DNA from: Clostridia bacterium
Lineage (GTDB): Bacteria > Bacillota > Clostridia > Oscillospirales > CAG-272
Assembly: GCA_017461385.1 (NCBI GenBank)
Contig: JAFTXZ010000011.1
Coordinates: forward strand, 80,183-144,182
Direction: 5' to 3'
DNA: 64,000 nt
Made by a program: the position numbers and the translations under genes. Below the pieces are notes generated by a model, which was not told where the DNA came from, made no database searches, and was given only the letters and a program-made list of their open reading frames with translations. Below, one piece after another: positions 1-64,000 of the stretch (within the stretch, counting starts at the first letter, position 1; every line of letters starts with the position of its first letter).

Positions 1-1222
1 TAGCCATGTGTAGGTGGCAAACACCAATCTCAAGGCTTCTTGCAGACTTTAACAAGCACTCCTCTAGATTAGAGCCAATGCCCATACACTCACCGGTTGC
101 CTTCATCTGTGTACCAAGCTTGTTTGGAACAGTTGTAAATTTATCAAATGGGAAGCGAGGGAACTTAGCAACGATATAGTCGAGATAAGGCTCAAAGGAA
201 GCCTTTGTTCCAGCAACCTCAATTTCATCAAGAGTCATACCGAGAGCAACCTTTGCAGTAACTCTTGCAATTGGATATCCACTGGCCTTTGAAGCAAGGG
301 CAGAGGAACGGGAAACTCTTGGGTTAACCTCAATTAGGTAATACTCGCTTGTTTCTGGATTGAGAGCAAATTGAACGTTACAGCCACCGGAAATCTTCAA
401 GGCTCTGATTAGCTTGATAGCACTATCGTTAAGCATCTTTAGGTCATGGTCGTTAAGTGTTAGGATAGGAGCAACAACAAGGGAGTCGCCTGTGTGAACA
501 CCAACAGGGTCAATGTTTTCCATACCGCAAATGGTGATTGCATTGTCCTCGCCGTCACGCATAACCTCAAATTCAATTTCCTTGTAGCCCTTAACGCTCT
601 TTTCTACAAGCACCTGATGAACAGGGGAAGCAGCCAAAGCGCCCTCAGCAAGCTCAACGTACTCCTCCATATTGTACGCAAAGCCACCGCCTGTACCACC
701 AAGGGTAAATGCAGGACGCAAAACAACAGGGAAGCCAATCTTTTCGATAGCCTTCATTGCCTCGTCCATATTGTTAGCAATCTCGGAAGGAATTACAGGC
801 TCACCAATTTCCTGACAAAGCTCCTTAAATAGCTCTCTGTCCTCAGCTCTTTCAATACTCTTAGAGCTTGTACCAAGTAGCTCAACGCCGTTTTCCTTCA
901 AAATGCCCTTCTTTTCCAGTTGCATAGCAAGGTTAAGACCAGTCTGTCCACCGATACCGGGAACGATTGCATCTGGACGCTCATGACGAATAATCTTTGC
1001 TACGTATTCAAGTGTAAGAGGCTCCATATAAACCTTATCAGCGATAACTGTATCGGTCATAATTGTAGCAGGGTTAGAGTTTACAAGAATAACCTCGTAG
1101 CCCTCCTCCTTAAGTGCAAGACAAGCCTGTGTGCCTGCATAGTCGAACTCAGCGGCCTGACCGATAACGATAGGACCTGAGCCGATAATCATAACTCTTT
1201 TGATGTCTGTTCTTTTTGCCAT
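1..1222 (-). CDS. carB: Carbamoyl-phosphate synthase large subunit, N-terminal part (cut by window edge)
   Basis: Makes carbamoyl phosphate from bicarbonate, ATP and ammonia supplied by the small subunit, for pyrimidine and arginine synthesis in the cytoplasm. The minus strand is open from the window edge to an ATG at 1222 preceded by GAGGAG. The product begins [20 protein letters not shown] and continues with the family hallmark [20 protein letters not shown]. The ATP-grasp region follows, with [10 protein letters not shown] and an [16 protein letters not shown] segment. About 407 residues are visible of roughly 1060 usual, so the second half of the protein lies outside the window. It starts 23 nt after pyrC ends and shares its transcript, so it should fall under the same PyrR-type attenuator. 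Identity is clear from sequence. Confidence 0.96.
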
Positions 1223-1245
1223 TTTACTTCTCCTCAATTTATATC

Positions 1246-2445
1246 TTAATTTTCAAACGTAATTAATTTTCCGTCCTTGACGGTGCCTAAGCATTTACCG
1301 TAAAGCTCACAGCCCTCAAAGGGAGTAGCCCTACCCATTGACCTAAACCTCTGTGGGTCAACGGTGTATTTTGCACCTAGGTCAAATACTGTAAAGGAAT
1401 TACCAAGCTCAATACCAAATCTTGCACGTGGATTGTAGCACATTAAATCAAGTAGCCTGTCCATTGTAATAACGCCTGTTTTAACAAGGTGAGTGTACAT
1501 TACTGAAAAGGCAGTTTCAAGCCCTACAACACCCATATTGCTTCCTGCAAGCCCCTTGGACTTTTCCTCGGCGCTGTGTGGTGCGTGGTCAGTAGCTATC
1601 ATATCAATGGTGCCGTCCCTTATACCCTCAATAAGTGCAAGCCTGTCAGCCTCGCTTCTTATAGGAGGATTCATCTTGAATCGACCCTCGTCCTTTAGGT
1701 CCATATCATTAAATACCAGATAGTGAGGCGCAGTTTCGCAGGTTATATCGACTCCGTCACGCTTCGCCTGTCTTATCAGCTCAACGCTTTCCTTAGTGGA
1801 AATGTGGCAAACGTGGTATTTACAGCCTGTTTTCTTAGCAAGCTCAATATCTCTTTTGATTTGTCCCCATTCACTCTCGCTACAAATACCCTTCATTCCG
1901 TGTATTCTTGCAAACTCTCCGTCGTGAATGTAGCCACCCTTAAGTAGGTCGTTTATTTCGCAGTGAGCGACTATAATCTTGCCAAGCGCCTTGGCTTTTC
2001 TCATAGCGCACTCCATCATCTCATCACTCTGCACACCTCGTCCATCGTCAGAGTAGGCAATGCATAAATCTCTCATGCCCTCAAGGTCGGAAAGACATTC
2101 GCCCCTTTGCCCAACGGTTATAGAGCCATAAGGGTAAACGCCGATTTTTGCGTCCCTTTCGATAATATCAAGCTGAGCCTTAAGCGATTCCACAGAATCA
2201 GGCACAGGATTCAGGTTAGGCATAGTGCAAACGTCTGTGTAGCCACCGTTAGCCCCAGCCTCAGAGCCTGTCTTAATGGTCTCTTTATAAGAAAAACCCG
2301 GCTCTCTGAAGTGAACGTGCACATCACAAAATCCGGGTAGAATAGCTATATTATCAATGGAAAGAGGGGAATTTGAAAAAGAAGTGCCCTTCAAAACAGC
2401 ACCAACAAGCTTTTCATCAACTGTAAATCTTGTAAATTGTTTCAT
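1246..2445 (-). CDS. pyrC: Dihydroorotase
   Basis: Catalyses ring closure of carbamoyl aspartate to dihydroorotate in de novo pyrimidine synthesis. The 399-residue protein has the amidohydrolase metal site HVHFREPG at about residues 43-50, later metal-ligand histidines in IVAHCEI and KYHVCHIST, and the catalytic aspartate segment [10 protein letters not shown] chose ATG 2445 because AAGGAGAT lies 6-7 nt upstream and the amidohydrolase N-terminus follows directly. The in-frame ATG at 2472 would add nine residues across the ribosome binding site. It is first in a pyrC-carB operon reading left. The leader of about 165 nt contains a PyrR-like attenuator, so expression probably falls when UMP is high. 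Confidence 0.95.
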
Positions 2446-2486
2446 TTTCCGTATCTCCTTATATTTTTTCAATCCTTAAAAATGCA

Positions 2487-2515
2487 ATAAAAAAATCTTG
2501 TCCCACGACAAGATT
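2487..2515 (-). terminator. Attenuator terminator in the pyrC leader
   Basis: On the minus strand a 9-bp stem (AATCTTGTC with GACAAGATT reading toward pyrC, 4-nt loop) is followed by a run of T. It lies upstream of the pyrC start, so it would stop transcription before the gene. Its 5' arm can instead pair with a second CGACAAGATT copy further upstream in the leader. Confidence 0.8.
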
Positions 2516-2610
2516 CGCAAAACCCCTAGGCGCAATAGACCCAAAAATAGCAGGGCAAAAAATATCACAAATCTTGTCGATATCTCTGTATCGACCTTAA
2601 AGATCGTTAA
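2494..2610 (-). promoter_or_regulatory. PyrR-type transcription attenuator of pyrC-carB
   Basis: Seen directly, in RNA order. First comes a hairpin at 2605-2570: lower stem GATCTT/AAGATT (one GU pair), 5' internal bulge TAAG, upper stem GTCGATA/TATCGAC and hexaloop CAGAGA. Then comes a terminator whose 5' arm AATCTTGTCG is complementary to the CGACAAGATT that forms the 3' side of the first hairpin. This allows three alternative structures: anti-antiterminator, antiterminator and terminator. A CNGNGA hexaloop above a purine-rich 5' bulge is the established PyrR binding-loop pattern. Inference: UMP-bound PyrR stabilises the first hairpin, the terminator forms and pyrC-carB is shut off. No pyrR gene lies in the window. 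Confidence 0.8.
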
Positions 2611-2611
2611 T

Positions 2612-2640
2612 ATTATAGCAAAAACATAGTCATTTGTCAA
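2612..2640 (-). promoter_or_regulatory. Promoter of pyrC-carB
   Basis: Minus strand TTGACA (2640-2635), 17-nt spacer, TATAAT (2617-2612): both hexamers match consensus exactly. It would start RNA just before the attenuator hairpin. Confidence 0.85.
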
Positions 2641-2684
2641 TATGATTTTTCAAAGTTTTCATAAAATATATATGTGCGTGTAGA

Positions 2685-2713
2685 TTGACAACAACCTTGA
2701 CTTATGATAAAAT
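2685..2713 (+). promoter_or_regulatory. Promoter of the MORN gene pair
   Basis: TTGACA at 2685, 17-nt spacer, TAAAAT at 2708, about 30 nt upstream of the first MORN gene. Confidence 0.75.
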
Positions 2714-2743
2714 AAGCGTAGACTGACGCAGAGGGGGAGAAAA

Positions 2744-4615
2744 ATGGCACAATATCAAAGAAAAATCTTTCCCAATGGAAGTGTGTACGTAGGGGAAATG
2801 GAAAACGGACAAATGCACGGCAATGGAACCCTCACTTATCTTGACGGCACCGTGCTAAAGGGCGAATTCAAATTTGACACCCCAAACGGATATATTGTAT
2901 GCACCTGGGCAGACGGCTCAGTGTTTAAGGGCGAATATCTTGATGGCGAGCCACAGGGCTTTGGGGAAATGGTAAGCTCTGACGGAACAAAATATAAGGG
3001 CAATTATAAGAACGGACTTTTTGACGGCTACGGAGAAATGTATTATCCAAACGGCGTTGTCTATAAGGGCTACTTTGACAGTGGAATTCCCTCCAGTGAC
3101 GGCTATCTTTTGCTGCCCGACGGCAGACGCATAAGCGGTGGCTCTGGCAAAAGCTGTATCACCTATGAGGACGGTAGCGTTTATGAGGGTGAGGTTAAAA
3201 ACGGCAAGGCAAATGGCTTTGGAGTTTTGGAATCACCAAACGGCTCCTTATATGAGGGTAAATTTGTAGACGATAAAAAATGCGGTAAGGGTAAGCTTAC
3301 TTATCAGCAGGGTGAAAGCCACGAGGGAGAGTTCAAGGACGACAAGCTAAACGGCTATGGAGTCAGTTATTTCTCAAACGGTGATAAATACGAGGGCTTC
3401 TTCAAGAATGATAAAAAGCACGGGTACGGAAAATATACCTATAAGTCAGGTGCCTCTTACGAGGGAAGCTATAACGAGGGCGTTAAGCACGGCTTCGGAG
3501 TAGAGATCTACAACGACGGAGAAAAATACGTGGGCTATTTCGCAAACGGCGAAAAGGACGGCTTCGGTCAATATTTTGGAAGACTAAGCACCTATACAGG
3601 CGCCTACCACGCAGGCAGACGAGAGGGCTTTGGAAGAATAGAATACGCAAGGGGAGATCGCTTTGAGGGCGAGTTTCTCGGTGGAGTCAAGCACGGCTAT
3701 GGTGAGGCGTATTTTGCAAATGGCTGTTACCATAAGGGCGAGTACAGAAACGGACTTCCAAATGGAATTGGCGAGGAATATTTTCCAAAGGGTGGCACCT
3801 ACCACGGTCAATATAAGGATGGCAAGCGACAGGGCTACGGCACCTTTAGCTACGTTACAGGCACGTTTTACGAGGGAGACTTCGTTGACAACCATTGGAA
3901 CGGCAAGGGTAAGATAAGATACAAAAGCGGAGCTACCTATGAGGGTGAGCTAAAGGACGACCTGTATCACGGCTATGGAAAATACACAAGCCCCAAGGGT
4001 GATATTTTTGAGGGCTGGTATGAGGAAGGCAAGCGACAGGGACACGGCAAGGAAATCTTTGCAGACGGTGGAAGCTTTGAGGGGGAATTCGCGGATGACC
4101 GACGCAGTGGCTTTGGCATCTATAAATACTCAAGCGGATCGGTGCACGTAGGCGAATACAAGAGAGGCTTACGACACGGTAAGGGAAAAATCACGTTTCC
4201 TGACGGCGCTTATTATGAGGGCGACTTTGAATTTGACTTCTACGAGGGCAAGGGAGCTTTTCGTTACTCAAATGGAAATACCTACGAGGGAGATTTTTCA
4301 AAAAATCAACGTAACGGCTATGGCAAGGCCACCTATGCAGACGGAAGCACCTACGAGGGCGAATATAAAAATGATAAATGCCACGGCTTTGGCAAATATA
4401 CCTACGGAGAGGGCGCCTATTACGAGGGCGAGTACAAGGACGGAGAGCGCTGTGGCACTGGTAAGCAAAGGCTCTTAAACGGCGATTATTACGAGGGTGA
4501 ATTTAAGCACAATCGCTTTGATGGCTATGGAAAATTTATTTATAAGGAAACAGGCAAGGTGCTGGACGGCTTTTGGATGCTGGGCAAGTATCTTGGCGAT
4601 AAAAAGGGAGAATAG
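2744..4615 (+). CDS. Large MORN-repeat protein
   Basis: A 623-residue protein made almost wholly of MORN repeats, roughly 25-27 units of about 23 residues. The recurring pattern is YEGEF-x-GxxHGxGxxxYxxG. There is no signal peptide, membrane segment or added enzymatic domain, so it is predicted to be cytoplasmic. MORN arrays form elongated beta-hairpin rods that act as scaffolds or bind lipids and proteins in eukaryotes; the bacterial function is largely unknown. The start at ATG 2744 follows GAGGGGGAG. The stop is 2 nt before a second MORN gene, so the two are co-transcribed. The family assignment is certain but the role is not. Confidence 0.9.
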   Translation: MAQYQRKIFPNGSVYVGEMENGQMHGNGTLTYLDGTVLKGEFKFDTPNGYIVCTWADGSVFKGEYLDGEPQGFGEMVSSDGTKYKGNYKNGLFDGYGEMYYPNGVVYKGYFDSGIPSSDGYLLLPDGRRISGGSGKSCITYEDGSVYEGEVKNGKANGFGVLESPNGSLYEGKFVDDKKCGKGKLTYQQGESHEGEFKDDKLNGYGVSYFSNGDKYEGFFKNDKKHGYGKYTYKSGASYEGSYNEGVKHGFGVEIYNDGEKYVGYFANGEKDGFGQYFGRLSTYTGAYHAGRREGFGRIEYARGDRFEGEFLGGVKHGYGEAYFANGCYHKGEYRNGLPNGIGEEYFPKGGTYHGQYKDGKRQGYGTFSYVTGTFYEGDFVDNHWNGKGKIRYKSGATYEGELKDDLYHGYGKYTSPKGDIFEGWYEEGKRQGHGKEIFADGGSFEGEFADDRRSGFGIYKYSSGSVHVGEYKRGLRHGKGKITFPDGAYYEGDFEFDFYEGKGAFRYSNGNTYEGDFSKNQRNGYGKATYADGSTYEGEYKNDKCHGFGKYTYGEGAYYEGEYKDGERCGTGKQRLLNGDYYEGEFKHNRFDGYGKFIYKETGKVLDGFWMLGKYLGDKKGE

Positions 4616-4617
4616 AG

Positions 4618-5055
4618 ATGAAGGGCTACAATGAAAAAATAGAATATCCAAACGGCAATACCTATTGGGGAGATACCTTAAGGGGAATACCTGACGGAGA
4701 GGGGATTTTGTACGACGCCCAACAACGAGTAATATATGAGGGTCAATGGAAGAAGGGCGAATACCACGGAAACGGAATTTGCACTAATCTTGACGGAGAT
4801 ACCTACGAGGGCGAGTGGAAAAACGGACAAAGAAATGGCAGAGGAAGAATGAAGTATGCAAATGGAAGCCTCTACATTGGTGAGTTTAAGAATAATGTAA
4901 AATGTGGAAGTGGTATGCTGATTTACGCAAACGGCGATAGCTATGAGGGTGGCTTCAAAAACGATTTGCCAAATGGCATCGGAACTCTTTTGCGAGCAAA
5001 TGGCGGAGAGAAAAAGGGCGTATGGAAGGACGGCAAGCTAGCCCTTGGAAAGTAA
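4618..5055 (+). CDS. Small MORN-repeat protein
   Basis: A 145-residue protein of about six MORN repeats (for example YEGEWKNGQRNGRGRMKYANG), starting 2 nt after the larger MORN protein ends. The ribosome binding site AAGGGAG lies in the end of the upstream gene, so translation is probably coupled. No signal peptide is present. The same repeat register and neighbouring position suggest it arose by duplication, or works as a short partner of the large scaffold. No catalytic residues are visible and no function can be assigned. Confidence 0.85.
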   Translation: MKGYNEKIEYPNGNTYWGDTLRGIPDGEGILYDAQQRVIYEGQWKKGEYHGNGICTNLDGDTYEGEWKNGQRNGRGRMKYANGSLYIGEFKNNVKCGSGMLIYANGDSYEGGFKNDLPNGIGTLLRANGGEKKGVWKDGKLALGK

Positions 5056-5077
5056 TCCAATCAAGACCCAAAGCACA

Positions 5078-5215
5078 AAAAATCGGCAAGCCTTTTAACA
5101 CGGTAAGTCAAGCTTTTTTAGCACATAAGGTGAGCTTTTTAACACGGCAGGGCAAGCTTTTTAACACGGCAAAGGTAAGCTATTTTCCGTTTCAAACAAA
5201 GCAAGCAAGGCTAAA
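5078..5215 (+). repeat. Degenerate tandem repeat, four units of about 22 nt
   Basis: Four imperfect copies of a unit resembling CAAGCTTTTTAACACGGCA follow each other after the MORN genes, ending in TATTTTCCGTTTCAAACAAAG. A related single copy with the same 5' end (AATCGGCAAGC) and same 3' end (ATTTTCTATTTCAAACCAAG) lies at 42178-42258. The rest of 5056-5351 is AT-rich with no supported gene. Confidence 0.6.
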
Positions 5216-5351
5216 CGACAAACTATCACAAATTTGCTCAAAAAGTCGAAAAATTCACAATTTATTGTGCATTTTATCAAATCAAAGCTTAAAAATGCTG
5301 AATAAAACGAAATTTTTTGTGCAACAATATTAAAAAATTGTTGACATATCA

Positions 5352-5380
5352 TTGACAAATAATGGTAACTATGTTACAAT
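5352..5380 (+). promoter_or_regulatory. Promoter of the mgsA-like gene
   Basis: TTGACA at 5352, 17-nt spacer, TACAAT at 5375. Confidence 0.8.
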
Positions 5381-5416
5381 ATATAAGAAGCATTAAGCTA
5401 TTAGGGGGTGTTACTC

Positions 5417-5872
5417 TTGGAAATTGCAATCATTGCAGATGATACTAAAAAGGAGCTAATTACACAGTTCTGTATTGCGTACTGTGGTATTTTAAGTAAG
5501 CATTCTATTTGCGCCACAAGCACAACTGGCTCATATATTTCCGAAGCAACAGGCTTAAAGATAGAAAAGCTCTTGTCAGGTGAGCTTGGTGGAGAACAGC
5601 AAATCGCCTCAAGAATTTCCTTCGATGAAATTGATATTCTTTTCTACTTCCGTCCAACTACCCCACAAAACGACCTAATGTATAATAAGCACTATGCAGT
5701 TGAGCAGAATCTGCTTAGACTATGCGACGTGCACAACGTTTTGCTTGCAACAAACATTGCAACAGCAGAAACAATTGTAACAGCGCTTGAGCGTGGCGAC
5801 CTTGACTATCGTGAGATTATCAATCCTCGCTCTGAATACAACCTACGCAAGAAAAGAGAAAACAGATACTAA
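5417..5872 (+). CDS. mgsA: Methylglyoxal synthase family protein with altered active site
   Basis: The family converts dihydroxyacetone phosphate to methylglyoxal and phosphate. The 151-residue product aligns end to end with the family: MEIAIIADDTKKE start, phosphate-loop-like ATSTTGSYISEATG, SGELGGEQQ, EIDILFYF and LLRLCDVHNVLLATNIATAE. The family motif GGDQQ carries the catalytic aspartate (Asp71 in E. coli). Here it reads GGEQQ. The PHxPD segment holding the catalytic His and second Asp is replaced by NKHYAVE, where the His may be kept but the Asp is not. Activity may therefore differ. I place the start at TTG 5417, because AGGGGGTG ends 6 nt before it; the GTG at 5408 overlaps that site. 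It stands alone with its own promoter and terminator. Confidence 0.75.
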   Translation: MEIAIIADDTKKELITQFCIAYCGILSKHSICATSTTGSYISEATGLKIEKLLSGELGGEQQIASRISFDEIDILFYFRPTTPQNDLMYNKHYAVEQNLLRLCDVHNVLLATNIATAETIVTALERGDLDYREIINPRSEYNLRKKRENRY

Positions 5873-5910
5873 AAAACAGATATCAAAAACAGATATCAAA
5901 AACAGATATT
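5873..5910 (+). repeat. Short tandem repeat AAACAGATAT
   Basis: The last codons of the mgsA-like gene and the next 38 nt contain four copies of AACAGATAT or AACAGATATC in tandem, each about 11-12 nt apart. This looks like slippage at the gene end. Confidence 0.6.
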
Positions 5911-5917
5911 AAGACAA

Positions 5918-5946
5918 AAGTGCTTGGATAATCCAAGCACTTTTTT
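5918..5946 (+). terminator. Terminator of the mgsA-like gene
   Basis: AAGTGCTTGGA and TCCAAGCACTT form an 11-bp stem followed by six T. Confidence 0.85.
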
Positions 5947-6059
5947 ACATACAACGCCTAATTACAAGTTAATTTCCGTACACACTTCAAAGCATAAGCA
6001 CCTTGTATACAATTTGTTGAGCAATTTCTCATTTTTGTAGAGACAATTCTCAAAAAAGT

Positions 6060-6190
6060 CAACGCAGAGTCAACTCAGAGTAGTCAACCGTCAACTCAGA
6101 GTAGACAAAAGTAAACGGAAAGTAGTCAACCGTCAACTAAGAGTAGTCAATCGTCAACTAAAAGTAGTCAACCGTCAACTATTTGTTGAC
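6060..6190. repeat. Tandem GTCAACCGTCAACT repeat zone, copy 1
   Basis: Five to six imperfect units of about 19-24 nt built on AGTAGTCAACCGTCAACT(A/C)AGA, one carrying the variant ACAAAAGTAAACGGAA. A 60-nt stretch (6078-6137) recurs in inverted orientation at 25524-25583 with three mismatches. No unique spacers are present, so it is not a CRISPR array. 5947-6059 shows nothing else recognisable. Confidence 0.75.
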
Positions 6191-6233
6191 AAAATTGTGT
6201 TTTACACACTAATATTTCTGAAAAGCAAAAAAA

Positions 6234-6259
6234 CCAATGTACCAAAAATGGTACATTGG
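6234..6259. repeat. TGTACC palindrome, copy 1
   Basis: Perfect inverted repeat with arms CCAATGTACC and GGTACATTGG around AAAAAT, followed by a T-rich tail. The same core occurs at 25332, 25405 and 51316, and in degenerate form at 40175. Confidence 0.8.
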
Positions 6260-6354
6260 AGCCCTTTTTTTATAAAACTATATTGAGCCAAGCGCTTGTA
6301 TATCACCAATTTCAAAAACTGTGTATCATTGAGAAAGAGAATACAACTTATAGT

Positions 6355-6614
6355 GATGATATACACCTTCGGTGATGCCATACGCTTAAAGGCAATTCCA
6401 TACGCGCAAATGCGTGATGCATACCAAGCCTGTGGCTTGGATAAAAATCCGTCAAGGACGGAATGGAATCGATTGCAAAGCAATCGTATGGAATCACTAA
6501 CTCGGTAGTGTATGGAATCAAGCCACAGAGGATACTCCTTCGGCGATGCTATACGCATAAAGGCAATTCCATACACGCAAATGCGTGATGCCATACCAAG
6601 CCTGTGGCTTGAAT
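6355..6614. repeat. Array of short hairpins with an 80-nt internal duplication
   Basis: A string of small stem-loops (such as ACACCTTCGGTG, CGCGCAAATGCG, CCGTCAAGGACGG, CGATTGCAAAGCAATCG, CACTAACTCGGTAGTG) separated by AT-rich linkers like GATGCCATAC or ATGGAATC. The segment 6361-6441 is repeated nearly unchanged at 6532-6613. It lies just downstream of tRNA-Thr. Reading frames across it are low-complexity artefacts. Confidence 0.7.
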
Positions 6615-6616
6615 AA

Positions 6617-6647
6617 AAAAATCCAAGCCGTTCGACTTGGATTTTTT
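6617..6647 (-). terminator. Terminator of tRNA-Thr
   Basis: AAATCCAAG and CTTGGATTT arms, T-run on both sides, immediately after the tRNA 3' end on the minus strand; it could act in both directions. Confidence 0.8.
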
Positions 6648-6648
6648 T

Positions 6649-6724
6649 TGGAGCTACTAGCCAGAATCGAACTGGCGACCTCATCCTTACCAAGGATGTG
6701 CTCTACCAACTGAGCCATAGTAGC
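6649..6724 (-). tRNA. tRNA-Thr(GGT)
   Basis: A 76-nt cloverleaf on the minus strand: acceptor GCTACTA/TAGTAGC, D arm GGCTCAGTTGGTAGAGC, anticodon stem CATCC/GGATG with loop TTGGTAA (anticodon GGT), T arm with GTTCGATTC, discriminator T and encoded CCA. A consensus promoter lies just upstream and a terminator just downstream. Confidence 0.95.
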
Positions 6725-6736
6725 ATAGCGTAAGTT

Positions 6737-6765
6737 ATTATACACTACAAATGCTTGTTTGTCAA
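6737..6765 (-). promoter_or_regulatory. Promoter of tRNA-Thr
   Basis: Minus strand TTGACA (6765-6760), 17-nt spacer, TATAAT (6742-6737); exact consensus. Confidence 0.85.
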
Positions 6766-6808
6766 GACAAATTTCAAATTTATTATTAAGCAAAAAACAT
6801 AAAAATTA

Positions 6809-6837
6809 TTGAAATAAAATAGAAAACGTAGTAAAAT
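6809..6837 (+). promoter_or_regulatory. Promoter of the radical SAM gene
   Basis: TTGAAA at 6809, 17-nt spacer, TAAAAT at 6832. Confidence 0.7.
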
Positions 6838-6872
6838 ATAGTAGAGAAAAATAAGGCAAAAGGGGGGACGGC

Positions 6873-7838
6873 ATGTCGCAGGTTGATACTAATCCGTACA
6901 AATATTCAAGCACAAATAAAAGATACTACACCTACGACCACTTTTTGAAAACCACCTTTGGTGAAAAGTGCGCTAAGATAACCCTTGATTTAGGCTTTAC
7001 GTGTCCTAACATAGACGGTACAAGGGGCTATGGCGGATGCATCTATTGCTCTGGAGGAAGCTTTGCAAGACAGGTGGATAGCCTTAAGCCTCCTGCTGAG
7101 CAATATAAGGAAGGCATTGAAATAATGCGAAAAAAGTGGAAGCTGAATAAGTTTATTCCATATCTTCAGGCTTATACAAATTCATATACTACACCCGATA
7201 AATTTGCTAAAATACTTGAGGAAGTGTCTGATTTTGAAGGTGCGGTAATGGTTTCAATCGCCACCCGCGCCGACTGTCTAGAGGACGAAAAAATCCAAAC
7301 CTTAAACAAGCTTAGCGAAAAAATTCCCGTAACCGTGGAGCTGGGGCTTCAGACGAGCGACGACGCAGTTGCTAAGCTTATAAACAGATGCCACACCTAT
7401 GAGGAATTCGTGGACTGCTTCCAAAGAATAAGAAGGGGAGCGCCGAGGGTAAGAATATGCGTTCACATTATCAACGGCTTGCCCACCGAAAGCAAGGAAA
7501 ATATGAAAAACACTGCACGGAGTGTCGCATTTTTGCATCCGGATATAGTCAAAATTCACCTTTTGCACGTGCTTGAGGGCACGCCTCTTGCAAATATGTA
7601 TAAATCTGGCAAATACACCCCAATGGAAAGACAGGACTATATCAATACGGTTTGCGACCAAATCGAGCTTTTGCCCCCGGATACAGTCCTTGAAAGATTG
7701 ACGGGAGACGGAATTGACAGTGAGCTTTTGGCGCCCCTGTGGAGCAGAAAAAAGGTAACTATACTAAACGATATCGACAAGGAACTACTAAAAAGAAATA
7801 CTTACCAAGGTATTTACTATAAGCAGAAAGAGGAATGA
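6873..7838 (+). CDS. Radical SAM protein, YtqA/YhcC (TIGR01212) type
   Basis: A 321-residue cytoplasmic radical SAM protein. The iron-sulfur-binding cysteines are at about residues 44, 56 and 59 (CPNIDGTRGYGGCIYC). The C-X11-C-X2-C spacing, wider than the usual CX3CX2C, is typical of the YhcC/TIGR01212 family. Other family segments are present: KFIPYLQAYTNSYT, VELGLQTSDD, VCVHIINGLPTE-like VRICVHIINGLPTES and LERLTGDG near the C-terminus. The reaction of this family is not established. ATG 6873 follows AAGGGGGGA. The stop overlaps the region where the DUF4886 gene begins, so the two are translationally coupled. Confidence 0.9.
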   Translation: MSQVDTNPYKYSSTNKRYYTYDHFLKTTFGEKCAKITLDLGFTCPNIDGTRGYGGCIYCSGGSFARQVDSLKPPAEQYKEGIEIMRKKWKLNKFIPYLQAYTNSYTTPDKFAKILEEVSDFEGAVMVSIATRADCLEDEKIQTLNKLSEKIPVTVELGLQTSDDAVAKLINRCHTYEEFVDCFQRIRRGAPRVRICVHIINGLPTESKENMKNTARSVAFLHPDIVKIHLLHVLEGTPLANMYKSGKYTPMERQDYINTVCDQIELLPPDTVLERLTGDGIDSELLAPLWSRKKVTILNDIDKELLKRNTYQGIYYKQKEE

Positions 7839-7840
7839 AA

Positions 7841-8569
7841 ATGAACGTATTATGTATTGGAAACAGCTTTTCAGAGGACGCAACAAGGTACTTGCACCAA
7901 ATTTCTGACGATGAGATTTTTGTGAGAAACTTATACATTGGTGGATGCTCTCTTGAAACCCACTGGAATAACATAAAGGAAGCAAATCCGTTATATGAGT
8001 ATCAAAAAAATGGCAGAAGGTTAAAAATGATTTCTATCAACGAAGCACTGACTAAGAAAAAATGGGACTTCGTTACTGTTCAGCAGGTTAGCCAATTCTC
8101 TGGCAAGATAGAAACCTACGAGCCCTTCCTTTCACATATAGTTGAGTTTATTAAAGAAAAATGTCCAAGCGCAAAAATCGTTTTTCACAGAACGTGGGCG
8201 TACGATGACAATAGCACTCATGGTGGCTTTGCCCTTTACGATAATTCAAGACCAAAAATGTTTAAGGCGATAGTTGATACAACCAACGAAATTGCCAAAA
8301 GATATGGCTTTGACGTAATTCCTAACGGAGAGGCTGTCGAGCTGGCAAGAGAATTACCGGAGTTTTCAAGCGGTGCAGAGCTTAACATAAACCGAGACGG
8401 CTTCCATTTGTCTTTAAACTATGGAAGATACCTTGCAGGACTTGTTATGTTTGCATATTTTACAGGCAAAAATCCAGAGCGCGTTACCTACGAGCCGGAG
8501 AATACGGATAAGCAGATAAACGCAAAGCTTAAAAGCGTGGCAAGAAGGGCAATGGAATCGCTGAAATAG
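7841..8569 (+). CDS. DUF4886 protein (SGNH-hydrolase-like)
   Basis: A 242-residue cytoplasmic protein opening with MNVLCIGNSFSEDATRYLHQ. The GNSFS motif is equivalent to the GDS block of SGNH esterases, and the serine is the likely nucleophile. A later NRDGFHLSLNYGRYLAGLV segment resembles the DxxH block that supplies the Asp and His. DUF4886 proteins are usually found beside carbohydrate-degradation genes and are thought to be esterases, but the substrate is unknown. I prefer ATG 7841, because AGAGG sits 7 nt upstream; the in-frame ATG 7835 overlaps the preceding stop. It is the second gene after the radical SAM gene, with no terminator visible between them. Confidence 0.8.
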   Translation: MNVLCIGNSFSEDATRYLHQISDDEIFVRNLYIGGCSLETHWNNIKEANPLYEYQKNGRRLKMISINEALTKKKWDFVTVQQVSQFSGKIETYEPFLSHIVEFIKEKCPSAKIVFHRTWAYDDNSTHGGFALYDNSRPKMFKAIVDTTNEIAKRYGFDVIPNGEAVELARELPEFSSGAELNINRDGFHLSLNYGRYLAGLVMFAYFTGKNPERVTYEPENTDKQINAKLKSVARRAMESLK

Positions 8570-8708
8570 TCATAAGGAGGCTTGCTTCTAATTAAATATA
8601 AAATAGGAAAACGGTGGACAATTTGCACAAAAAAGCAAATTTGAGATTTTGAAAAACTGTTGATATTTTGTGCAAAAGGTCGAAAATAGTTAAAAATCGA
8701 AAGGTCGA

Positions 8709-8737
8709 TTGACTTTGACTTATATAGGTGTTATAAT
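8709..8737 (+). promoter_or_regulatory. Promoter of the InlB-repeat lipoprotein
   Basis: TTGACT at 8709, 17-nt spacer, TATAAT at 8732. Confidence 0.75.
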
Positions 8738-8803
8738 AAAAGAGCAAATTTGGGGTAGTTCTCCCCTTTGTAAGTAAATATTTTAATTGAAAGGAATACA
8801 AAA

Positions 8804-10027
8804 ATGAAAAAGAACACATTAATTAAGGTTCTCAGCCTAATTATGATCTGTGCACTTGTTCTTCCAATGGTAGTTTCCTGTGGCGGTGGTCCACAATACC
8901 TAATTACCCTTGACCCAAATAAGGGCACGCTTCCAGATGATGTTGAGACTGAATTTTATCGTGGCGAGGAAGAAAAAATCGGTAAGCTTCCTACACCAGT
9001 AAGAAAGGGATACACCTTCCTTGGCTGGTATGACGTTGACGACACAACACTTGAGGAAAAAATTACACGTTCCTTTGAGGTTGAGTACGATATGGATCTT
9101 ATTGCTCAATGGCAAAGAAACGAGGGTGAGGGCGCACTTGTAACAGTTGAGCTTATGCTTGGCGCAGATGAAAGCTTTGTTGCTGATGAAGAGGGTAACG
9201 TTCCAAATGACGTTATCGAGCTTGAGGCTGGTGACAGACTTGGTAAATTGCCAACTGCTGAGAGATACGGCTACAAGTTCCTTGGCTGGTACAACGATAA
9301 GGGCGTACAATATTCACAAACATCTATCATCAACGCTGATACAAAGCTATCAGCTAAGTGGGAAAAGATTAACTTCTGTATCGACGGTACATACAACCAC
9401 GACTGGGCTACAACTGGTGGTTACAAGCTAAAGTCCGAGGCTACTTGTACAACCGCTGAAATTCACGAGCGTAAGTGTGGCAAACCAGGCTGTGGTGTTG
9501 TTGAATCAACTGAAATGAACCCAGCACTTGGACACGCGTACGATTGGAACGACGAGATTCCAATGCAAAGAACTGGTATTTGCTCAAGATGTGGCGACGA
9601 TGAAAAGATTGAGTTCGTTGACGTTACACTTGAGGCTATGGGTAAGGGTAACCCTCAGGTTGATTCTAGCGCTGGTTGGGGTCTAACCCTTGGCGGTGAC
9701 CTTATCGATGGTAACTGGGAAGGTAAAACAATTTGTGGTAACCAAAAGCCTATCAGCGTTACACTTGACTTTGAAAAGGCAACAATGGTTGACGTAATCT
9801 ACGTTGCAGGTCAGGGCACTGCTGGTTACACAATTACCTGGTATGATGCAGACGGCGAAGAGGTTGGTTATGATAGAGGTGCCTTTGGTTCTATTGCAGC
9901 AGGCGACTACGTTGTTATGTTTGAGGTTGGTGCAGAGATTGCAAAGGTTGTAATTGAACAACCAACACCAAGTTACGGACAGGACTACTGGGGCGAGATT
10001 CGTCTAGCACAATATCCTGCAGAGTAA
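8804..10027 (+). CDS. Surface lipoprotein with two InlB B-repeats
   Basis: A 407-residue lipoprotein. The signal peptide ends in the lipobox VVSC with the lipid-anchored Cys at about residue 26. Two InlB/Listeria-Bacteroides B-repeats follow (GYTFLGWYD near residue 70 and GYKFLGWYND near 160), each ending in a W-Q or W-E strand (LIAQWQ, LSAKWE). Then come a CxxC pair segment (CTTAEIHERKCGKPGCG and CSRCGD) and a C-terminal beta-sandwich (about residues 275-405) that looks like a discoidin or galactose-binding fold. These domains are known from adhesins and cell-surface binding proteins. It lies 67 nt upstream of a related lipoprotein with a deacetylase domain, and the two are probably co-expressed. 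The ligand is unknown. Confidence 0.82.
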   Translation: MKKNTLIKVLSLIMICALVLPMVVSCGGGPQYLITLDPNKGTLPDDVETEFYRGEEEKIGKLPTPVRKGYTFLGWYDVDDTTLEEKITRSFEVEYDMDLIAQWQRNEGEGALVTVELMLGADESFVADEEGNVPNDVIELEAGDRLGKLPTAERYGYKFLGWYNDKGVQYSQTSIINADTKLSAKWEKINFCIDGTYNHDWATTGGYKLKSEATCTTAEIHERKCGKPGCGVVESTEMNPALGHAYDWNDEIPMQRTGICSRCGDDEKIEFVDVTLEAMGKGNPQVDSSAGWGLTLGGDLIDGNWEGKTICGNQKPISVTLDFEKATMVDVIYVAGQGTAGYTITWYDADGEEVGYDRGAFGSIAAGDYVVMFEVGAEIAKVVIEQPTPSYGQDYWGEIRLAQYPAE

Positions 10028-10042
10028 TATTATTGATTGACG

Positions 10043-10074
10043 TAACCCTCGGGACATATTTTTCCCGGGGGTTA
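10043..10074 (+). promoter_or_regulatory. Intergenic hairpin between the two InlB-repeat lipoproteins
   Basis: TAACCCTCGGG and CCCGGGGGTTA form an 11-bp GC-rich stem with one GU pair and a 10-nt loop. No T-run follows, so it may be an mRNA-stability or partial-termination hairpin rather than a full terminator. Confidence 0.5.
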
Positions 10075-10094
10075 TGCTGACTAAGGGGGATAAA

Positions 10095-13000
10095 ATGAAG
10101 TTAAGAAATAAAATTCTTTGTCTTCTTCTTTGCGTTTTGTGCCTTTGCGGTATAGCTTCACTTGCTTCCTGCGGTGGACCGAGCGGACCAACCTATACCG
10201 TTACCTTTAACCCGGGTGATGGTGGTACAATGGTAAGCGAAAGCACAATTCAAGTGGCAGAAGGACAAAAAATCCCAATGCCCTCAGCTACAAAGGAGGG
10301 CTATATAGTTATTGGCTGGTACTCTGGTAGAGAGGTCAATACAAGATGGGACTTTGAAAAAAATGTAGTAACTAAGGATATTACCTTGACCGCTTGGTGG
10401 AGTCTTGACTACACAACGGGTGGTGGAGCCTGTGAGCATGAATTCGTTGAGGATGCTAAGAAGGTTAACACCTATCCGGACTGCGAAAAGAGTGGTAAGA
10501 TAAACTACGTATGTACAAAATGTAGCTATGAAACATACGAAATTAAGGCAAAGCTCGGACACGATTATGCCGAAGAAATAATAGAGCCAACCTGTGGCGA
10601 AAAGGGCTATACAAGAGAATATTGTAAGCGTGACGGCTGCACCTATGAGAAAAGAACCAAAGAGGTAAAACCTACGGGTGATCACAAATGGGGTGACTTT
10701 GAAACCATCATTCATGCTACAAAGTACACAGCAGGTCTCGAAAAACGTACCTGTAGTGTTTGTAAGACCACAAAGGAAGAAACTATTGACCCATACTATG
10801 TTCTTGACCCAACAGTATTTGATGGAATCGAAATAGGAAACTATAAATACACGGGTGGCAAGTACGAAAATGCACCGTTTGTAAACATTGCTCAGTTTGG
10901 TGGAGTTCATGCAAATAGCTATTATACAGTTTGTGAGCCAAAATATGGAATTGACGGCGACGTTTCTACCTATTGGAGTGCTGACACTCTTGCAGATGGC
11001 GCCAAAATGACAGGTAGCTACTATGAGGTTTCCTTTGAACAGGAATTTGTAATTGGAGCCTTTAGTGCAGTTGTACCATTCTATACCTCCTGGGAGGTAG
11101 GCGAGGATTGCTATGTTTCATTTGACATTATGGCGCTTGTTGGTACCGAATGGCAAAAGGTTGGTGAGCTTAGCGATAAAAATGCTTCTCAGTCAGGCTT
11201 GAACGGTGTTGTTTTGGTTGAATTGCCAGAGCCTGTTACAACTAAGGGTATCAGACTTCAAGTATCACATTCAACAAGATATTGCCCAGCAATCATCTAT
11301 GAGCTTGAGGTTTTAGCTGAGGCTCCTGAAAATGAAAGAGTACCAATGTCTCTTGTAGGCGCATCACTTGTATCTGCATCTGGTGTATATAACTCCTGGG
11401 GAAATCCGGCAACAGACGCAATTGACGGCTCAAATAGCACACACTGGTTTACTGATACAAAGCATGCAGCAGACGGACACGAGGTATATATTTGCCTTGA
11501 CTTTTCTGAAAATAAATATCTTGCAGCCGTTCAGTTCACTGTAACTGCTAATCAGGATAGTAAAAAATACAGACTTTACTATTGGGAAGATGACCAATGG
11601 AAAACAAGAGATGAATTTGATTTTTACGTAGGCTCAACCACCTGCACAGAGGGTGGAGTTTATTCAGAGGCTGATAAATCCGGAAGGATTTGTACCTTCC
11701 TTGTTGAAACAGACCTTACAACAAGCAAAATCAAGCTTGTGGAATATGAGGTTAAGGGCGCAGCACTTGCCTGGGCAGACTATAAGGTATGTGAAATTCT
11801 TCCACTTACAGTTATAGAGCAGGCAAACGCTTCTTCGTCATTATTAGTTCCATACACAGGCTGTAAGCATAACTACAAAATCGTTGATAGAAATGGCGAC
11901 GGTAAGACAAACGAAAAGGACGCAACTCCAGCAACCTGTACAGAAATAGGCTATACACTTATGCAATGCACAAAGTGTAAGATTGAAACCAGAACAGATG
12001 CAACAGATATGCTAAAGCATACATGGGGCGCTCCTTCAATAGAAACAGAGGCAACTGCTACCACGTTAGGTGTAAAGGTTGAGAGCTGTACCTGTGGAGC
12101 CAAGAAGACATATAACTACATGCTAGAGCTTGAGGCTCCTGTAGTTACACCATACTATCACAATGCACCAGCCGCTTGGGCAATGACCTTTGACGATGGT
12201 AACTATCTTGGAACCTACGAGTGGGCAGTTCCAAAGCTTTTGGAATATAATTACAAGGCGACAGCAGTTCTTTCAATTTGCTATATGTCAGGACTTGTTA
12301 AGGAATGGCAGGGATATTTTGCAAGTGGCGCCTTTGACCTTGGCTCACACTCATATAACCATACCTACATTTACTCAGGTGATATAAGCGAAGGTCAGCT
12401 TCTTAACGAGGTAAATGGTGCAAACTACTGGTTTATGAATAACTTCAAGGGACAAATGGTACTGACCTTTGCTACTCCTGGTGGTACAACTACACAGCCA
12501 AACGCCCAATACTTTGCATCCGTTATGGCAGCAGGTCGTCACGGTGATGCTCAGGTGTGGGATAATCTAATGGATAACCTAAAGGAGCGTAAGGACTGGG
12601 GAGACCTAAACTCCTACGTTTCAAAGAACGACCAATTCGAGGGCTTCTTTGTATTCGTTAAAGACGGAAAGATACTTAGCGATGCAAAGCACCCAGGCGC
12701 TATCAATACAAGTGGCTCCTTTGGTAAGGTGCAAACAGGCGTAAAAGACGGTAAGCCAGTTTATAGCTCAGAGTGGACTGAGTGGATTGAGGGCGCAAAC
12801 GTTTTGTCAAACGGTGGATTTGAAATTCTTCCTGATGAGGAAGTAAAGCATGACACTGGCGAAAACAGAGTTTACGACAATAACTACATTGCAGTAAAAT
12901 CTCTTGCTGGTATTCGTGTTTTTGACAAGAAGGTTTTAGACGAGCTTAAGGTTCAAAACTACGTATTCAATCCTGAAACAGGTAAGATGGAGCTTTCTGA

Positions 13001-13652
13001 GGAGACAGGCACATACTACTACGACGAGGCTAACTATAGGTATGAGTGGAAGACCGCAGGCTCTTATGTTGAGCAGGGTGGAAAGCTTGTTTATAGCGAA
13101 AGCGATGACTCAGGCTATAAGCTACTTCACGTTGAGCTTGGTACATACGAGAGCTACATAAATGGTATGCTTGATAGAGGCTCATGGACAGTTGAGTGTC
13201 TACACGAAATTGAGGGACCAACAATTTCCGTTACCTATGCAGCAACAATTTCCAAGTTTGAGCATCTAAAGAAGGCAGGCTTCTGGTGTGGCTCTTGGCA
13301 TCAGATAACACTTTATGGAAAGGAATACCAAACCTCAAGCGTTAACGTAACAGAGTCAACAGATAGCCAAATCAAGCTAACCTTAACGGACGAGATGGAT
13401 GACTTCCTGTTCAATCAAGCTCTTACAATTAAGGTTGACATTCCAGACAGCTGGACATCAGTTACTGCTACTCAAGCAGGCAACGCAATTCCACTTGTAA
13501 CAAATGAGGAATATAAGGACGATATGACAGTTGTTACGTGCACAATCATAAACGAGCTAGTAGATGCTGAAAACGGTATTTACAATAAGTACCTCTGCAT
13601 CGACGCAATTCCAGATGGTGGCGAAATCGTAATCAACGGCATAACTGAATAA
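10095..13652 (+). CDS. Multidomain surface lipoprotein with polysaccharide deacetylase (NodB) domain
   Basis: An 1185-residue lipoprotein (lipobox LASC, Cys about residue 26). Domains in order: InlB B-repeat (GYIVIGWYSG); three CxxC zinc-ribbon-like repeats (CTKC, CKRDGC, CSVC); two discoidin-like beta-sandwiches (about 240-410 and 415-590); another CxxC repeat (CTKCKIET); then a NodB homology domain from about residue 690. The NodB domain has the catalytic motif TFDDG (about 698-702) and metal-ligand HSYNH (about 750). The family removes acetyl or acyl groups from surface or host polysaccharides. The start at ATG 10095 has AAGGGGGAT upstream; the ATG at 10074 has none. A terminator follows the gene. 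Confidence 0.85.
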   Translation: MKLRNKILCLLLCVLCLCGIASLASCGGPSGPTYTVTFNPGDGGTMVSESTIQVAEGQKIPMPSATKEGYIVIGWYSGREVNTRWDFEKNVVTKDITLTAWWSLDYTTGGGACEHEFVEDAKKVNTYPDCEKSGKINYVCTKCSYETYEIKAKLGHDYAEEIIEPTCGEKGYTREYCKRDGCTYEKRTKEVKPTGDHKWGDFETIIHATKYTAGLEKRTCSVCKTTKEETIDPYYVLDPTVFDGIEIGNYKYTGGKYENAPFVNIAQFGGVHANSYYTVCEPKYGIDGDVSTYWSADTLADGAKMTGSYYEVSFEQEFVIGAFSAVVPFYTSWEVGEDCYVSFDIMALVGTEWQKVGELSDKNASQSGLNGVVLVELPEPVTTKGIRLQVSHSTRYCPAIIYELEVLAEAPENERVPMSLVGASLVSASGVYNSWGNPATDAIDGSNSTHWFTDTKHAADGHEVYICLDFSENKYLAAVQFTVTANQDSKKYRLYYWEDDQWKTRDEFDFYVGSTTCTEGGVYSEADKSGRICTFLVETDLTTSKIKLVEYEVKGAALAWADYKVCEILPLTVIEQANASSSLLVPYTGCKHNYKIVDRNGDGKTNEKDATPATCTEIGYTLMQCTKCKIETRTDATDMLKHTWGAPSIETEATATTLGVKVESCTCGAKKTYNYMLELEAPVVTPYYHNAPAAWAMTFDDGNYLGTYEWAVPKLLEYNYKATAVLSICYMSGLVKEWQGYFASGAFDLGSHSYNHTYIYSGDISEGQLLNEVNGANYWFMNNFKGQMVLTFATPGGTTTQPNAQYFASVMAAGRHGDAQVWDNLMDNLKERKDWGDLNSYVSKNDQFEGFFVFVKDGKILSDAKHPGAINTSGSFGKVQTGVKDGKPVYSSEWTEWIEGANVLSNGGFEILPDEEVKHDTGENRVYDNNYIAVKSLAGIRVFDKKVLDELKVQNYVFNPETGKMELSEETGTYYYDEANYRYEWKTAGSYVEQGGKLVYSESDDSGYKLLHVELGTYESYINGMLDRGSWTVECLHEIEGPTISVTYAATISKFEHLKKAGFWCGSWHQITLYGKEYQTSSVNVTESTDSQIKLTLTDEMDDFLFNQALTIKVDIPDSWTSVTATQAGNAIPLVTNEEYKDDMTVVTCTIINELVDAENGIYNKYLCIDAIPDGGEIVINGITE

Positions 13653-13658
13653 AAACAA

Positions 13659-13690
13659 AAAAGTAGCCAAGCAATTGGCTACTTTTTTTA
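13659..13690 (+). terminator. Terminator after the deacetylase lipoprotein
   Basis: AAGTAGCCAA and TTGGCTACTT stem, 4-nt loop, seven T. Confidence 0.88.
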
Positions 13691-13726
13691 TTCGATTTTA
13701 GAAAATAAGTTTTTTTCTCAAAGCTA

Positions 13727-13755
13727 TTGACATTTTATAAAAACTGTGATAATAT
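13727..13755 (+). promoter_or_regulatory. Promoter of tRNA-Arg
   Basis: TTGACA at 13727, 17-nt spacer, TAATAT at 13750. Confidence 0.8.
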
Positions 13756-13772
13756 ATTTAAGCACTAAAGAA

Positions 13773-13848
13773 GCGCCCTTAGCTCAGCGGATAGAGTGCC
13801 CGGCTACGAACCGGTAGGTCGAGAGTTCGAATCTCCCAGGGCGCGCCA
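13773..13848 (+). tRNA. tRNA-Arg(ACG)
   Basis: A 76-nt cloverleaf: acceptor GCGCCCT/AGGGCGC, D arm GCTCAGCGGATAGAGT, anticodon loop CTACGAA (anticodon ACG), T arm GAGAGTTCGAATCTC, discriminator G and encoded CCA. It has its own promoter and terminator. Confidence 0.95.
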
Positions 13849-13850
13849 TA

Positions 13851-13892
13851 AAATACTGCAGAAAAGGATACATTTTCTGCAGTATTTTTTTT
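13851..13892 (+). terminator. Terminator of tRNA-Arg
   Basis: AAATACTGCAGAAAA and TTTTCTGCAGTATTT form a 15-bp stem followed by a T-run. Confidence 0.88.
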
Positions 13893-13894
13893 AT

Positions 13895-14014
13895 TCATTG
13901 CGAAAGCAATGGTATATCATCACACTTCAGCGTGTATATCTCCCCAAGGCGAGTATCTCATCAACCGAAGGTTGTATTCCTTTCGCAATGATGATATACA
14001 AAACTTAGTTTTGA
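13895..14014. repeat. Short-hairpin array near tRNA-Arg
   Basis: A series of small stem-loops separated by GTATATCATCA-like linkers: CATTGCGAAAGCAATG, ACACTTCAGCGTGT, CTCCCCAAGGCGAG, CAACCGAAGGTTG and CAAAACTTAGTTTTG. In addition, ATTGCGAAAG at 13897 can pair over 10 bp with CTTTCGCAAT at 13980, enclosing the others. The same style of element lies beside tRNA-Thr at 6355-6614. Confidence 0.65.
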
Positions 14015-14034
14015 TGATATGCAACGGCAAGCCA

Positions 14035-14063
14035 TTGATTTTTAAGTTGCAATGTGCTATGAT
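14035..14063 (+). promoter_or_regulatory. Possible promoter of the small membrane protein
   Basis: TTGATT at 14035, 17-nt spacer, TATGAT at 14058; a weaker match than others in the window. Confidence 0.45.
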
Positions 14064-14083
14064 ATATCCCAAGAGGTGATAAT

Positions 14084-14719
14084 ATGGAAAACAAAAAAAG
14101 AACATTTAGAGAAATAATACGCCAAGAAAAAGAAATAATGTTACCCTTGAACTTCTTCGTTTCCTATATTTTAACTCCGATCTATGCAATTATTTCTTTA
14201 GTTTTAATAACAGTATTCGGAGTGCTTATGAGCGTCGATGAAGACAAGTATTTAATATCGGGAATATTGTGTCTTTGTGCTTTCGTTGTTGTTTCCATAA
14301 TTTTTTTATCAACCGTACCTTTTGTTAGAAAGAAAGCAATTCAAACGGAAATCCAAAGATATGATTTTGACTTTTCAGACGAGCCGGATTTGGAAATATG
14401 GGATTTTTCCACAGAAGAAATTGCGTTACGCTTCAAGAGTTATGGTATGTATGTAGATGATGATTTTTATAATTTTGACGAGCTTATGATTACGATTGAA
14501 ACGAGCAATTATTGCAAGCGCGTACATATCGTATTACGCTTTATGATAAATCCCGACACGTATATAACGTTACCGATAGATAAACGAGTTTTAAAAATGA
14601 TCGATTCTTTTCGTATTAGAATTTATAACAGATCCCAGCTTGATTATATTTTAGATAACAAAACTATAGCTTTTGAAGAAATATATAATAGAGGACATGT
14701 GTCCTTTCCACCGAGGTAG
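14084..14719 (+). CDS. Two-TM membrane protein of unknown function
   Basis: A 211-residue protein with a basic N-terminus, two hydrophobic segments (about residues 24-48 and 58-80) and a soluble C-terminal domain of about 130 residues. The C-terminal domain is rich in Asp, Tyr and beta-type sequence (DDDFYNFDELMITIETSNYCKRVHIVLRF). The size and layout resemble YcxB-like small membrane proteins, but I do not recognise a conserved motif. AAGAGGTG precedes ATG 14084. Its codon use is visibly more AT-rich and varied (CGT, TTA, TCG, GTA) than its neighbours. It sits between tRNA-Arg with a hairpin array and a fragment of a tRNA-Leu 3' end, which suggests a small islet acquired at a tRNA site. Confidence 0.65.
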   Translation: MENKKRTFREIIRQEKEIMLPLNFFVSYILTPIYAIISLVLITVFGVLMSVDEDKYLISGILCLCAFVVVSIIFLSTVPFVRKKAIQTEIQRYDFDFSDEPDLEIWDFSTEEIALRFKSYGMYVDDDFYNFDELMITIETSNYCKRVHIVLRFMINPDTYITLPIDKRVLKMIDSFRIRIYNRSQLDYILDNKTIAFEEIYNRGHVSFPPR

Positions 14720-14750
14720 CGTTGCCATCAGGTTACAGTGAAGCGATTCA

Positions 14751-14778
14751 TGTGGATTCAGTCCCGTCGTCCGCACCA
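14751..14778 (+). pseudogene. Remnant of a tRNA-Leu 3' end
   Basis: The last 28 nt resemble the T arm and acceptor end of a class II tRNA-Leu (TGTGG-ATTCA-GTCCC then CGTCCGCACCA), including CCA. The T stem is not properly paired, and no D arm, anticodon arm or matching GCGGACG 5' end lies upstream. A terminator follows at a normal tRNA distance. It is most likely a broken tRNA or an attachment-site scar. Confidence 0.5.
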
Positions 14779-14787
14779 TAAACAGAA

Positions 14788-14814
14788 AAGACACCCAACA
14801 GGGTGTCATTTTTG
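14788..14814 (+). terminator. Terminator after the tRNA-Leu remnant
   Basis: GACACCC AACA GGGTGTC stem-loop followed by ATTTTTG. Confidence 0.75.
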
Positions 14815-14860
14815 TTTATCTCGCCAACAGTGTGTTTTTCTCTGTACGTTCAACCTGTCT

Positions 14861-14889
14861 TTGACCTCAAAAATAACCTTGCATATACT
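14861..14889 (+). promoter_or_regulatory. Promoter of ddl
   Basis: TTGACC at 14861, 17-nt spacer, TATACT at 14884. Confidence 0.75.
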
Positions 14890-14913
14890 ATTAAGAGAAA
14901 GCGAGGTGTGGCT

Positions 14914-15939
14914 ATGAAAAAGAAAGCGATATGTGTGATTTTTGGTGGAAAAAGTGAGGAGTATGAGGTTTCACTCAAGTCAGCCTACAATGTTTTGGAG
15001 TCCCTTTGCAAGGAAAGCTACGAAATATACAAGCTAGGCATAACTAAAGATGGAAGATGGCTACTTTTTGAGGGGGAAAACAAGGAGATATTAAACGACA
15101 TCTGGCATAAGGGACGCGTAAAGGAGGTAACTCTTGATTTTAATTCAAGCACACTTTTGATTTTGGAAAATGGCAAAAGAATAAAAATAGACAAGGCACT
15201 TATTATAATGCATGGCGAAAATGGAGAGGACGGACATTTGCAAGCCACCCTTGATTTAGCAGGAATAAGTTATCTGGGTCCCGACCACCTTGCCAGCTCA
15301 ATTTGTATGAATAAGTACGTAACGAAGCTTGTAGCAAGAGCGCAGGGAATAAGAGTTGCAAGGGACGTTTTTTTGACAAAGGACAATTATTGTCTTGAGG
15401 AAATTTATAAAAATGTTGAGAAAATAGGCTACCCTGTGTTTGTAAAGCCTAATACAAGTGGCTCCTCGGTAGGGGTGAGCAGAGTGGAAAATAAAAATCA
15501 GCTAAAGGACGCTATTGAAGATGCATTCCTTGTTTCGAGTGCAGTTATAGTAGAGGAGGAAATAAAGGGCACTGAAACTGAGCTTGCACTAATTGAGAAA
15601 AACGGAAAGGTGCAAATTTCCACCTCTGGACAGCTTAGCTATAAGGGGGCTTATTATAGCTATGAGGAAAAGTATAAAAGCCAAGATACCCAGTACATAA
15701 TACCCTCAAAAATCAGTGAAGAAACAGAAAAAGCCTTGAGGGAGTGTTGCGAAAAGCTCTTTTTTGCCCTAGGACTTAAGGGGCTTTCCCGAATAGACTT
15801 TTTTGTTTGCGGTGATGAAATAGTCTTTAATGAGGTCAACACCCTGCCTGGTATGACCGATATCAGTATGTTTTTGAAGCTTTTTGAGCACGATGGCATC
15901 TCAAGAAAAAAGCTTATCAATCTGCTGGCTTCTGAGTAA
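14914..15939 (+). CDS. ddl: D-alanine--D-alanine ligase
   Basis: Joins two D-alanines with ATP to give the dipeptide used for peptidoglycan precursors, in the cytoplasm. The 341-residue protein begins MKKKAICVIFGGKSEEYEVS, with the family glycine-rich/SxEhevS start. It shows the GENGEDGHLQATLDLAGISYLG block, the ATP-grasp segment YPVFVKPNTSGSSVGVSRV and the C-terminal metal site RIDFFV...FNEVNTLPGMTDISMF. The start is ATG 14914 behind GCGAGGTG; the longer in-frame extension to 14803 runs through the promoter and is not used. murD follows with its own promoter, so cell-wall precursor genes are grouped here. Confidence 0.95.
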   Translation: MKKKAICVIFGGKSEEYEVSLKSAYNVLESLCKESYEIYKLGITKDGRWLLFEGENKEILNDIWHKGRVKEVTLDFNSSTLLILENGKRIKIDKALIIMHGENGEDGHLQATLDLAGISYLGPDHLASSICMNKYVTKLVARAQGIRVARDVFLTKDNYCLEEIYKNVEKIGYPVFVKPNTSGSSVGVSRVENKNQLKDAIEDAFLVSSAVIVEEEIKGTETELALIEKNGKVQISTSGQLSYKGAYYSYEEKYKSQDTQYIIPSKISEETEKALRECCEKLFFALGLKGLSRIDFFVCGDEIVFNEVNTLPGMTDISMFLKLFEHDGISRKKLINLLASE

Positions 15940-15955
15940 ATTTTTTTATATTATA

Positions 15956-15984
15956 TTGAAATGCAAATATTTTTATTATATAAT
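15956..15984 (+). promoter_or_regulatory. Promoter of the murD-M42-nifS operon
   Basis: TTGAAA at 15956, 17-nt spacer, TATAAT at 15979. Confidence 0.75.
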
Positions 15985-16002
15985 AATTAGAAAGGCATTT
16001 TT

Positions 16003-17289
16003 ATGCTAAAGAATAAATCAGTTTCCTTAATTGGCTTTGGCAAGTCCAATCAAGCACTCTATTCCTATCTTAAGAAAAAAGGAATTGACCCGATAATTCG
16101 AGTGCCCACAGAATGTAATTTACCACAAAATGCAAAAGCGGTTGTCGGAGGGGATTACCTTGACGCACAGGAGGATTTTGTGTTTCGTTCCCCTGTGGTA
16201 AGACCGGATAAAATCAACACAAACGGCAGGATTTATACAGAAATCGGCTACTTTTTGGAAAATACAGGCGCTATAAAAATAGGCATAACAGGCTCAGACG
16301 GGAAAACAACTACCTCAAGCCTTATTTATGAAATGCTTCGTGCCCAAGGGCTAAACGCACACCTTGGTGGGAATATTGGCACGCCTCTTATTGATAAGCT
16401 TGACACCCTAAGAGAGAGTGATCTTTGCGTGGTGGAGCTTTCCAGCTTCCAGCTCTTTGACATAAAGCCAAGGCTTGATATTGGAATTATAACTAACATA
16501 AGTCAGAATCATTTGGATTGGCATCTTGATATGAATGAGTACGTAAGTGCCAAGAAGAACATTTTGACTAATGCAGAGCAAGTGGTTTTACCCTATGGGC
16601 TTTTTTCAAAAAAGCACCTCAAGGGCAAGAAAATAACCTACTTTTCCCTTGATAATTTAGAGCCCTATATGGAAAAGGGCGCAAGCTACGTTTATTTGAA
16701 GGACGACTATATTTACAGAAACGGAAAGCCCTTAATGAGGGCAAGTGAGCTTTGGCTAAGAGGACGCTTCAATTTGCTCAATTTCCTTTGTGCCACCTCT
16801 GCTTGCTTTGATTATGTGTCAGTGGATACGCTTCAGCTTGTGGCAAGGGAGTTTAAGGGAGTGGAGTGTCGTATGCAGACGGTTTGTACCCGAGATGGCA
16901 TTACCTTTATTGACTCCTCAATTGATTCAACACCTACAAGAACCCTTGCAACCCTTAGTGCCCTTGAGGCTGGTCGCGTGGTCATAATTTTAGGTGGCTA
17001 CGATAAGGGACTTGATTATTCGGTGCTTAAGGACGCACTTCTTAAGACAAGGGCAGTTGTGCTTTGTGGTGAGAATAAGGAAAAAATTCTCCCTCATATA
17101 AGGGAGCATAAAAGAATCATAATTACAAGCACTCTTAAGGAGGCAACCCAATCAGCGATTTATTGCGCTACAGATGGGGACTGCGTGGTTCTTTCCCCTG
17201 CCTCTGCAAGCTTTGATATGTTTGAAAACTATAAGGCGCGCTCACGTGCCTATCGACAAGCGATAAATGAAATTTTAGACAAAAAATAG
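16003..17289 (+). CDS. murD: UDP-N-acetylmuramoyl-L-alanine--D-glutamate ligase
   Basis: Adds D-glutamate to UDP-MurNAc-L-Ala with ATP, a cytoplasmic step of peptidoglycan synthesis. The 428-residue protein has an N-terminal Rossmann-like UDP-binding domain (SLIGFGKSNQALYSYL), the Mur-ligase P-loop GITGSDGKTTTS (residues about 95-105), the HLGGNIGTPL segment, NHLDWHLDMNEY (carbamylated-Lys region) and the C-terminal domain with DSSIDSTPTRTLATL and LILGG-type VIILGGYDKG. Length and order are normal for MurD. Its stop is 12 nt before an M42 peptidase gene and no terminator intervenes, so the two are in one transcript. Confidence 0.95.
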   Translation: MLKNKSVSLIGFGKSNQALYSYLKKKGIDPIIRVPTECNLPQNAKAVVGGDYLDAQEDFVFRSPVVRPDKINTNGRIYTEIGYFLENTGAIKIGITGSDGKTTTSSLIYEMLRAQGLNAHLGGNIGTPLIDKLDTLRESDLCVVELSSFQLFDIKPRLDIGIITNISQNHLDWHLDMNEYVSAKKNILTNAEQVVLPYGLFSKKHLKGKKITYFSLDNLEPYMEKGASYVYLKDDYIYRNGKPLMRASELWLRGRFNLLNFLCATSACFDYVSVDTLQLVAREFKGVECRMQTVCTRDGITFIDSSIDSTPTRTLATLSALEAGRVVIILGGYDKGLDYSVLKDALLKTRAVVLCGENKEKILPHIREHKRIIITSTLKEATQSAIYCATDGDCVVLSPASASFDMFENYKARSRAYRQAINEILDKK

Positions 17290-17301
17290 AAAGGAAGCAA
17301 A

Positions 17302-18327
17302 ATGACTCAGCTAAAAGAAAGACTAAGGGCTCTTTGTAGCATTTCAACCGTGTCAGGCTTTGAGCTTGCGCAGGGCTGTGTGCTAACAGATGAGGAAAAA
17401 GCCAGCCTTGACGAAATTAAGGTTGACAAAATGGGAAATTTAATCCTGGTTAAGAAATCTAAAAAGCAGGGCGCAAAAAAGCTAATGCTTGACGCCCATC
17501 TTGATATAATAGGCTTTATGGTTACCGAAATATGTGAAAAGGGCTTCTTAAGAGTAGTAAACATCGGTGGACTTGACACACGTGTTTTGCCTGCCACCCA
17601 CGTTACAATAAATGGTAAGGAAAAGTTGTTTGGCGTAATAACCTCAACACCACCTCACCTACGCACAGGCGAGTCCAAGGTGCCAAAAATCGAGGATTTA
17701 TTCATAGATACGGGTATGTCAAAGGAGAAGCTGGAGGAAATCGTTTCCATTGGCGATACAGCTTCATTTTCTCCAATCTTTACACCGCTTTTGAACAATT
17801 ACGTTAGTGGTGTGGGACTTGATGACAAATCCTGTGCTTGTGCGATTTTGGACTTTTTGTGCTCAGTAGATAGCGAAAAGCTAGAATACGACGTTTATGC
17901 AATTCTGTCCGTGCAGGAGGAGGTTGGACGTGGTGGACCTGCCCGTGTTGCCTTTGAGCTTGACCCGGATATTGCAATAATCACCGATGTGAATTTTGCA
18001 AAGCAGGAGGGCGTTTCCTCTGAGGAATCTATTCAGTGTGGTAAGGGACCAAGCGTAGATATTTCATCCCTGTGCGACAGACGCTTGACAAAAAACATAA
18101 TAAAGCTATTCAAGGAAAATAGCCTTGAGCATCAAATTATATGCGAGGCTGGCAGAACAGGCACAAATAACGAATGCATATCAATCAGTGCGCAGGGAAT
18201 AAGAACTGCAGTTTTGAGTCTTCCGCTAAAATCAATGCATACACCAAGCGAGGTTGTAAGGCTTGAGGACATAAAGGCTCTTTCAAGGGCGTTTGAGCTT
18301 ATCGCAACAGCAAAGGAGGAGCTATGA
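17302..18327 (+). CDS. M42 family aminopeptidase, paralogue 1
   Basis: M42 (glutamyl aminopeptidase/TET) enzymes are cytoplasmic dinuclear-metal aminopeptidases that form large tetrahedral dodecamers and trim peptides. This 341-residue member has the metal ligands and catalytic residues in order: DAHLDIIGF (about residues 64-72), the bridging Asp in GVGLDDKSCA (about 175), the Glu pair SVQEEVGRGGP (about 205), the Asp in IITDVNF (about 228), and MHTPSEVV near the end. ATG 17302 follows GAAAGGAAGC. It overlaps the next M42 gene by 4 nt (ATGA). Confidence 0.9.
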   Translation: MTQLKERLRALCSISTVSGFELAQGCVLTDEEKASLDEIKVDKMGNLILVKKSKKQGAKKLMLDAHLDIIGFMVTEICEKGFLRVVNIGGLDTRVLPATHVTINGKEKLFGVITSTPPHLRTGESKVPKIEDLFIDTGMSKEKLEEIVSIGDTASFSPIFTPLLNNYVSGVGLDDKSCACAILDFLCSVDSEKLEYDVYAILSVQEEVGRGGPARVAFELDPDIAIITDVNFAKQEGVSSEESIQCGKGPSVDISSLCDRRLTKNIIKLFKENSLEHQIICEAGRTGTNNECISISAQGIRTAVLSLPLKSMHTPSEVVRLEDIKALSRAFELIATAKEEL

Positions 18328-19376
18328 GGGAGCTTTTGAAACTAAACAAGGAGCTTTGTCTTTTGTTTGGACCAAGTGGCTACGAGGACAGAGTTTCACA
18401 AAGAATAAAGGAGCTAATTGCTCCATACAGGCTTGAAAATTCAGAGCTGTTTTCCGACAAGGTAGGAAACCTTTTCTACCATATTCCAAGGGAGAATGCC
18501 CCAAGGCTGATGATAAACGCCCACATGGACGAGGTTGGCTTTATGGTTACCTCAATAAACGAGGACGGCTCACTTAAATTTGGTGGAGTTGGTGGCTTTG
18601 ATAACATTATTTTGCCATCAAAAAGAGTCGTTTGCGAAAACGGTCTAAACGGTGTAATTCTATCTAAGCCAGTTCATCTTTTGTCAAAGAACGAAAGAAG
18701 CTCACCCGTTGAAATGGACTCCTTATGTATCGATATAGGCGCAGAAAGCAAAAAGGAAGCTGAGGAGCATGTGTCAATCGGTGATTACTTCACCTTTGAT
18801 TTACCCTATGTTGAGTTTGGCGAGGGACTTATTTGCTCAAAGGCGCTTGATGACCGACTAGGCTGTGCCGTAATGGTAAGGCTAATTATGGAAATTAAGG
18901 AAAAACACCTTGACGTTCCATACGATTTATATTTCGCCTTTACCTGCCGTGAGGAGCTGGGCTATTCTGCATGCTTTGGCGCTAGCGAAAGAATTAAGCC
19001 AGACTATGGAATTATCATCGAGTCAAAGGCTGTGTCCGACATATATGGTGTAGATGAGGAAAGACAGGTTGCCAGCCTTGGTGAGGGTGGCGTAATTTCC
19101 TACGCAGACCGTGGCACAATTTACTCAAGAGAGCTAATTGAGCATATAATGGCACTTTGCGACAAGAAGGAAATAAAATATCAGGTTAATAAATTCGTAT
19201 CTGGTGGAAACGATTCTGCTAATATTCAAAAAAGCGCAGGAGGCGCTAAGGTCAGCGTAATTTCCTCAGCATCAAGATATATTCATTCATCGTCCAACGT
19301 AATTCACAAAAATGATATGAAAAGCATTTACCAAGCCGTTTATGCAGTCTTGACTGATGAAAATCCACTTAAGTAA
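18324..19376 (+). CDS. M42 family aminopeptidase, paralogue 2
   Basis: A 350-residue M42 peptidase. Metal and active-site blocks: NAHMDEVGFMV (about 66), KALDDRLGCAV (about 176), TCREELGYSACFG (about 212) and IIESKAV. The last block reads IHSSSNVIH, where the family usually has a Glu or Val-Glu after the His, so metal coordination or specificity may differ from paralogues 1 and 3. It overlaps paralogue 1 by 4 nt and ends 10 nt before paralogue 3. Divergence from its neighbours is high enough that this is an old duplication rather than a recent tandem copy. Confidence 0.9.
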   Translation: MRELLKLNKELCLLFGPSGYEDRVSQRIKELIAPYRLENSELFSDKVGNLFYHIPRENAPRLMINAHMDEVGFMVTSINEDGSLKFGGVGGFDNIILPSKRVVCENGLNGVILSKPVHLLSKNERSSPVEMDSLCIDIGAESKKEAEEHVSIGDYFTFDLPYVEFGEGLICSKALDDRLGCAVMVRLIMEIKEKHLDVPYDLYFAFTCREELGYSACFGASERIKPDYGIIIESKAVSDIYGVDEERQVASLGEGGVISYADRGTIYSRELIEHIMALCDKKEIKYQVNKFVSGGNDSANIQKSAGGAKVSVISSASRYIHSSSNVIHKNDMKSIYQAVYAVLTDENPLK

Positions 19377-19386
19377 GGAGATAAAA

Positions 19387-20361
19387 ATGATAGATTTATT
19401 AAAAAAATTGATGCTTACCCCCTCTGTTTCTGGCAGAGAGGACAAAATAAGGGAGCTTATTAAGAAAGAGGTTGAGCCCTATGCAGATGAGGTCATAACC
19501 GACCCGCTAGGCAACCTGATTGTCCATAAGCGTGGCACAGGCAAAAGAATAATGCTTTGCGCTCACGTTGATGAGATAGGCTTCTTTGCAACCTATATTA
19601 CCGAAAAGGGACTTATAAAAATCAACCCAATCGGTGGAGTAAACCTGCTTTCTGCCTCCTATACCGAGGTGGTTTCAGAAAATGGCGTTTGCGGTATTTT
19701 AGTGCCAGATAAGGCAGGAGAAATGCCAAAGGCAGAGTCAATGTATATAGATATTGGCGCAAAGAGCAAAAAGCAAGCAGAGAGTAAGGTTAAGCTTGGG
19801 GACTTCTTTGTAGTTAAGCCAAGCATAAAAAGGTTAATGAATCAAAGATACGTTGGCAGACCCTTTGATGACAGAGTGGGCTGTGCAATTTTGATTGAGG
19901 CACTTAAGCAGGTTGAGAGTGAAAACGACCTTTACTTCGTATTCTCCGTACAGGAGGAGGTAGGGGCAAGAGGCGCAAGACCTGCTGCCTATACAATAAA
20001 GCCGGATATAGGAATAGCCCTTGACGTAACGGGCACAGGAGACAGACCAGGCTCAAAGCCAATGGCAGTAAAGCTTGGTGGTGGCTGTACAATTAAGCTT
20101 AAGGATTCTGGCGTAATCTGCTCCCCTGAGCTGGTTAAGTCAATGCAAAAAATCGCCGAGGACAACGGAGTTAAGTATCAAAACGAGATTCTTTTGTACG
20201 GTGGCACCGATGCATCTGCTATGCAGTCTGCAGGCAGTGGCGCACAGGCAGGCGCGATTTCAATTCCTAGCACAAACATTCACTCAAGCGTTGAGATGAT
20301 TGACCTAAATGACGTAAAGGAGGCAGTAAAGCTAACTGTAGCAATTGCTAAGGAGCTTTAA
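19387..20361 (+). CDS. M42 family aminopeptidase, paralogue 3
   Basis: A 324-residue M42 peptidase with CAHVDEIGFFAT (about 58), RPFDDRVGCAIL (about 160), SVQEEVGARGARPAA (about 190), ALDVTGTGD and the C-terminal IHSSVEMIDL. All five expected metal or catalytic positions look intact. I start at ATG 19387, which has AAGGAG at the right spacing; the in-frame ATG at 19357 lies inside the upstream gene. Three consecutive M42 genes in one operon suggest either different specificities or mixed-subunit TET-type particles. Confidence 0.9.
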   Translation: MIDLLKKLMLTPSVSGREDKIRELIKKEVEPYADEVITDPLGNLIVHKRGTGKRIMLCAHVDEIGFFATYITEKGLIKINPIGGVNLLSASYTEVVSENGVCGILVPDKAGEMPKAESMYIDIGAKSKKQAESKVKLGDFFVVKPSIKRLMNQRYVGRPFDDRVGCAILIEALKQVESENDLYFVFSVQEEVGARGARPAAYTIKPDIGIALDVTGTGDRPGSKPMAVKLGGGCTIKLKDSGVICSPELVKSMQKIAEDNGVKYQNEILLYGGTDASAMQSAGSGAQAGAISIPSTNIHSSVEMIDLNDVKEAVKLTVAIAKEL

Positions 20362-20367
20362 GAAAAT

Positions 20368-20988
20368 ATGAAAAGAGCTTTAACATTTATTCTTGCACTT
20401 ACCTTGTGCTTAGCCTGTCTGGTTGGCTGTAGCTGTAACAATCAGGACGATACACCAAGCGGAATGAAGCTTGCTTCAAGCACAAGCCACTATAAGCTAT
20501 ACGTGCCGGAGGGCTGGCAAATAAACCACTCAAACGGCCCCGTTACCTCTGCACAGGTAAGCGACACGGATATATCAAACGTATATGTAACTATGTATAG
20601 TGCCAGTGCTGAGTTCAAAACTCACGAGGACTATATTGAACTTTTGAAGAAGCAATTTGAGGATGCTGGCTACAAGGACGTTCAATTCAAGGAAAACGGA
20701 GTTGATAGCAAGCTGGGCGAGAGATATAGCACAACCGATGAGCAGGGTAACAAAAAAATGCCATACAACGCAAAGGACTATGTTGTTACAGCTAAAATAG
20801 CAGGCAACTACTATAAGTACCATATTGCGCTTGCACTACACGGCGGTGTTTTCTACTACGTACAATTTACCTTCCCACAGGATAACTATGGTACGGACTA
20901 CTCAAAGATTGAGGACGTAAGCTTTAATGCATACACAAATCACAAGGCAACGCTTGAGCAAATACTTTCAGCTTTTAAGATATCATGA
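20368..20988 (+). CDS. Small lipoprotein of unknown function
   Basis: A 206-residue lipoprotein with lipobox LVGC (Cys about residue 21) and a short linker. It carries one domain of about 150 residues beginning SSTSHYKLYVPEGWQI, a pattern seen in PsbP-like or DUF1795-type secreted domains. No catalytic motif is visible. It starts 6 nt after the third M42 gene and overlaps the cysteine desulfurase gene by 4 nt, so it belongs to the same operon although its neighbours are cytoplasmic enzymes. The ribosome binding site overlaps the end of the M42 gene (AAGGAG). Confidence 0.7.
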   Translation: MKRALTFILALTLCLACLVGCSCNNQDDTPSGMKLASSTSHYKLYVPEGWQINHSNGPVTSAQVSDTDISNVYVTMYSASAEFKTHEDYIELLKKQFEDAGYKDVQFKENGVDSKLGERYSTTDEQGNKKMPYNAKDYVVTAKIAGNYYKYHIALALHGGVFYYVQFTFPQDNYGTDYSKIEDVSFNAYTNHKATLEQILSAFKIS

Positions 20989-22148
20989 CAGAGGTATATT
21001 TAGACAACAGTGCTACTACGAAAATGTCCAAAAGAGCAACGGAGAAAATGCTTTCTGTAATCGAAAGCACCTATGGAAATCCCTCCTCACTGCATAAAAA
21101 GGGACTGGATAGTGAGCACGTAATAAGCGAGGCAAGAGAAATAATTCTTAGCTCACTGGGAATAGCAAGAGGCACAAAAAGCGAGCTTATCTTTTGCTCC
21201 TCAGGAACTGAGGCAAATAACCTTGCCATATTTGGCACCGTCTTTGCTAAGAAAAGACAGGGCAATGAAAAAATTTTAACAACAAGAGGCGAGCACTCCT
21301 CGGTTGAGGAGCCACTTACGTATCTTGAGGGACTTGGTTACAAAATCGTAAGAATTCCTACAGAGGGTGGTAAGCTTGACCTTGAGGCAGTAAGAGAAAA
21401 TGCCAAGGGTGTAATTCTTTGTACCTTCATGCACGTAAATAACGAAACAGGTGCAGAGTACGACCTGAAAAGCGCCTTTGATATAGTAAGAGAGCAATCC
21501 CCGGGCGTGGTTTGCCATGCAGACTGCGTTCAATCCTATCTAAAGACAAGCCTTAGCCCAAAAGCTATTGGCGCCGACCTTTTGAGTATAAGTGGGCACA
21601 AGGTAAACGGACCAAAGGGTGTAGGCGCACTTTACGTAAGACCTGAGATAGTAAAGGCAAAAAAGCTTGTTCCTGTTACTTTAGGCGGTGGACAGGAGGG
21701 CAATTTCCGTTCAGGCACAGAAAACGTTTATGGCATTTCTGCCTTTGGCGAGGCTGTGCGTGAGCATTGCGAGTGCCTGAAAAGTGAGCTTGAGGGAATG
21801 AAGGAGATTAAAGCCTACCTGATAGACAAGCTTTCAAAAATGGAGGGCATTTCTCTGAATTTACCAGAAAAAAGCGCACCTCATATACTCAATATAGAGG
21901 TCAAGGGGATAAGAAGCGAAACAACGCTTCACTACCTTTCATCAAGGGGAGTTTTCGTTTCCAGCGGAAGCGCATGCTCCTCAAATTCAAGCAAGGGACA
22001 TAGCAGGGCGCTGGTGTCCTTTGGACTGCGACCATACCAAATTGACAGTGCAATAAGAATTTCACTGTGTCCCCAAACCACTAAAGAGGACGCAGACGCA
22101 CTCATAGATGGATTAGCAGAGGCAATTAAACGATTAGCAAGGCGATAA
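20985..22148 (+). CDS. Cysteine desulfurase, NifS/IscS type
   Basis: A PLP enzyme that takes sulfur from cysteine for Fe-S clusters or thionucleosides. The 387-residue protein begins with the family signature VYLDNSATTKMS and has the PLP lysine in SISGHKVNGPKG (about residue 206). The persulfide-forming Cys lies in SSGSACSSNSSKGHS (about residue 330). The flexible loop with a SACSS core and the C-terminal LRPYQIDSAIRISL fit group I NifS/IscS-like enzymes. It is last in the murD-M42-lipoprotein operon, overlapping the lipoprotein gene by 4 nt. No IscU or ThiI partner is in the window, so its acceptor is unknown. Confidence 0.92.
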   Translation: MTEVYLDNSATTKMSKRATEKMLSVIESTYGNPSSLHKKGLDSEHVISEAREIILSSLGIARGTKSELIFCSSGTEANNLAIFGTVFAKKRQGNEKILTTRGEHSSVEEPLTYLEGLGYKIVRIPTEGGKLDLEAVRENAKGVILCTFMHVNNETGAEYDLKSAFDIVREQSPGVVCHADCVQSYLKTSLSPKAIGADLLSISGHKVNGPKGVGALYVRPEIVKAKKLVPVTLGGGQEGNFRSGTENVYGISAFGEAVREHCECLKSELEGMKEIKAYLIDKLSKMEGISLNLPEKSAPHILNIEVKGIRSETTLHYLSSRGVFVSSGSACSSNSSKGHSRALVSFGLRPYQIDSAIRISLCPQTTKEDADALIDGLAEAIKRLARR

Positions 22149-22164
22149 GAGGTTTATACATAAA

Positions 22165-22488
22165 ATGAATTTTGAGATTTTACTTGACGGAATAAAAGCG
22201 ATATTTCAGGGGGACGGGTGGAAAATGCCCGTTATGTGGATTATAGGCGGAGTGCTTATTTTCCTGGCAATCAAGAAGGAAATGGAGCCAACGCTCCTAC
22301 TTCCAATGGGCTTTGGCGCGATTTAGGTAAATCTGCCATTCTCAGGTGCATCAGTTATAGACCACCTGTTCTCAAGGAAAAAGATAAACCCAATGATATT
22401 CATTTTCATTGTAACAGGCGTAATTATTCTTGTTGTTTTAATCCTGAACACAACCGTTGAGGTTATAGCAAACAAAAGAAAGAAATAA
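22165..22488 (+). pseudogene. Remnant of a sodium-pumping decarboxylase beta subunit (oadB-like)
   Basis: From ATG 22165 the frame reads MNFEILLDGIKAIFQGDGWK and then MPVMWIIGGVLIFLAIKKEM, ending EPTLLLPMGFGAI. This is the recognisable N-terminus of OadB/GcdB-type subunits. It meets a TAG at 22324, then continues in the same frame with VNLPFSGA, which is exactly what follows in intact homologues. After about 15 more residues it jumps to a single hydrophobic helix and a basic tail and stops at 22486. Normal OadB is more than 350 residues with many helices, so most of the gene is deleted. I call it a decayed remnant with a nonsense codon and a large internal loss. Confidence 0.7.
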
Positions 22489-22493
22489 AAATC

Positions 22494-22528
22494 AGCCCTA
22501 AGAAAATCCACTTGACTTTCTTAGGGCT
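22494..22528 (+). terminator. Hairpin after the oadB remnant
   Basis: AGCCCTAAGAAA and TTTCTTAGGGCT form a 12-bp stem. Only TAGCTAC follows, with no T-run, so it is a weak terminator or an mRNA-stabilising hairpin ahead of the phosphatase gene. Confidence 0.5.
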
Positions 22529-22549
22529 TAGCTACAAAAGGAGTAAAAA

Positions 22550-23857
22550 ATGAAAAAAGGTGTAACACTTTTTCTTGCATTATCTCTTTTATTGATTTTA
22601 TGCTTTGCCTTCACCTCCTGCGAAAGCACGGTTAGTGAAAAAATAGAGCTTCAGACCTATAAGGTAGTCATTCCGCTTGAGGCAACCACCACGGAGGAAT
22701 ATTGCGCAGAGAATTTTGTCTTAGCTCTTGAGGAAAGGCTAGGGGTTAAGCTGGAAATTATAAGAGATGATATGCCACAGACCGAGAAGGAAATCCTAAT
22801 CGGCAATACCAAGCGTGAGGAGTCTAACACCAGAGATGTTGAAATGGGAAAATATCAGCTTTTCCTAATCGACTCCAAAATAGTAATTAAGGGAAGTGGC
22901 ATTTATATAGGTGGTGGCGCAGGTGCTCTCTTAAACTACCACCTTGAAAAAACAGATGAGGGAATTTTTCTTAAGAATATGCCCACAACTGACAAAAATC
23001 GTACCTTTTATTTTGAGAGCAAGGCTCAAGACGTTGTCTTTATGATAGGGGACGGAATGGGTCATAACCACATAAAAATGGCTGAATGGGATAGCCTTGA
23101 CCATTTTGTGGCACAGGATTTTCCAAGGGTGGGCGAGGTAATTACTCAATCCCAATCTGTAATTGATGGCGAGGCAGAATATACGGATAGCTCAGCCTCA
23201 GCTACAGCCATGTCAACTGGAACAAAAACCTTGAATGGCTATATCGGTATCGACAAGAACAAAGGGAAGCTCTTAAACATAAGAGAGCTAGCTCACCTAA
23301 GTGGTGCAAAAACAGGAGTTCTAACAACAGATGCTCTGACAGGCGCTACCCCCTGTGGCTATCTTTGTCATCTTGATTCAAGATATGACGACGAGGCTCT
23401 TTTTGCTCAAATTCAGGATTTGATAGAAAATAGACAGGTTGATTTTCTTGCAGGCGAGGTCGACAACGAGCTTACTGATAAAGCCAAGGAGGCGCTACAT
23501 AGCTTCACGGGTGCAGATAGCTTTTTCCTAATGATAGAGGAAGCACATATTGATAAGGCTTCTCACGAAAAGAATATGCGTAGAGCAATAAATAGCGTAA
23601 TTCGCTATAATGACGTAATTGAGTACGTGGCACAATTTACCTTTATGCACCCGGAAACCATGCTGATTGTTACGGCAGACCACGAAACAGGTGGAATCAC
23701 CGGAAGCGACGAGGTGGATTTCTATGCGTTTACAACAAGCAACCACACGAATGCAAACGTGCCATACTTTGCTTTGGGTGCAGGAGTGGACTACATTCCT
23801 TACGAGATTGACAATACCTACTTCTTTGACCTTTGCAAATCTGCCTTCGAGGATTGA
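22550..23857 (+). CDS. Alkaline phosphatase family lipoprotein
   Basis: A 435-residue lipoprotein (lipobox FTSC, Cys about 24). An N-terminal stretch of about 130 residues resembles the carbohydrate-associated beta-rich leader seen before some hydrolases (AENFVLALEERLGV...EKEILIGNT). It is followed by a PhoA-type alkaline phosphatase: metal-ligand DVVFMIGDGMG (about 163), the nucleophile Ser in TDSSASATAMSTG (about 213), MIEEAHIDKASH and the C-terminal TADHETGG. It would release phosphate from esters at the cell surface. ATG 22550 follows AAAAGGAG. No PhoB-type operator could be recognised upstream. Confidence 0.88.
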   Translation: MKKGVTLFLALSLLLILCFAFTSCESTVSEKIELQTYKVVIPLEATTTEEYCAENFVLALEERLGVKLEIIRDDMPQTEKEILIGNTKREESNTRDVEMGKYQLFLIDSKIVIKGSGIYIGGGAGALLNYHLEKTDEGIFLKNMPTTDKNRTFYFESKAQDVVFMIGDGMGHNHIKMAEWDSLDHFVAQDFPRVGEVITQSQSVIDGEAEYTDSSASATAMSTGTKTLNGYIGIDKNKGKLLNIRELAHLSGAKTGVLTTDALTGATPCGYLCHLDSRYDDEALFAQIQDLIENRQVDFLAGEVDNELTDKAKEALHSFTGADSFFLMIEEAHIDKASHEKNMRRAINSVIRYNDVIEYVAQFTFMHPETMLIVTADHETGGITGSDEVDFYAFTTSNHTNANVPYFALGAGVDYIPYEIDNTYFFDLCKSAFED

Positions 23858-23884
23858 TTTTTCAATAAATCTATAAAAAAGGTA

Positions 23885-23913
23885 TTGCAAAAGCAAGGGG
23901 TATGAAATATAAT
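23885..23913 (+). promoter_or_regulatory. Promoter of icd
   Basis: TTGCAA at 23885, 17-nt spacer, TATAAT at 23908. Confidence 0.65.
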
Positions 23914-23945
23914 ATTTGTATAAATTCAGACACAGGAGTAAGCAG

Positions 23946-25163
23946 ATGGAAAAAATAAAGATGACAACCCCACTTGTTGAAATGGACGGGGACGAAATGA
24001 CAAGGGTTATTTGGAGAATGATAAAGGATGAATTACTTTATCCCTTCGTTGACCTAAAGACAGAATATTACGACCTAGGCTTAGTGGAAAGAGAAAGAAC
24101 AAAGGACAAGGTTACCTTTGATTCAGCTTATGCGAATAAAAAATATGGCGTAAGCGTAAAGTGTGCAACAATCACACCAAACAAGCAAAGGGTAGAGGAA
24201 TATAATCTTAGCGAAATGTGGAAAAGCCCTAATGGCACAATCCGTGCAATTCTTGACGGTACAGTTTTTAGAGCGCCAATTCTAATTGACTCAATTAAGC
24301 CGGTAGTTCGCAACTGGAAAAAGCCAATTACAATTGCCCGTCATGCCTACGGCGACGTATATAAGGCAACTGAATATCGCACCGAGACAGAGGGCAAGGC
24401 AGAGCTGGTTTTCACTGACAAAAACGGTGAGGAAAGGTTCCGTCAAACAATCTATGATTTTGAGTGCCCGGGCGTTTTGCAGGGACAGTACAATAAGGAT
24501 TCCTCAATTCGTTCCTTTGCTCATTCCTGCTTCAATTACGCAATCTCCACAAAGCAGGATTTGTGGTTCTCAACCAAGGACACAATCTCAAAGCAATATG
24601 ACCAAACCTTCAAGCTAATATTCCAAGAAATATACGAGGAATGCTATAAGGCAAAATTTGAGGAATTAGGAATTACCTATTTCTACACCCTAATTGACGA
24701 TGCAGTTGCAAGAGTAATCCGTTCTGAGGGTGGATATATCTGGGCTTGTAAAAACTATGACGGCGACGTTATGTCCGATATGGTTTCAACAGCCTTTGGC
24801 TCTCTTGCTATGATGACCTCGGTTCTTGTTTCTCCAGACGGAAACTATGAATATGAGGCAGCTCACGGCACAGTAACAAGACACTACTATCGTTACCTAA
24901 AGGGTGAGGAAACCTCAACTAATCCAATGGCAACGATTTATGCGTGGAGTGGTGCGCTTCGCAAAAGAGGAGAGCTTGACAATCTCTCTGATCTTGTTGA
25001 CTTCGCAAATAAGCTAGAGGAAGCCTGCATTGACACCTTAAACGACGGTATAATGACAAAGGATTTAGTAGGACTTGTTTCCGAGGGAACAAAGGCAACA
25101 GCTGTAAACACCTTAACCTTCATTAAGGAAATTCGCACACGCCTCGAGCAAAAGCTAGCCTAA
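23946..25163 (+). CDS. icd: NADP-dependent isocitrate dehydrogenase (eukaryotic-like type)
   Basis: Oxidatively decarboxylates isocitrate to 2-oxoglutarate with NADP, linking citrate metabolism to glutamate supply. The 405-residue protein starts [23 protein letters not shown]. It contains the substrate-binding [19 protein letters not shown] and [11 protein letters not shown] segments, the metal-binding DD of [10 protein letters not shown] and [21 protein letters not shown], and the NADP region [13 protein letters not shown]. This is the homodimeric subfamily shared with eukaryotes and some bacteria, distinct from E. coli Icd. ATG 23946 has CAGGAG upstream; the in-frame ATG 23916 does not. It has its own promoter and terminator. 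Confidence 0.95.
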
Positions 25164-25208
25164 TTCCTAAGCAAGCCTGGCTAAAAACCAAATACAAAAT
25201 AGCATAAC

Positions 25209-25240
25209 AAAAGCCCTTGCTTTTTCAGCAAGGGCTTTTT
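25209..25240 (+). terminator. Terminator of icd
   Basis: AAAGCCCTTGC and GCAAGGGCTTT stem, 7-nt loop, T-run. Confidence 0.88.
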
Positions 25241-25331
25241 ATACACAAACCGTATCTCAAATCAAGGCTCAAGAGCAAACCACAGGGTGATAAATCACGA
25301 TAAGCCACACATTCTTAAAATAGGCCTATTC

Positions 25332-25355
25332 CAATGTACCAAAAATGGTACATTG
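25332..25355. repeat. TGTACC palindrome, copy 2
   Basis: Arms CAATGTACC and GGTACATTG around AAAAAT; identical core to the copies at 6234, 25405 and 51316. Confidence 0.8.
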
Positions 25356-25404
25356 AAGCCACTTTTTAATAAACATAAAGAAAAGTATAATTCCCACAAA
25401 AAAG

Positions 25405-25428
25405 CAATGTACCAAAAATGGTACATTG
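25405..25428. repeat. TGTACC palindrome, copy 3
   Basis: Same 24-nt inverted repeat, only 73 nt after copy 2 and in the same non-coding stretch. A T-rich tail follows, as in the other copies. Confidence 0.8.
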
Positions 25429-25457
25429 ACCCCCTATTTTTTCAAAACATTGGCTGA

Positions 25458-25474
25458 CTCTACAAATCGTAGAG
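25458..25474. repeat. CTCTACAAATCGTAGAG palindrome
   Basis: A small inverted repeat whose core CTACAAATCGTAG is also found at 51390-51408, after a TGTACC palindrome as here, and inside the terminator at 52521. Confidence 0.65.
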
Positions 25475-25523
25475 AGGGATTTTCTAAATTTGATTAACTT
25501 ACGTTTACTTTTGTCCACTCTGC

Positions 25524-25583
25524 GTTGACGATTGTCTACTTTCCGTTTACTTTTGTCTACTCTGGGTTGACGGTTGACTACTC
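25524..25583. repeat. GTCAACCGTCAACT repeat, copy 2 (inverted)
   Basis: The reverse complement matches 6078-6137 at 57 of 60 positions; flanking units (25497-25523 and 25584-25595) also match the family. Together with the palindromes it fills the 25241-25613 gap, which holds no supported gene. Confidence 0.8.
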
Positions 25584-25613
25584 TTAGTTGCGTAGACGCC
25601 TCTTTAGAGGCTT

Positions 25614-25991
25614 TTATTCAACGTGAGCTTTTATAAATTCAAGTAGCTCGTCATATTTCATTGTGCCTGATGCAACGCCTAAGCCTACCTTAATAAACTC
25701 CTGGTTTGTCATTTTGATAAACACGCCATTTATCTCTAAAAACACAAGCATAACGAGCATACCAATACGCTTATTTCCGTCAACAAATGGGTGATTGGAG
25801 ATAAGTGAGAAGCCAAGACGGACACCCTTTTCCAAAAGGGAGGGGTAGAGCTCCACGTTCCCAAAGGTTTGGAATGGACCCTCAAGAGAGCCCTCTAAAA
25901 GTCCTATGTCGCGAATGTTAGGGTCGCCACCAGTTTGCTGGCTTATCATTTCGTGTAGGCTGATAACCTTTTCTAAAGAAATTCTAATCAT
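25614..25991 (-). CDS. Doc/Fic-type toxin (death-on-curing family)
   Basis: A 125-residue Fic-fold protein with the Doc active-site motif HPFVDGNKRIG (about residues 66-76), the shortened HxFx(D/N)GNKR form typical of Doc kinases. Doc phosphorylates EF-Tu and stops translation unless held by its antitoxin. The N-terminus MIRISLEKVISLHEMI and the GGDPNIRDIGLLEGSLEGPF block also fit the family. The start ATG at 25991 overlaps the antitoxin stop (ATGA). It is a stand-alone toxin-antitoxin pair next to a repeat zone. The family call is sure; toxicity is inferred. Confidence 0.9.
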   Translation of the reverse strand: MIRISLEKVISLHEMISQQTGGDPNIRDIGLLEGSLEGPFQTFGNVELYPSLLEKGVRLGFSLISNHPFVDGNKRIGMLVMLVFLEINGVFIKMTNQEFIKVGLGVASGTMKYDELLEFIKAHVE

Positions 25992-26125
25992 TTCGCCAAG
26001 TCCTCAAAGCCTTCCTTGTAGCGCTTCAAAATTTCCCAGGCTACAAAATCTATTTTCTCATCATCAGTCATTTCAACGTATTCAAGTATAGTTTTTTCCA
26101 ATTCTTGTTTTATGTTTTCGTCCAT
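25988..26125 (-). CDS. Antitoxin partner of the Doc-type toxin
   Basis: A 45-residue reading frame on the minus strand from ATG 26125 (preceded by GGAGG) to TGA 25988. It encodes MDENIKQELEKTILEYVEMT and then DDEKIDFVAWEILKRYKEGFEDLAK. It is acidic, helical and ends in a 4-nt overlap with the toxin gene, the usual antitoxin-first order. It is shorter than Phd (73 residues) and lacks an obvious DNA-binding N-terminus, so it may only neutralise. A consensus-like promoter lies just upstream. Confidence 0.78.
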   Translation of the reverse strand: MDENIKQELEKTILEYVEMTDDEKIDFVAWEILKRYKEGFEDLAK

Positions 26126-26147
26126 AACGATACCTCCATACAAGACA

Positions 26148-26176
26148 ATTATATACTAACGAAAGCTTAAATTCAA
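26148..26176 (-). promoter_or_regulatory. Promoter of the toxin-antitoxin pair
   Basis: Minus strand TTGAAT (26176-26171), 17-nt spacer, TATAAT (26153-26148). Confidence 0.7.
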
Positions 26177-26208
26177 CAATGAAATAAAAAAGCCCTGCAA
26201 AAGCAAGA

Positions 26209-26412
26209 CTAATTTTTATGATATTCTTCAAAGAGGTCGTTTGGGGTACACTCCAAAATGTCACATAGAGCCTTTAAGTTTTCAAGCTTGATAGCAGTTG
26301 TTTCATTGTTTACAATCCTGTTGAAATTTTGGTAGCTCAAACCAAGCTGAATGTAAAGCCAGTACTTTGTTTTCCCTTTTTGCTCAAGTATTTCCCTGAT
26401 TCTAAATTTCAT
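26209..26412 (-). CDS. Cro/C1-type HTH regulator (XRE family, small)
   Basis: A 67-residue single-domain helix-turn-helix protein: MKFRIREILEQKGKTKYWLY, then IQLGLSYQNFNRIVNNETTAI, with LENLKALCDILECTPNDLFEEY closing the fold. The C-terminal CDILECTPNDLFE pattern is typical of HTH_26/XRE regulators. ATG 26412 is preceded by GAGGAG; the in-frame GTG at 26418 overlaps that site. It is divergent from an orphan membrane protein gene. The region between them carries ATGTACAT and ATGTATACAT palindromes that it may bind. Confidence 0.88.
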   Translation of the reverse strand: MKFRIREILEQKGKTKYWLYIQLGLSYQNFNRIVNNETTAIKLENLKALCDILECTPNDLFEEYHKN

Positions 26413-26433
26413 ATTCACTCCTCATAATATGTA

Positions 26434-26516
26434 ATGTACATATAATATAGTATGTATAAATTATATAGTTCTTTAACTCTTGACAAATAGACTTTCACAT
26501 TATATAATGTATACAT
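26434..26516. promoter_or_regulatory. Divergent control region with ATGTA(TA)CAT palindromes and promoter
   Basis: A consensus promoter for the rightward gene is present: TTGACA at 26480, 17-nt spacer, TATAAT at 26503. Palindromes ATGTACAT (26434-26441) and ATGTATACAT (26507-26516, overlapping the -10) plus a half-like TATGTATA at 26451 look like operator sites for the adjacent HTH protein. The leftward promoter is not clear. Confidence 0.65.
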
Positions 26517-26542
26517 AAGATAGATTTAGGAGTGGAGACAAA

Positions 26543-27631
26543 ATGACAGATTATTATTACATCGATTATTACGACGAAAAAACAATGAAGCAGCGTTTTA
26601 TCAATATGGTAATGGAGCAAGCACGCAAGGAGCCCTTTATTGAAAAAGAATTTCTCTCAATTGTAACCGATACAAGCAAGCTGAATTATAGGGTTGTATT
26701 AAATGGAGTGTTGAGCTTTTTTGTTAATGTAATGGTTTGTTCTGAATTTAGTACAAGAAGGTCAGGAATTTTAGACACTGATGTTATTACTAACTACAGT
26801 TATGAAATAGGTGAAATGCGCCCTCAGATTTCTCTTTTAGATAAGGGCTTGAAAGGAAATTACGAGCCATACAATGATAAGAAATTTTACACGGATAAAT
26901 ATAGCCAAGAAAAGCCTGAGTATGCTGTAAATATCCCTCAGGTTCTAGGGTTTTCCGAAAGCATGGAAAAGGCTATTCTTCAATGCGACGCAAGTGAATA
27001 TAGTAAACTTGCACGCTTAAAAGCCGAGACCGAATCCGATATAAGCGATGAACGATTATTAGGAAGTAAGCCAAAATATAAAAGTGTAGTAGGTGCTCCA
27101 AGGTTAAGCTATGCCGACAGATATATAAGCCCAACCTACGAAATATCATTTATATACAAGGGCAAAAAAATTTCCGTTTGGTTTAACAAGGAAGGCAATG
27201 CTATAAGCAAGATGGAATACCCAATCGACCCAGCGGAGCAGTTAAGACGAGACAAAGAGAAAAAAGAGAGAGAAGAAGCAGAAAAAGCACGTAAAAAGGC
27301 AGAGACTAAAGCCGAAAGAAGAATAGGCGCATTTATAATACCTTCAAGAATTATTGCTATTTACAATGCAGTGGCTGCAATTACGATTTTTTTCAAAATT
27401 GGAGCCAGCAGTCAATGGAGTAATGGCTTAACAGTGGGACTACTTACACTTATACTAGGTGGAGCAGCAACCGTAGGAGTGTTTGTTCAAGGAATAATGG
27501 CAGGAAACGAGTATCCTACGTGTGAAGAAAGGAGCCAACTAGTATGGGCAATTATACTGTGTATTTTAATTATTCCACTAGCAGTATGGTTTACATACGT
27601 AGCATTTACTCCTTTTATGTATAGCATATAA
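26543..27631 (+). CDS. Orphan membrane protein with charged coiled-coil linker
   Basis: A 362-residue protein I do not recognise. Residues 1-220 form a soluble domain starting with a Tyr/Asp-rich stretch (MTDYYYIDYYDEKTMKQRF). About 230-265 is a highly charged helix (RRDKEKKEREEAEKARKKAE). Then come three hydrophobic segments (about 268-290, 298-322, 332-358) near the C-terminus. The AT-rich codon use and the divergent small HTH regulator suggest an accessory two-gene module. GGAGTGGAG precedes ATG 26543. A phage or plasmid origin is possible, but no hallmark gene is nearby. Confidence 0.75.
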   Translation: MTDYYYIDYYDEKTMKQRFINMVMEQARKEPFIEKEFLSIVTDTSKLNYRVVLNGVLSFFVNVMVCSEFSTRRSGILDTDVITNYSYEIGEMRPQISLLDKGLKGNYEPYNDKKFYTDKYSQEKPEYAVNIPQVLGFSESMEKAILQCDASEYSKLARLKAETESDISDERLLGSKPKYKSVVGAPRLSYADRYISPTYEISFIYKGKKISVWFNKEGNAISKMEYPIDPAEQLRRDKEKKEREEAEKARKKAETKAERRIGAFIIPSRIIAIYNAVAAITIFFKIGASSQWSNGLTVGLLTLILGGAATVGVFVQGIMAGNEYPTCEERSQLVWAIILCILIIPLAVWFTYVAFTPFMYSI

Positions 27632-27751
27632 AAATATATGAGGAGAAAAATATATCGTTTGCTTCTATGAATTTGGATCTTAACAGGCGAATGTGAGATC
27701 GTATAGCCAAAGCAAAGAAGGACTGAAACGTAAGGAAGAAAAAAACAAAAA

Positions 27752-27773
27752 AGAGCTAAAAAGCTTTAGCTCT
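27752..27773 (+). terminator. Hairpin after the orphan membrane protein
   Basis: AGAGCTAAA AAGC TTTAGCTCT stem-loop without a T-run; a weak terminator or repeat. 27632-27751 shows nothing coding. Confidence 0.5.
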
Positions 27774-27807
27774 AATAATCATTGCAAGAATACTTGCTCA
27801 TATAGAT

Positions 27808-27846
27808 AAAAGCCCTTCAATTTCAAATCGAAGGGCTTTTGTTTTG
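27808..27846. terminator. Bidirectional terminator between the orphan gene and the DUF4234 gene
   Basis: AAAAGCCCTTC and GAAGGGCTTTT arms with A-run before and T-run after; serves both converging genes. Confidence 0.85.
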
Positions 27847-27856
27847 CTTAAAATTA

Positions 27857-28567
27857 TTAACCGTTTTGTGCGTCTGCAATAAAGTTAACTCTGTCCTGAA
27901 GCAATAGCTCAGCAAATAGAGCACCACCGAGAGCAGTCATAACCATAACAGTAGTTGTAACTCTATTGTTTGGAAGAATTGAATCAACAACCTGTGCGCT
28001 TCTGAACACCCAGTAAGCAGAGTAGAAGGGAACGAAGATTGAAAGTGCAACGCACTTGCCAGCGCTTCTTTCATCTGCAAAGTTAGAGGAGTTGAGCGCC
28101 TTTGTGAGCTTGTTAATTCTAACAAGTCTGTAAATACCCAATGTAAATATTGTAAGAACAATGTACTTAACAGGTCCAACGTGGCACTCTCTTAGGTCAG
28201 CTGCGTGGAACTTAGAATAGTCTGTGTTAGCAGTTAGATCGTTGATTTTGCCTTGTAGGAGCATATCAGATGCCAAAGGACAAACAAGGCTAAGCAAGGC
28301 AGAAAGACCAGCTAGGGAAATGATGCTATCCTTAGGTGGAGTCAGGTCATCAATCGCCTGTGCAGATCTATAGCCCCAGTAAATTGTATAGAATGGAACA
28401 AAAATCGTAAGTCCTGCAGAAATAATAGGGTCACGCTTTTTAAGAGTACCATTGTTCAAAAATCTAGTAGTACGAGCAATCCAAATAAGCCTATAGATGC
28501 CAAGGGTAAAGATTGAAAGCATCAATTGCTTAAATAGGCTAACGCTCTTTTTTTCTTTTTCAGCCAT
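27857..28567 (-). CDS. Membrane protein with two tandem DUF4234 domains
   Basis: A 236-residue protein containing the same module twice. Each has an IFTLGIYRLIWI or IFTLGIYRLVRI helix start, an internal basic segment and a second FVPFYTIYWGYRSAQAIDDL or FVPFYSAYWVFRSAQVVDSI helix, then a third hydrophobic stretch. These match DUF4234, a small membrane domain of unknown role. I start at ATG 28567, which has AAGGAG upstream. The 47-residue in-frame extension to 28708 would cover both promoters. Confidence 0.82.
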   Translation of the reverse strand: MAEKEKKSVSLFKQLMLSIFTLGIYRLIWIARTTRFLNNGTLKKRDPIISAGLTIFVPFYTIYWGYRSAQAIDDLTPPKDSIISLAGLSALLSLVCPLASDMLLQGKINDLTANTDYSKFHAADLRECHVGPVKYIVLTIFTLGIYRLVRINKLTKALNSSNFADERSAGKCVALSIFVPFYSAYWVFRSAQVVDSILPNNRVTTTVMVMTALGGALFAELLLQDRVNFIADAQNG

Positions 28568-28613
28568 AAGAAATCTCCTTGAAATAAATAAGGGGACAAA
28601 GTCCGTTACTGTA

Positions 28614-28674
28614 AGTATAGCACAAATAAACAAACATTTCAAGTAATTATATAAAAAATTAAGCATTTTGTCAA
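28614..28674 (-). promoter_or_regulatory. Two tandem promoters of the DUF4234 gene
   Basis: Distal: TTGACA (28674-28669), 17 nt, TATAAT (28651-28646). Proximal: TTGAAA (28642-28637), 17 nt, TATACT (28619-28614). Two good sites spaced 32 nt apart suggest strong or doubly controlled expression. Confidence 0.75.
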
Positions 28675-28775
28675 AAATGACAGGAAGTGAAGAAAAATTA
28701 AAATTCATTAAGAAGAAAAAAGAGCTACACGTGTGTCAAAAAGCTAAAAATGTCCAGTCCAGTGTCGAATTTGAT

Positions 28776-28806
28776 AAAAATAGCAGGGAAGCTCCCTGCT
28801 ATTTTT
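28776..28806. terminator. Terminator of azlCD
   Basis: AAAAATAGCAGGGA and TCCCTGCTATTTTT with a 3-nt loop; overlaps the end of azlD. Confidence 0.88.
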
Positions 28807-29116
28807 ACAAAATGTAAAGTAGTAGCTCAACTAAAAATGCCCCGATACAGGAAGCAATGGCAACAAAGGTAAGCCCCTTTCCACGGTAAGCGAAGAAAAA
28901 TCCAACGATAAGACCTGCCACACCAGACGCTATTGTGCCCGTTGCATAAAATGAGGCGGGCAAAATCATAGCACTAAGCACTGCATAGGGAATGTAGTGC
29001 AAAAACGAGCGTACAAATCGATTTTTAATGCTTTTGCTAATAAGTGCAAACGGAATTGCCCTTATAAGATATGTAGAGCCTGCAAGAATTACAAGATAAA
29101 TCCAAAAATCACTCAT
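28805..29116 (-). CDS. azlD: Branched-chain amino acid exporter small subunit
   Basis: A 103-residue protein with four hydrophobic helices (DFWIYLVILAGSTYLIRAIPF ... IGAFLVELLLYIL). The AzlD family pairs with AzlC to export branched-chain amino acids or analogues. TYLIRAIPFALI is the family-type first helix end. ATG 29116 (AAAGGAGC upstream) overlaps the azlC stop by 8 nt, so the pair is translationally coupled. The terminator directly follows. Confidence 0.92.
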   Translation of the reverse strand: MSDFWIYLVILAGSTYLIRAIPFALISKSIKNRFVRSFLHYIPYAVLSAMILPASFYATGTIASGVAGLIVGFFFAYRGKGLTFVAIASCIGAFLVELLLYIL

Positions 29117-29816
29117 TTGCAGCTCCTTTCTCCTCACTTATTGGGAAAAGAATTGATACTACAATCGATGCGATAATAGCGCTTAAGCTAATGGAAATGC
29201 CAGAGGGTATTTGAGAAAATAGTGGCACGTAGTAAAAAATGCAGTGCAAAATGCCCGCAAGGGCACAGACAAGAATAACGGGCTTTGATTTTTTAGCAGG
29301 CGGAATTATAATAGCTAAGAACATGCCATAAATTGCAATACAAAGCGATGCTAAAACAATAGTGGGTAATACGTTTCCAATCAAGCTTCCCAAGAGGGTG
29401 CCAAGTGTCCAGCCTACGTAGGGCAAAACGGAAAGACCGAGAAAGAATTTTGTGCTTATCTCCCTTTCCTGCGATGCCACAGCAAAAATTTCGTCGGTCA
29501 TAAAGAAGCCAAGAAGCCATCTTTTAATTCCCTTAAAGCCCTTGCTCGCCTTTTGGGAAAGAGCAATAGACATAAAGGAATAGCGCATATTTATAGTAAG
29601 CTGGGAAATTAGCATAGCAAAATATTGCCCGGGGTTAATCATAACCTCAATGCCGGCCAGCTGACCTGCCGAGGTTAGAGTCAGCATAGAAATAACAACA
29701 GCCTGCCACCATTCAAGACCATAGGAAATAGCCATAATTCCAAAGGTAAAGGAAACTGAAAGGTAGCCAAGACCGATAGGGAAGCCACCTCGTAGCCCCC
29801 GTAGAAATTGCTTCAT
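29109..29816 (-). CDS. azlC: Branched-chain amino acid exporter large subunit
   Basis: A 235-residue protein with about seven hydrophobic segments. It starts MKQFLRGLRGGFPIGLGYLS and contains the family block FGIMAISYGLEWWQAVVISM and then LTLTSAGQLAGIEVM. It forms the AzlCD exporter with the overlapping downstream gene. I start at ATG 29816, with AAAGGA upstream; the in-frame TTG at 29834 adds six basic residues across that site. The gene is transcribed away from the aromatic operon on the other strand, from a consensus promoter. Confidence 0.93.
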   Translation of the reverse strand: MKQFLRGLRGGFPIGLGYLSVSFTFGIMAISYGLEWWQAVVISMLTLTSAGQLAGIEVMINPGQYFAMLISQLTINMRYSFMSIALSQKASKGFKGIKRWLLGFFMTDEIFAVASQEREISTKFFLGLSVLPYVGWTLGTLLGSLIGNVLPTIVLASLCIAIYGMFLAIIIPPAKKSKPVILVCALAGILHCIFYYVPLFSQIPSGISISLSAIIASIVVSILFPISEEKGAANE

Positions 29817-29857
29817 TTTATGTGTCCTTTTCAAGTTGCTTTTACAAATTATATGGT

Positions 29858-29886
29858 ATTATAGCACAGGCAGAGGGTGATTTCAA
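29858..29886 (-). promoter_or_regulatory. Promoter of azlCD
   Basis: Minus strand TTGAAA (29886-29881), 17-nt spacer, TATAAT (29863-29858). Confidence 0.75.
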
Positions 29887-29893
29887 GAACAGT

Positions 29894-29959
29894 GTGAAAA
29901 AATGTATCATTTTTCACAAAAAGCTGAATATATTCATTTTTTGCTGAATAAATATGAGC
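29894..29959. promoter_or_regulatory. Possible operator cluster between azlCD and the aromatic operon
   Basis: GTGAAAAAATG and CATTTTTCAC form an inverted repeat (29894-29917). TGAATATATTCA (29925-29936) is a perfect 12-nt palindrome, and GCTGAATA recurs at 29943. The TGAAT..ATTCA pattern resembles ArgR-type boxes, but the binding protein is unknown. The rest of 29960-30059 shows no feature. Confidence 0.4.
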
Positions 29960-30059
29960 ATTTTTCTTTTGAAATATATTTTAAGCCAAAGCAAGCCTGC
30001 TTTGCCAATTAAGTGCAGAAAAAATCTAGCTTTTCCAGTAAAAAATATTTGAAAAAATA

Positions 30060-30088
30060 TTGACAGTCAAATATACATGGTATATAAT
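30060..30088 (+). promoter_or_regulatory. Promoter of the aromatic operon
   Basis: TTGACA at 30060, 17-nt spacer, TATAAT at 30083; exact consensus. RNA would begin near 30095, giving a leader of about 200 nt with an early ACTAAAG/CTTTAGT hairpin (30101-30122). Confidence 0.85.
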
Positions 30089-30172
30089 ATATTTTATCAT
30101 ACTAAAGTGTAAAAGCTTTAGTGTGAATAATTATTCGCATATTTGTCGAAATTTATCAAGGGGAGGAAAATT

Positions 30173-30223
30173 ATGTTCTATTTTAGCTATTATTTTTCAT
30201 TTTACTTTAGAATAGAATCATAA
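30173..30223 (+). CDS. Phe/Tyr-rich attenuation leader peptide
   Basis: A 16-codon frame from ATG 30173, preceded by the strong ribosome binding site AAGGGGAGGAA, to TAA 30221. It encodes MFYFSYYFSFYFRIES: five Phe and four Tyr in 16 residues, with codons at positions 2-4, 6-8 and 10-12 nearly all aromatic. No Trp codon is present. Such a peptide just ahead of a terminator is the hallmark of ribosome-mediated attenuation (as in pheA and pheST leaders). Here it precedes genes for aryl-acetate and aryl-pyruvate metabolism. Slow translation for lack of charged tRNA-Phe or tRNA-Tyr would favour read-through. Confidence 0.85.
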   Translation: MFYFSYYFSFYFRIES

Positions 30224-30226
30224 TTG

Positions 30227-30272
30227 AAGCGGGGTAATTTTTGACAATCACCGCTTTTAGCGGTTTTTTTAT
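30227..30272 (+). promoter_or_regulatory. Antiterminator/terminator switch of the aromatic operon
   Basis: The terminator is ACCGC TTTTA GCGGT (30250-30264) followed by seven T. The alternative antiterminator pairs AAGCGG (30227-30232), which starts 3 nt after the leader-peptide stop, with CCGCTT (30251-30256). The two structures share CCGC and exclude each other. A ribosome at the stop codon would cover AAGCGG and allow termination. A ribosome stalled at the Phe/Tyr codons leaves AAGCGG free, and transcription continues. Confidence 0.8.
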
Positions 30273-30297
30273 TTTTCACAGCAAATCGGAGGACATC

Positions 30298-31875
30298 ATG
30301 GACAACCCATTAGTGCTTTTAGATTATGGAATTCTGTTGATTTTTGCCATATCAATGGTAGTAATAGCAGTTATAACCCGTAATCGTTCAAAATCAGTAA
30401 ATGACTTCTTGCTTGCAGGAAAAAAGGGCTTAAACGGCTGGATGAGCGCCTTTTCCTACGGCACCACATATTTTTCAGCAGTAATTTTCATAGGATATGC
30501 AGGCAACTTTGGAAGGCAGTACGGGCTTGCCTCGGCTTGGATTGGTATTGCAAACGCAATAGTAGGCGCACTTTTTGCTTGGCTGGTTCTTGCAAAGAGA
30601 ACAAAGAATATGACAAGCGCCCTTGATTCCAAAACAATGCCAGACTTTTTTGAGAAAAGGTATGAGAGTAAAAATATAAAGCTAATCTCTGCAATAGTTG
30701 TATTTTTGTTTTTAATTCCTTACTCTGCCTCGGTTTACAATGGACTTAGCAGTCTTTTTGAGGCAGTGTTTGGTATTCCTGGCTGGGCAATTTGCTTAAT
30801 CCTTGCAGGGCTAACTGCGCTTTATCTGTTCTTCGGTGGCTATTTTGCAACCTCCGTTTCAGACTTCGTGCAGGGAATTATAATGCTGATTGGCGTAGTT
30901 GTTATGGTAATCCTGTTTATGAATAATAAGCCAGTCAACTGGGATTTAAGTCAGCTTACCTCAAATCCTGAGCTTACCTGGTTTACCTTTGGTAGCTCAA
31001 ACACAGGACTCTATGGCAATACAGTGTCGTTAATTTCCTTAATCCTGCTTACGTCCTTTGGCGTATGGGCACTGCCACAAACGGTACATAAGTATTACGC
31101 AATAAGAGACAAGAAGGCAATAATGCAGGGCACAGTGGTTAGCACAGCCTTTGCCTTAATAATAGGCTTCCTTGCATACTTCGTTGGCTCGCTTTCAACA
31201 ATTTTTGTAAATGCAGGCATGATAAAGGGCGACCTTGCAGGCGACCAAATTATACCGGCAATGCTAAGCTTCAGAAACATTATTCCAAACGGAGTAATCG
31301 GCTTAATTGCAGTATTAATTCTTTCTGCCAGCATGTCAACCCTTGCCTCAGTATCACTTGCCTCAGCCTCCGTTGTTGCAGTTGATATTTTCAAGGATAG
31401 AATCAAAAAGGATGCAAGCGACAAGCAGGTTAATATAGTAATGAAGACAATGTGTCTTGTTTTCGTTGCTATCTCAGTAATTATAGCAATTCTGAATAAC
31501 GAATTCAAAATCGCAGCCATAGCTTACCTAATGGGCATTAGCTGGGGAACCCTTGCAGGATGCTTTATGGGACCGTTTGTTTTGGGACTCTTGTGGAAGA
31601 AAACCACTAAAAAGGGCGCGTGGGCATCAATCATTTCCTCGCTTGTATTGACAGCTGGCTTGGTAATCTTCTTCGGCTACCACAAGTACTATCAGGAAAA
31701 TGGAATTATGTGTAGCTTTGGCGACGCAATCAAAACAGGCGTTAGCGTTTCCCCAATGATAGGCGTTATCTGTATGATTTTCTCGGTAATCATAACAGTG
31801 GTGGTAAGCCTTATGACAAAGCCACCTAAGGAAGAAACAATAAAGAAAGCATTTGAAAAGAAGGTAATAGAATAA
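30298..31875 (+). CDS. Sodium:solute symporter (SSS family)
   Basis: A 525-residue membrane transporter with about 13 hydrophobic segments. It has the SSS family signatures SVNDFLLAGKKGLNGWMSAF near residue 40 and the helix-8 region SASMSTLASVSLASASVVAVDI. It couples sodium entry to uptake of a small molecule. Substrate inference: PaaL-type phenylacetate permeases belong to this family, and the next genes activate and convert aryl acetates, so phenylacetate or a related acid is likely. ATG 30298 follows CGGAGG. It is the first structural gene behind the Phe/Tyr attenuator and ends 1 nt before the paaK ATG. Confidence 0.88.
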   Translation: MDNPLVLLDYGILLIFAISMVVIAVITRNRSKSVNDFLLAGKKGLNGWMSAFSYGTTYFSAVIFIGYAGNFGRQYGLASAWIGIANAIVGALFAWLVLAKRTKNMTSALDSKTMPDFFEKRYESKNIKLISAIVVFLFLIPYSASVYNGLSSLFEAVFGIPGWAICLILAGLTALYLFFGGYFATSVSDFVQGIIMLIGVVVMVILFMNNKPVNWDLSQLTSNPELTWFTFGSSNTGLYGNTVSLISLILLTSFGVWALPQTVHKYYAIRDKKAIMQGTVVSTAFALIIGFLAYFVGSLSTIFVNAGMIKGDLAGDQIIPAMLSFRNIIPNGVIGLIAVLILSASMSTLASVSLASASVVAVDIFKDRIKKDASDKQVNIVMKTMCLVFVAISVIIAILNNEFKIAAIAYLMGISWGTLAGCFMGPFVLGLLWKKTTKKGAWASIISSLVLTAGLVIFFGYHKYYQENGIMCSFGDAIKTGVSVSPMIGVICMIFSVIITVVVSLMTKPPKEETIKKAFEKKVIE

Positions 31876-31876
31876 A

Positions 31877-33181
31877 ATGATATGGGCAAAGGAAGAAACC
31901 TTATCAAGGGCTGAAATGGAAGCATTACAGCTAGAAAGGCTTCAAGAAACAGTAAAAAGAGTATACGAAAAGGTTCCACCTTATCGTGCAAAAATGGACG
32001 CAATCGGCTTAAAGCCAGAGGACATAAAATCCCTTAAGGATTTGTCAAGGCTACCATTTGTAACAAAGCAGGACTTAAGAGATAATTACCCCTTTGGGCT
32101 TTTTGCAGTACCTAAGGAGGAGCTACTTAGAATTCACGCATCCTCAGGTACAACAGGAAAGCCAACGGTAGTAGGCTACACTAAGGGAGATATGGAAACC
32201 TGGACGGAGTGCGTTTCCCGTATTGCCTGTGCAGGCGGTGCAGATTCAAGCGACGTTGCACAAATTTGCTTCGGCTACGGTATGTTTACAGGCGCACTGG
32301 GACTTCACTACGGACTTGAAAACATAGGCGCGACGATAGTGCCCTCCTCAACGGGAAACTCAGAAAAACAGCTTATGTATATGAAGGACTTTGGCACAAC
32401 CCTTTTAGTTGCGACACCATCCTATGCACTTCGCTTAGCCGAGGTGGCAAGAGAGCTTGGCATCGACCCACAAAGGGATCTAAAGGTAAAAATCGGTCTT
32501 GTAGGCAGTGAGCTTTTAACCGATGCTATGCGTGAGGAAATGTACAAATACTGGGGTAGTGATATGAAGGTTACCTCAAACTACGGTATGAGCGAGCTTA
32601 TGGGACCTGGCGTATCAGGCGAATGTGAGCATCTTTGTGGTATGCACATAAACGAGGACTTCTTCATTCCTGAAATTATCAATCCGGAAACTGGCGAGGT
32701 GCTACCTGAGGGCGAGTGGGGTGAGCTTGTAATCACCTGCATCAAAAAGGAAGCGCTTCCACTTATCAGATACAGAACAAAGGACATAACAAGGCTAATT
32801 TACGAGCCATGTAAATGCGGCAGAACAACCTGCCGTATGGAAAACCTCTCAGGCAGAAGCGACGATATGCTCAAGATAAGAGGCGTAAACGTATTCCCAA
32901 GCCAGATTGAGGAGGTTGTCCTTTCCGTTGAGGGACTAGGTCCACACTACGAAATTATCGTAGAGAGGGACGGCTACTCTGACAAGCTAACGGTAAGAGT
33001 AGAGCTTGCAGTTGCAACCGACTCCTTCAAGGAGCTTGAAAGAATTGAAAAAACAGTTAGAAATAAACTAAAGGTTATGCTGGGCTTAGATGCTAAGGTT
33101 CAGCTTGAATCACCAAACACTCTTGCTAGATTCGAGGGTAAGGCCAAGAGAGTAAGAGATTTACGAAAGGAGCAAAAATAA
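31877..33181 (+). CDS. paaK: Phenylacetate-CoA ligase, copy 1
   Basis: An AMP-forming ligase that turns aryl acetates into aryl-acetyl-CoA. The 434-residue protein has the adenylate-forming motif RIHASSGTTGKPTVVGYT (about 85-102), FGYGMFTGALGLHYGLE, the SNYGMSELMGPGV block and LIRYRTKDIT. The CxC..C cluster (CKCGRTTCRMENLSGRSDDML) and RGVNVFPSQIEE are typical of PaaK. Its stop overlaps the iorA start by 1 nt. Together with iorAB it could run acetate to CoA ester to pyruvate, or the reverse. A second copy lies downstream of iorB, 50-60 percent similar by eye, suggesting different aryl substrates. Confidence 0.93.
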   Translation: MIWAKEETLSRAEMEALQLERLQETVKRVYEKVPPYRAKMDAIGLKPEDIKSLKDLSRLPFVTKQDLRDNYPFGLFAVPKEELLRIHASSGTTGKPTVVGYTKGDMETWTECVSRIACAGGADSSDVAQICFGYGMFTGALGLHYGLENIGATIVPSSTGNSEKQLMYMKDFGTTLLVATPSYALRLAEVARELGIDPQRDLKVKIGLVGSELLTDAMREEMYKYWGSDMKVTSNYGMSELMGPGVSGECEHLCGMHINEDFFIPEIINPETGEVLPEGEWGELVITCIKKEALPLIRYRTKDITRLIYEPCKCGRTTCRMENLSGRSDDMLKIRGVNVFPSQIEEVVLSVEGLGPHYEIIVERDGYSDKLTVRVELAVATDSFKELERIEKTVRNKLKVMLGLDAKVQLESPNTLARFEGKAKRVRDLRKEQK

Positions 33182-34920
33182 TGGCAGAAAAGAGAATAAT
33201 GCTTGGTAACGACGCAATTGCTCGTGGCGCTTATGAGGCGGGAGTTAAGGTTTCAAGCTCATACCCAGGTACACCAAGCACAGAAATCAGTGAGTTTTTA
33301 GCAAAATACGATGAGGTATATACCGAATGGGCACCAAACGAAAAGGTTGCCCTTGAGGCAGCAGCAGGCGCTAGCCTGGCAGGCGTGCGCTCAATGGCTT
33401 GTATGAAGCACGTAGGCTTAAACGTAGCCTCCGACCCACTTTATACCCTTGCGTACACAGGCGTAAACGGTGGACTTGTAATAGTTGTAGCCGACGACCC
33501 AGGTATTGCAAGCTCACAAAATGAGCAGGACACAAGAATGATTGCAAGAAGCGCTCACCTACCTGTAGTTGAGCCATCTGATAGTAACGAGGCAAAGGAA
33601 TTTTTTAAGTATGCCTTTGACCTTAGCGAAAAATACGACACCCCTGTTATCTTTAGAACAACCACAAAGCTTTCTCACTCTCAAAGCGTGGTTGAGCTTG
33701 GCGAAAGAGTAGTGCCGGAGGATAAGGCTTACGAAAGACAGGTGCCAAAGTACGTTATGATGCCTGCTTCTGCAATCGGCAGACATAAGGTGGTTGAGGC
33801 AAGAGAGGACAAAATGACTCTTGACGCACCAAGCTTCCCAATAAATAAGGTAGAATACAACGACAAAAAGATAGGCTTTATCACCTCAGGTATTCCTTAT
33901 CAGTACGTTAAGGAAGCGTGCCCACAGGCAAGCGTATTAAAGCTGGGAGTTGTAAACCCACTTCCAAAAGCGTTAATTGAGGAATTTGTAAAAGAGGTTG
34001 AAACCGTTTACGTATTTGAGGAGCTTGAGCCGGTTATTGAGGAGCAGGTTAGAGCTTGGGGACTTAACGTAAAGGGCAAGGAGCTATTTACAAAGCAGGG
34101 CGAATATAGTGCAAATATGCTTAAAAAGGTTATCTATGGCATAGATGAGTGCCAGTTTGATAAGGCAGAGGCGCCAGCCCGTCCACCAATTCTGTGTCCG
34201 GGCTGTCCACATAGAAGCGTATTTTCAGTTCTTAACAAGCTGAAAATCCACGCAGCAGGCGACATCGGATGCTATACACTAGGTGCAGTTGCTCCGCTTA
34301 ACGTAATTGACACAACAATTTGTATGGGCTCCTCTATTTCTCTGCTTCACGGCATGGAAAAGGCAAAGGGCAAGGAATACATAAAGAATTGGGTTGCAAC
34401 AATCGGCGACTCCACGTTCCTGCATACAGGCGTAAACTCACTTATCAATATGGTTTACAACAAATCTACAGGTACCGTTATGATTCTTGACAACCGTACA
34501 ACAGGTATGACAGGACATCAGGAGCATGCAGCAACAGGTAAGACTCTAAAGGGCGAGGACACCTACGCAATTGATTTAGCAGACCTTTGCCGTAGCATAG
34601 GAGTTCCTAACGTAGTTGAAATCAACGCCTTTGACGTACCGGGACTTGAGAAGCTGATTAAGGAAAGCGTTTCCTCTGATACTCTTACCGTAATTATTGC
34701 AAAGGCGCCTTGCGCACTCTTGAAGGGACAAAAATTCCCAAATAAGTGTGTGGTAGATGCCGAAAAGTGCAAAAAGTGCGGAATGTGTATGAAAATTGGC
34801 TGTCCTGCAATGACAAAGACAGAAAATGGCACAGTAAAAATTGATGAAACAATGTGTAATGGCTGTGGACTTTGCAAGAATTATTGTAAGTTTGGCGCTA
34901 TTTCCACGGTTGAAAGATAG
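33181..34920 (+). CDS. iorA: Indolepyruvate ferredoxin oxidoreductase alpha subunit
   Basis: A 579-residue TPP enzyme that interconverts aryl pyruvates (from Phe, Tyr, Trp) and aryl-acetyl-CoA plus CO2 with ferredoxin. N-terminal pyrimidine domain: LGNDAIARGAYEAGVKVSSS then YPGTPSTEI. TPP domain: PGCPHRSVF, GDIGCYTLG, GDSTFLHTGVN and LDNRTTGMTGHQEH. The C-terminal ferredoxin-type part has two 4Fe-4S motifs, CKKCGMCMKIGCP and CNGCGLCKNYCKFGAI (about 530-575). Length and order match IorA. It lies between paaK and iorB in one operon. With reduced ferredoxin it can run toward carboxylation, which would give a biosynthetic route. Confidence 0.96.
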   Translation: MAEKRIMLGNDAIARGAYEAGVKVSSSYPGTPSTEISEFLAKYDEVYTEWAPNEKVALEAAAGASLAGVRSMACMKHVGLNVASDPLYTLAYTGVNGGLVIVVADDPGIASSQNEQDTRMIARSAHLPVVEPSDSNEAKEFFKYAFDLSEKYDTPVIFRTTTKLSHSQSVVELGERVVPEDKAYERQVPKYVMMPASAIGRHKVVEAREDKMTLDAPSFPINKVEYNDKKIGFITSGIPYQYVKEACPQASVLKLGVVNPLPKALIEEFVKEVETVYVFEELEPVIEEQVRAWGLNVKGKELFTKQGEYSANMLKKVIYGIDECQFDKAEAPARPPILCPGCPHRSVFSVLNKLKIHAAGDIGCYTLGAVAPLNVIDTTICMGSSISLLHGMEKAKGKEYIKNWVATIGDSTFLHTGVNSLINMVYNKSTGTVMILDNRTTGMTGHQEHAATGKTLKGEDTYAIDLADLCRSIGVPNVVEINAFDVPGLEKLIKESVSSDTLTVIIAKAPCALLKGQKFPNKCVVDAEKCKKCGMCMKIGCPAMTKTENGTVKIDETMCNGCGLCKNYCKFGAISTVER

Positions 34921-34931
34921 GAGGGCGTAAT

Positions 34932-35492
34932 ATGAATATAATGGTAGTTGGCGTTGGCGGTCAGGGTACACTGCTAACCAGTAGAATTATAGGCAAAACT
35001 GCCCTTGCAGGTGGCTATGACGTAAAGCTTTCCGAGGTGCACGGCATGGCACAAAGAGGCGGTAGCGTTGTTACCTACGTAAGATATGGGGATAAGGTTT
35101 TTGAGCCTACCTGTGAGGAGGGAACGGTTGACGTTTTAATCTCCTTTGAAAGGCTAGAGGCGCTTCGCTATGCACACTTCCTTAAAAAGGACGGCATTAT
35201 GGTCGTAAACGACACAAGAATTGACCCAATGACCGTTGTAATAGGTGCAAAGGAATATCCACAGGGTATTTTGGAGGAGCTTTCACAAAATCACAGGATT
35301 TATACCATAGACGGTGGAAAAATCGCAAAGGAGCTTGGCAACTCAAAGGTACTAAACTCCGTAGTTTTAGGACTTAGCGCAAAGCATATTGGCTTTACTA
35401 AGGAGGAATGGATTAAGGTTTTGCAAGAAACCGTACCACCTAAAACAATTGAAATCAACACGAAGGCATTTGAAAGAGGCTACGACGCCTAG
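34932..35492 (+). CDS. iorB: Indolepyruvate ferredoxin oxidoreductase beta subunit
   Basis: The 186-residue gamma-type domain subunit of IOR. It starts MNIMVVGVGGQGTLLTSRII and contains KLSEVHGMAQRGGSVVTYVR, the family signature that contacts CoA and the TPP subunit. It partners with IorA, whose gene ends 11 nt upstream; an AGGAGG site lies in the gap. It is followed 11 nt later by the second paaK. There is no sign of truncation. Confidence 0.96.
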   Translation: MNIMVVGVGGQGTLLTSRIIGKTALAGGYDVKLSEVHGMAQRGGSVVTYVRYGDKVFEPTCEEGTVDVLISFERLEALRYAHFLKKDGIMVVNDTRIDPMTVVIGAKEYPQGILEELSQNHRIYTIDGGKIAKELGNSKVLNSVVLGLSAKHIGFTKEEWIKVLQETVPPKTIEINTKAFERGYDA

Positions 35493-35503
35493 GGAGAAAT
35501 AGT

Positions 35504-36802
35504 ATGATTTGGAATAAAGAAATGGAATGTATGTCCCCAGAGGACAAAAAAAGACTTCAAAGCGAAAGACTTGTAAAGCTAGTTAAGTACGTATACGATA
35601 ACGTAGAATTTTATCGCAAGAGAATGGACGAGTACGGTGTAAAGCCAGAGGATATTAAGTCAATCGACGATATCGTTAAGCTTCCATACACCACAAAAAA
35701 TGACCTTCGTGATACGTATCCATTTGGGCTTTTTGCAGCTCCTCATTCTGATATTGTAAGAATCCATGCGTCATCAGGTACAACAGGTAAGGCAACGGTT
35801 GTTGGCTATACTCAAAACGATATTGACGTGTGGAGCGAGTGCGTTGCTCGTTGTATGACAATGGCAAACGTAACAAAGGACGACATAATTCAGGTAGCCT
35901 ACGGCTATGGACTTTTCACAGGTGGCTTAGGCGCACATTATGGCGCAGAGAGGCTAGGCGCTATGGTTGTGCCAATGAGCACAGGTAACTCTAAGAAGCT
36001 AACCACAATGATGGTTGACTTCGGCGCTACTGCAATTGCTTGTACACCATCTTATCTACTACATCTATCTGAGGTTTTAAGAGATGAGGGCTTGATTGAC
36101 AAAATCAAGCTAAAGTCAGCTATTTGTGGCGCTGAGCCTTGGACGGAAAAGATGAGAAACGAAATCGAAAGTCGTCTACACGTTACAGCCCACGACATTT
36201 ACGGACTTAGCGAGATTATGGGTCCAGGCGTTGCCTGTGACTGTGTTCACCACGCAGGACTTCATATTTGCGACGACCATTTCTATCCAGAAATCATTGA
36301 CCCAAAGACCCTTGAGCCAGTAGCAGACGGAGAAACAGGTGAGCTAGTATTCACAACCCTTACAAAGGAGGGTATTCCACTTATCCGTTATAGAACAAAG
36401 GACCTAACAAGCATCACAAGAGAGGCTTGCGAATGTGGTAGAACAAGTGCAAGAATTTCTCGCTTCAAGGGAAGAAGCGACGATATGCTTATCATAAGAG
36501 GCGTAAACGTATTCCCAAGTCAGGTAGAGGCTGCTCTTGTTGAGGTTGAGGAGGTAACACCTCACTATATGATGATAATCGACAGAGAGAATAATCTTGA
36601 TAGCCTTGAAATTCAGGTTGAGGTAGATACAAGGTACTACACCGACGAAATTCGTGGTATCGAAAAGCTAACAAAGAAGATTTCACAGGTAATCCAAAGT
36701 GCACTTGGCATTAGCGCAAAAATCAAGCTAATGGGACCAAACACACTAAAGCGTAGCGAGGGCAAGGCAGTGCACGTAATCGATAACAGAAAGCTATATT
36801 AA
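35504..36802 (+). CDS. paaK: Phenylacetate-CoA ligase, copy 2
   Basis: A 432-residue AMP-forming aryl-acetate-CoA ligase with RIHASSGTTGKATVVGYT (about 85-102), YGYGLFTGGLGAHYGAE, DIYGLSEIMGPGV, LIRYRTKDLT, CECGRTSARISRFKGRSDDM and RGVNVFPSQVE. It matches copy 1 in every motif, but the acyl-pocket residues differ (for example TMANVTKDD versus ACAGGADSSD). ATG 35504 follows GGGAG. Two ligases flanking iorAB suggest separate activation of, for example, phenylacetate and 4-hydroxyphenylacetate or indoleacetate. Which is which cannot be told from sequence. Confidence 0.93.
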   Translation: MIWNKEMECMSPEDKKRLQSERLVKLVKYVYDNVEFYRKRMDEYGVKPEDIKSIDDIVKLPYTTKNDLRDTYPFGLFAAPHSDIVRIHASSGTTGKATVVGYTQNDIDVWSECVARCMTMANVTKDDIIQVAYGYGLFTGGLGAHYGAERLGAMVVPMSTGNSKKLTTMMVDFGATAIACTPSYLLHLSEVLRDEGLIDKIKLKSAICGAEPWTEKMRNEIESRLHVTAHDIYGLSEIMGPGVACDCVHHAGLHICDDHFYPEIIDPKTLEPVADGETGELVFTTLTKEGIPLIRYRTKDLTSITREACECGRTSARISRFKGRSDDMLIIRGVNVFPSQVEAALVEVEEVTPHYMMIIDRENNLDSLEIQVEVDTRYYTDEIRGIEKLTKKISQVIQSALGISAKIKLMGPNTLKRSEGKAVHVIDNRKLY

Positions 36803-36816
36803 GAGAGGTAAGAAAG

Positions 36817-37245
36817 ATGACAGCTAATCAAGTATCCGTTTTTATAGAAAACAGACAGGGAAGACTAGGACAGGTTCTCTCTGTGCTAAAGGAAAACGAC
36901 ATAAATATTTTGTCAATCAGCCTAGCTGATACAACTGAATACGGACTTTTAAGGCTTATCGTAAATAAGCCAACCGAGGCAAGAGACGTTTTATTGAAGG
37001 CAGGCTTTTCCTCAATGCTTACAGAGGTGTTAATCATAAAGGTGCCACACCAAACAGGCGCACTTCAAAAAATACTTGCAGTAATTGCTGAAAACAACGT
37101 TAGCATTGAATATATGTATGGCTTAAGCGTTGAATCAACTGACGCCTCAATCGTTATGAAGACAAACGAGCTTGACAAGGCTTGCAAAATTTTAGCAGGC
37201 AGTAACATCGGCACACTAACCTCAAAGGATATTGAAGCACTATAA
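36817..37245 (+). CDS. ACT-domain protein (amino acid sensor)
   Basis: A 142-residue protein consisting of two ACT domains: QVSVFIENRQGRLGQVLSVL, then KENDINILSISLAD (residues 3-70), and VLIIKVPHQTGALQKILAVI, then AENNVSIEYMYGLS (about 72-140). There is no catalytic domain. ACT pairs bind amino acids and regulate partner enzymes. Short ACT proteins of this type are common beside paaK and ior genes in anaerobes, so it probably senses Phe, Tyr or Trp for the pathway. AGAGAGG precedes ATG 36817. The following amidohydrolase gene starts 4 nt after its stop. Confidence 0.9.
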   Translation: MTANQVSVFIENRQGRLGQVLSVLKENDINILSISLADTTEYGLLRLIVNKPTEARDVLLKAGFSSMLTEVLIIKVPHQTGALQKILAVIAENNVSIEYMYGLSVESTDASIVMKTNELDKACKILAGSNIGTLTSKDIEAL

Positions 37246-37249
37246 GAAA

Positions 37250-38059
37250 ATGGTAATCGACCTTCACACACATATTTTTCCCGACAAAATAGCGGAGAAA
37301 ACCATCTCGGCTCTTTCAAAAAGTGCTTGCGTTACGCCTTATGCAAACGGCACGAAGGCTGGCTTGCTTGAAAGCATGGACAAGGCAGGGGTTAATATTT
37401 CAATAAACCTACCTGCAATGACGAAGGCGTCTCAGCTAGATAGCATAAATGCCTTTGCTAAGTGCTTAAACGAGGAAAATCATACACGTCCCCGCATAAT
37501 TTCCTTTGCAGGCTTCCACCCCGATATAGAAAACTATAAAGAGGAGCTTTGTAAAATAAAGGAAAACGGCTTCCTTGGAATAAAGCTTCATCCGGATTAT
37601 CAGGGTACGTTTTTTGACGACGAAAGATATATAAATATCTTAAAAAGTGCAAAGGAGCTTGACCTGATTACCGTTACCCACGCAGGACTTGACGGAGCCT
37701 TTGTAGGTCAGGAAATAAAGTGCACGCCCCGTCGTGTTTTAAGAGCTCTTGATAAAATAGGTGGCTACTCAAAGCTTGTCCTTGCCCACCTGGGTGGCAA
37801 TGAGCTGTTTGATGAGGTGTATAAGGAACTGGCTGGATATGACATTTATTTTGACACCTCTTATGTCTTAATAAACACACCAAAGCAAGATTTTCTAAAA
37901 ATGGTGGAAAAGCACTCAGCCGATAAAATCCTTTTTGCAACCGATAGCCCATGGCAGTGTCAAGGGCAAATGATAAACAAGCTAAAAAGCTATGAATTAC
38001 CAAAGGAAGCAGAGGACAAAATCCTTTATAAAAATGCAAAAAACTTATTAAATATTTAG
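37250..38059 (+). CDS. Amidohydrolase family protein (TIM-barrel metal hydrolase/decarboxylase)
   Basis: A 269-residue protein with MVIDLHTHIFPDKIAEKTIS (metal HxH at residues 5-7), GFLGIKLHPDYQGTFFDD, VTHAGLDGAF, LVLAHLGGNELFD and the final FATDSPWQCQGQM (Asp about 231). This is the amidohydrolase-2 pattern shared with ACMSD-type decarboxylases and hydrolases. The substrate is unknown; its place in the aromatic operon suggests an aryl amide, ester or carboxylate. I start at ATG 37250, because the upstream in-frame ATG at 37232 lies inside the ACT gene and has no ribosome binding site. Confidence 0.8.
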   Translation: MVIDLHTHIFPDKIAEKTISALSKSACVTPYANGTKAGLLESMDKAGVNISINLPAMTKASQLDSINAFAKCLNEENHTRPRIISFAGFHPDIENYKEELCKIKENGFLGIKLHPDYQGTFFDDERYINILKSAKELDLITVTHAGLDGAFVGQEIKCTPRRVLRALDKIGGYSKLVLAHLGGNELFDEVYKELAGYDIYFDTSYVLINTPKQDFLKMVEKHSADKILFATDSPWQCQGQMINKLKSYELPKEAEDKILYKNAKNLLNI

Positions 38060-38066
38060 GTGAACT

Positions 38067-39254
38067 ATGTTAAATGAAAAAATGTACGCCTTGGGCAACA
38101 AGCGCTCAATCATAAGAGAGATTTTTGAATACTGTAAGAGTCGAGCTGGGGAAATAGGACCAGACAAGGTTTTTGATTTCAGTATAGGAAATCCAAGCGT
38201 TGAGCCACCCAAGGAAATAAGCGAGGCAATTATTGACCTTGTAAATAATGAAAGCTCTGTTTTACTTCACGGCTACACCTCAGCGCAGGGAGACCTTGGA
38301 GTAAGACAAGCAATAGCTAAGGAAATAAACGAAAAATTTGGCGCAGGGGTTAATGAAAATAGCATTTATATGACCTGTGGCGCCGCTGCATCTCTTACAA
38401 TTTCCTTACGCGCCCTTCTTAACGAGGGGGACGAGTGTGTGGCTTTTGCACCCTTCTTTACAGAATATCGTGTTTTTGTAGAAAACGCAGGGGGCAAGCT
38501 TGTAGTATCCACACCTATGGAAAAGACCTTCCAGGTTGACGTGCGCGACCTTGAAAGCAAAATAAGTGAAAAAACAAGAGCCATTATTATGAATTCCCCA
38601 AACAACCCAAGCGGAGTAGTTTATAGCGAGGAAACAATAAAGGCTGTTTGCAAGGTATTGGAGAAGAAGCAAAGAGAATACGGTAATCCTATTTATCTAA
38701 TCGCTGACGAGCCATATAGAGAGCTTGTTTTTGATGATATTAAGGTGCCATACCTAATGAACTATTATGATAACACAATAGTATGCTACTCCTACTCAAA
38801 GGCACTATCCTTACCAGGTGAAAGAATTGGCTATATTGCAGTTAGCCCAAGGGCACAGGACTCACAGAAGGTATATCTTGCCGTTTGTGGCGCAGGCAGG
38901 TCTCTTGGTTACGTGTGCGCGCCAAGCCTTTTTCAGCAGGTAATAAAGCGCACAATAGGTGCTAAGGTAGATGTAAATATTTACAAGGAAAACAGAGATA
39001 TACTTTATAACGCACTTACCGAATACGGCTACGAGTGCGTACAGCCAGACGGTGCATTCTACCTATTCGTAAGGGCTCTTGAGGACGATGCCTATAAATT
39101 CTTTGAAAAGGCAAAGCAAAAGGAAATCCTAGTAGTACCCTGTGATGATTTTGGCGTTAGTGGTTACGTAAGAATTGCCTACTGCGTTGACAAGCAAAGA
39201 ATTGTAAACGCACTTCCAGCCTTCAAATCACTTGCCGAGGAATATAAGAAATAA
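38067..39254 (+). CDS. PLP aminotransferase, class I/II
   Basis: A 395-residue fold-type I aminotransferase with DFSIGNPSVEPPKEI, the LHGYTSAQGDLGVRQAI block, NSPNNPSGVVYSEET, IADEPYRELVF and the PLP lysine in SYSKALSLPGERIGYI (about residue 245). In this operon the likely job is amino transfer between aryl pyruvates and Phe, Tyr or Trp, completing an aryl acetate to amino acid route with PaaK and IorAB. The family alone does not fix the substrate. It is the last gene of the operon, followed by a strong terminator. Confidence 0.9.
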   Translation: MLNEKMYALGNKRSIIREIFEYCKSRAGEIGPDKVFDFSIGNPSVEPPKEISEAIIDLVNNESSVLLHGYTSAQGDLGVRQAIAKEINEKFGAGVNENSIYMTCGAAASLTISLRALLNEGDECVAFAPFFTEYRVFVENAGGKLVVSTPMEKTFQVDVRDLESKISEKTRAIIMNSPNNPSGVVYSEETIKAVCKVLEKKQREYGNPIYLIADEPYRELVFDDIKVPYLMNYYDNTIVCYSYSKALSLPGERIGYIAVSPRAQDSQKVYLAVCGAGRSLGYVCAPSLFQQVIKRTIGAKVDVNIYKENRDILYNALTEYGYECVQPDGAFYLFVRALEDDAYKFFEKAKQKEILVVPCDDFGVSGYVRIAYCVDKQRIVNALPAFKSLAEEYKK

Positions 39255-39257
39255 AAT

Positions 39258-39286
39258 AAAAAGCACTTCAATCGAAGTGCTTTTTT
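39258..39286. terminator. Bidirectional terminator at the end of the aromatic operon
   Basis: AAAAAGCACTTC AATC GAAGTGCTTTTTT; A-run and T-run on either side, shared with the convergent gene. Confidence 0.9.
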
Positions 39287-40092
39287 CATTGTAGATACGA
39301 CCTAATTTTATCAATGCATCTGTTCATTTTTTCAACATCACAGACACCGCCTTGGTCAAAGCATGTAGCCTCACTTGTAAGCGTGCCATTATAACCAATA
39401 GATTTTAGAAAGCTGAAAAATTTATCAAAATCCACAATTCCGTCGCCAAGTGGCAACACACGAAGATTGGACCAGTCCTTGTAGGCACAGGTGCAATCGT
39501 TTACGTGAAAATGCTCAATATTCTTGACAACGTGTCTGTATTTTGGGTCGTAGAGCAAATCAAGCTCCTTGTGAAACTCTGCCATTTTAGTGTCAAATGT
39601 AAGCTTAATATCTGGATAGCACTTAACTAATTTGCTTAGATGGCTCATAGGGCTTGAGTTTTTGCAAACCACGTTTTCACAGGTTAGCAAAAGTCCATAC
39701 TCCTTGGCAATTTCATCAAGCCTGCCAAGGTGTTTAATATTAAAATCTATGTTGCTATCGGAAATAATTCCATTCCATAGGTGTAAAACAAGCTTTTTTG
39801 CCCCCACACCCTTGGCAAGTGAGCAATTTAGCCTCATTATATTATGAGCCTCGTCAACTCGTTCATAGCTTAGAAGCTCACCAATTTGCTTTTCAAGGTG
39901 AAAAACGTAAACAGGCTTTTCAAGGCTATTTACAAGAGCCTTTATTTCATCGACCTTTTCGTGCCAGCTTTCATAAAACATAAGCTCCAGTCCATCACAA
40001 TTAAGCCTTGGCACAATATCCTTAAGCAAATAAAAGTTTCTGCCGTTAGGTCTGCCAATAAAAGCACCTGTGGAGCACAAAACTAAGCTCAT
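39286..40092 (-). CDS. Sugar phosphate isomerase/epimerase-like TIM-barrel protein
   Basis: A 268-residue protein of the xylose-isomerase-like TIM-barrel group (AP endonuclease 2 fold). It contains LVLHLWNG, LLLTCENVVCKNSSP (metal-binding Glu), IKLTFDTKMAEFH (Asp and His), EHFHVNDC and LPLGDGIVDFDKFFSFLKSI, then GYNGTLTSEA. These positions match the metal ligands of the family. The substrate is unknown. ATG 40092 has GGGGGGAT upstream; the 54-residue in-frame extension passes through the promoter and is not used. It stands alone and converges on the aromatic operon. Confidence 0.82.
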   Translation of the reverse strand: MSLVLCSTGAFIGRPNGRNFYLLKDIVPRLNCDGLELMFYESWHEKVDEIKALVNSLEKPVYVFHLEKQIGELLSYERVDEAHNIMRLNCSLAKGVGAKKLVLHLWNGIISDSNIDFNIKHLGRLDEIAKEYGLLLTCENVVCKNSSPMSHLSKLVKCYPDIKLTFDTKMAEFHKELDLLYDPKYRHVVKNIEHFHVNDCTCAYKDWSNLRVLPLGDGIVDFDKFFSFLKSIGYNGTLTSEATCFDQGGVCDVEKMNRCIDKIRSYLQ

Positions 40093-40117
40093 AAAATCCC
40101 CCCTTTTGCACAGAACT

Positions 40118-40146
40118 ATTTTATCACACAGATAGAGGGCTGTCAA
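40118..40146 (-). promoter_or_regulatory. Promoter of the isomerase-like gene
   Basis: Minus strand TTGACA (40146-40141), 17-nt spacer, TAAAAT (40123-40118). Confidence 0.78.
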
Positions 40147-40171
40147 CCAAATAAAAGCTTGAAAATTTTTG

Positions 40172-40209
40172 CCAATGTACTTTTTTTGGTACATAAGCTG
40201 TGCTATAAT
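40172..40209 (+). promoter_or_regulatory. Promoter of the 66-residue protein with degenerate TGTAC palindrome
   Basis: TATAAT at 40204 is clear, and a T-run sits at the -35 position. ATGTAC (40175) and GTACAT (40189) form an inverted repeat across the -35 region, like a worn copy of the TGTACC palindromes elsewhere, so here it could act as an operator. Confidence 0.45.
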
Positions 40210-40238
40210 AAGAGCATAGAGCTGAAAGGAGATAAAAA

Positions 40239-40439
40239 ATGGCTGAAGAAACAATTAAGGATTGGACAGGTAGAATTATTGGCTACATTGAAACGAAACC
40301 AAATGGCGACAAGGTAGTAAGGGCGTTTTCTCGCAGAATCCTTGGCTACTATTACAAAAATCGTAACGTAACAACAGACTTCTATGGCAGAGTTCTTGCA
40401 CAGGGCGACTGCTGTGGAATGCTAATCGGCAGAGAATAA
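40239..40439 (+). CDS. Small protein with a threefold GR-x-hGY repeat
   Basis: A 66-residue protein: MAEETIKDWTGRIIGYIETKPNGDK, then a second unit SRRILGYYYKNRNVTTD and a third GRVLAQGDCCGMLIGRE. The repeated (G/S)R-h-hG pattern at about 22-residue intervals suggests a small beta-rich fold such as a WGR- or YjfB-like beta unit, but I do not recognise the family. AAAGGAGAT precedes ATG 40239, so it is a genuine gene. It sits alone between divergent and downstream genes, with its own promoter. Confidence 0.75.
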   Translation: MAEETIKDWTGRIIGYIETKPNGDKVVRAFSRRILGYYYKNRNVTTDFYGRVLAQGDCCGMLIGRE

Positions 40440-40498
40440 CAAAAAGCTTTATATATTTTGGTATAATCAAGCTATAATATCGCAAAAGAGGTGTAAAA

Positions 40499-42175
40499 AT
40501 GAAAAGCACTAAACTTTAAACAACAAGGCGAAGCTTGCTATTTATCGCTATTCTGATAATAGCCTGCGCTTGCTTTTTTAATAGTTGTGGACATAATCAT
40601 ACAGAGCTTACCGTTAAAGGGGTTGAAGCTACCTGTGAGGCAGATGGCTTTACTGACAAAATTATTTGTGCCGAGTGTGGTGAGGTTCTAAAGGAAGGCA
40701 CTGTTATTCCAGCAAAGGGGCATACTGAAAAGATAATTCCAGAAATAAAGGCTACCTGCTCGGAAAACGGCGCAACCGAGGGAAAACAATGTAGTGTGTG
40801 CAATCAAATTATTGTAGAGCCCACCGTAATTTTGGCAAAGCACACAGAGGAGATTATTCCAGGCATAGAGCCTGGAGTTGGAAAAACAGGCTACACCGAG
40901 GGCAAAAAATGCACGGAGTGTAAAGAGATTTTAGTTTCCCCCTGTGAAATAACTCTTTTAGAAATAGAAATTGACAAAGAACGCTCCACAAAAGGACAAA
41001 TTTCAGGAAATCTTGTCTTTAATTCATTGGAGGGCGAATTTTCTGTTTATTACGGAAATTCAAGCAAGGAAAGGCTTCCTTACTATAACGAGCTTTTTAC
41101 CATTGACCCTGCATCAAGCAATTACACTAAGGAGCTTGACTCCTTGATAATACCAAGTGGCTGTGAATACATAATAGCAAACGACGGTGGCGACTATGTT
41201 TATTTTGCAAAGCTTCCAAAGGACTGTCTGCTTGGAGAAAAGGACTATACGTACAGCTCCTTGTCCGACATTCACGTCAATGGTGGAGAAAATAGCAGAG
41301 GAAAGTACTTTGACGGCGCGCTCGACTTTTTGGATAAGTACGGTGAAATTGATTTCGTTGCAATATCGGGAGACGTAAGCGATGACGTGGAGTCGGACCT
41401 TATATGGTTTAACCAGGCAATAAGCGATAGAGACTATAAGGTTTACACCACTACGGGAAACCACGATTCAAATAACCTTCAAAGTGGCAGATGGCTAAAG
41501 TATATGAATACTACTATAACCACAGACGATGAGGTTTTTGATATTGGAAAAAACGGTCTTGATTTTGTGTATATTCCAAAGAAAAACCCAGATAGCGTGT
41601 TTGTTTTTCTGTGCCAAACCTTTTGGAGCTATCCTATAAATCCAACAGGTACGGAGTATTCTATTTTAGCTGAGGAGCAAATTCAATGGCTCGAGGACGT
41701 TTTAGAAAAGTATAAGGATAAAACCGTGCTTTTGTATTTCCACACCTTTTTGTCCAGTCCTGAGGGCAAGCAGGAGAATGCAGTAGGTAATTTGAAAAAT
41801 CCTGGTGGATATTCCTACAATTTACCCTTTAGCTACGGCACGGCAGATGAAATAGCATTTCGTGCTCTTATGAAGAAATATAAAAACGTTATATTTTTCA
41901 GTGGTCATTCCCATTGGATGTTTGAAATGGAAAAATATAATGCAAATCTAAACGTATCAAATTTTGACGGAGAATACTGCTATATGGTTCATAACCCAAG
42001 TGTTTCCGAGCCAAGATGGATAGGTGAAAACGACACAAGACGCACCAGCAAGTACGGAACAAACTCTGAGGGGTGGATTGTTGAGATATACGAAGACTCA
42101 ATGGTTCTTATCCCCGTTGATTTTTTGTCGGAAACCTTTTACACCGAATATATGAAAATAATTCCTCTTAACTAA
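40499..42175 (+). pseudogene. Metallophosphoesterase lipoprotein with an in-frame stop in its signal peptide
   Basis: From ATG 40499 (AAGAGGTG upstream) the frame reads MKSTKL, TAA at 40517, then TTRRSLLFIAILIIACACFF followed by NSC. Apart from the stop, this is a complete lipoprotein signal with Cys at codon 30. The mature part has three CxxC repeats (CAEC, CSVC, CTEC) and a calcineurin-like phosphoesterase domain with SLSDIHVNGG, AISGDVSDD, TTGNHD, YFHTF and FFSGHSHW; all metal ligands are present. The body is intact to 42175. It may be a fresh pseudogene, may reinitiate at TTG 40535 (weak AAGG upstream, basic n-region lost), or the stop may be a sequencing error. Confidence 0.7.
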
Positions 42176-42177
42176 AA

Positions 42178-42258
42178 AATCGGCAAGCTTTTTTAACACA
42201 GGAAGGCAATCTATTTTCTATTTCAAACCAAGCGGATTTGATTACCGTAAGGCTAACT
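42178..42258 (+). repeat. Single copy of the AATCGGCAAGCTTTTTTAACAC repeat
   Basis: Shares its start (AATCGGCAAGC, TTTTAACAC) and end (ATTTTCTATTTCAAACCAAG) with the tandem version at 5078-5215, likewise placed just after a gene end. Confidence 0.6.
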
Positions 42259-42261
42259 AAC

Positions 42262-42293
42262 AAAAAAAGCCTTGCTGGTGCAAGGCTTTTTTT
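42262..42293. terminator. Bidirectional terminator
   Basis: AAAAAAAGCCTTGC TGGT GCAAGGCTTTTTTT, between convergent genes. Confidence 0.88.
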
Positions 42294-42297
42294 ATCG

Positions 42298-42681
42298 CTA
42301 AAATGAAGCGAGCTTTTTTAGTAAATTGCCAATAGTTTTGTTTTTTGCCATATTGTAATAAACGCCTTCTTCATAGGAAAGTGAATTTCTACAGGAAACA
42401 AACCACAAAAGGGTAAATATTTCAAAGCTTGATAAGGAATTTATCAAATCACCTCTTGCAATTTGAGTGATTATACCATACACACCCCCGTCAAGCCCAA
42501 GCCTTTCTTTAATTTCCTTAACAACCTCGGTTGGCGGTGCTATTTTACTTTTGTCAAGGCTTTCGCTGGCTTCTATCATTTTGTTTAGAAATTCATTCAT
42601 TATTCTTTCATCTATGCTTGATTCACTGACACTTGAAAAATAGCTTACGTATTTACTAGCAGTTATTTTGGAAAAATCCAT
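42298..42681 (-). CDS. Hypothetical cytoplasmic protein, 127 residues
   Basis: No family is recognised. The protein is soluble and helical, with a Ser/Glu-rich N-terminus (MDFSKITASKYVSYFSSVSE), a basic middle (EVVKEIKERLGLDGGVYGII) and a hydrophobic patch FEIFTLLWFVSCRNSLSYEE. CGAGGTAA precedes ATG 42681. It lies downstream of guaA on the same strand but is separated from it by a terminator-like hairpin and about 200 nt. Confidence 0.65.
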   Translation of the reverse strand: MDFSKITASKYVSYFSSVSESSIDERIMNEFLNKMIEASESLDKSKIAPPTEVVKEIKERLGLDGGVYGIITQIARGDLINSLSSFEIFTLLWFVSCRNSLSYEEGVYYNMAKNKTIGNLLKKLASF

Positions 42682-42709
42682 ATTAGTTACCTCGTTTCTT
42701 TAATGTCAG

Positions 42710-42737
42710 AAATAGCCTCGCATTTGCGAGGCTATTT
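42710..42737 (-). terminator. Terminator of guaA
   Basis: AAATAGCCTCGC ATTT GCGAGGCTATTT, 12-bp stem downstream of guaA. The rest of 42738-42878 shows no feature beyond an AAGCTTATTTTCTAT motif resembling the repeat at 42178. Confidence 0.7.
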
Positions 42738-42878
42738 TATGATATGAATATTCTGTGAAAATTCATAGCTTATTGAAGTAATAGAAGAAACAAGCATGCG
42801 ACGAATTTCACCACAATAATGAAGCAAGCTTATTTTCTATCATAATACTTTTTTAATTGAAAACGCGTTGTGTTTTCC

Positions 42879-43886
42879 TTATTCCCACTCAATTGTGCCA
42901 GTTGGCTTTGGAGTTAGGTCGTAAAGCACACGGTTGATGCCCTCAACCTCTGTAACAATACGATTTGTGATTTTATGGAGAATAGCATAAGGAATTTCCT
43001 CAATAGTTGCAGTCATTGCGTCCTTAGTATTTACGGCACGAATGATAGCACTCCAGCCCTCGTAACGGCTATCGTCCTTTACACCAACGCTCTTTAGGTC
43101 GGGCACAATAACGAAGTATTGCCATACCTTATTAACTAGACCGTTTAGGTCAAACTCCTCACGAAGAATAGCATCAGCCTCTCTTAGCGCGTTTAGTCTA
43201 TCTCTTGTAATAGCACCTAAGCATCTAACGCCAAGACCAGGACCTGGGAATGGCTGACGGTAAACCATTGCACGTGGAAGACCAAGAGCCTCACCAACAA
43301 CTCTTACCTCATCCTTGAAAAGAAGCTTAATAGGCTCAACAAGCTCGAACTCAAGGTCCTCTGGAAGACCACCAACGTTATGGTGAGACTTAACAGCCTT
43401 TTTGCCCTCAGCCTGCTTAATGCTTTCCAGAATATCAGGATAGATAGTACCCTGTGCAAGATATTTAACACCCTCAAGCTTTCTTGCCTCGTCAGCAAAA
43501 ACGTTTATAAACTCAGCACCGATAATCTTACGCTTGCTTTCGGGATCAGAAACGTTTTCAAGCTTGTCAAGGAATCTGTCGGTTGCATCAACGTAAACGA
43601 GGTTAGCGTTAAGACCATTTCTGAAAACCTCAATAACGGTTTCGCTTTCGCCCTTACGCATTAAGCCGTGATTTACGTGAACGCAAACCAATTGCTTGCC
43701 AATTGCCTTAATCAAAAGAGCAGCAACAACGCTTGAGTCAACGCCACCGGAAAGGGCAAGAAGAACCTTGTCATTTCCAACTTGATTTCTAATTTCCTTA
43801 ACCTGCTCGTCAATGAACTTGTTAGCAAGCTCAAGACTGGTTATACGCTCCATGCTTTCTGGACGTACGTTTGAATTCATACTCAT
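42879..43886 (-). CDS. guaA: GMP synthase, ATP-pyrophosphatase subunit only
   Basis: Converts XMP to GMP with ATP and ammonia. The 335-residue protein begins with about 18 leader residues, then the ATP-PPase domain with P-loop ALSGGVDSSVVAALL (about 44-58) and HVNHGLMRKGE. It ends in the dimerisation domain RQPFPGPGLGVRCLGAITRD with the C-terminal signature LYDLTPKPTGTIEWE. The N-terminal class I glutaminase domain of usual bacterial GuaA (about 200 residues) is absent, and no glutaminase gene adjoins. This is the two-subunit layout known from archaea. GGGGGA precedes ATG 43886. Confidence 0.92.
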   Translation of the reverse strand: MSMNSNVRPESMERITSLELANKFIDEQVKEIRNQVGNDKVLLALSGGVDSSVVAALLIKAIGKQLVCVHVNHGLMRKGESETVIEVFRNGLNANLVYVDATDRFLDKLENVSDPESKRKIIGAEFINVFADEARKLEGVKYLAQGTIYPDILESIKQAEGKKAVKSHHNVGGLPEDLEFELVEPIKLLFKDEVRVVGEALGLPRAMVYRQPFPGPGLGVRCLGAITRDRLNALREADAILREEFDLNGLVNKVWQYFVIVPDLKSVGVKDDSRYEGWSAIIRAVNTKDAMTATIEEIPYAILHKITNRIVTEVEGINRVLYDLTPKPTGTIEWE

Positions 43887-43929
43887 AAACTAATCCCCCT
43901 AAAATCAAAAACGGAATTTTGATAAAAAA

Positions 43930-43958
43930 AGTATAACACAAAAATATCTGCAGTGCAA
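43930..43958 (-). promoter_or_regulatory. Promoter of guaA
   Basis: Minus strand TTGCAC (43958-43953), 17-nt spacer, TATACT (43935-43930). The leader is short, so no purine riboswitch fits. Confidence 0.65.
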
Positions 43959-43999
43959 TAAAAATATGTTGGAAATTGTAGAAAAAATTCAAAAAAATT

Positions 44000-44686
44000 T
44001 CAAAGCTCCTTTGTGTAATTTGCTTTATCAGAGCCCAAAATAGCATTCTTGGCTCTTGTATAAATAGAAATTACAACGCTATTTTCAAGCTCTTTTGTAA
44101 TTTTCGTAGAAAAGCAAGCCTCACAATCACTGCCAAGCCCTCTCAAAATTGAAAAAGCAATTCTGTTATATTGCTTTAGGCTAAGCTCCCTTTTTGAATT
44201 TACAACAACGAGCATATAGCAGGAGCTATCAAGACAATTGAAATGAATTTTTTCATTAATGCGTGAAAGCGAAAGCTCTCTTTTCTTAATGGGTGAGCCT
44301 GTGCCAATAAGGCTTAAGCCATTGAGGCTGGCGTATATATCTATAAACGAGGATACAAGCTGACCTCTTGGAATAATTAAAGAGGGAGCATCAAGGGGTA
44401 AATCAACACCACGCTCGTCTAGAAAAATGCAAAGGCAAAGCCTTTCGGACAAGCTCCTTGATAGCTTAATAGCACGATTTACACAAGCCTCATCACTAAG
44501 CTCAGAAACAAAAAATATAGCGTCATATTCGCAAATATCATTTCTTATTGAGGCAAAGTCCTTTTCATATATCAAAAGAGAAAGCTCTCCCCTGCAAAGC
44601 GAGGAGCACTTTTTTATAAGCTCTTGGCAGGGCTCGCTTGAGCCCGTGCCAATGCCAACAATTACAGCTTTAGTTAAATTTTCCAT
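44000..44686 (-). CDS. Possible degenerate FtsZ/tubulin-like protein
   Basis: A 228-residue protein. The N-terminus KAVIVGIGTGSSEPCQELIK resembles the FtsZ start (IKVIGVGGGGNNAV). YDAIFFVSELSDEACVNRAI followed by KLSRSLSERL sits where FtsZ has VFI.AGMGGGTGTGAAP, but the GTP-binding glycine loop is missing. YMLVVVNSKRELSLKQYNRI and EACFSTKITKELENSVVISI, followed by YTRA, run parallel to the FtsZ C-terminal beta sheet (LVNITGG.DLSL.E ... VIGTSLDEELNDELRVTVIATG). So it may be an FtsZ-fold protein unable to bind GTP. It is last in the helicase-MoxR-vWA operon, 9 nt after the vWA gene. This assignment is by eye and tentative. Confidence 0.4.
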   Translation of the reverse strand: MENLTKAVIVGIGTGSSEPCQELIKKCSSLCRGELSLLIYEKDFASIRNDICEYDAIFFVSELSDEACVNRAIKLSRSLSERLCLCIFLDERGVDLPLDAPSLIIPRGQLVSSFIDIYASLNGLSLIGTGSPIKKRELSLSRINEKIHFNCLDSSCYMLVVVNSKRELSLKQYNRIAFSILRGLGSDCEACFSTKITKELENSVVISIYTRAKNAILGSDKANYTKEL

Positions 44687-44695
44687 ATTCTCTCC

Positions 44696-46057
44696 TTAAG
44701 CCTTTATTCGTGCAAGCTTTCCCCAGGGCGGAGTAACACGCTCGTTATTGATCAACCACAAAACAGGAATACCCATTGCTCTTGATTCCTTAGGGAAGGA
44801 GGCGTAGCCGTCGGTCAAAATTATTATAGATACAGGTGGGTCATCAATCATTTGCGTATTTACGTAATTAAAGATAATATCAAAATCCGTGCCACCGCCA
44901 CCCTTAGGCTTGATTTTCTTAACGTCATCAACTGAGTTAAAGGGAACAGGCTCGTAAACCATTGCATCAAAGAAGCCTAAATAGCCCTCGAGTCTACCGT
45001 CAAATTGGTTTATAGCTCCAAGAATTTCCGAGTAGGCAAAGGATAGCATCTTATCGTCAATAGAGCCGGAGGTATCTATCATAAATAGAATCTTTTCCAC
45101 CCTCTCCTCCTTCTCGTTAAAGTCAGGCAGGAAGAATGGAGAGTCCCCAAAACGCCTGTCTGGTGGAGAAAATGAGTAGTCGCACACGTCCTCCTGAACA
45201 AAATCGTTCAAAATAGTTCGCCAATCCACCTGAGGCTCACGAATAGACTTCAGTAGCCTTTGGGCACAAAGGGGAATTGAGCCCTGACCATTGTCGCTCT
45301 CAGTAATTTCAATAACCTGCGCAGTGTCGTTTAATATGTTAGTCCACTTGTCGCAAAGCTCGCTATCTGAAAGCTCGCCCTCATCCTTCCACTTCCCGTG
45401 GTTGTCGAAGCCGTCGTAGCTATCAGGGCAAGCGCCTCCACGCGCACGCTTTTTGCCCTTGCCACCACTCTTGTCGCCTTTATTACCCTTGCCGTTTTTT
45501 TGGGAATTGCTGTCCTTGTCGTCGTTTTGAGAGCCACTGGAATTGCTTTTGTCATCGCCTTGACCCTCGTTTCCGTTCCCATTCTTAAGCCCTCTCTTTT
45601 TCATCTCCTTAAGGAGCATTTCGTAAACCTCCTCAGCGGTGTACAAATAGCCCTCCTTGTTGTCAGGAGCAAGGTGCATGCTTTCACCGTATTCCTTAAG
45701 AGTGATAGAGGAAATATCCATATCGCAGGACTTTAGTATGTTAGAATTTACAACAATATCGCAGGCAATATTAAAAAGCTCGTGATTCGGCTTTGCTCTG
45801 AAGCAGTGCTGAAGCACCATGTGCATAATCTCATGCATCATAATGAAGTCAACCTCGCTGTCGCTAAGCTGATTCAAAAACACAGGGGAAAAGGCAATGC
45901 GCTCACCATCTGTATAGGCTGTGCCACAATCCTCGTCAATTGAGAGCTTAGCGTGGGTAAGAAGCATACCAAAGAAGCCGTGCTTCATAAGAAGCCTGGA
46001 CCTTGATTGAGTTAGCCTCTTAGCATAGCCATAAAGCTCCTCTCTAGATAATGCCAT
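44696..46057 (-). CDS. Putative metallopeptidase fused to a vWA-like domain (DUF2201)
   Basis: A 453-residue protein. N-terminal zincin-like domain with HEIMHMVLQH (HExxH at residues 75-79), of the DUF2201 putative metallopeptidase type. The middle (about 155-205) is a low-complexity Gly/Asn/Lys/Ser linker. The C-terminal vWA-like domain has the MIDAS motif DTSGS (about 327-331), a GGGGTDF threonine block and IILTDGYA. Such proteins are partners of MoxR-type AAA ATPases, whose gene here overlaps it by 14 nt. Substrate unknown. The peptidase activity is inferred only from the HExxH motif. Confidence 0.85.
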   Translation of the reverse strand: MALSREELYGYAKRLTQSRSRLLMKHGFFGMLLTHAKLSIDEDCGTAYTDGERIAFSPVFLNQLSDSEVDFIMMHEIMHMVLQHCFRAKPNHELFNIACDIVVNSNILKSCDMDISSITLKEYGESMHLAPDNKEGYLYTAEEVYEMLLKEMKKRGLKNGNGNEGQGDDKSNSSGSQNDDKDSNSQKNGKGNKGDKSGGKGKKRARGGACPDSYDGFDNHGKWKDEGELSDSELCDKWTNILNDTAQVIEITESDNGQGSIPLCAQRLLKSIREPQVDWRTILNDFVQEDVCDYSFSPPDRRFGDSPFFLPDFNEKEERVEKILFMIDTSGSIDDKMLSFAYSEILGAINQFDGRLEGYLGFFDAMVYEPVPFNSVDDVKKIKPKGGGGTDFDIIFNYVNTQMIDDPPVSIIILTDGYASFPKESRAMGIPVLWLINNERVTPPWGKLARIKA

Positions 46058-47156
46058 TGAAATGTGCCCCCTTTGTGGAAATCCATTTATAAAACTCAGG
46101 TATTCTCATAAGCAAATTCTTGTAGCCCTTTTCAATAGAGCAATAGTTCTTGAAAAGAACTGCGGCAAAATCCGATGGCATATCCATTGCAAAGCTAATG
46201 GAATTTGCAATCTTAGTTATATCGTTTTTATGCTCCCTTGCATAAGCAGTCATTGAGGAAATAAGCGCATGAAGCACGTCAACGTCCTTAGGCATTGGGG
46301 TATATCTGCCCTCAAAAATGCTTTCAATATTAGGTAGCTTGTCGTAAAGCTTGCAGAATGAGCTGAACTCAACTGCAGCCCCAGCACCAATACAGCCGGC
46401 AATTAAAGAATATGATGATTTTACGTTACCGCCATTTAGGTTAAGAATATTACTTACCATCTCCCAGGAACGAGGCGTTGCAAAGGCAAGGTCGTCGTTT
46501 GATGGGTCAAAGCCCATTAGGTAGTTAGGTCTAAAGGCAACGAAGCCAATAACCCTTTCGTTAATACCGTTTTTAACTGCCCATCTTTCCCAAGACTCGT
46601 GGCTACCCAAAACGTCAATGTGGCAAAGACGGTTGGCAAGAGCCTTTGGCATCTTGAACGCAACAGACTTATCAGTAACTCTGTTACCTGCAGCAATAAC
46701 AATGCAGTTGTCAGGTAGCTTATGCTCGCCAACAACTCTGTCAAGAGTAATCTGGTAAGCTGCAGCCTGTACTGACATTGGCGCCGCTGAAATTTCATCA
46801 AGAAATAAAATATTGATAATTCTATCGCTTGGGTCCATTTGGAATATTTGTGGCTTTAGCCAAACTGCAAGGGTTTTGTCCTCATTTGCCGTAGGAATAC
46901 CACGCAAATCAATTGGATTAAATAGCAAAAGTCTTACGTCAGTTACCTTACACCTTTTGCCGGTGCTTATCTCAAGCTCTCTTGCAATTTGCTTAACAGC
47001 CTGTGATTTACCTACACCTGGAGGACCCCACAGCATAACTGAGGGGACAATCTTTGGTGATAGACCGTTGTTAATTACCTTTGTATAAATGTTTGTTAGC
47101 TCATCTATCATCTTTTCGATAGATAGAGAGGGAATAGTTGCTTGCTCCTTACTCAT
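46044..47156 (-). CDS. MoxR-type AAA ATPase
   Basis: A 370-residue AAA+ ATPase with Walker A GPPGVGKS (44-51), Walker B ILFLDEISAAP, sensor 1 in IVIAAGNRVTDKS, an arginine-finger region ALANRLCHIDV, and ATPRSWEMVSNIL (sensor 2 and lid). MoxR ATPases remodel partner complexes together with vWA proteins. The gene overlaps the helicase gene upstream by 8 nt and the vWA gene downstream by 14 nt, so all three should be made in fixed ratio. Confidence 0.92.
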   Translation of the reverse strand: MSKEQATIPSLSIEKMIDELTNIYTKVINNGLSPKIVPSVMLWGPPGVGKSQAVKQIARELEISTGKRCKVTDVRLLLFNPIDLRGIPTANEDKTLAVWLKPQIFQMDPSDRIINILFLDEISAAPMSVQAAAYQITLDRVVGEHKLPDNCIVIAAGNRVTDKSVAFKMPKALANRLCHIDVLGSHESWERWAVKNGINERVIGFVAFRPNYLMGFDPSNDDLAFATPRSWEMVSNILNLNGGNVKSSYSLIAGCIGAGAAVEFSSFCKLYDKLPNIESIFEGRYTPMPKDVDVLHALISSMTAYAREHKNDITKIANSISFAMDMPSDFAAVLFKNYCSIEKGYKNLLMRIPEFYKWISTKGAHFNGII

Positions 47157-50100
47157 GCTTAACTCCTAATTCTTCATCAATTTTCTTTAGCTTCGCTTGA
47201 AGCTCCTCAATTTTGTCCTGATAGCCAAGCTTTCTCTTGAGGGCAGAGTTAAGCTCGCTTTGCCTTACGTAGTAGGAATTCAATGCTTCCTTGTATCTGG
47301 TCAATACCTGATCAATCTCCTCAAAGAACGTATCAAGACGCTTTATGATGCTAATCTCCGAGCCCATGTTTACAAGATATTTTCCGTTGTTCTTAATGTA
47401 AACGTAGGGTCTTTCAACCTGCATAAACGAGGGGATAGCTACCTTGAAGCCGTGATATTCCAAAACGTCCCTTTCGTCAGGACTTAAAATATGGGTTTTC
47501 AAGGCGTTACCAAGGTCAGTCTTAATGACCTCTTGCTCCTCGCTTGTATATTGCTTTTTGTTATTTTCCAGGAACTTTATGTCCATTACACAGTTATCAA
47601 TCAACTGCTTTTGTCGTTCTATTCTCTTAGGTAGCTCACTAAGCTCAACGTTCATTCTATCTCGCTCAAGCAATGCCTCCTTTTGAAGAATATAGAACTT
47701 TTCAAGCTCGTTTGACGCAATAACTCTGTCCTTGATAAGCGGATTACCAATAGCCAGTGCCTTAACCTCCGCATAGTTAAGTACAGTCGAATCAACATCA
47801 GAGCCCGAGCGCTTCTCAAGAGAGCCACCGAGCAATTGGGCAATAAACCTTGCCTTAGACTCAAGCAATTGCCAGGAATAAGCGTCAAAGCTTCCGTCAG
47901 TTACGTATCTGTAAATATAAACCTTGTCGCTGGTGTTACCCTGTCTTAGAATACGACCCTCACGCTGAATCATATCGGCAGGACGCCACGGAACGTCCAG
48001 ATGGTGAATAGCCACAAGCCTTTCCTGTACGTTTACACCCATACCAAGCTTAGCCGTAGAGCCAATCAAAACTCTGACCTTGCCATCACGCACGTCCTGG
48101 AAAAGAGCATCACGCTTTTTGTCTGTCGTACCCTCGTGTACAAAAGCAATTTCCTCTCTTGGAATGCCTGCAAATACCAGCAAGCGAGCAAGCTCATCAT
48201 ACATATTGAATCCAGCCTTAGGGGTAGAGGAATCACAGAAAACAAGCTGTGCACTTTTAGTTTTAGAGGATGCATTGTAGGTATCAATAATGCACTCAGC
48301 GCACCTTGCAACCTTTGATTGTAGGGTAAAGTGGGCGCTAGGGTCAACAAGCCTAAGGTCAAGGGCAGCAAGTCTGCCGTGATTTGTAATCTTTAGCATG
48401 TTGTCCACGTCGCGTGCCACCTGTCTTTTACGAACAGAATCCGCACGGCTTGAAAGCTCCTTAAGATAGTCCTTAAACACAGGCGTTGGATTTATAACGT
48501 TGTCAGTGTAGCCGTTAAAGTCAGGCAAGCCACCGGTTTTGTCAACTGCGTGAAAATCTGCAATAGATGCAAGAATAGAGGTAAGCTCTGGCAGATTGTG
48601 GAAGCTTGCAAATCTTGTAGCCATACGGAAGCCGGTTGTATCCACGTCAACCTCAAAGTCCGTTGATTTTTCTGCAAACATACCCACCCAGGAGTCAAAG
48701 CTTGTAAGACCAAGCATTGCCAGCTCACCGTTTTGAAGATAGCTTTGCATTACGTAGGCATCGGTAATTGAGTTAGTAATAGGCGTACCGGTTGCAAACA
48801 CGACGCCACGACCGCCGTTTTGCTTCTGCACGCACTTAACCTTGTCCATCATCTCAGTGCATTTTTTAGAGCCATTCTTTGATATGCCAAGAATTCTTGT
48901 GATTTTCGTTTCAATAGGAACGTTTTTGTAGTTGTGCGCCTCATCAACGAACAGGGTGTTGATTCCAAGCTGGTCGAAGGTGATATTGAGAGCACTATCC
49001 TTAAGCTCCTGCTTTTGCTTTTCAAGGCTTGCAAGCAGGGACTTTTGCTTTCTGTCAATTGAAGATTTCGATTCAAAGTCGGCTCTTGCTTGCTTTAGCT
49101 TCTGAATAACTCTTTCATACTCCCTCTCGTAGTATTCAAGGGATAGAGGTATCATATCAAAGCAGCTGTACGCCATAAGAATTGCATCGTAATCAAGGCT
49201 CTTGATTTTAGCAAGAACTGCATTCCTCTTAGGAGCAGTAAAGTCCTTAGGCTCAATAACCAAAAGGTTCGCATTGGGATAAAGCTCCTTAAATATGCTT
49301 GTCCATTGACCTACAAGGTTGTTAGGCAAAACGTACATATTCTTTTTGGAAATACCGATTCTGCGAAGCTCCATACCTGCTGCAATCATAACGTAGGTTT
49401 TACCTGAGCCAACGTCGTGTGCAAGCAGAGTGTTTGGAGTTAAAATAATTCTTGCAACTGCATTTCTCTGGAATGGATACAAAGAAATGCTAGGATTCAT
49501 ATTAGGGAAGGTAAGGAAGCTTCCGTCAAACTCTCTCTTACGGTGTGAGCCGAAGCGAGTTTCGTAAAGAATTTGAAGTCTTTCCCTACGCTCATCATTT
49601 TGCCAAATCCAATTTTGAAACTTTTCAATAATAGCCCTTTGCTTTTCCAAAACCATAAGCGTTTTGCTTTGGTCAGGCACAAACGCCTCACCCTTCTTGG
49701 AAATAGCACTGTTTACCTTTTGGTAAAACACAAGGGTTTTCATATTAAGAGTGTTTTCAATAATGTGGAGCATGTCCATATCTGGCGTACCGTAAAGAGA
49801 GGACACCTTAACGGAGTGCTTTCCACGCTTAAATCTGGTCTTGTAAGGAATTTCCCAAAGTCCAGAATGCTCATCATACTTAGTTGTAATAGAGTCGTGC
49901 TTTGCCACAGGCTCACCGATTAGGTAGTATATAAACTCATCAATAATATCTGGTGGAATCCAGGGCGAGCCAAGTGTTACGTATATATCCTTAGTGCGAA
50001 GCGCAGGAGGAATTAGCCTTTCGAGAGCTAAAACGTTGTCCTCGAAATAGCCGTGATATTTTTCGTTTTCCTCAAGAGCAATTCGCCACTTGCGCACAAT

Positions 50101-51123
50101 GTTTCCAGATAGATACTCATCACTCATCTCCCAGCCACGGAAGAAGCACTCACCCCATTTTGATGGATTTTGATAAATCGCTCCCTTAAGTCCCTTGATT
50201 ACGTCCGAATAGGAAAGGCTAGTTATCGAGGAGATATACTCAATATCAACTGAGCCAAGGGTATTAAGGCAATGCAAAAGAGCAGTAGGCAAATCATCTA
50301 CGTGAATATCGGCTCTTTCATCGCCATCATATCTGTTTTTCCAATCTGGTGGAATATCGTGGCAGGTAACCTTCTTGACCATTTTTTCATCATCAATAAA
50401 GCCACCCTCGTCAAGAATTTCCTTTTTCCAGGAGTTAATCTCCTCCTGCCATTTCTTAAGTAGCTCGTCGTTTTCGCTAGAACCATCAGTTCCAAGCTCA
50501 TCGTCAAGAGAGGGAAAAACCTTTTTGTTAATTTCCTCGTCCATCTGTGCAGGCGTTCTGCCCTTCAAAATATCAAAGATGCTTTTCGCACGCCTTTCCT
50601 CACCCTCGGAATTGCTCCTCTCGCTATGGGAGCTAAGTGCCTTACCCTTACCATTAGGATTAAGCACCTTACCCTTATCCTCGGAATTAGATTTTTCACC
50701 CTCAGGCTTAATCACCTCGCCCTTGGAAGTAGCCTTCTTACCATCAGGGTTAACCTCAGCCCCTTCAGGACTAAGTCTCTTTTTGTCTGTATTTTCATCA
50801 GCCAAGTCCTTATCATCAAAATCATCAAAGCTGAATGGGTCGTTCTTGTCCTCAAAGTCATCAAAATCCAAATCAATAGGGCCACTTGAAAAGAAAATAG
50901 GCTCCTTTTCAGCCTTATTAAGCTCCTTTTCCCATTTTAGCTTTTCCTCATCCTTAAGACCAAGCCTCTTATCCTCTTGAAGAAGCATAGCAAGAGTTCT
51001 TTTACGGCTTTGCTCCTCCTTTTTTATCTCGTTCTTGCTCATTTCACGACCACCCTCACCCTTTAGTGAGTCAAGGCTGGAATAAAAGTCGTTTAACATT
51101 TTTTGAATATCATCAAGTCCCAT
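47149..51123 (-). CDS. Large SNF2/DEAH-type superfamily 2 helicase
   Basis: A 1324-residue protein. The N-terminal 200 residues are acidic and low-complexity (FDDFEDKNDPFSFDDFDDKD and GKGK/SNSE stretches), followed by about 300 residues without a clear match. An SF2 core follows: Walker A HDVGSGKTYV (about 568-577), a charged coiled-coil insert (about 650-710), DEAH box LFVDEAHNYKN (about 724), FATGTPITNS, GSTAKLGMGVNVQERL, and motif VI REGRILRQGN (about 1057). A coiled-coil C-terminus ends the protein. The core resembles the SNF2-like helicases found in phage polyvalent proteins and ICEs, without a methyltransferase. It is first in a four-gene operon, from ATG 51123 with AAGGAG. Confidence 0.88.
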   Translation of the reverse strand: MGLDDIQKMLNDFYSSLDSLKGEGGREMSKNEIKKEEQSRKRTLAMLLQEDKRLGLKDEEKLKWEKELNKAEKEPIFFSSGPIDLDFDDFEDKNDPFSFDDFDDKDLADENTDKKRLSPEGAEVNPDGKKATSKGEVIKPEGEKSNSEDKGKVLNPNGKGKALSSHSERSNSEGEERRAKSIFDILKGRTPAQMDEEINKKVFPSLDDELGTDGSSENDELLKKWQEEINSWKKEILDEGGFIDDEKMVKKVTCHDIPPDWKNRYDGDERADIHVDDLPTALLHCLNTLGSVDIEYISSITSLSYSDVIKGLKGAIYQNPSKWGECFFRGWEMSDEYLSGNIVRKWRIALEENEKYHGYFEDNVLALERLIPPALRTKDIYVTLGSPWIPPDIIDEFIYYLIGEPVAKHDSITTKYDEHSGLWEIPYKTRFKRGKHSVKVSSLYGTPDMDMLHIIENTLNMKTLVFYQKVNSAISKKGEAFVPDQSKTLMVLEKQRAIIEKFQNWIWQNDERRERLQILYETRFGSHRKREFDGSFLTFPNMNPSISLYPFQRNAVARIILTPNTLLAHDVGSGKTYVMIAAGMELRRIGISKKNMYVLPNNLVGQWTSIFKELYPNANLLVIEPKDFTAPKRNAVLAKIKSLDYDAILMAYSCFDMIPLSLEYYEREYERVIQKLKQARADFESKSSIDRKQKSLLASLEKQKQELKDSALNITFDQLGINTLFVDEAHNYKNVPIETKITRILGISKNGSKKCTEMMDKVKCVQKQNGGRGVVFATGTPITNSITDAYVMQSYLQNGELAMLGLTSFDSWVGMFAEKSTDFEVDVDTTGFRMATRFASFHNLPELTSILASIADFHAVDKTGGLPDFNGYTDNVINPTPVFKDYLKELSSRADSVRKRQVARDVDNMLKITNHGRLAALDLRLVDPSAHFTLQSKVARCAECIIDTYNASSKTKSAQLVFCDSSTPKAGFNMYDELARLLVFAGIPREEIAFVHEGTTDKKRDALFQDVRDGKVRVLIGSTAKLGMGVNVQERLVAIHHLDVPWRPADMIQREGRILRQGNTSDKVYIYRYVTDGSFDAYSWQLLESKARFIAQLLGGSLEKRSGSDVDSTVLNYAEVKALAIGNPLIKDRVIASNELEKFYILQKEALLERDRMNVELSELPKRIERQKQLIDNCVMDIKFLENNKKQYTSEEQEVIKTDLGNALKTHILSPDERDVLEYHGFKVAIPSFMQVERPYVYIKNNGKYLVNMGSEISIIKRLDTFFEEIDQVLTRYKEALNSYYVRQSELNSALKRKLGYQDKIEELQAKLKKIDEELGVKHE

Positions 51124-51145
51124 ACAAATTCTCCTTGTGTAAAAA

Positions 51146-51277
51146 TTAAAGTGAAACGTAAAACCTCTTTAGCGCAAGGGCTTTATTTCGGTGAACCTCC
51201 TTACAAATCAAGAAAGCTTTTTTGGCTAAAGTGTTATTTGTAGAATTTATTGCTTTAGGTAAAATAGTAACTGCCAT
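51146..51277 (-). other. Short open frame upstream of the helicase gene, doubtful
   Basis: A 43-codon frame (MAVTILPKAINSTNNTLAKK, then AFLICKEVHRNKALALKRFYVSL) ends 22 nt before the helicase start. GGGAG lies directly against its ATG, too close for a normal ribosome binding site. It could be a leader peptide or chance; I lean to chance. I found no convincing promoter for the helicase operon in 51124-51459 apart from TTGACA at 51345-51340, which overlaps a palindrome. Confidence 0.2.
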
Positions 51278-51315
51278 TCTCCCATAAAGTAGCCGTCTAT
51301 ATTCTATTTTATATA

Positions 51316-51345
51316 TGTCAATGTACCAAAAATGGTACATTGACA
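51316..51345. repeat. TGTACC palindrome, copy 4 (longest)
   Basis: TGTCAATGTACC and GGTACATTGACA around AAAAAT: a perfect 30-nt inverted repeat, between the helicase operon and the WYL gene, with a T-rich tail. A second palindrome GCTCTACAAATCGTAGAGC follows at 51390-51408, the same pairing as at 25405/25458. Confidence 0.8.
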
Positions 51346-51459
51346 CCCCTTTTTTATAAAACCTTAAAAATTTTGCACTAAAAAAGCGAGCTCTACAAAT
51401 CGTAGAGCCCCCTTTTCTTAGCCATTACGCCCGTTATAGAAGAAATCACCAATTGTAGT

Positions 51460-51489
51460 TGACAAGATAAGAAAAAATATGATATAGTA
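51460..51489 (+). promoter_or_regulatory. Promoter of the WYL regulator
   Basis: TTGACA at 51460, 18-nt spacer, TATAGT at 51484. Confidence 0.7.
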
Positions 51490-51522
51490 AATATGTAGTT
51501 ATTATATAGAAGGGAGATTGAA

Positions 51523-52515
51523 ATGGCAAGCAACGAAACCAAAAGAATGGCATGCTTAAGAATATTTCAGCTACTCAAAAAGCATACCAGACCAGCCATA
51601 GCAGGCAGTGGTAGTGAGCATATAGTGCTCACTCAGACGGAAATTGCAAATCTCCTTGAAAAGGAATATAACATTGTGCTGGAAAGAAAGGCGATAAGTA
51701 ATTACTTAGGCGATCTTGAATCCAGCGATATAGGCGTTGTAAAGACCAATAAGGGCGCTTATTATGATTCTTGTGGTAAGGATTTAACCGAGGGTGAGCT
51801 TTTTCTTTTAATCGACCTTGTTATAAGTAGCAAATGCATTGACACTAAAGCCACAAGGAAAATTGTTGATAAGCTATGCAATCTTGCAAGCGTTCATTTC
51901 AAAAGGGAAGTAAAAAAGCATCGCACAGTAGAGCTTGATAATAACGAGCCACAGGACACGCTTGACACCATAGGACTTTTGCTTGAGGCAATGAGCCTTA
52001 ATCGTATGGTGGAGCTTATGGTAAACGACTACGGCGCTGATAAGGCGCTCCACCCCATAGGAGCTCAAAAAATAAGTCCCTATCGCTTGACCATTTATCG
52101 TGGAAAATATCAGCTGATTGCTTATAATAGGGGCAAGGAAATACGTTACTTTATAGACAGACTTACCGATATAAAAATAACGAATACACCTCGTCAAATT
52201 CCCTTAGAGGTGCTTGCATGCCTAGATAGATTTATTCCGACAGGCACAGAGCTTACCTTGTCTGTGGAAAAGGAAGCAATAGGCACCTTAATCGACGGAC
52301 TAGGTAAGGACTTCAGGCTTTGCGGAATGAAGGACGAAAGAGTTTTAGTTCGCATAAAAAGAGAATGGGAGGGAGTGCGTGATTTTATAATATCAAGCTC
52401 CCCACAAATAATTCTTGTCAGCCCTGCCGGTCTAAGGGGCGAGCTTTATGGCTACGCCTTAAAAATGCTGGATAGCTATCGTGATGAGCAACCCAAAAAA
52501 TCAACTAAGGAATAA
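51523..52515 (+). CDS. HTH-WYL transcriptional regulator
   Basis: A 330-residue regulator. The N-terminal winged helix-turn-helix (about 1-85) includes LTQTEIANLLEKEYNIVLER, then KAISNYLGDLE and GYY-type KGAYYDS. The central WYL domain (about 165-235) has ISPYRLTIYRGKYQLIAYNR, then GKEIRYFIDRLTDIKIT. A WCX-type C-terminal extension follows (VLVRIKREWEGVRDFIISSS). WYL proteins bind nucleic-acid or nucleotide ligands and commonly control defence systems. It is divergent from the helicase-MoxR-vWA operon, with only palindromic repeats between, so it is the natural candidate regulator of that operon. GAAGGGAG precedes the ATG. Confidence 0.92.
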   Translation: MASNETKRMACLRIFQLLKKHTRPAIAGSGSEHIVLTQTEIANLLEKEYNIVLERKAISNYLGDLESSDIGVVKTNKGAYYDSCGKDLTEGELFLLIDLVISSKCIDTKATRKIVDKLCNLASVHFKREVKKHRTVELDNNEPQDTLDTIGLLLEAMSLNRMVELMVNDYGADKALHPIGAQKISPYRLTIYRGKYQLIAYNRGKEIRYFIDRLTDIKITNTPRQIPLEVLACLDRFIPTGTELTLSVEKEAIGTLIDGLGKDFRLCGMKDERVLVRIKREWEGVRDFIISSSPQIILVSPAGLRGELYGYALKMLDSYRDEQPKKSTKE

Positions 52516-52520
52516 AATAA

Positions 52521-52557
52521 AAATCCGTGCTACAAATCGTAGCACGGATTTATTTTT
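52521..52557. terminator. Bidirectional terminator with CTACAAATCGTAG core
   Basis: AAATCCGTGCTA and TAGCACGGATTT arms followed by ATTTTTATT; its loop region repeats the CTACAAATCGTAG core of the small palindromes at 25458 and 51390. Confidence 0.88.
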
Positions 52558-52558
52558 A

Positions 52559-54526
52559 TTATTTTGCTGGCTTTGGAATTACAAAGACAGGCTTTTCGGA
52601 AACGTCGATTGTTACGTAGCCGTCCTCCTCGGCAAGATCGGAGCGCATTCCATTGTAGCGCTCAAACTCAAGCTGAGCAAGGATAAAGTCGCCATGACCA
52701 ACCTTAAGCTTGAAGTCCTTAACCTCGGTAGAGTTGGAGGTTGGACACCAAACTGCATATTTAGCCTCACCCTCGTCGGTTACGTACTTAAAGATTTTAA
52801 CGTTTTCGTTACCAGAGTCAATTTCGCAATCGAAGTAGGTATCCTTAAGAATTTCCTTTGTTGTATATACGTAATAGAAGGAATCCTTTTTGTTACCCAT
52901 AATAACGTTGTTAGCTGAAATTTCAATTGGATATCTTACAAGACCACTCGAGCCGTACTTACCAATTGCGTGCTCCTCAGGACCACAGTCTCTTGACATA
53001 TACATAGCAGCTCTTTCAATGCCAATTGAGGAAAGCATTAGATACTCACGTACAAGCCACATGCCCTGTACCTGTCTACCGGTGTACTTGCCATAAGCAT
53101 GAGCAGAGGTAGAGGTCTTATAGCTTTGGTTAGTGTCCCAACCAAACTCAGTTAGCCAAATTTCCATTTCTGGACAGTATCTGTCGCGCCAATCCATAAT
53201 TTCCTCAAAGCGACCGCAGATATCGCCCTCCTCTGGGCTTACACCAACGTAAACCTTCTCGGAAAGTGCATCTCTGTCGTCAATGTTAACGTCAACAAGG
53301 GAAATAATACCAGATTTGTCAACGCTCTTACCACAGTAGCAGTGAGCATTGATTGCATCAAATGGCATTTTGCCGTCCTTTCTGTTGTACTTGCACCAGA
53401 ATTGCATAGCACGAAGCCTGCCAAGGTGTAGGCCTGCGCCACCGGACATAGACATAAAGAAGTTAGGGTCAGCCTGCTTAACGCCTACGTTTTTGTACTT
53501 ACCCTCGTGTCCGTCGTAGCAGATAGAGAGAAGCGCTGCCATTTCAAATGGTGAGAAGTATTGACCTCTGCCAAGCCACGTGCCATCAGGCTCGTTAAGT
53601 GGCTCAAGAGCATTCAAAACTCCAAGACCGATTTTCTTTTCCTGACCCTCACCAACCTTAACAACAGATGGGTCAAGATTCTTGTTGCTACCGTAACGCG
53701 CAACAAATTGGAACAGCATTGAGGCGTAGGATAAGAAGTTGCGTGGGTCATCACTTGGCTCAAATCCGTCCTTAGGAATTCTCTTGCTATGAGTTGAAAG
53801 AGTAGGGCAAACGCTAATGCCATAATTGTGTAGTCTTGTGTAATAATCGTCAAAGTCCCACATCTTATTAAGAGATGGATTCATTGAGATGGAAACGTCA
53901 TTTCCCTCACCCTCACAGGTCCAGGTCCATGGGTGGTACTCACGAATATAGGTAACTGCACGGTTGATATCGTCAGCATCATTTATAAATGCGTTCATAC
54001 CAACAAAGTGTGTAAGCTTGGATTTCTTATGAGGCTTCCTTTCAGGTATAGTCTTGTCAACGTCCTCAACCTTGTAGCCGTAAATAAGAATTTCGCTAGG
54101 TGCTTGGTTATTGTTAAAGGAGAAGTTAATGTATTGTGTTTTGTAGCTTGTTTCAAAGCCGGTCCATTTTCTAACCTCGGGGGCTAGTTGCTCGTCATAC
54201 TCCCAGCTAAACGGAGTACCCATCTTAACTCTAACCTTACGAACTCCGTAGTCGTGCTTATCCTTTTCAGGCTTGTACTCGTCGTAGTCGTTGTAAATAT
54301 ACATATTGGTAATTTGATAAATATCACCAAGGTCAACAGTGAATGCTAAATCAGTTTCACCAACCCACCAATGGTCGTGTCTTGGGTGAACCTGTGGCTT
54401 TTGCCCCTCAATACCGTACAAAGGGTCGCCGTCGTTTTCAAACTCACAGAAAAAGTTTTCAATCCTTTCTATGCCCATATCGTTAATAAGCATATCTGGA
54501 GTTACTCTGATTTTTTGTGGCTTCAT
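52559..54526 (-). CDS. Clan GH-A glycoside hydrolase with N-terminal discoidin-like domain
   Basis: A 655-residue protein without a signal peptide, so predicted to act in the cytoplasm. Residues about 1-155 form a carbohydrate-binding beta-sandwich (GETDLAFTVDLGDIYQITNM). A TIM barrel follows, with the acid/base Glu in ALEPLNEPDGTW (about 310) and the nucleophile Glu in IWLTEFGWDTN (about 460). The NEP ... TEFG pair is the mark of clan GH-A (GH39- or GH5-like); I cannot fix the family. A small beta domain ends the protein. ATG 54526 follows AAGGAG. Its leader contains a near-perfect inverted repeat that may be an operator. Confidence 0.82.
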   Translation of the reverse strand: MKPQKIRVTPDMLINDMGIERIENFFCEFENDGDPLYGIEGQKPQVHPRHDHWWVGETDLAFTVDLGDIYQITNMYIYNDYDEYKPEKDKHDYGVRKVRVKMGTPFSWEYDEQLAPEVRKWTGFETSYKTQYINFSFNNNQAPSEILIYGYKVEDVDKTIPERKPHKKSKLTHFVGMNAFINDADDINRAVTYIREYHPWTWTCEGEGNDVSISMNPSLNKMWDFDDYYTRLHNYGISVCPTLSTHSKRIPKDGFEPSDDPRNFLSYASMLFQFVARYGSNKNLDPSVVKVGEGQEKKIGLGVLNALEPLNEPDGTWLGRGQYFSPFEMAALLSICYDGHEGKYKNVGVKQADPNFFMSMSGGAGLHLGRLRAMQFWCKYNRKDGKMPFDAINAHCYCGKSVDKSGIISLVDVNIDDRDALSEKVYVGVSPEEGDICGRFEEIMDWRDRYCPEMEIWLTEFGWDTNQSYKTSTSAHAYGKYTGRQVQGMWLVREYLMLSSIGIERAAMYMSRDCGPEEHAIGKYGSSGLVRYPIEISANNVIMGNKKDSFYYVYTTKEILKDTYFDCEIDSGNENVKIFKYVTDEGEAKYAVWCPTSNSTEVKDFKLKVGHGDFILAQLEFERYNGMRSDLAEEDGYVTIDVSEKPVFVIPKPAK

Positions 54527-54556
54527 TAGTAAATCTCCTTGCCATATCTTGTTTTT

Positions 54557-54582
54557 AAGGGATACCCTACGGGTATGCCCTT
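54557..54582 (-). promoter_or_regulatory. Inverted repeat in the glycosidase leader
   Basis: AAGGGATACCC and GGGTATGCCCTT around a 3-nt centre (one mismatch). It lies just downstream of the start of transcription, so it could be an operator or an mRNA hairpin. Confidence 0.55.
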
Positions 54583-54588
54583 AGCAAT

Positions 54589-54617
54589 AGTATAATATAA
54601 CGAGCTCTAAAAGTCAA
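54589..54617 (-). promoter_or_regulatory. Promoter of the glycosidase gene
   Basis: Minus strand TTGACT (54617-54612), 17-nt spacer, TATACT (54594-54589). Confidence 0.75.
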
Positions 54618-54685
54618 TAAAAATAGGTAATTTTCACCAAAAGAAATTTTAGCAAACTAAAATCGACAAAAACCACTAGTCGTTG

Positions 54686-54714
54686 TTGACATTTTACCCT
54701 TAAAATGATAAAAT
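54686..54714 (+). promoter_or_regulatory. Promoter of the glycosyltransferase gene
   Basis: TTGACA at 54686, 17-nt spacer, TAAAAT at 54709. Confidence 0.78.
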
Positions 54715-54744
54715 AATGAAAGAATAACAAGACGGGAGAATAAA

Positions 54745-55992
54745 ATGAAGCTAAGTATCATTGTATGTGCTTACAACACTAAAAAGGAGTATCTTAAGGC
54801 GTGCCTTTCCTCAATTACAAAATCGACCCTTGATAAAAACGATTACGAAATAGTATTGATTGACGACGGCTCCTGTGAGGACTACTCTCAGCTAATTAAC
54901 ATTTATAAGCCAACCTATATAAAAACGGATAACAGAGGACACTTTGCCTCAAGGCTTTACGGCATAATGGTTGCTAAGGGAGATTATATTGCCTTTTGCG
55001 ATTCTGATGACACCGTGTCCTTTAACTATCATGCACCTATGCTCAAAAAGGCTATTGACGAGAATTTGGACATTGTCCTAAACGACTGGGCATTCCATAC
55101 TGAAAAATCAAAGGCTTATCCAAGAGATGACATTACCATAAAAGAAGACATTAGCCTTGAGGGTGATGAAATATTAAGATATTATGCAAACGCACAGGGC
55201 AAGTTCCATAGCGTGTTTGTTCTTTGGAACAAAATCTATAAAAGAGACGTGCTGCTTAAGGCTAAGGCAGAGGTTGAGAAAACCGATGCCATAATGGAAA
55301 GGTTAAGCTATAGCGAGGATGCGCTAATTAACTTTTTTGCCCACAAAAACGCAAGCAGGCTTGCAAACGTTCACACGGGCTACTATTTCTATCGTGTCCA
55401 CGGGGAGCAATCCGTTTCCCTGAACGATGATAATAAGGTAGAAAAGCGCCTTGAATCTCAAATTAAGCTTATGGCAAAAACCATAAGAATTATGAAGGCA
55501 AGCATTGGAGAGCATAGGTACAAGGAGGAAATCGAAAAGGGAATTTGCGAATGGGGCAAGCTAATGTCAAGGGTACATTACACCAGCGCAAAATCTATGG
55601 AGCTTGAGAAGCTTTATGACCTTGTTAAGACCGAGTATCAGGTTGATAGCCTGGAGATATCAATTCCAAAAGATGAGCTTGGCTATATTGCAAACGGACT
55701 CTTAGGAGATAACTTCGATATAATCGACACTATGCTATACGATATTTCCAAAAAAGACGGGGAAGTGTCTGTTTTTTACGATAAAAAGGATGAATACGTT
55801 TCCTCTACAATCGACTATCTTAACGCAAGCCTAGGCAAAAAAATCATCTGCCAAGGAGGCAATATAGTAATACCGAAGCGTAAGATTAAGCTTACCCAAA
55901 GGCTTACACACAGTAAGCTTGCATATTCAGTTGCCTTAAGACTATTCAAAAAGGGCTCAAAAATCAGAAGAAAGCTAAAGTCAAGGCTATAA
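54745..55992 (+). CDS. Family 2 glycosyltransferase
   Basis: A 415-residue GT-A enzyme that transfers a sugar from a nucleotide donor to a surface glycan. It starts KLSIIVCAYNTKKEYLKACL. It has the nucleotide-binding VLIDDGSCED (about 38-47) and the DxD-like CDSDDTVSF (about 91-99). RLSYSEDALINFFAHKNA is the usual acceptor-side segment (SEDxxxxF). The C-terminal 150 residues show no known domain and end in a basic tail (LFKKGSKIRRKLKSRL), probably membrane-associated. The next gene, a lipoprotein, starts 10 nt later. Confidence 0.9.
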   Translation: MKLSIIVCAYNTKKEYLKACLSSITKSTLDKNDYEIVLIDDGSCEDYSQLINIYKPTYIKTDNRGHFASRLYGIMVAKGDYIAFCDSDDTVSFNYHAPMLKKAIDENLDIVLNDWAFHTEKSKAYPRDDITIKEDISLEGDEILRYYANAQGKFHSVFVLWNKIYKRDVLLKAKAEVEKTDAIMERLSYSEDALINFFAHKNASRLANVHTGYYFYRVHGEQSVSLNDDNKVEKRLESQIKLMAKTIRIMKASIGEHRYKEEIEKGICEWGKLMSRVHYTSAKSMELEKLYDLVKTEYQVDSLEISIPKDELGYIANGLLGDNFDIIDTMLYDISKKDGEVSVFYDKKDEYVSSTIDYLNASLGKKIICQGGNIVIPKRKIKLTQRLTHSKLAYSVALRLFKKGSKIRRKLKSRL

Positions 55993-56002
55993 AGGAAGAA
56001 TT

Positions 56003-56908
56003 ATGAAAAAAATTGTTTTTACAGCTTTAACCCTTGCTACACTGCTCCTTATGCTATTTGCCTTATCCTCCTGTAATGGTGAGCAAAATCCACCACCAAA
56101 AAGTGAGTTTTTGTATCAGGTTAGCATAAAATCAGACGCAGGCAAGGCACTAAAGGGAATAACTGTTGAGTTTCACGACGAAAACGGTGAATTTCTTGAT
56201 TACAAGATAACAAATAGCTCAGGCGTGGCTGTGTCATCTACCCTTACAAAGGAAGCAAAAACAGTTGTACTTTACGACGTGCCAAAGGGCTATAAATTTG
56301 ATGAAATCTATACACTGGGTGGAGAAAATACCGAAATTTTGCTACAAACTCAGGTTATAAACGAAAGCCACGAGGGCGTTGAATATCAGCTAGGCGACAT
56401 AATGCACGACTTTACTGTTACCGACCAAAATGGTAATGAAATTACGCTTTCTGAGCTACTTGAGGAAAAGCAAATGGTAATGCTTAACTTCTGGTACGTA
56501 ACCTGCTCATTTTGCGTAAAGGAATTTCCTGATATGAATAAGGTGTACGACGCTTATTCAACCAAGGCAGGCTTTGTAGGTCTTAATTCCTCAAATAATC
56601 AAGCAAGCATAAATAGCTTTATTGCAAATTTTGATGAGCGCTTCAACTATTATAATGGTACTGAAGCAAATCCAATTGACGTGCCCGACTTAACTCTGCC
56701 ACTTGCAGTAGATGACCAAGGAATAGAGAGAGCCTTTGGCTTCTCAGTTAACCCTGCGACTGTAATTGTAGATAAATACGGCATTGTTTCCTTTATTCAT
56801 GAGGGCGCACTAAGTGAAAGCCAGCTAGACGACCTTTTCTCCTTCTTTACGGATGAGGGCTACACTCATACGGAGCTAGAGGAGCTTTCTGATTTGACAC
56901 AGAACTGA
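56003..56908 (+). CDS. TlpA-like thioredoxin-fold lipoprotein
   Basis: A 301-residue lipoprotein (lipobox LSSC, Cys about 24). First comes a Cna-B/prealbumin-like beta domain (about 38-115: YQVSIKSDAGKALKGITVEF). A TlpA/AhpC-type thioredoxin domain follows (about 130-285): LGDIMHDFTVTDQNGNEITL, then MLNFWYVTCSFCVKEFPDM with a CSFC redox pair (about 167-170), and NPATVIVDKYG with the conserved cis-Pro region. It probably reduces disulfides in exported proteins. GGAAG precedes the ATG. The same two-domain start recurs in the next gene. Confidence 0.88.
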   Translation: MKKIVFTALTLATLLLMLFALSSCNGEQNPPPKSEFLYQVSIKSDAGKALKGITVEFHDENGEFLDYKITNSSGVAVSSTLTKEAKTVVLYDVPKGYKFDEIYTLGGENTEILLQTQVINESHEGVEYQLGDIMHDFTVTDQNGNEITLSELLEEKQMVMLNFWYVTCSFCVKEFPDMNKVYDAYSTKAGFVGLNSSNNQASINSFIANFDERFNYYNGTEANPIDVPDLTLPLAVDDQGIERAFGFSVNPATVIVDKYGIVSFIHEGALSESQLDDLFSFFTDEGYTHTELEELSDLTQN

Positions 56909-56960
56909 TATTAGTTATTCAGTACAAAAAACCCCTATTTTGTTAATTTTTAATGAATTA

Positions 56961-57007
56961 AAGTGCTAAAGTGAGGCTATTTGCTACACTTCACGGCACT
57001 TTTTTTC
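56961..57007 (+). terminator. Terminator after the TlpA-like lipoprotein
   Basis: AAGTGC-TAAAGTGAG and CTTCAC-GGCACTT pair imperfectly over about 12 bp, followed by seven T. Confidence 0.65.
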
Positions 57008-57047
57008 TTTTTCAACGGGATAGGAGGCTGTGGTTGATTTGGTTCTA

Positions 57048-57076
57048 TTGACAAATTACTTGAATTATGTTATTAT
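57048..57076 (+). promoter_or_regulatory. Promoter of the large TlpA-like lipoprotein
   Basis: TTGACA at 57048, 17-nt spacer, TATTAT at 57071. Confidence 0.65.
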
Positions 57077-57113
57077 AATATGCGACATTATTTTTAATAT
57101 ATAGGAGTATTGT

Positions 57114-60101
57114 ATGAAGAATTTTAAGAGAATTATGTCTGTTTTCTTGGTAGTGCTTATGCTTGGTACTATGCTTCTTCAAATGGTGTCCTGTGGTGGC
57201 GGAGATGATACTCCACCTGTTACAACAGGCTCAGGTGAGGGAACAAGCACACAAAGCACCTATACCATTGAAATCAAATCAATCGGGGGCTTTAAGCTAA
57301 AGGACGTTTTAGTTGAGCTTTATTCCGATGGCAAGCTTGCTGGCAGAGGTGTAAGAACTGATGCAAACGGTATTGCTACCTTCAAGCTTCCACAAAAGTC
57401 TAATTATGTGGCTAAGCTAAGCGACGTGCCAGCTGGCTACAAGACTAACGAGAGCTACCCTGTTGGCTCAACAGGTACGAGCATTGTGCTCACCTCGGGG
57501 GTAATTGCAGATACTGATACGTCAAACGTTACCTACAACATAGGCGACATTATCCACGACTTTACCGTTACTACAGTTAACGGAAAAACATGGACTCTTT
57601 CCGAGGCATTAAAGGAAAAGAAGGCAGTTTTGCTTAACTTCTGGTACACAACCTGTACGTACTGCATTGGCGAGTTTCCAGATCTTGAAAATGCATATCA
57701 GCAGTACAAGGACAAAATCGACGTTATCGCTATTAACGGTAACTCCACCGAGGATGTCTTTGCAGTGCAGGACTTTGTAAATGAGTTTAAGGACAGATAT
57801 TATGCCTACTATCCATTGCCAGAGGGCGAGGAGCAACAGGATCTAAAGCTATCCTTCCCAATTGCAAAGGACGTAATGACAAACCCTGTTGAGGATCCAT
57901 TTGAAAGACTTTATGGCGATAGCTGGGGTAACCCTGTATCTGTAATGATTGACCGTTATGGCGTTATTACAATGATTTACCTAGGCGCGCTTCCAAGCGA
58001 AAGACACTTCACAACACTCTTTGAATATTATACATCTGACAATTACGTACAAAAGTTTGTAACAGAGGAAACCATTGGTGAGCTTATCCCAGTTGAAAAG
58101 CCTGACGTTGAGCTACCTGATGACCACTATCAACAGCTGGAGGACATGCTAGTTAAGAACGAGGAGCAAAAGGATAAGCTTGAATTTGCACCGGAGACTG
58201 GCACAAACGATGCTGAGTACGCATGGCCATTTATTATTGATTCAGAAAATGGCTACGCTACAACCTCTAACACAGGCAAGGACGCATCTTATTCAATGCT
58301 ACACGTAAAGGCAACGCTGAAGGCAGGCGAGGCAGTTACCTTTGAATATTTCGCTTCAATGCAACCAGGCTACGACTATTTCTACGTGCTTGTTGACGGC
58401 GAGGACGTTTACGCTATTTCCTCACTCAATAAGGACTGGGCTAAGTGCGGTGCTTACGTTGCAGAGAAGGACGGCACCTACGATATCGTTCTTCTATATC
58501 AAAAGGACGTATCTGACAGCATGGGTCAAGACGCAGTACATTTGAGAAACTTTGAAATTGTAAGCAAGGATGACCTTGACGTTGAGGCGTACGTGCCTCG
58601 TGAGGCTGCAACAAACCCAACAATTGACGGAAGTGACCACCAGGATTATGTAGAGGTTGTTCTCGGTGACGACGGCTATTACCACGTAGGCACAAAGGAT
58701 GGTCCAATCCTTATGGCTAGCCTACTTAACTTCTCAAACTTCTCACATGAATATTCATTGTCCCAAAAGATTTATGAAACCTTTGATGACGTAACAAGTG
58801 CAGGCACCTTTATGGTAGATGGTGTAAATAAGTTTGATACACTTGTTCAATATTGTAACTACGCGGTAAATGCAAAGATTTACGGCTACTGCTCAGTAAC
58901 CGCTGAGCTTAAGGATCTGCTTGATGCCTTTGCAGAGCAAAATGCATTTACTTATCACGAAAATTCATGGCTCCGTCTATGCTCATACTTTGACGTATAT
59001 GGTAAGGACGAAAACGGCGAGCCGGCACAGCAGCTAGGCGACATTATTGCAGGACTTGCATCATTTAGCGCACCTGTAATTGACTTTACACCTGTAATTG
59101 ATGAGGTAAATCCTGATAATAGCGTTCTTGTATCAGAGGATTATAGCTTCTCCTATGACAGAGTAATTATGCCAAGAGGCTATATGTACGCATTCACACC
59201 TACCGTAAGTGGAGCTTATCGCTTTACCTCAAATAGCTCACAGGAAATTATTGGTTGGATCTTTACAGGTAGCTACGATGAATGGATTGCAAATGGCGAC
59301 AGATTCCTATACATTGATAGCGATCAGGGCGAAAGATACTGTGTAGAGCTTCTTGTTGAAAACGACGAGGGTCAGCTTGTAAGAGATTACACCAACATTT
59401 CAATGGTTGCATATCTTGAGGCAGGCAAGACCTACTATATCGATATGGCATACTATGACGTATACGCAACAGGCTCATTTACCTTTAACGTTAAGTATCT
59501 CGGAGAATCCTTTGGACATTTCAAGGCTGCTTCCCCTGGATTCTTTACGTACGAGGAGACAATCGATGGCTCAGTAGGCGACTATATCGTTGGTGGTATT
59601 GACGTTATGCTTGACGAGGACGGCTATTATCATCATAAGCTTGCAGACGGTAGCCTTGGCTCAATCGTATATGCAGACTTCCACTTCGGCACAAACATTT
59701 TCCCAACTAACTCAATTAAGGCTATGATTGAAAGCGGTGCCTTTGACTTCTCAAAGACAGAAACCGATACAAACGGCTTAGTTATTCTTGAGAATAACAC
59801 TCTTGATGAGCTTAAGGAGGCATGGGGAGCTGACTACGATTATTACTATGAATTCTATCAGCTTGATGACCTACAAAACGGTATCTTCCACGGAAACGGC
59901 GAGGATATGACCGACGAGATTAGCGTATATCTTGACAAGCTAATTGACGACCCAGAGCATCCAGAGCTTCAGGGCTGTGTAGCGGTAGATGAGGAGCTTG
60001 CAAAGCTTCTTCAAAAAATTGTTGACAAGTTCTCCTTCCAGGTTGAAGGCTCTTGGACAAAGGTTTGCTACTACTACGATTATCTTTCAGCAAACGAATA
60101 A
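57114..60101 (+). CDS. Large lipoprotein with TlpA-like thioredoxin domain
   Basis: A 995-residue lipoprotein (lipobox MVSC, Cys about 27, then a GGGDDTPP...STQ linker). Prealbumin/Cna-B-like domain (about 48-125: YTIEIKSIGGFKLKDVLVEL). TlpA thioredoxin domain (about 142-325) with NFWYTTCTYCIGEFPD, CTYC at about 181-184. Then comes a long C-terminal part of several beta domains: about 340-500 contains a VTFEYFASMQPGYDYFYVLV sandwich, and about 690-800 another with SGAYRFTSNSSQEIIGWIF. The YYH(V/K)...DGP(I/S) segments recur in it and in the next lipoprotein. Such a fusion would place a disulfide-handling domain on a surface-binding protein. Confidence 0.85.
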   Translation: MKNFKRIMSVFLVVLMLGTMLLQMVSCGGGDDTPPVTTGSGEGTSTQSTYTIEIKSIGGFKLKDVLVELYSDGKLAGRGVRTDANGIATFKLPQKSNYVAKLSDVPAGYKTNESYPVGSTGTSIVLTSGVIADTDTSNVTYNIGDIIHDFTVTTVNGKTWTLSEALKEKKAVLLNFWYTTCTYCIGEFPDLENAYQQYKDKIDVIAINGNSTEDVFAVQDFVNEFKDRYYAYYPLPEGEEQQDLKLSFPIAKDVMTNPVEDPFERLYGDSWGNPVSVMIDRYGVITMIYLGALPSERHFTTLFEYYTSDNYVQKFVTEETIGELIPVEKPDVELPDDHYQQLEDMLVKNEEQKDKLEFAPETGTNDAEYAWPFIIDSENGYATTSNTGKDASYSMLHVKATLKAGEAVTFEYFASMQPGYDYFYVLVDGEDVYAISSLNKDWAKCGAYVAEKDGTYDIVLLYQKDVSDSMGQDAVHLRNFEIVSKDDLDVEAYVPREAATNPTIDGSDHQDYVEVVLGDDGYYHVGTKDGPILMASLLNFSNFSHEYSLSQKIYETFDDVTSAGTFMVDGVNKFDTLVQYCNYAVNAKIYGYCSVTAELKDLLDAFAEQNAFTYHENSWLRLCSYFDVYGKDENGEPAQQLGDIIAGLASFSAPVIDFTPVIDEVNPDNSVLVSEDYSFSYDRVIMPRGYMYAFTPTVSGAYRFTSNSSQEIIGWIFTGSYDEWIANGDRFLYIDSDQGERYCVELLVENDEGQLVRDYTNISMVAYLEAGKTYYIDMAYYDVYATGSFTFNVKYLGESFGHFKAASPGFFTYEETIDGSVGDYIVGGIDVMLDEDGYYHHKLADGSLGSIVYADFHFGTNIFPTNSIKAMIESGAFDFSKTETDTNGLVILENNTLDELKEAWGADYDYYYEFYQLDDLQNGIFHGNGEDMTDEISVYLDKLIDDPEHPELQGCVAVDEELAKLLQKIVDKFSFQVEGSWTKVCYYYDYLSANE

Positions 60102-60108
60102 TTATACG

Positions 60109-60140
60109 ACTATGCGACACGAGGTGTGTCGCATAGTTTA
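60109..60140 (+). terminator. Terminator after the large lipoprotein
   Basis: ACTATGCGACAC and GTGTCGCATAGT form a 12-bp stem followed by TTATT; modest T-run. Confidence 0.7.
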
Positions 60141-60165
60141 TTAAAACATAATTTGAGGTAAGTAT

Positions 60166-61740
60166 ATGAGAAAAATTATTACCCTATCAATTTTGCTTTT
60201 GGCACTTGGTCTTTGCCTTGTGTTCTCAGCTTGTAATGGTGGTGGCGAGCCAAGCGAGGTTACCTATACCATTTCAATAAAGGACTACAAGGGCAACGTG
60301 CCGGAAAAATCAATCTACGTGGAAATTTTCAAATCCGTTGAGGGGGCAGAGCCTGAGTTTGTAGAAATGGACAGACTAAAGGACGACGGAATGTATCAGG
60401 TAACTCTGCCGGCTAGTGAAAAATACATAGTAAACCTTTCCTCGGCTGACGGAGAAATCTCCTACGACAAAAGCGCGTGCGTTTTGGAAAAATCCAAGAC
60501 AAGCGTTGAAATTACAGTTTACGATTCCTCGGAATCAAAAATGGACATTTGGGTACCTACTGAATCTGAAAGCGTTGAATATGAAGCCCCAATTGTAAAA
60601 GAGGGTGCTACAATGGTTTCCCTTAATGGTGTAAGCTATTTTGTGTTTATTCCAACAAGAGGCGGTATTTACAAATTCAGCTACAAGGCAGAGGCTGAGC
60701 TAGCTATTGAATATCGCGGTAGCATAAACTTTGTTCAATCTCAAAACGTAGCTGACACCGTAGACGGCGCCTTTGAAATTGAGGTTTTAGACTCAGGCAT
60801 TGGCACAAGCAATACGGGTACAACTACAATAGTTATTGCACTTAGCGGTGATTGCGATAGCGCAGCGTTGGCTGTTGAGCGTATAAGCGATCCAAAGCCT
60901 GTTGTACCATTTACCGATAAGCAGGCAGAGCAGGTTTCCAAGGATAACTATCATTATGGTCTTTTGAACTATACCCTCAAAAACGTTGACCTGAAGGATA
61001 AGACGCTTACAGTTGTTAAGGGTAGTGACGGATTTTATCACATAGGCGATGAAAACGGTCCGCTTGTTCTTATCAGACTTGGCACAGCAAGCCCATATAT
61101 GGGTGCGCTTAAGGACGTACCAAGCCTCATTTACGTAGAAAAGGATGAGGGTGGAAACGAAATTGTCAAGGAAAGATACAATAGCCTAATAAATGCATAT
61201 CTTGCAAAGTGCGACTCCTCTGGGGTTTGCCCACTTACAGATGAGCTTAAGTACGTTATTGAAAAGACAGGCGCATACAATGGCTGGTTCGAGGGCGATA
61301 ATTCCTTGTTCGTAACTAGCACGGTTGACGGAATGGGCAATGTAACAACTACTCCAATGGTTGGCATTGTTAGTGCAAACAAGTGGCTCTTTGCTTGCTG
61401 TTACGCAGAGCCAAGCACCAGTGGAACACAACAGTCCCCTGCATCAATCGTAACCTCAAACGACGCCTTTAATCAGCAAAACGGAGAAACAATCCCTGCT
61501 AAGGTATATGAGGTTAAGCTTGAGGCAAACGGAAGCTTCTACCTAAAGGGTACAACAAGAGGCATTTTGACAATTGAAAGCGGTAAGGACGTAACCGTAA
61601 CCTTCGGTGGTACAGATTATACAGCAGACGAGGACGGACTAATTTATATTGAAATGAATGTATCAGCCCCTACGTTTACAATTACTCTTGGTGGTACAGA
61701 GGAAAAAATCGTTTCCTTTACCTTCAAGGATTTTAAGTAA
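60166..61740 (+). CDS. Lipoprotein with prealbumin-like domain, no thioredoxin domain
   Basis: A 524-residue lipoprotein (lipobox FSAC, Cys about 23, GGGEPSE linker). The Cna-B/prealbumin-like domain starts YTISIKDYKGNVPEKSIYVE. A beta-rich region follows (FVFIPTRGGIYKFSYKAEAE). The segment TVVKGSDGFYHIGDENGPLV closely resembles EVVLGDDGYYHVGTKDGPIL of the preceding lipoprotein. Then a helical SLINAYLAKCD...LKYVIEKTGAYNG part and a C-terminal beta sheet. It lacks the CxxC domain. No function is assignable; it clearly belongs with its neighbours as a family of surface proteins. ATG 60166 follows TTGAGG. Confidence 0.72.
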   Translation: MRKIITLSILLLALGLCLVFSACNGGGEPSEVTYTISIKDYKGNVPEKSIYVEIFKSVEGAEPEFVEMDRLKDDGMYQVTLPASEKYIVNLSSADGEISYDKSACVLEKSKTSVEITVYDSSESKMDIWVPTESESVEYEAPIVKEGATMVSLNGVSYFVFIPTRGGIYKFSYKAEAELAIEYRGSINFVQSQNVADTVDGAFEIEVLDSGIGTSNTGTTTIVIALSGDCDSAALAVERISDPKPVVPFTDKQAEQVSKDNYHYGLLNYTLKNVDLKDKTLTVVKGSDGFYHIGDENGPLVLIRLGTASPYMGALKDVPSLIYVEKDEGGNEIVKERYNSLINAYLAKCDSSGVCPLTDELKYVIEKTGAYNGWFEGDNSLFVTSTVDGMGNVTTTPMVGIVSANKWLFACCYAEPSTSGTQQSPASIVTSNDAFNQQNGETIPAKVYEVKLEANGSFYLKGTTRGILTIESGKDVTVTFGGTDYTADEDGLIYIEMNVSAPTFTITLGGTEEKIVSFTFKDFK

Positions 61741-61744
61741 AAAC

Positions 61745-61773
61745 TTGAAAAAATTTTTGACTTTTGATAGAAT
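61745..61773 (+). promoter_or_regulatory. Promoter of the last lipoprotein gene
   Basis: TTGAAA at 61745, 17-nt spacer, TAGAAT at 61768. Confidence 0.55.
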
Positions 61774-61797
61774 TAAGAAAAAGCTAGGAGAAAGATT

Positions 61798-62991
61798 ATG
61801 AAACTTAAAAGAATAGCACTTTTAATTTGTGCCTTGCTTCTTGTAGTATGCGTATTTGCCTCCTGTGGTGGCGGAGATAACACTCCACCAGTTGACACAG
61901 GCACAGGCAGTGGCACACAAACTGGCACAGGCACTGGTAATGTAACACCACCAGAGGACACAACCATTATTTACACAATTACAATTGTAGATGCAAAGGG
62001 TAATCCTGTTAAGGACGTTAACCTTCAAATTTGCGATGGCGGTAGCTGTCTAAAGCCAAAGGTAACGGATGCAGATGGTAAGGCAGTTTACAGCTTTAAT
62101 ACAAAGCTTGGCGAGCCGGGCGTTCAAATCAACGAAGCGCCAGAGGGCTTCAAAATTCCAAGTGGCTACACTTACTTTGAAACAGATTCAGTTAGCATTA
62201 CAATCACACTTGAGCAGGTTGCAACCTACACAGTAAACGCACCCTGTGGCGCGGTTGTTGAGCTTTTCAATCAAGCTGACGAATCCTGTGCTAAGGCAAC
62301 AGTTGATGAAACAGGCGTTGTTACCTTTGAAATTGCACCTGACAATTACTACGCAGTATTAACTCATATAAATGGCGCATTTACACTTTCAAATCCAACT
62401 AGCGCAGAGAGAGAAAACGTTATCGTATTTGGCGAGGAAAAGACAATTACTGCTGAATATGACGTTAGCGACGGCGACATTACCTACACAGTTACAATTA
62501 AGGACACTGACGGTAACGGAATTTCAACACTTGTTAATATTTATGACGCAACCTACGCTATTATCGAAACAACAGGCTCCGACGAAAGTGGTGTTGTAAC
62601 GTTTTCAAAGCCTAACGGAAAATACTACGTTGTAGCAGAGGTTGAGGCTACAAAGAGCGCAACTGTTGTTTTCTTTGAAGCAAACGGAGCTGACGAGGGT
62701 GAGATATTAGTAACTAATAGCCCAGCTGGCTCAATGAAGTCAAACGCCGTATTTATTCCGGGCGAGATTGTTAAGACAATCGGCGCAAAGGATAGCGTTT
62801 GGTTCTACGTTTCCGACCCAGCAGGCTTAGAGCTTGTAGTTTTAGATGGTCATGGCTGTACCATAACTATTGACGGTGAGACACAGGATAGTGCAAATCC
62901 TATCACACTTGGCGAAAGTGGAAAAATATACGTTAAGGTGTCAAATACAACAAGCGACGACATTGTATTTGTAGCAGAGCTTTCTAAATAA
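61798..62991 (+). CDS. Lipoprotein with repeated prealbumin/Cna-B-like domains
   Basis: A 397-residue lipoprotein (lipobox FASC, Cys about 23, Gly/Thr-rich linker). Three repeats of the same beta fold follow: YTITIVDAKGNPVKDVNLQI (about 60), YTVNAPCGAVVELFNQADES (about 143) and YTVTIKDTDGNGISTLVNIY (about 230). A C-terminal sandwich IKTIGAKDSVWFYVSDPAGL comes last. Such domains serve as stalks or binding modules in Gram-positive surface proteins. No sortase signal or catalytic motif is visible. It shares linker and first-domain sequence with the three lipoproteins upstream. Confidence 0.75.
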   Translation: MKLKRIALLICALLLVVCVFASCGGGDNTPPVDTGTGSGTQTGTGTGNVTPPEDTTIIYTITIVDAKGNPVKDVNLQICDGGSCLKPKVTDADGKAVYSFNTKLGEPGVQINEAPEGFKIPSGYTYFETDSVSITITLEQVATYTVNAPCGAVVELFNQADESCAKATVDETGVVTFEIAPDNYYAVLTHINGAFTLSNPTSAERENVIVFGEEKTITAEYDVSDGDITYTVTIKDTDGNGISTLVNIYDATYAIIETTGSDESGVVTFSKPNGKYYVVAEVEATKSATVVFFEANGADEGEILVTNSPAGSMKSNAVFIPGEIVKTIGAKDSVWFYVSDPAGLELVVLDGHGCTITIDGETQDSANPITLGESGKIYVKVSNTTSDDIVFVAELSK

Positions 62992-62996
62992 TATGT

Positions 62997-63027
62997 AAAA
63001 AGAGTGGTTAATTGCCACTCTTTTTTT
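62997..63027. terminator. Bidirectional terminator
   Basis: AAAAAGAGTGG and CCACTCTTTTT with a short loop, between the lipoprotein and the convergent small gene. Confidence 0.88.
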
Positions 63028-63202
63028 TACCCAATTCCTTGACTAAATAATTGATTTCAGCCACACTTCCAAGGGTATTTGCTTGATTTATAAATCTATT
63101 TTGAGAGGGAATATCCATATTAAGAAATTCCTTGAAGGCGCAAGCGTTGTGGGCAAGCGCCATTTGAAGTGGAACACACATTTTTACGTAATTATTGTCC
63201 AT
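63008..63202 (-). CDS. Small hypothetical protein, 64 residues
   Basis: MDNNYVKMCVPLQMALAHNA begins a helical protein ending in a basic tail (LVKELGKKKSGN). AAGGAGAG precedes ATG 63202 at good spacing, and a terminator overlaps its 3' end. No family is recognised. It lies next to rnpB on the opposite strand. Confidence 0.6.
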   Translation of the reverse strand: MDNNYVKMCVPLQMALAHNACAFKEFLNMDIPSQNRFINQANTLGSVAEINYLVKELGKKKSGN

Positions 63203-63262
63203 TTTACTCTCCTTGTCAATATTATTTTTATCTTATGAGAAAAAATTATAAATGACAATAAC

Positions 63263-63291
63263 TTGACAAAGTGGAAAAAATTGATTATAAT
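63263..63291 (+). promoter_or_regulatory. Promoter of rnpB
   Basis: TTGACA at 63263, 17-nt spacer, TATAAT at 63286; exact consensus, 8 nt before the RNA start. Confidence 0.88.
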
Positions 63292-63298
63292 ACAAGGG

Positions 63299-63659
63299 AA
63301 CTAAGTTGGATGGTTGCGCACTATCACGCCGAAAGGTAGTAGTGTGAGGAAAGTCCGTGCTTCACAGGGCAGGATAACTGATAACGTCAGCCGAGGGTGA
63401 CCTTAGGGAAAGTGCAACAGAAAATTACCGCCTTTTTAAGGTAAGGATGAAAACGTGAGGTAAGAGCTCACGATACCCTATGGTAACATAGGGTAGGTGT
63501 AAACCCTATCCGAAGCAACACCGCATAAGAGAATTTTTATTTGCCCGATAAAGCCTAGCTATTCTCTTGGGTGGCACGCAATTTATTGCGGAGCCTTGTG
63601 GTGACACAAGGCAAAGATAGATGACCATCTTCAACAGAACACGGCTTATAGACTTAGTT
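63299..63659 (+). ncRNA. rnpB: RNase P RNA
   Basis: The catalytic RNA that cleaves the 5' leader from tRNA precursors. Conserved blocks are present in order: GAGGAAAGTCCGTGCTTCACAGGG is split around 63348 (GAGGAAAGTCCGTGC), then GGGAAAGTGCAACAGAAA near 63406, GATAGATGACCATCTTCAACAG near 63616 and AGAACACGGCTTATAG at the 3' end. The closing P1 helix is visible as AACTAAG at 63299 and CTTAGTT at 63653. The length of about 361 nt is normal. A consensus promoter precedes it and a terminator follows. A 151-nt segment that begins inside its 3' end is duplicated downstream. Confidence 0.95.
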
Positions 63660-63794
63660 CGTCTATATGGAACACACGAGCCTAAAGCTCGTGTTTTTCT
63701 TTGCTCCATACGTCGCAAAGCCCGTGTTCTGTGCCACGCAAAGTCGCATAGTCGATTAAGGACTTGAATAAAGTCAAGTCCTCACTCTCCTTGC
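63644..63794 (+). repeat. Direct repeat copy 1, overlapping the rnpB 3' end
   Basis: Starts at GCTTATAGACTTAGTTCGTC inside rnpB, includes the terminator hairpin, and ends CTCACTCTCCTTGC. It is about 90 percent identical by eye to 63850-64000. Confidence 0.8.
63674..63702 (+). terminator. Terminator of rnpB
   Basis: ACACGAGC CTAAA GCTCGTGT stem-loop followed by five T. Confidence 0.85.
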
Positions 63795-63813
63795 TTTGTT
63801 CGAAACACTACGG

Positions 63814-63841
63814 TGAAAACAATACTCAATTGTTTTCACCT
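63814..63841. repeat. Hairpin between the two direct repeats
   Basis: GGTGAAAACAAT and ATTGTTTTCACC around ACTC, a 12-bp stem without a T-run. Confidence 0.6.
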
Positions 63842-63849
63842 TGTGTTCA

Positions 63850-64000
63850 GCTTACAGACTTAGTTCGTCTATATGGAAAACACGAGCCTAAAGCTCGTGT
63901 TTTCTTTTTGCTCCTAACGTCGCAAAACCGTGTTCTGTACCACGCAAAGTCGCATAGTCTATTAAGGACTTTAAAAAAGTCATGTCCTCACTCTCCTTGC
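63850..64000 (+). repeat. Direct repeat copy 2, reaching the window edge
   Basis: Repeats GCTTACAGACTTAGTTCGTC, the ACACGAGC/GCTCGTGT terminator and the downstream tail of copy 1. It may continue beyond the window. Confidence 0.8.

Follow-up and report, generated by a model that had tools for sequence, protein, structure and literature searches.

An eight-gene operon within the window, the 64,000-nucleotide stretch of Clostridia DNA analysed here, is probably controlled by ribosome-mediated attenuation in response to Phe/Tyr scarcity, and its sequence suggests a route from arylacetates to aromatic amino acids. This gut bacterium appears to use waste acids, phenylacetate among them, to rebuild Phe and Tyr, and to do so only under Phe/Tyr shortage. 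We directly observed the anatomy of the leader region, its recurrence in other genomes, the gene families of the operon and the presence of aromatic-specific T-boxes at a subset of related operons.

The leader region opens with a sigma-70-type promoter (TTGACA-17-TATAAT, 30060..30088; all features described are on the + strand), whose hexamers, TTGACA at 30060-30065 and TATAAT at 30083-30088 with a 17-nt spacer, match the consensus at 12 of 12 positions. Downstream, a Shine-Dalgarno sequence, GGGGAGGAAA (30160..30169; GGGGAGG at 30160-30166), precedes the leader frame MFYFSYYFSFYFRIES (30173..30223; ATG at 30173, TAA at 30221-30223), in which 9 of 16 codons are aromatic (5 Phe and 4 Tyr). Just past the stop lies AAGCGG (30227..30232), the putative 5' arm of an antiterminator, and then an intrinsic terminator (ACCGCT-TTT-AGCGGT plus T-run, 30250..30270) with a hairpin of 6 pairs, 4 of them G-C, at 30250-30264. 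The antiterminator's 3' arm, CCGCTT (30251-30256), is inside this terminator, making the two structures mutually exclusive. The window thus holds a translatable short frame with clustered codons for the regulated amino acids, together with exclusive antiterminator and terminator arms placed such that a ribosome at the stop would give termination; sss, the first structural gene, starts with ATG at 30298. Direct reading bears out the exact consensus promoter, the 16-codon leader with a strong ribosome site and the AAGCGG/CCGCTT pairing against a competing terminator claimed by an initial annotation of this DNA, the terminator being one pair longer than it quoted. At the transcript start, a 12-pair inverted repeat, TCATACTAAAG/CTTTAGTGTGA (30097..30126), forms a putative operator or 5' hairpin; by eye, it is also present, with G-U pairs, in the related locus L031. 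An ARG-box-like string near 30125 is not conserved in L031 and was dropped.

In the mechanism we propose, RNA polymerase would initiate from the promoter (30060-30088), and the Phe/Tyr-rich leader would be engaged by a ribosome. If both tRNA-Phe and tRNA-Tyr were abundant in charged form, the ribosome would reach the stop and mask AAGCGG, CCGCTT would pair within the terminator, and the transcript would stop near 30270. Were either charged tRNA scarce, the ribosome would be expected to stall among the nine Phe/Tyr codons, leaving AAGCGG free to pair with CCGCTT, block the terminator and permit read-through into all eight genes. The operon products would most likely import arylacetates and activate them through ATP-dependent, PaaK-like ligases; IorAB would then convert the CoA ester to arylpyruvate by reductive carboxylation with low-potential ferredoxin, and the aminotransferase would turn arylpyruvate into Phe or Tyr.

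Neighbours among the eight genes (sss-paaK-iorA-iorB-paaK-act-amidohydrolase-aminotransferase) overlap by 1 nt at the closest and lie 14 nt apart at the most, in keeping with the almost gapless order from SSS to aminotransferase first described. The gene identities first proposed held for IorA (indolepyruvate ferredoxin oxidoreductase alpha, 33181..34920; TIGR03336, 700.8 bits, cut-off 650.9) and IorB (beta subunit, 34932..35492; NF005325, 262.1 bits, cut-off 230), both above curated family cut-offs, and were weakened for PaaK: ligase 1 (31877..33181; 515.3 bits) and ligase 2 (35504..36802; 568.8 bits) both fall short of the 646.3-bit cut-off of TIGR02155, the equivalog for PaaK phenylacetate-CoA ligase. 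We therefore term both PaaK-like AMP-forming arylacetate-CoA ligases, since PF14535 relates them to PaaK, as do solved phenylacetate-CoA ligases (2y27 and 4r1l) for the second. The SSS-family sodium:solute symporter (30298..31875; PF00474, 183.4 bits, under every NCBIfam cut-off listed) likely imports arylacetates, and the ACT-domain pair protein (36817..37245; PF19571, 97.0 bits) is likely an amino acid sensor. An amidohydrolase-family protein (37250..38059; PF04909, 58.1 bits) and a class I/II aminotransferase (38067..39254; NF005305, 564.3 bits, cut-off 376; closest solved structure 3ele) complete the operon. The gene set for a supply route, namely an AMP-forming-type ligase, IOR and an aminotransferase, is complete in this single operon, and all eight genes occur together at 16 of 24 loci with IorA at least 78% identical. 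A homologous cluster, ordered iorA-iorB-act-paaK-act, is present in the cultured relative Lachnoclostridium phytofermentans (L119). AMP-forming ligases are described as typically favouring CoA-ester synthesis (PMC13285125), which we counted for the supply direction.

We scanned 1,773,961 bases (the window plus 120 related loci on the operon strand, with some contigs counted twice) for SD-preceded, aromatic-rich short frames, leaving out frames inside longer ORFs. This yielded 4 distinct places, every one upstream of this operon. Besides the window, three genomes carry a Phe/Tyr-rich leader of 16 codons at the equivalent position: G005 (L031; MFYFSYYFSFYFTIES), G017 (L034; MFYFGYFYYYFYHKIA) and RGIG1865 (L089; MYYFYPVYEFYYYHLT, found with a wider ribosome-site list and missed with a narrower one). 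None of the three contains a Trp codon. The leader is kept while the terminator differs in two of them, L034 sharing with the window only a CCGC/GCGG core and L089 having an unrelated terminator, which supports the Phe/Tyr attenuation reading of the initial annotation. Between the window and L031, identity is 100% in the promoter (29/29), 94% in the leader (52 alignment columns, 2 mismatches, 1 gap) and 90% in the attenuator, compared with 82% in the 5' UTR and 54% far upstream. A leader pattern search of 395 family genomes returned 5 matches, of which those in G000 (the window genome) and G005 are this operon and the other three fall within frames of 426-445 codons; the reversed pattern, our control, gave 0 among the matches listed, and viral contigs contained no exact copy of the pattern.

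The distribution of the leader is patchy, and its absence from close relatives, which the initial annotation named as counting against the reading, is partly seen: recurrence in three other genomes stands beside its presence in only 4 of the 54 distinct upstream regions (50 lack it), most relatives having only a promoter and short 5' UTR upstream of the operon. L153 has no leader, and neither does L032 (G008), although its IorA is 92% identical and it shares both promoter hexamers and the transcript start. Several further candidates were rejected: Tyr-rich matches in another genus (L181-L183) lie inside 426-445-codon frames, and L104, by eye, pairs a terminator/antiterminator-like structure with a non-aromatic short frame (MLTINKTS). 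Other aromatic-rich frames from looser scans, including TTG-started ones in L205, L208, L216 and L220, were dropped because they had no ribosome site or lay upstream of or across the promoter.

Some related operons carry a different sensor. Among 36 relatives from the same family or order, 8 have a T-box ahead of an iorAB-paaK operon (3 of the 8 matches score under Rfam's gathering score). Every one of these specifiers was read as aromatic, with 3 for Tyr, 4 for Trp and 1 for Phe; no T-box was found near iorA in the remaining 28. A ninth, with its specifier read as Phe, precedes iorAB-paaK in a named MAG (L137) and was the one operon-linked match of a T-box regex across 80 named loci, 9 of which were run through Rfam. 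Specifier reading was checked on valS (GUA; L159 and L169), trpX (UGG; L178) and thrS (ACC; L152), all confirmed by NCBIfam; the L152 T-box, tried as an ior element, belongs to thrS instead of iorA. DAHP synthase lies 241 nt downstream of act at the Phe T-box locus, and trpB lies downstream of the Trp T-box of G067. Aromatic-specific T-boxes on related iorAB-paaK operons imply the same sign of control as the leader, favouring the supply rather than degradation role originally suggested. Rfam found no RF00230 match at the window operon or in L031-L038. Where some relatives have a predicted sensor of uncharged aromatic tRNA, a leader peptide would serve the same task by another mechanism, in contrast to the T-boxes that the host genus uses elsewhere (29 of 29 genus genomes). 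Most related operons lacked a sensor of this kind.

It is highly improbable that the leader arose by chance in AT-rich DNA and that the hairpin simply ends a short transcript from upstream. TTT and TAT codons are frequent in AT-rich spacers, most relatives are leaderless, and folding energies are modest (mildly unusual over 100 nt, z -2.0, 6 of 200 shuffles equally good; z -1.6 over the 55-nt attenuator, 18 of 200), yet the leader sits in the same place with always 16 codons in 4 genomes and is more conserved than its flanks in L031. Moreover, among 20,000 dinucleotide shuffles of 30060-30297, an SD-preceded frame with at least 6 aromatics at 40% or more arose in 112 and one with at least 9 at 50% or more in 1; a terminator arose in 7, and a leader (at least 6 aromatics) together with a terminator in 0. 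In fold models with a placed ribosome, the window formed the antiterminator for every stall site modelled (3 of 3) and the terminator with the ribosome at the stop; the models were imperfect for L031 and L034, where the terminator formed despite stalls at codons 12 and 8, respectively, and for L089, where the terminator appeared in full at codon 8 and in shortened form at codons 4 and 12 and at the stop. We assign a low probability to control lying mainly with a DNA-binding regulator that acts at the inverted repeat (30097-30126), with the leader merely fine-tuning. That repeat adjoins the promoter, GCTAAAA/TTTTAGC occurs in 13 of 54 upstream regions versus 2.9 in crude block shuffles, and the operon is retained in relatives without the leader; against this, a related degenerate motif could be seen in only a minority of the 54 regions, at varying distances.

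The operon might instead run in the oxidative direction, through transamination, IOR, arylacetyl-CoA and arylacetate release, to gain reduced ferredoxin from aromatic amino acids, Stickland-type or as in indoleacetate-forming acetogens. IOR is reported as oxidative in some gut bacteria, with precedents in indoleacetate-making acetogens (PMC13290082), in tyrosine oxidation by C. scatologenes (PMC13285125) and in a Bacteroides IOR adjoining an AMP-forming ligase, reported in the conversion of Phe to phenylacetate (cited in PMC13285125). Many oxidative loci recover ATP through a phosphotransacylase/kinase or an ADP-forming ligase, however, whereas the window encodes AMP-forming, PaaK-type ligases, and C. 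difficile pairs iorAB with butK under SigL. We consider oxidation improbable. For an operon that degrades these amino acids, switching on at Phe/Tyr/Trp scarcity would make little sense, and a scarcity-induced sensor recurs here both as leader peptides and as T-boxes.

The component parts of an attenuated arylacetate-to-Phe/Tyr operon are of known kinds. Leader-peptide attenuators govern the amino acid operons trp, pheA, his and ilv, and in the aryl-acid route arylacetate, CO2 and reduced ferredoxin give arylpyruvate and then the amino acid, a route reportedly described in rumen bacteria by Allison in 1965. The classic attenuators and the Leu-rich attenuator described for S. aureus ilv-leu (PMC5794164) resemble the window in having a short frame enriched in codons for the amino acid under control and an antiterminator/terminator switch that turns on at charged-tRNA scarcity; the window operon differs in serving arylacetate re-use (AMP-forming ligase plus IOR), not a de novo pathway. 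In Acholeplasma, a Phe-containing uORF (uORFC-13-1) is likewise predicted ahead of the aromatic amino acid gene aroF, next to a terminator; its description gives one Phe codon or more (PMC8632094). Host, gene and peptide differ from those of the window, whose leader has nine Phe/Tyr codons. Geobacter iorAB-paaK is also regarded as biosynthetic, being listed as a 'tryptophan' operon with a conserved 5' sequence, but the listing speaks of 'possible promoters and riboswitches' and names no leader peptide or T-box (PMC2700814). The methanogen aryl-acid route to aromatic amino acids (Porat et al., cited in PMC4162585) shares its chemistry with the proposed route, and the account of it there does not mention RNA control. 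As the initial annotation had supposed, the literature searched contained no description of an ior-paaK operon under leader-peptide attenuation.

A 2026 paper (PMC13285125) describes it as unsettled whether gut clusters of IOR and AMP-forming ligase synthesise or degrade aromatic amino acids, and gut-made arylacetates are reported to reach the host (PMC13290082). A starvation sensor on the operon would give a genetic answer on direction for these lineages, predicting that they consume, rather than release, arylacetates at Phe/Tyr/Trp shortage, and would extend leader-peptide attenuation to an operon for arylacetate salvage, within a genus otherwise carrying many T-boxes. More tentatively, ior-paaK operons across an order of gut Clostridia may represent regulated aromatic amino acid synthesis from waste arylacetates, placed repeatedly under interchangeable starvation sensors: T-boxes specific for Phe, Tyr or Trp in certain lineages, and Phe/Tyr leader attenuators in the window's lineage, the latter arisen or re-made at least twice (the window and G017 share one design, RGIG1865 has another). 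It may also be that some species have lost the shikimate end and depend on the route. G019, a genus member whose genome is 96% complete, keeps the full operon and gave no match to prephenate dehydratase (PDT), prephenate dehydrogenase (PDH) or chorismate synthase, which we counted as evidence for the supply direction. We rejected the corresponding idea that the window genome has no Phe pathway of its own: PDT, PDH, aroB and chorismate synthase are all present, and the operon would therefore be a second source there.

Direct reading of the sequence bore out each element that the initial annotation had placed ahead of the eight-gene sss-paaK-iorA-iorB-paaK-act-amidohydrolase-aminotransferase operon (30298-39254, + strand). 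These are a promoter at 30060-30088 (12/12 match), a leader frame at 30173-30223 (MFYFSYYFSFYFRIES; ATG TTC TAT TTT AGC TAT TAT TTT TCA TTT TAC TTT AGA ATA GAA TCA TAA) with GGGGAGG 6 nt ahead of its ATG, AAGCGG at 30227-30232, starting three bases past the leader stop, and the terminator ACCGCT-TTT-AGCGGT with a T-run at 30250-30270. Phe or Tyr is specified by 9 of the 16 leader codons and Trp by 0, and the leader starts 125 nt upstream of the symporter ATG (30298), which has GGAGG ahead. At the gathering score, Rfam matched two tRNAs and RNase P RNA in the window and no others, which places the attenuator outside the T-boxes and the known leader families. A 12-pair inverted repeat (TCATACTAAAG...CTTTAGTGTGA, 30097-30126) lies at the transcript start.

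Among 20,000 dinucleotide shuffles of 30060-30297, a Shine-Dalgarno (SD)-preceded frame with at least 6 aromatics at ≥40% arose in 112 and one with at least 9 at ≥50% in 1; a terminator arose in 7, and leader and terminator together in 0. Folding energy gave a weaker signal than these counts (z -2.0 over 100 nt; z -1.6 for the 55-nt attenuator). We modelled ribosomes by blocking the bases beneath them in folding, taking the edge as 15 nt past the P codon's first base. For the window this gave the antiterminator with a ribosome stalled at codon 4, 8 or 12, and the terminator with one at the stop.

The genome of the window organism (G000) is assembled to 1.54 Mb with 75% completeness; most of its named close relatives are MAGs from the ruminant hindgut, under the labels Clostridia or Oscillospiraceae. 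Of 96 relatives, 62 carry an IorA relative (E ≤ 1e-50). All eight genes are present in 16 of 24 fetched loci with IorA at least 78% identical (L031-L054); in the remaining 8, contig ends cut the operon or sss, paaK2 or the amidohydrolase has no match. A leader scan covered 1,773,961 bases on the operon's strand, from the window plus 120 loci with some contigs included twice. It sought short frames (9-32 codons) behind an SD, with ≥6 aromatics at ≥40%, and left out frames within longer ORFs. Matches fell in four distinct places: the window, L031 (MFYFSYYFSFYFTIES; one contig with L073), L034 (MFYFGYFYYYFYHKIA) and L089 (MYYFYPVYEFYYYHLT), the last three starting 129, 142 and 148 nt ahead of the symporter match. 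After removal of near-identical upstream regions, 4 of 54 carry such a leader; the lack of conservation in close relatives that the initial annotation named as a refuting outcome is seen in part. SD-preceded leaders numbered 0 in 24 further family loci (some being contigs of named loci) and none in L153; L032 (IorA 92%) has no leader, though it has promoter hexamers and transcript start in common with the window. When 395 family genomes, a sample outside which the L034 genome falls, were searched with a leader pattern, it turned up in G000 and the L031 genome only; three further matches in another genus lay within long coding frames and were rejected. Ahead of its operon, upstream of paaK1, L104 carries a terminator/antiterminator-like pair with a short frame, MLTINKTS, that is non-aromatic. 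GCTAAAA/TTTTAGC strings occur in 13 of the 54 regions vs 2.9 in crude shuffles.

L031 is a near relative of the window (94% identity over the leader, 54% far upstream) and follows its modelled pattern at codons 4, 8 and stop, departing at codon 12. In L034, the terminator CCGCC-TAT-GGCGG has the CCGC/GCGG core in common with the window, the antiterminator pairs CAUAG...GCGG with CCGCCUAUG, and the pattern is followed at codons 4, 12 and stop, departing at codon 8. The L089 terminator is unrelated to the window's, and leader codons 6-9 can additionally pair with a stretch past the stop, an arrangement that would resemble the 1:2, 2:3, 3:4 plan of the E. coli trp attenuator. Because a terminator was kept at every modelled position (shortened at codons 4, 12 and stop, full at codon 8), either the logic of L089 may differ or the ribosome model may be too simple.

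Putative starvation sensors of another make were found on more distant operons. We located T-boxes genome-wide in all 36 relatives (of the 96) with IorA copies 39-57% identical, same family or order, and compared them by eye with IorA positions. In eight, an iorA operon has a T-box on its own strand no more than 4.8 kb upstream, where simple arithmetic (~7 T-boxes per 2 Mb, 39 IorA copies) predicts about 0.3 by chance; none was near iorA in the other 28, many contigs ending close to the operon. Specifiers were read from Rfam columns 91-93 and the rule GAA-(n)-XXX-N-stem, which returned valS GUA (L159, L169), trpX UGG (L178) and thrS ACC (L152), families of these check genes being assigned from part of each gene. 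G030 (L225, G030:C48, 435-6159) reads UUC (Phe) directly before iorA-iorB-paaK-act, with DAHP synthase 241 nt beyond. UAC (Tyr) is read in G038 and G043, before FadD-like ligase-sss-iorA-iorB-paaK-act-aminotransferase, and in G033, before sss-iorA-iorB-paaK. UGG (Trp) is read directly before iorA-iorB-paaK in G045 (L226) and G089 (L227), with ECF transporter genes intervening in G058 (L230), and in G067 before trpB, followed by sss-paaK-iorA-iorB-act with its own promoter. The G045, G089 and G058 IorA copies are more distant (39-45% identity), and judging from the specifiers these three operons probably lead from indoleacetate to tryptophan. Across 80 named loci, a T-box regex (Rfam run on 9) tied only the T-box of L137 to the operon; it reads UUC (Phe) and lies some 440 nt upstream of iorA. 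A one-base register shift would make L137 GUU and G038/G043 ACA/ACC; the usual GAA is missing in G089 and G058, and G030, G058 and G089 score under the gathering score of 93.

By NCBIfam and Pfam, IorA (700.8 vs 650.9), IorB (262.1 vs 230) and the aminotransferase (NF005305; 564.3 vs 376) exceed their cut-offs. Both ligases are PaaK-like, under the TIGR02155 PaaK cut-off (515.3 and 568.8 vs 646.3); the nearest solved chains to the second are phenylacetate-CoA ligases. The symporter (SSF/SSS) reaches no family cut-off listed, and we therefore only infer that it may import arylacetate. The ACT pair protein matches PF19571 and the amidohydrolase PF04909, and neighbouring genes are spaced from a 1-nt overlap up to 14 nt. 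An extra FadD-like acyl-CoA ligase is the first operon gene in L229 and L059.

In the literature, OFOR-driven oxidation is shown in acetogens, with phosphate butyryltransferase and butyrate kinase at many loci (PMC13290082), a Bacteroides IOR is noted as reported to take part in phenylacetate formation (PMC13285125), and a listing of SigL-dependent genes includes C. difficile iorAB-butK (PMC7438776). AMP-forming ligases beside IOR have been argued to suggest biosynthesis (PMC13285125), and in Geobacter a listing assigns iorAB-paaK to tryptophan biosynthesis and notes a conserved 5' sequence, which it leaves unexplained (PMC2700814). The supply reading of the initial annotation is supported by the aromatic T-boxes upstream of iorA operons in 8 of 36 relatives, and gene content also bears on it. 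Aromatic starvation sensors on some arylacetate-IOR operons of the order are of more than one make, an argument that these operons serve biosynthesis. Since G000 has a full Phe/Tyr gene set, the operon would be a second Phe/Tyr source. Of 29 genus genomes, 27 have prephenate dehydratase and 27 have prephenate dehydrogenase; both are missing from G004 and G019, which are also the two of 8 genomes checked that lack chorismate synthase. G019 (96% complete) keeps all eight operon genes (L037) with no leader, and G004 has no IorA match. Loss of a single contig could account for either absence, since the three genes share one stretch of G000 (C19:32041-38357).

The leader frame and attenuator sequence before the operon are confirmed, and the sequence comparisons make it quite probable that Phe/Tyr scarcity governs this putative arylacetate supply operon through attenuation, a confidence held slightly lower as most related operons carry no such sensor. 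The mechanism is of a known kind, with experimental support in Firmicutes for the S. aureus ilv-leu leader-peptide attenuator (PMC5794164); the target is new. In line with the initial annotation's remark on leader peptides, leader-peptide or T-box control of ior-paaK is undescribed among the literature matches listed, subscription papers being mostly outside them, and priority is not certain; the words phenylacetate, indole and ferredoxin are absent from the main text of a 2008 T-box survey (PMC2494555). On the other strand, the operon is flanked by an AzlC gene (PF03591, 29109-29816) and a TIM-barrel gene (PF01261, 39286-40095), relatives of which also flank the L031 operon with sides swapped.
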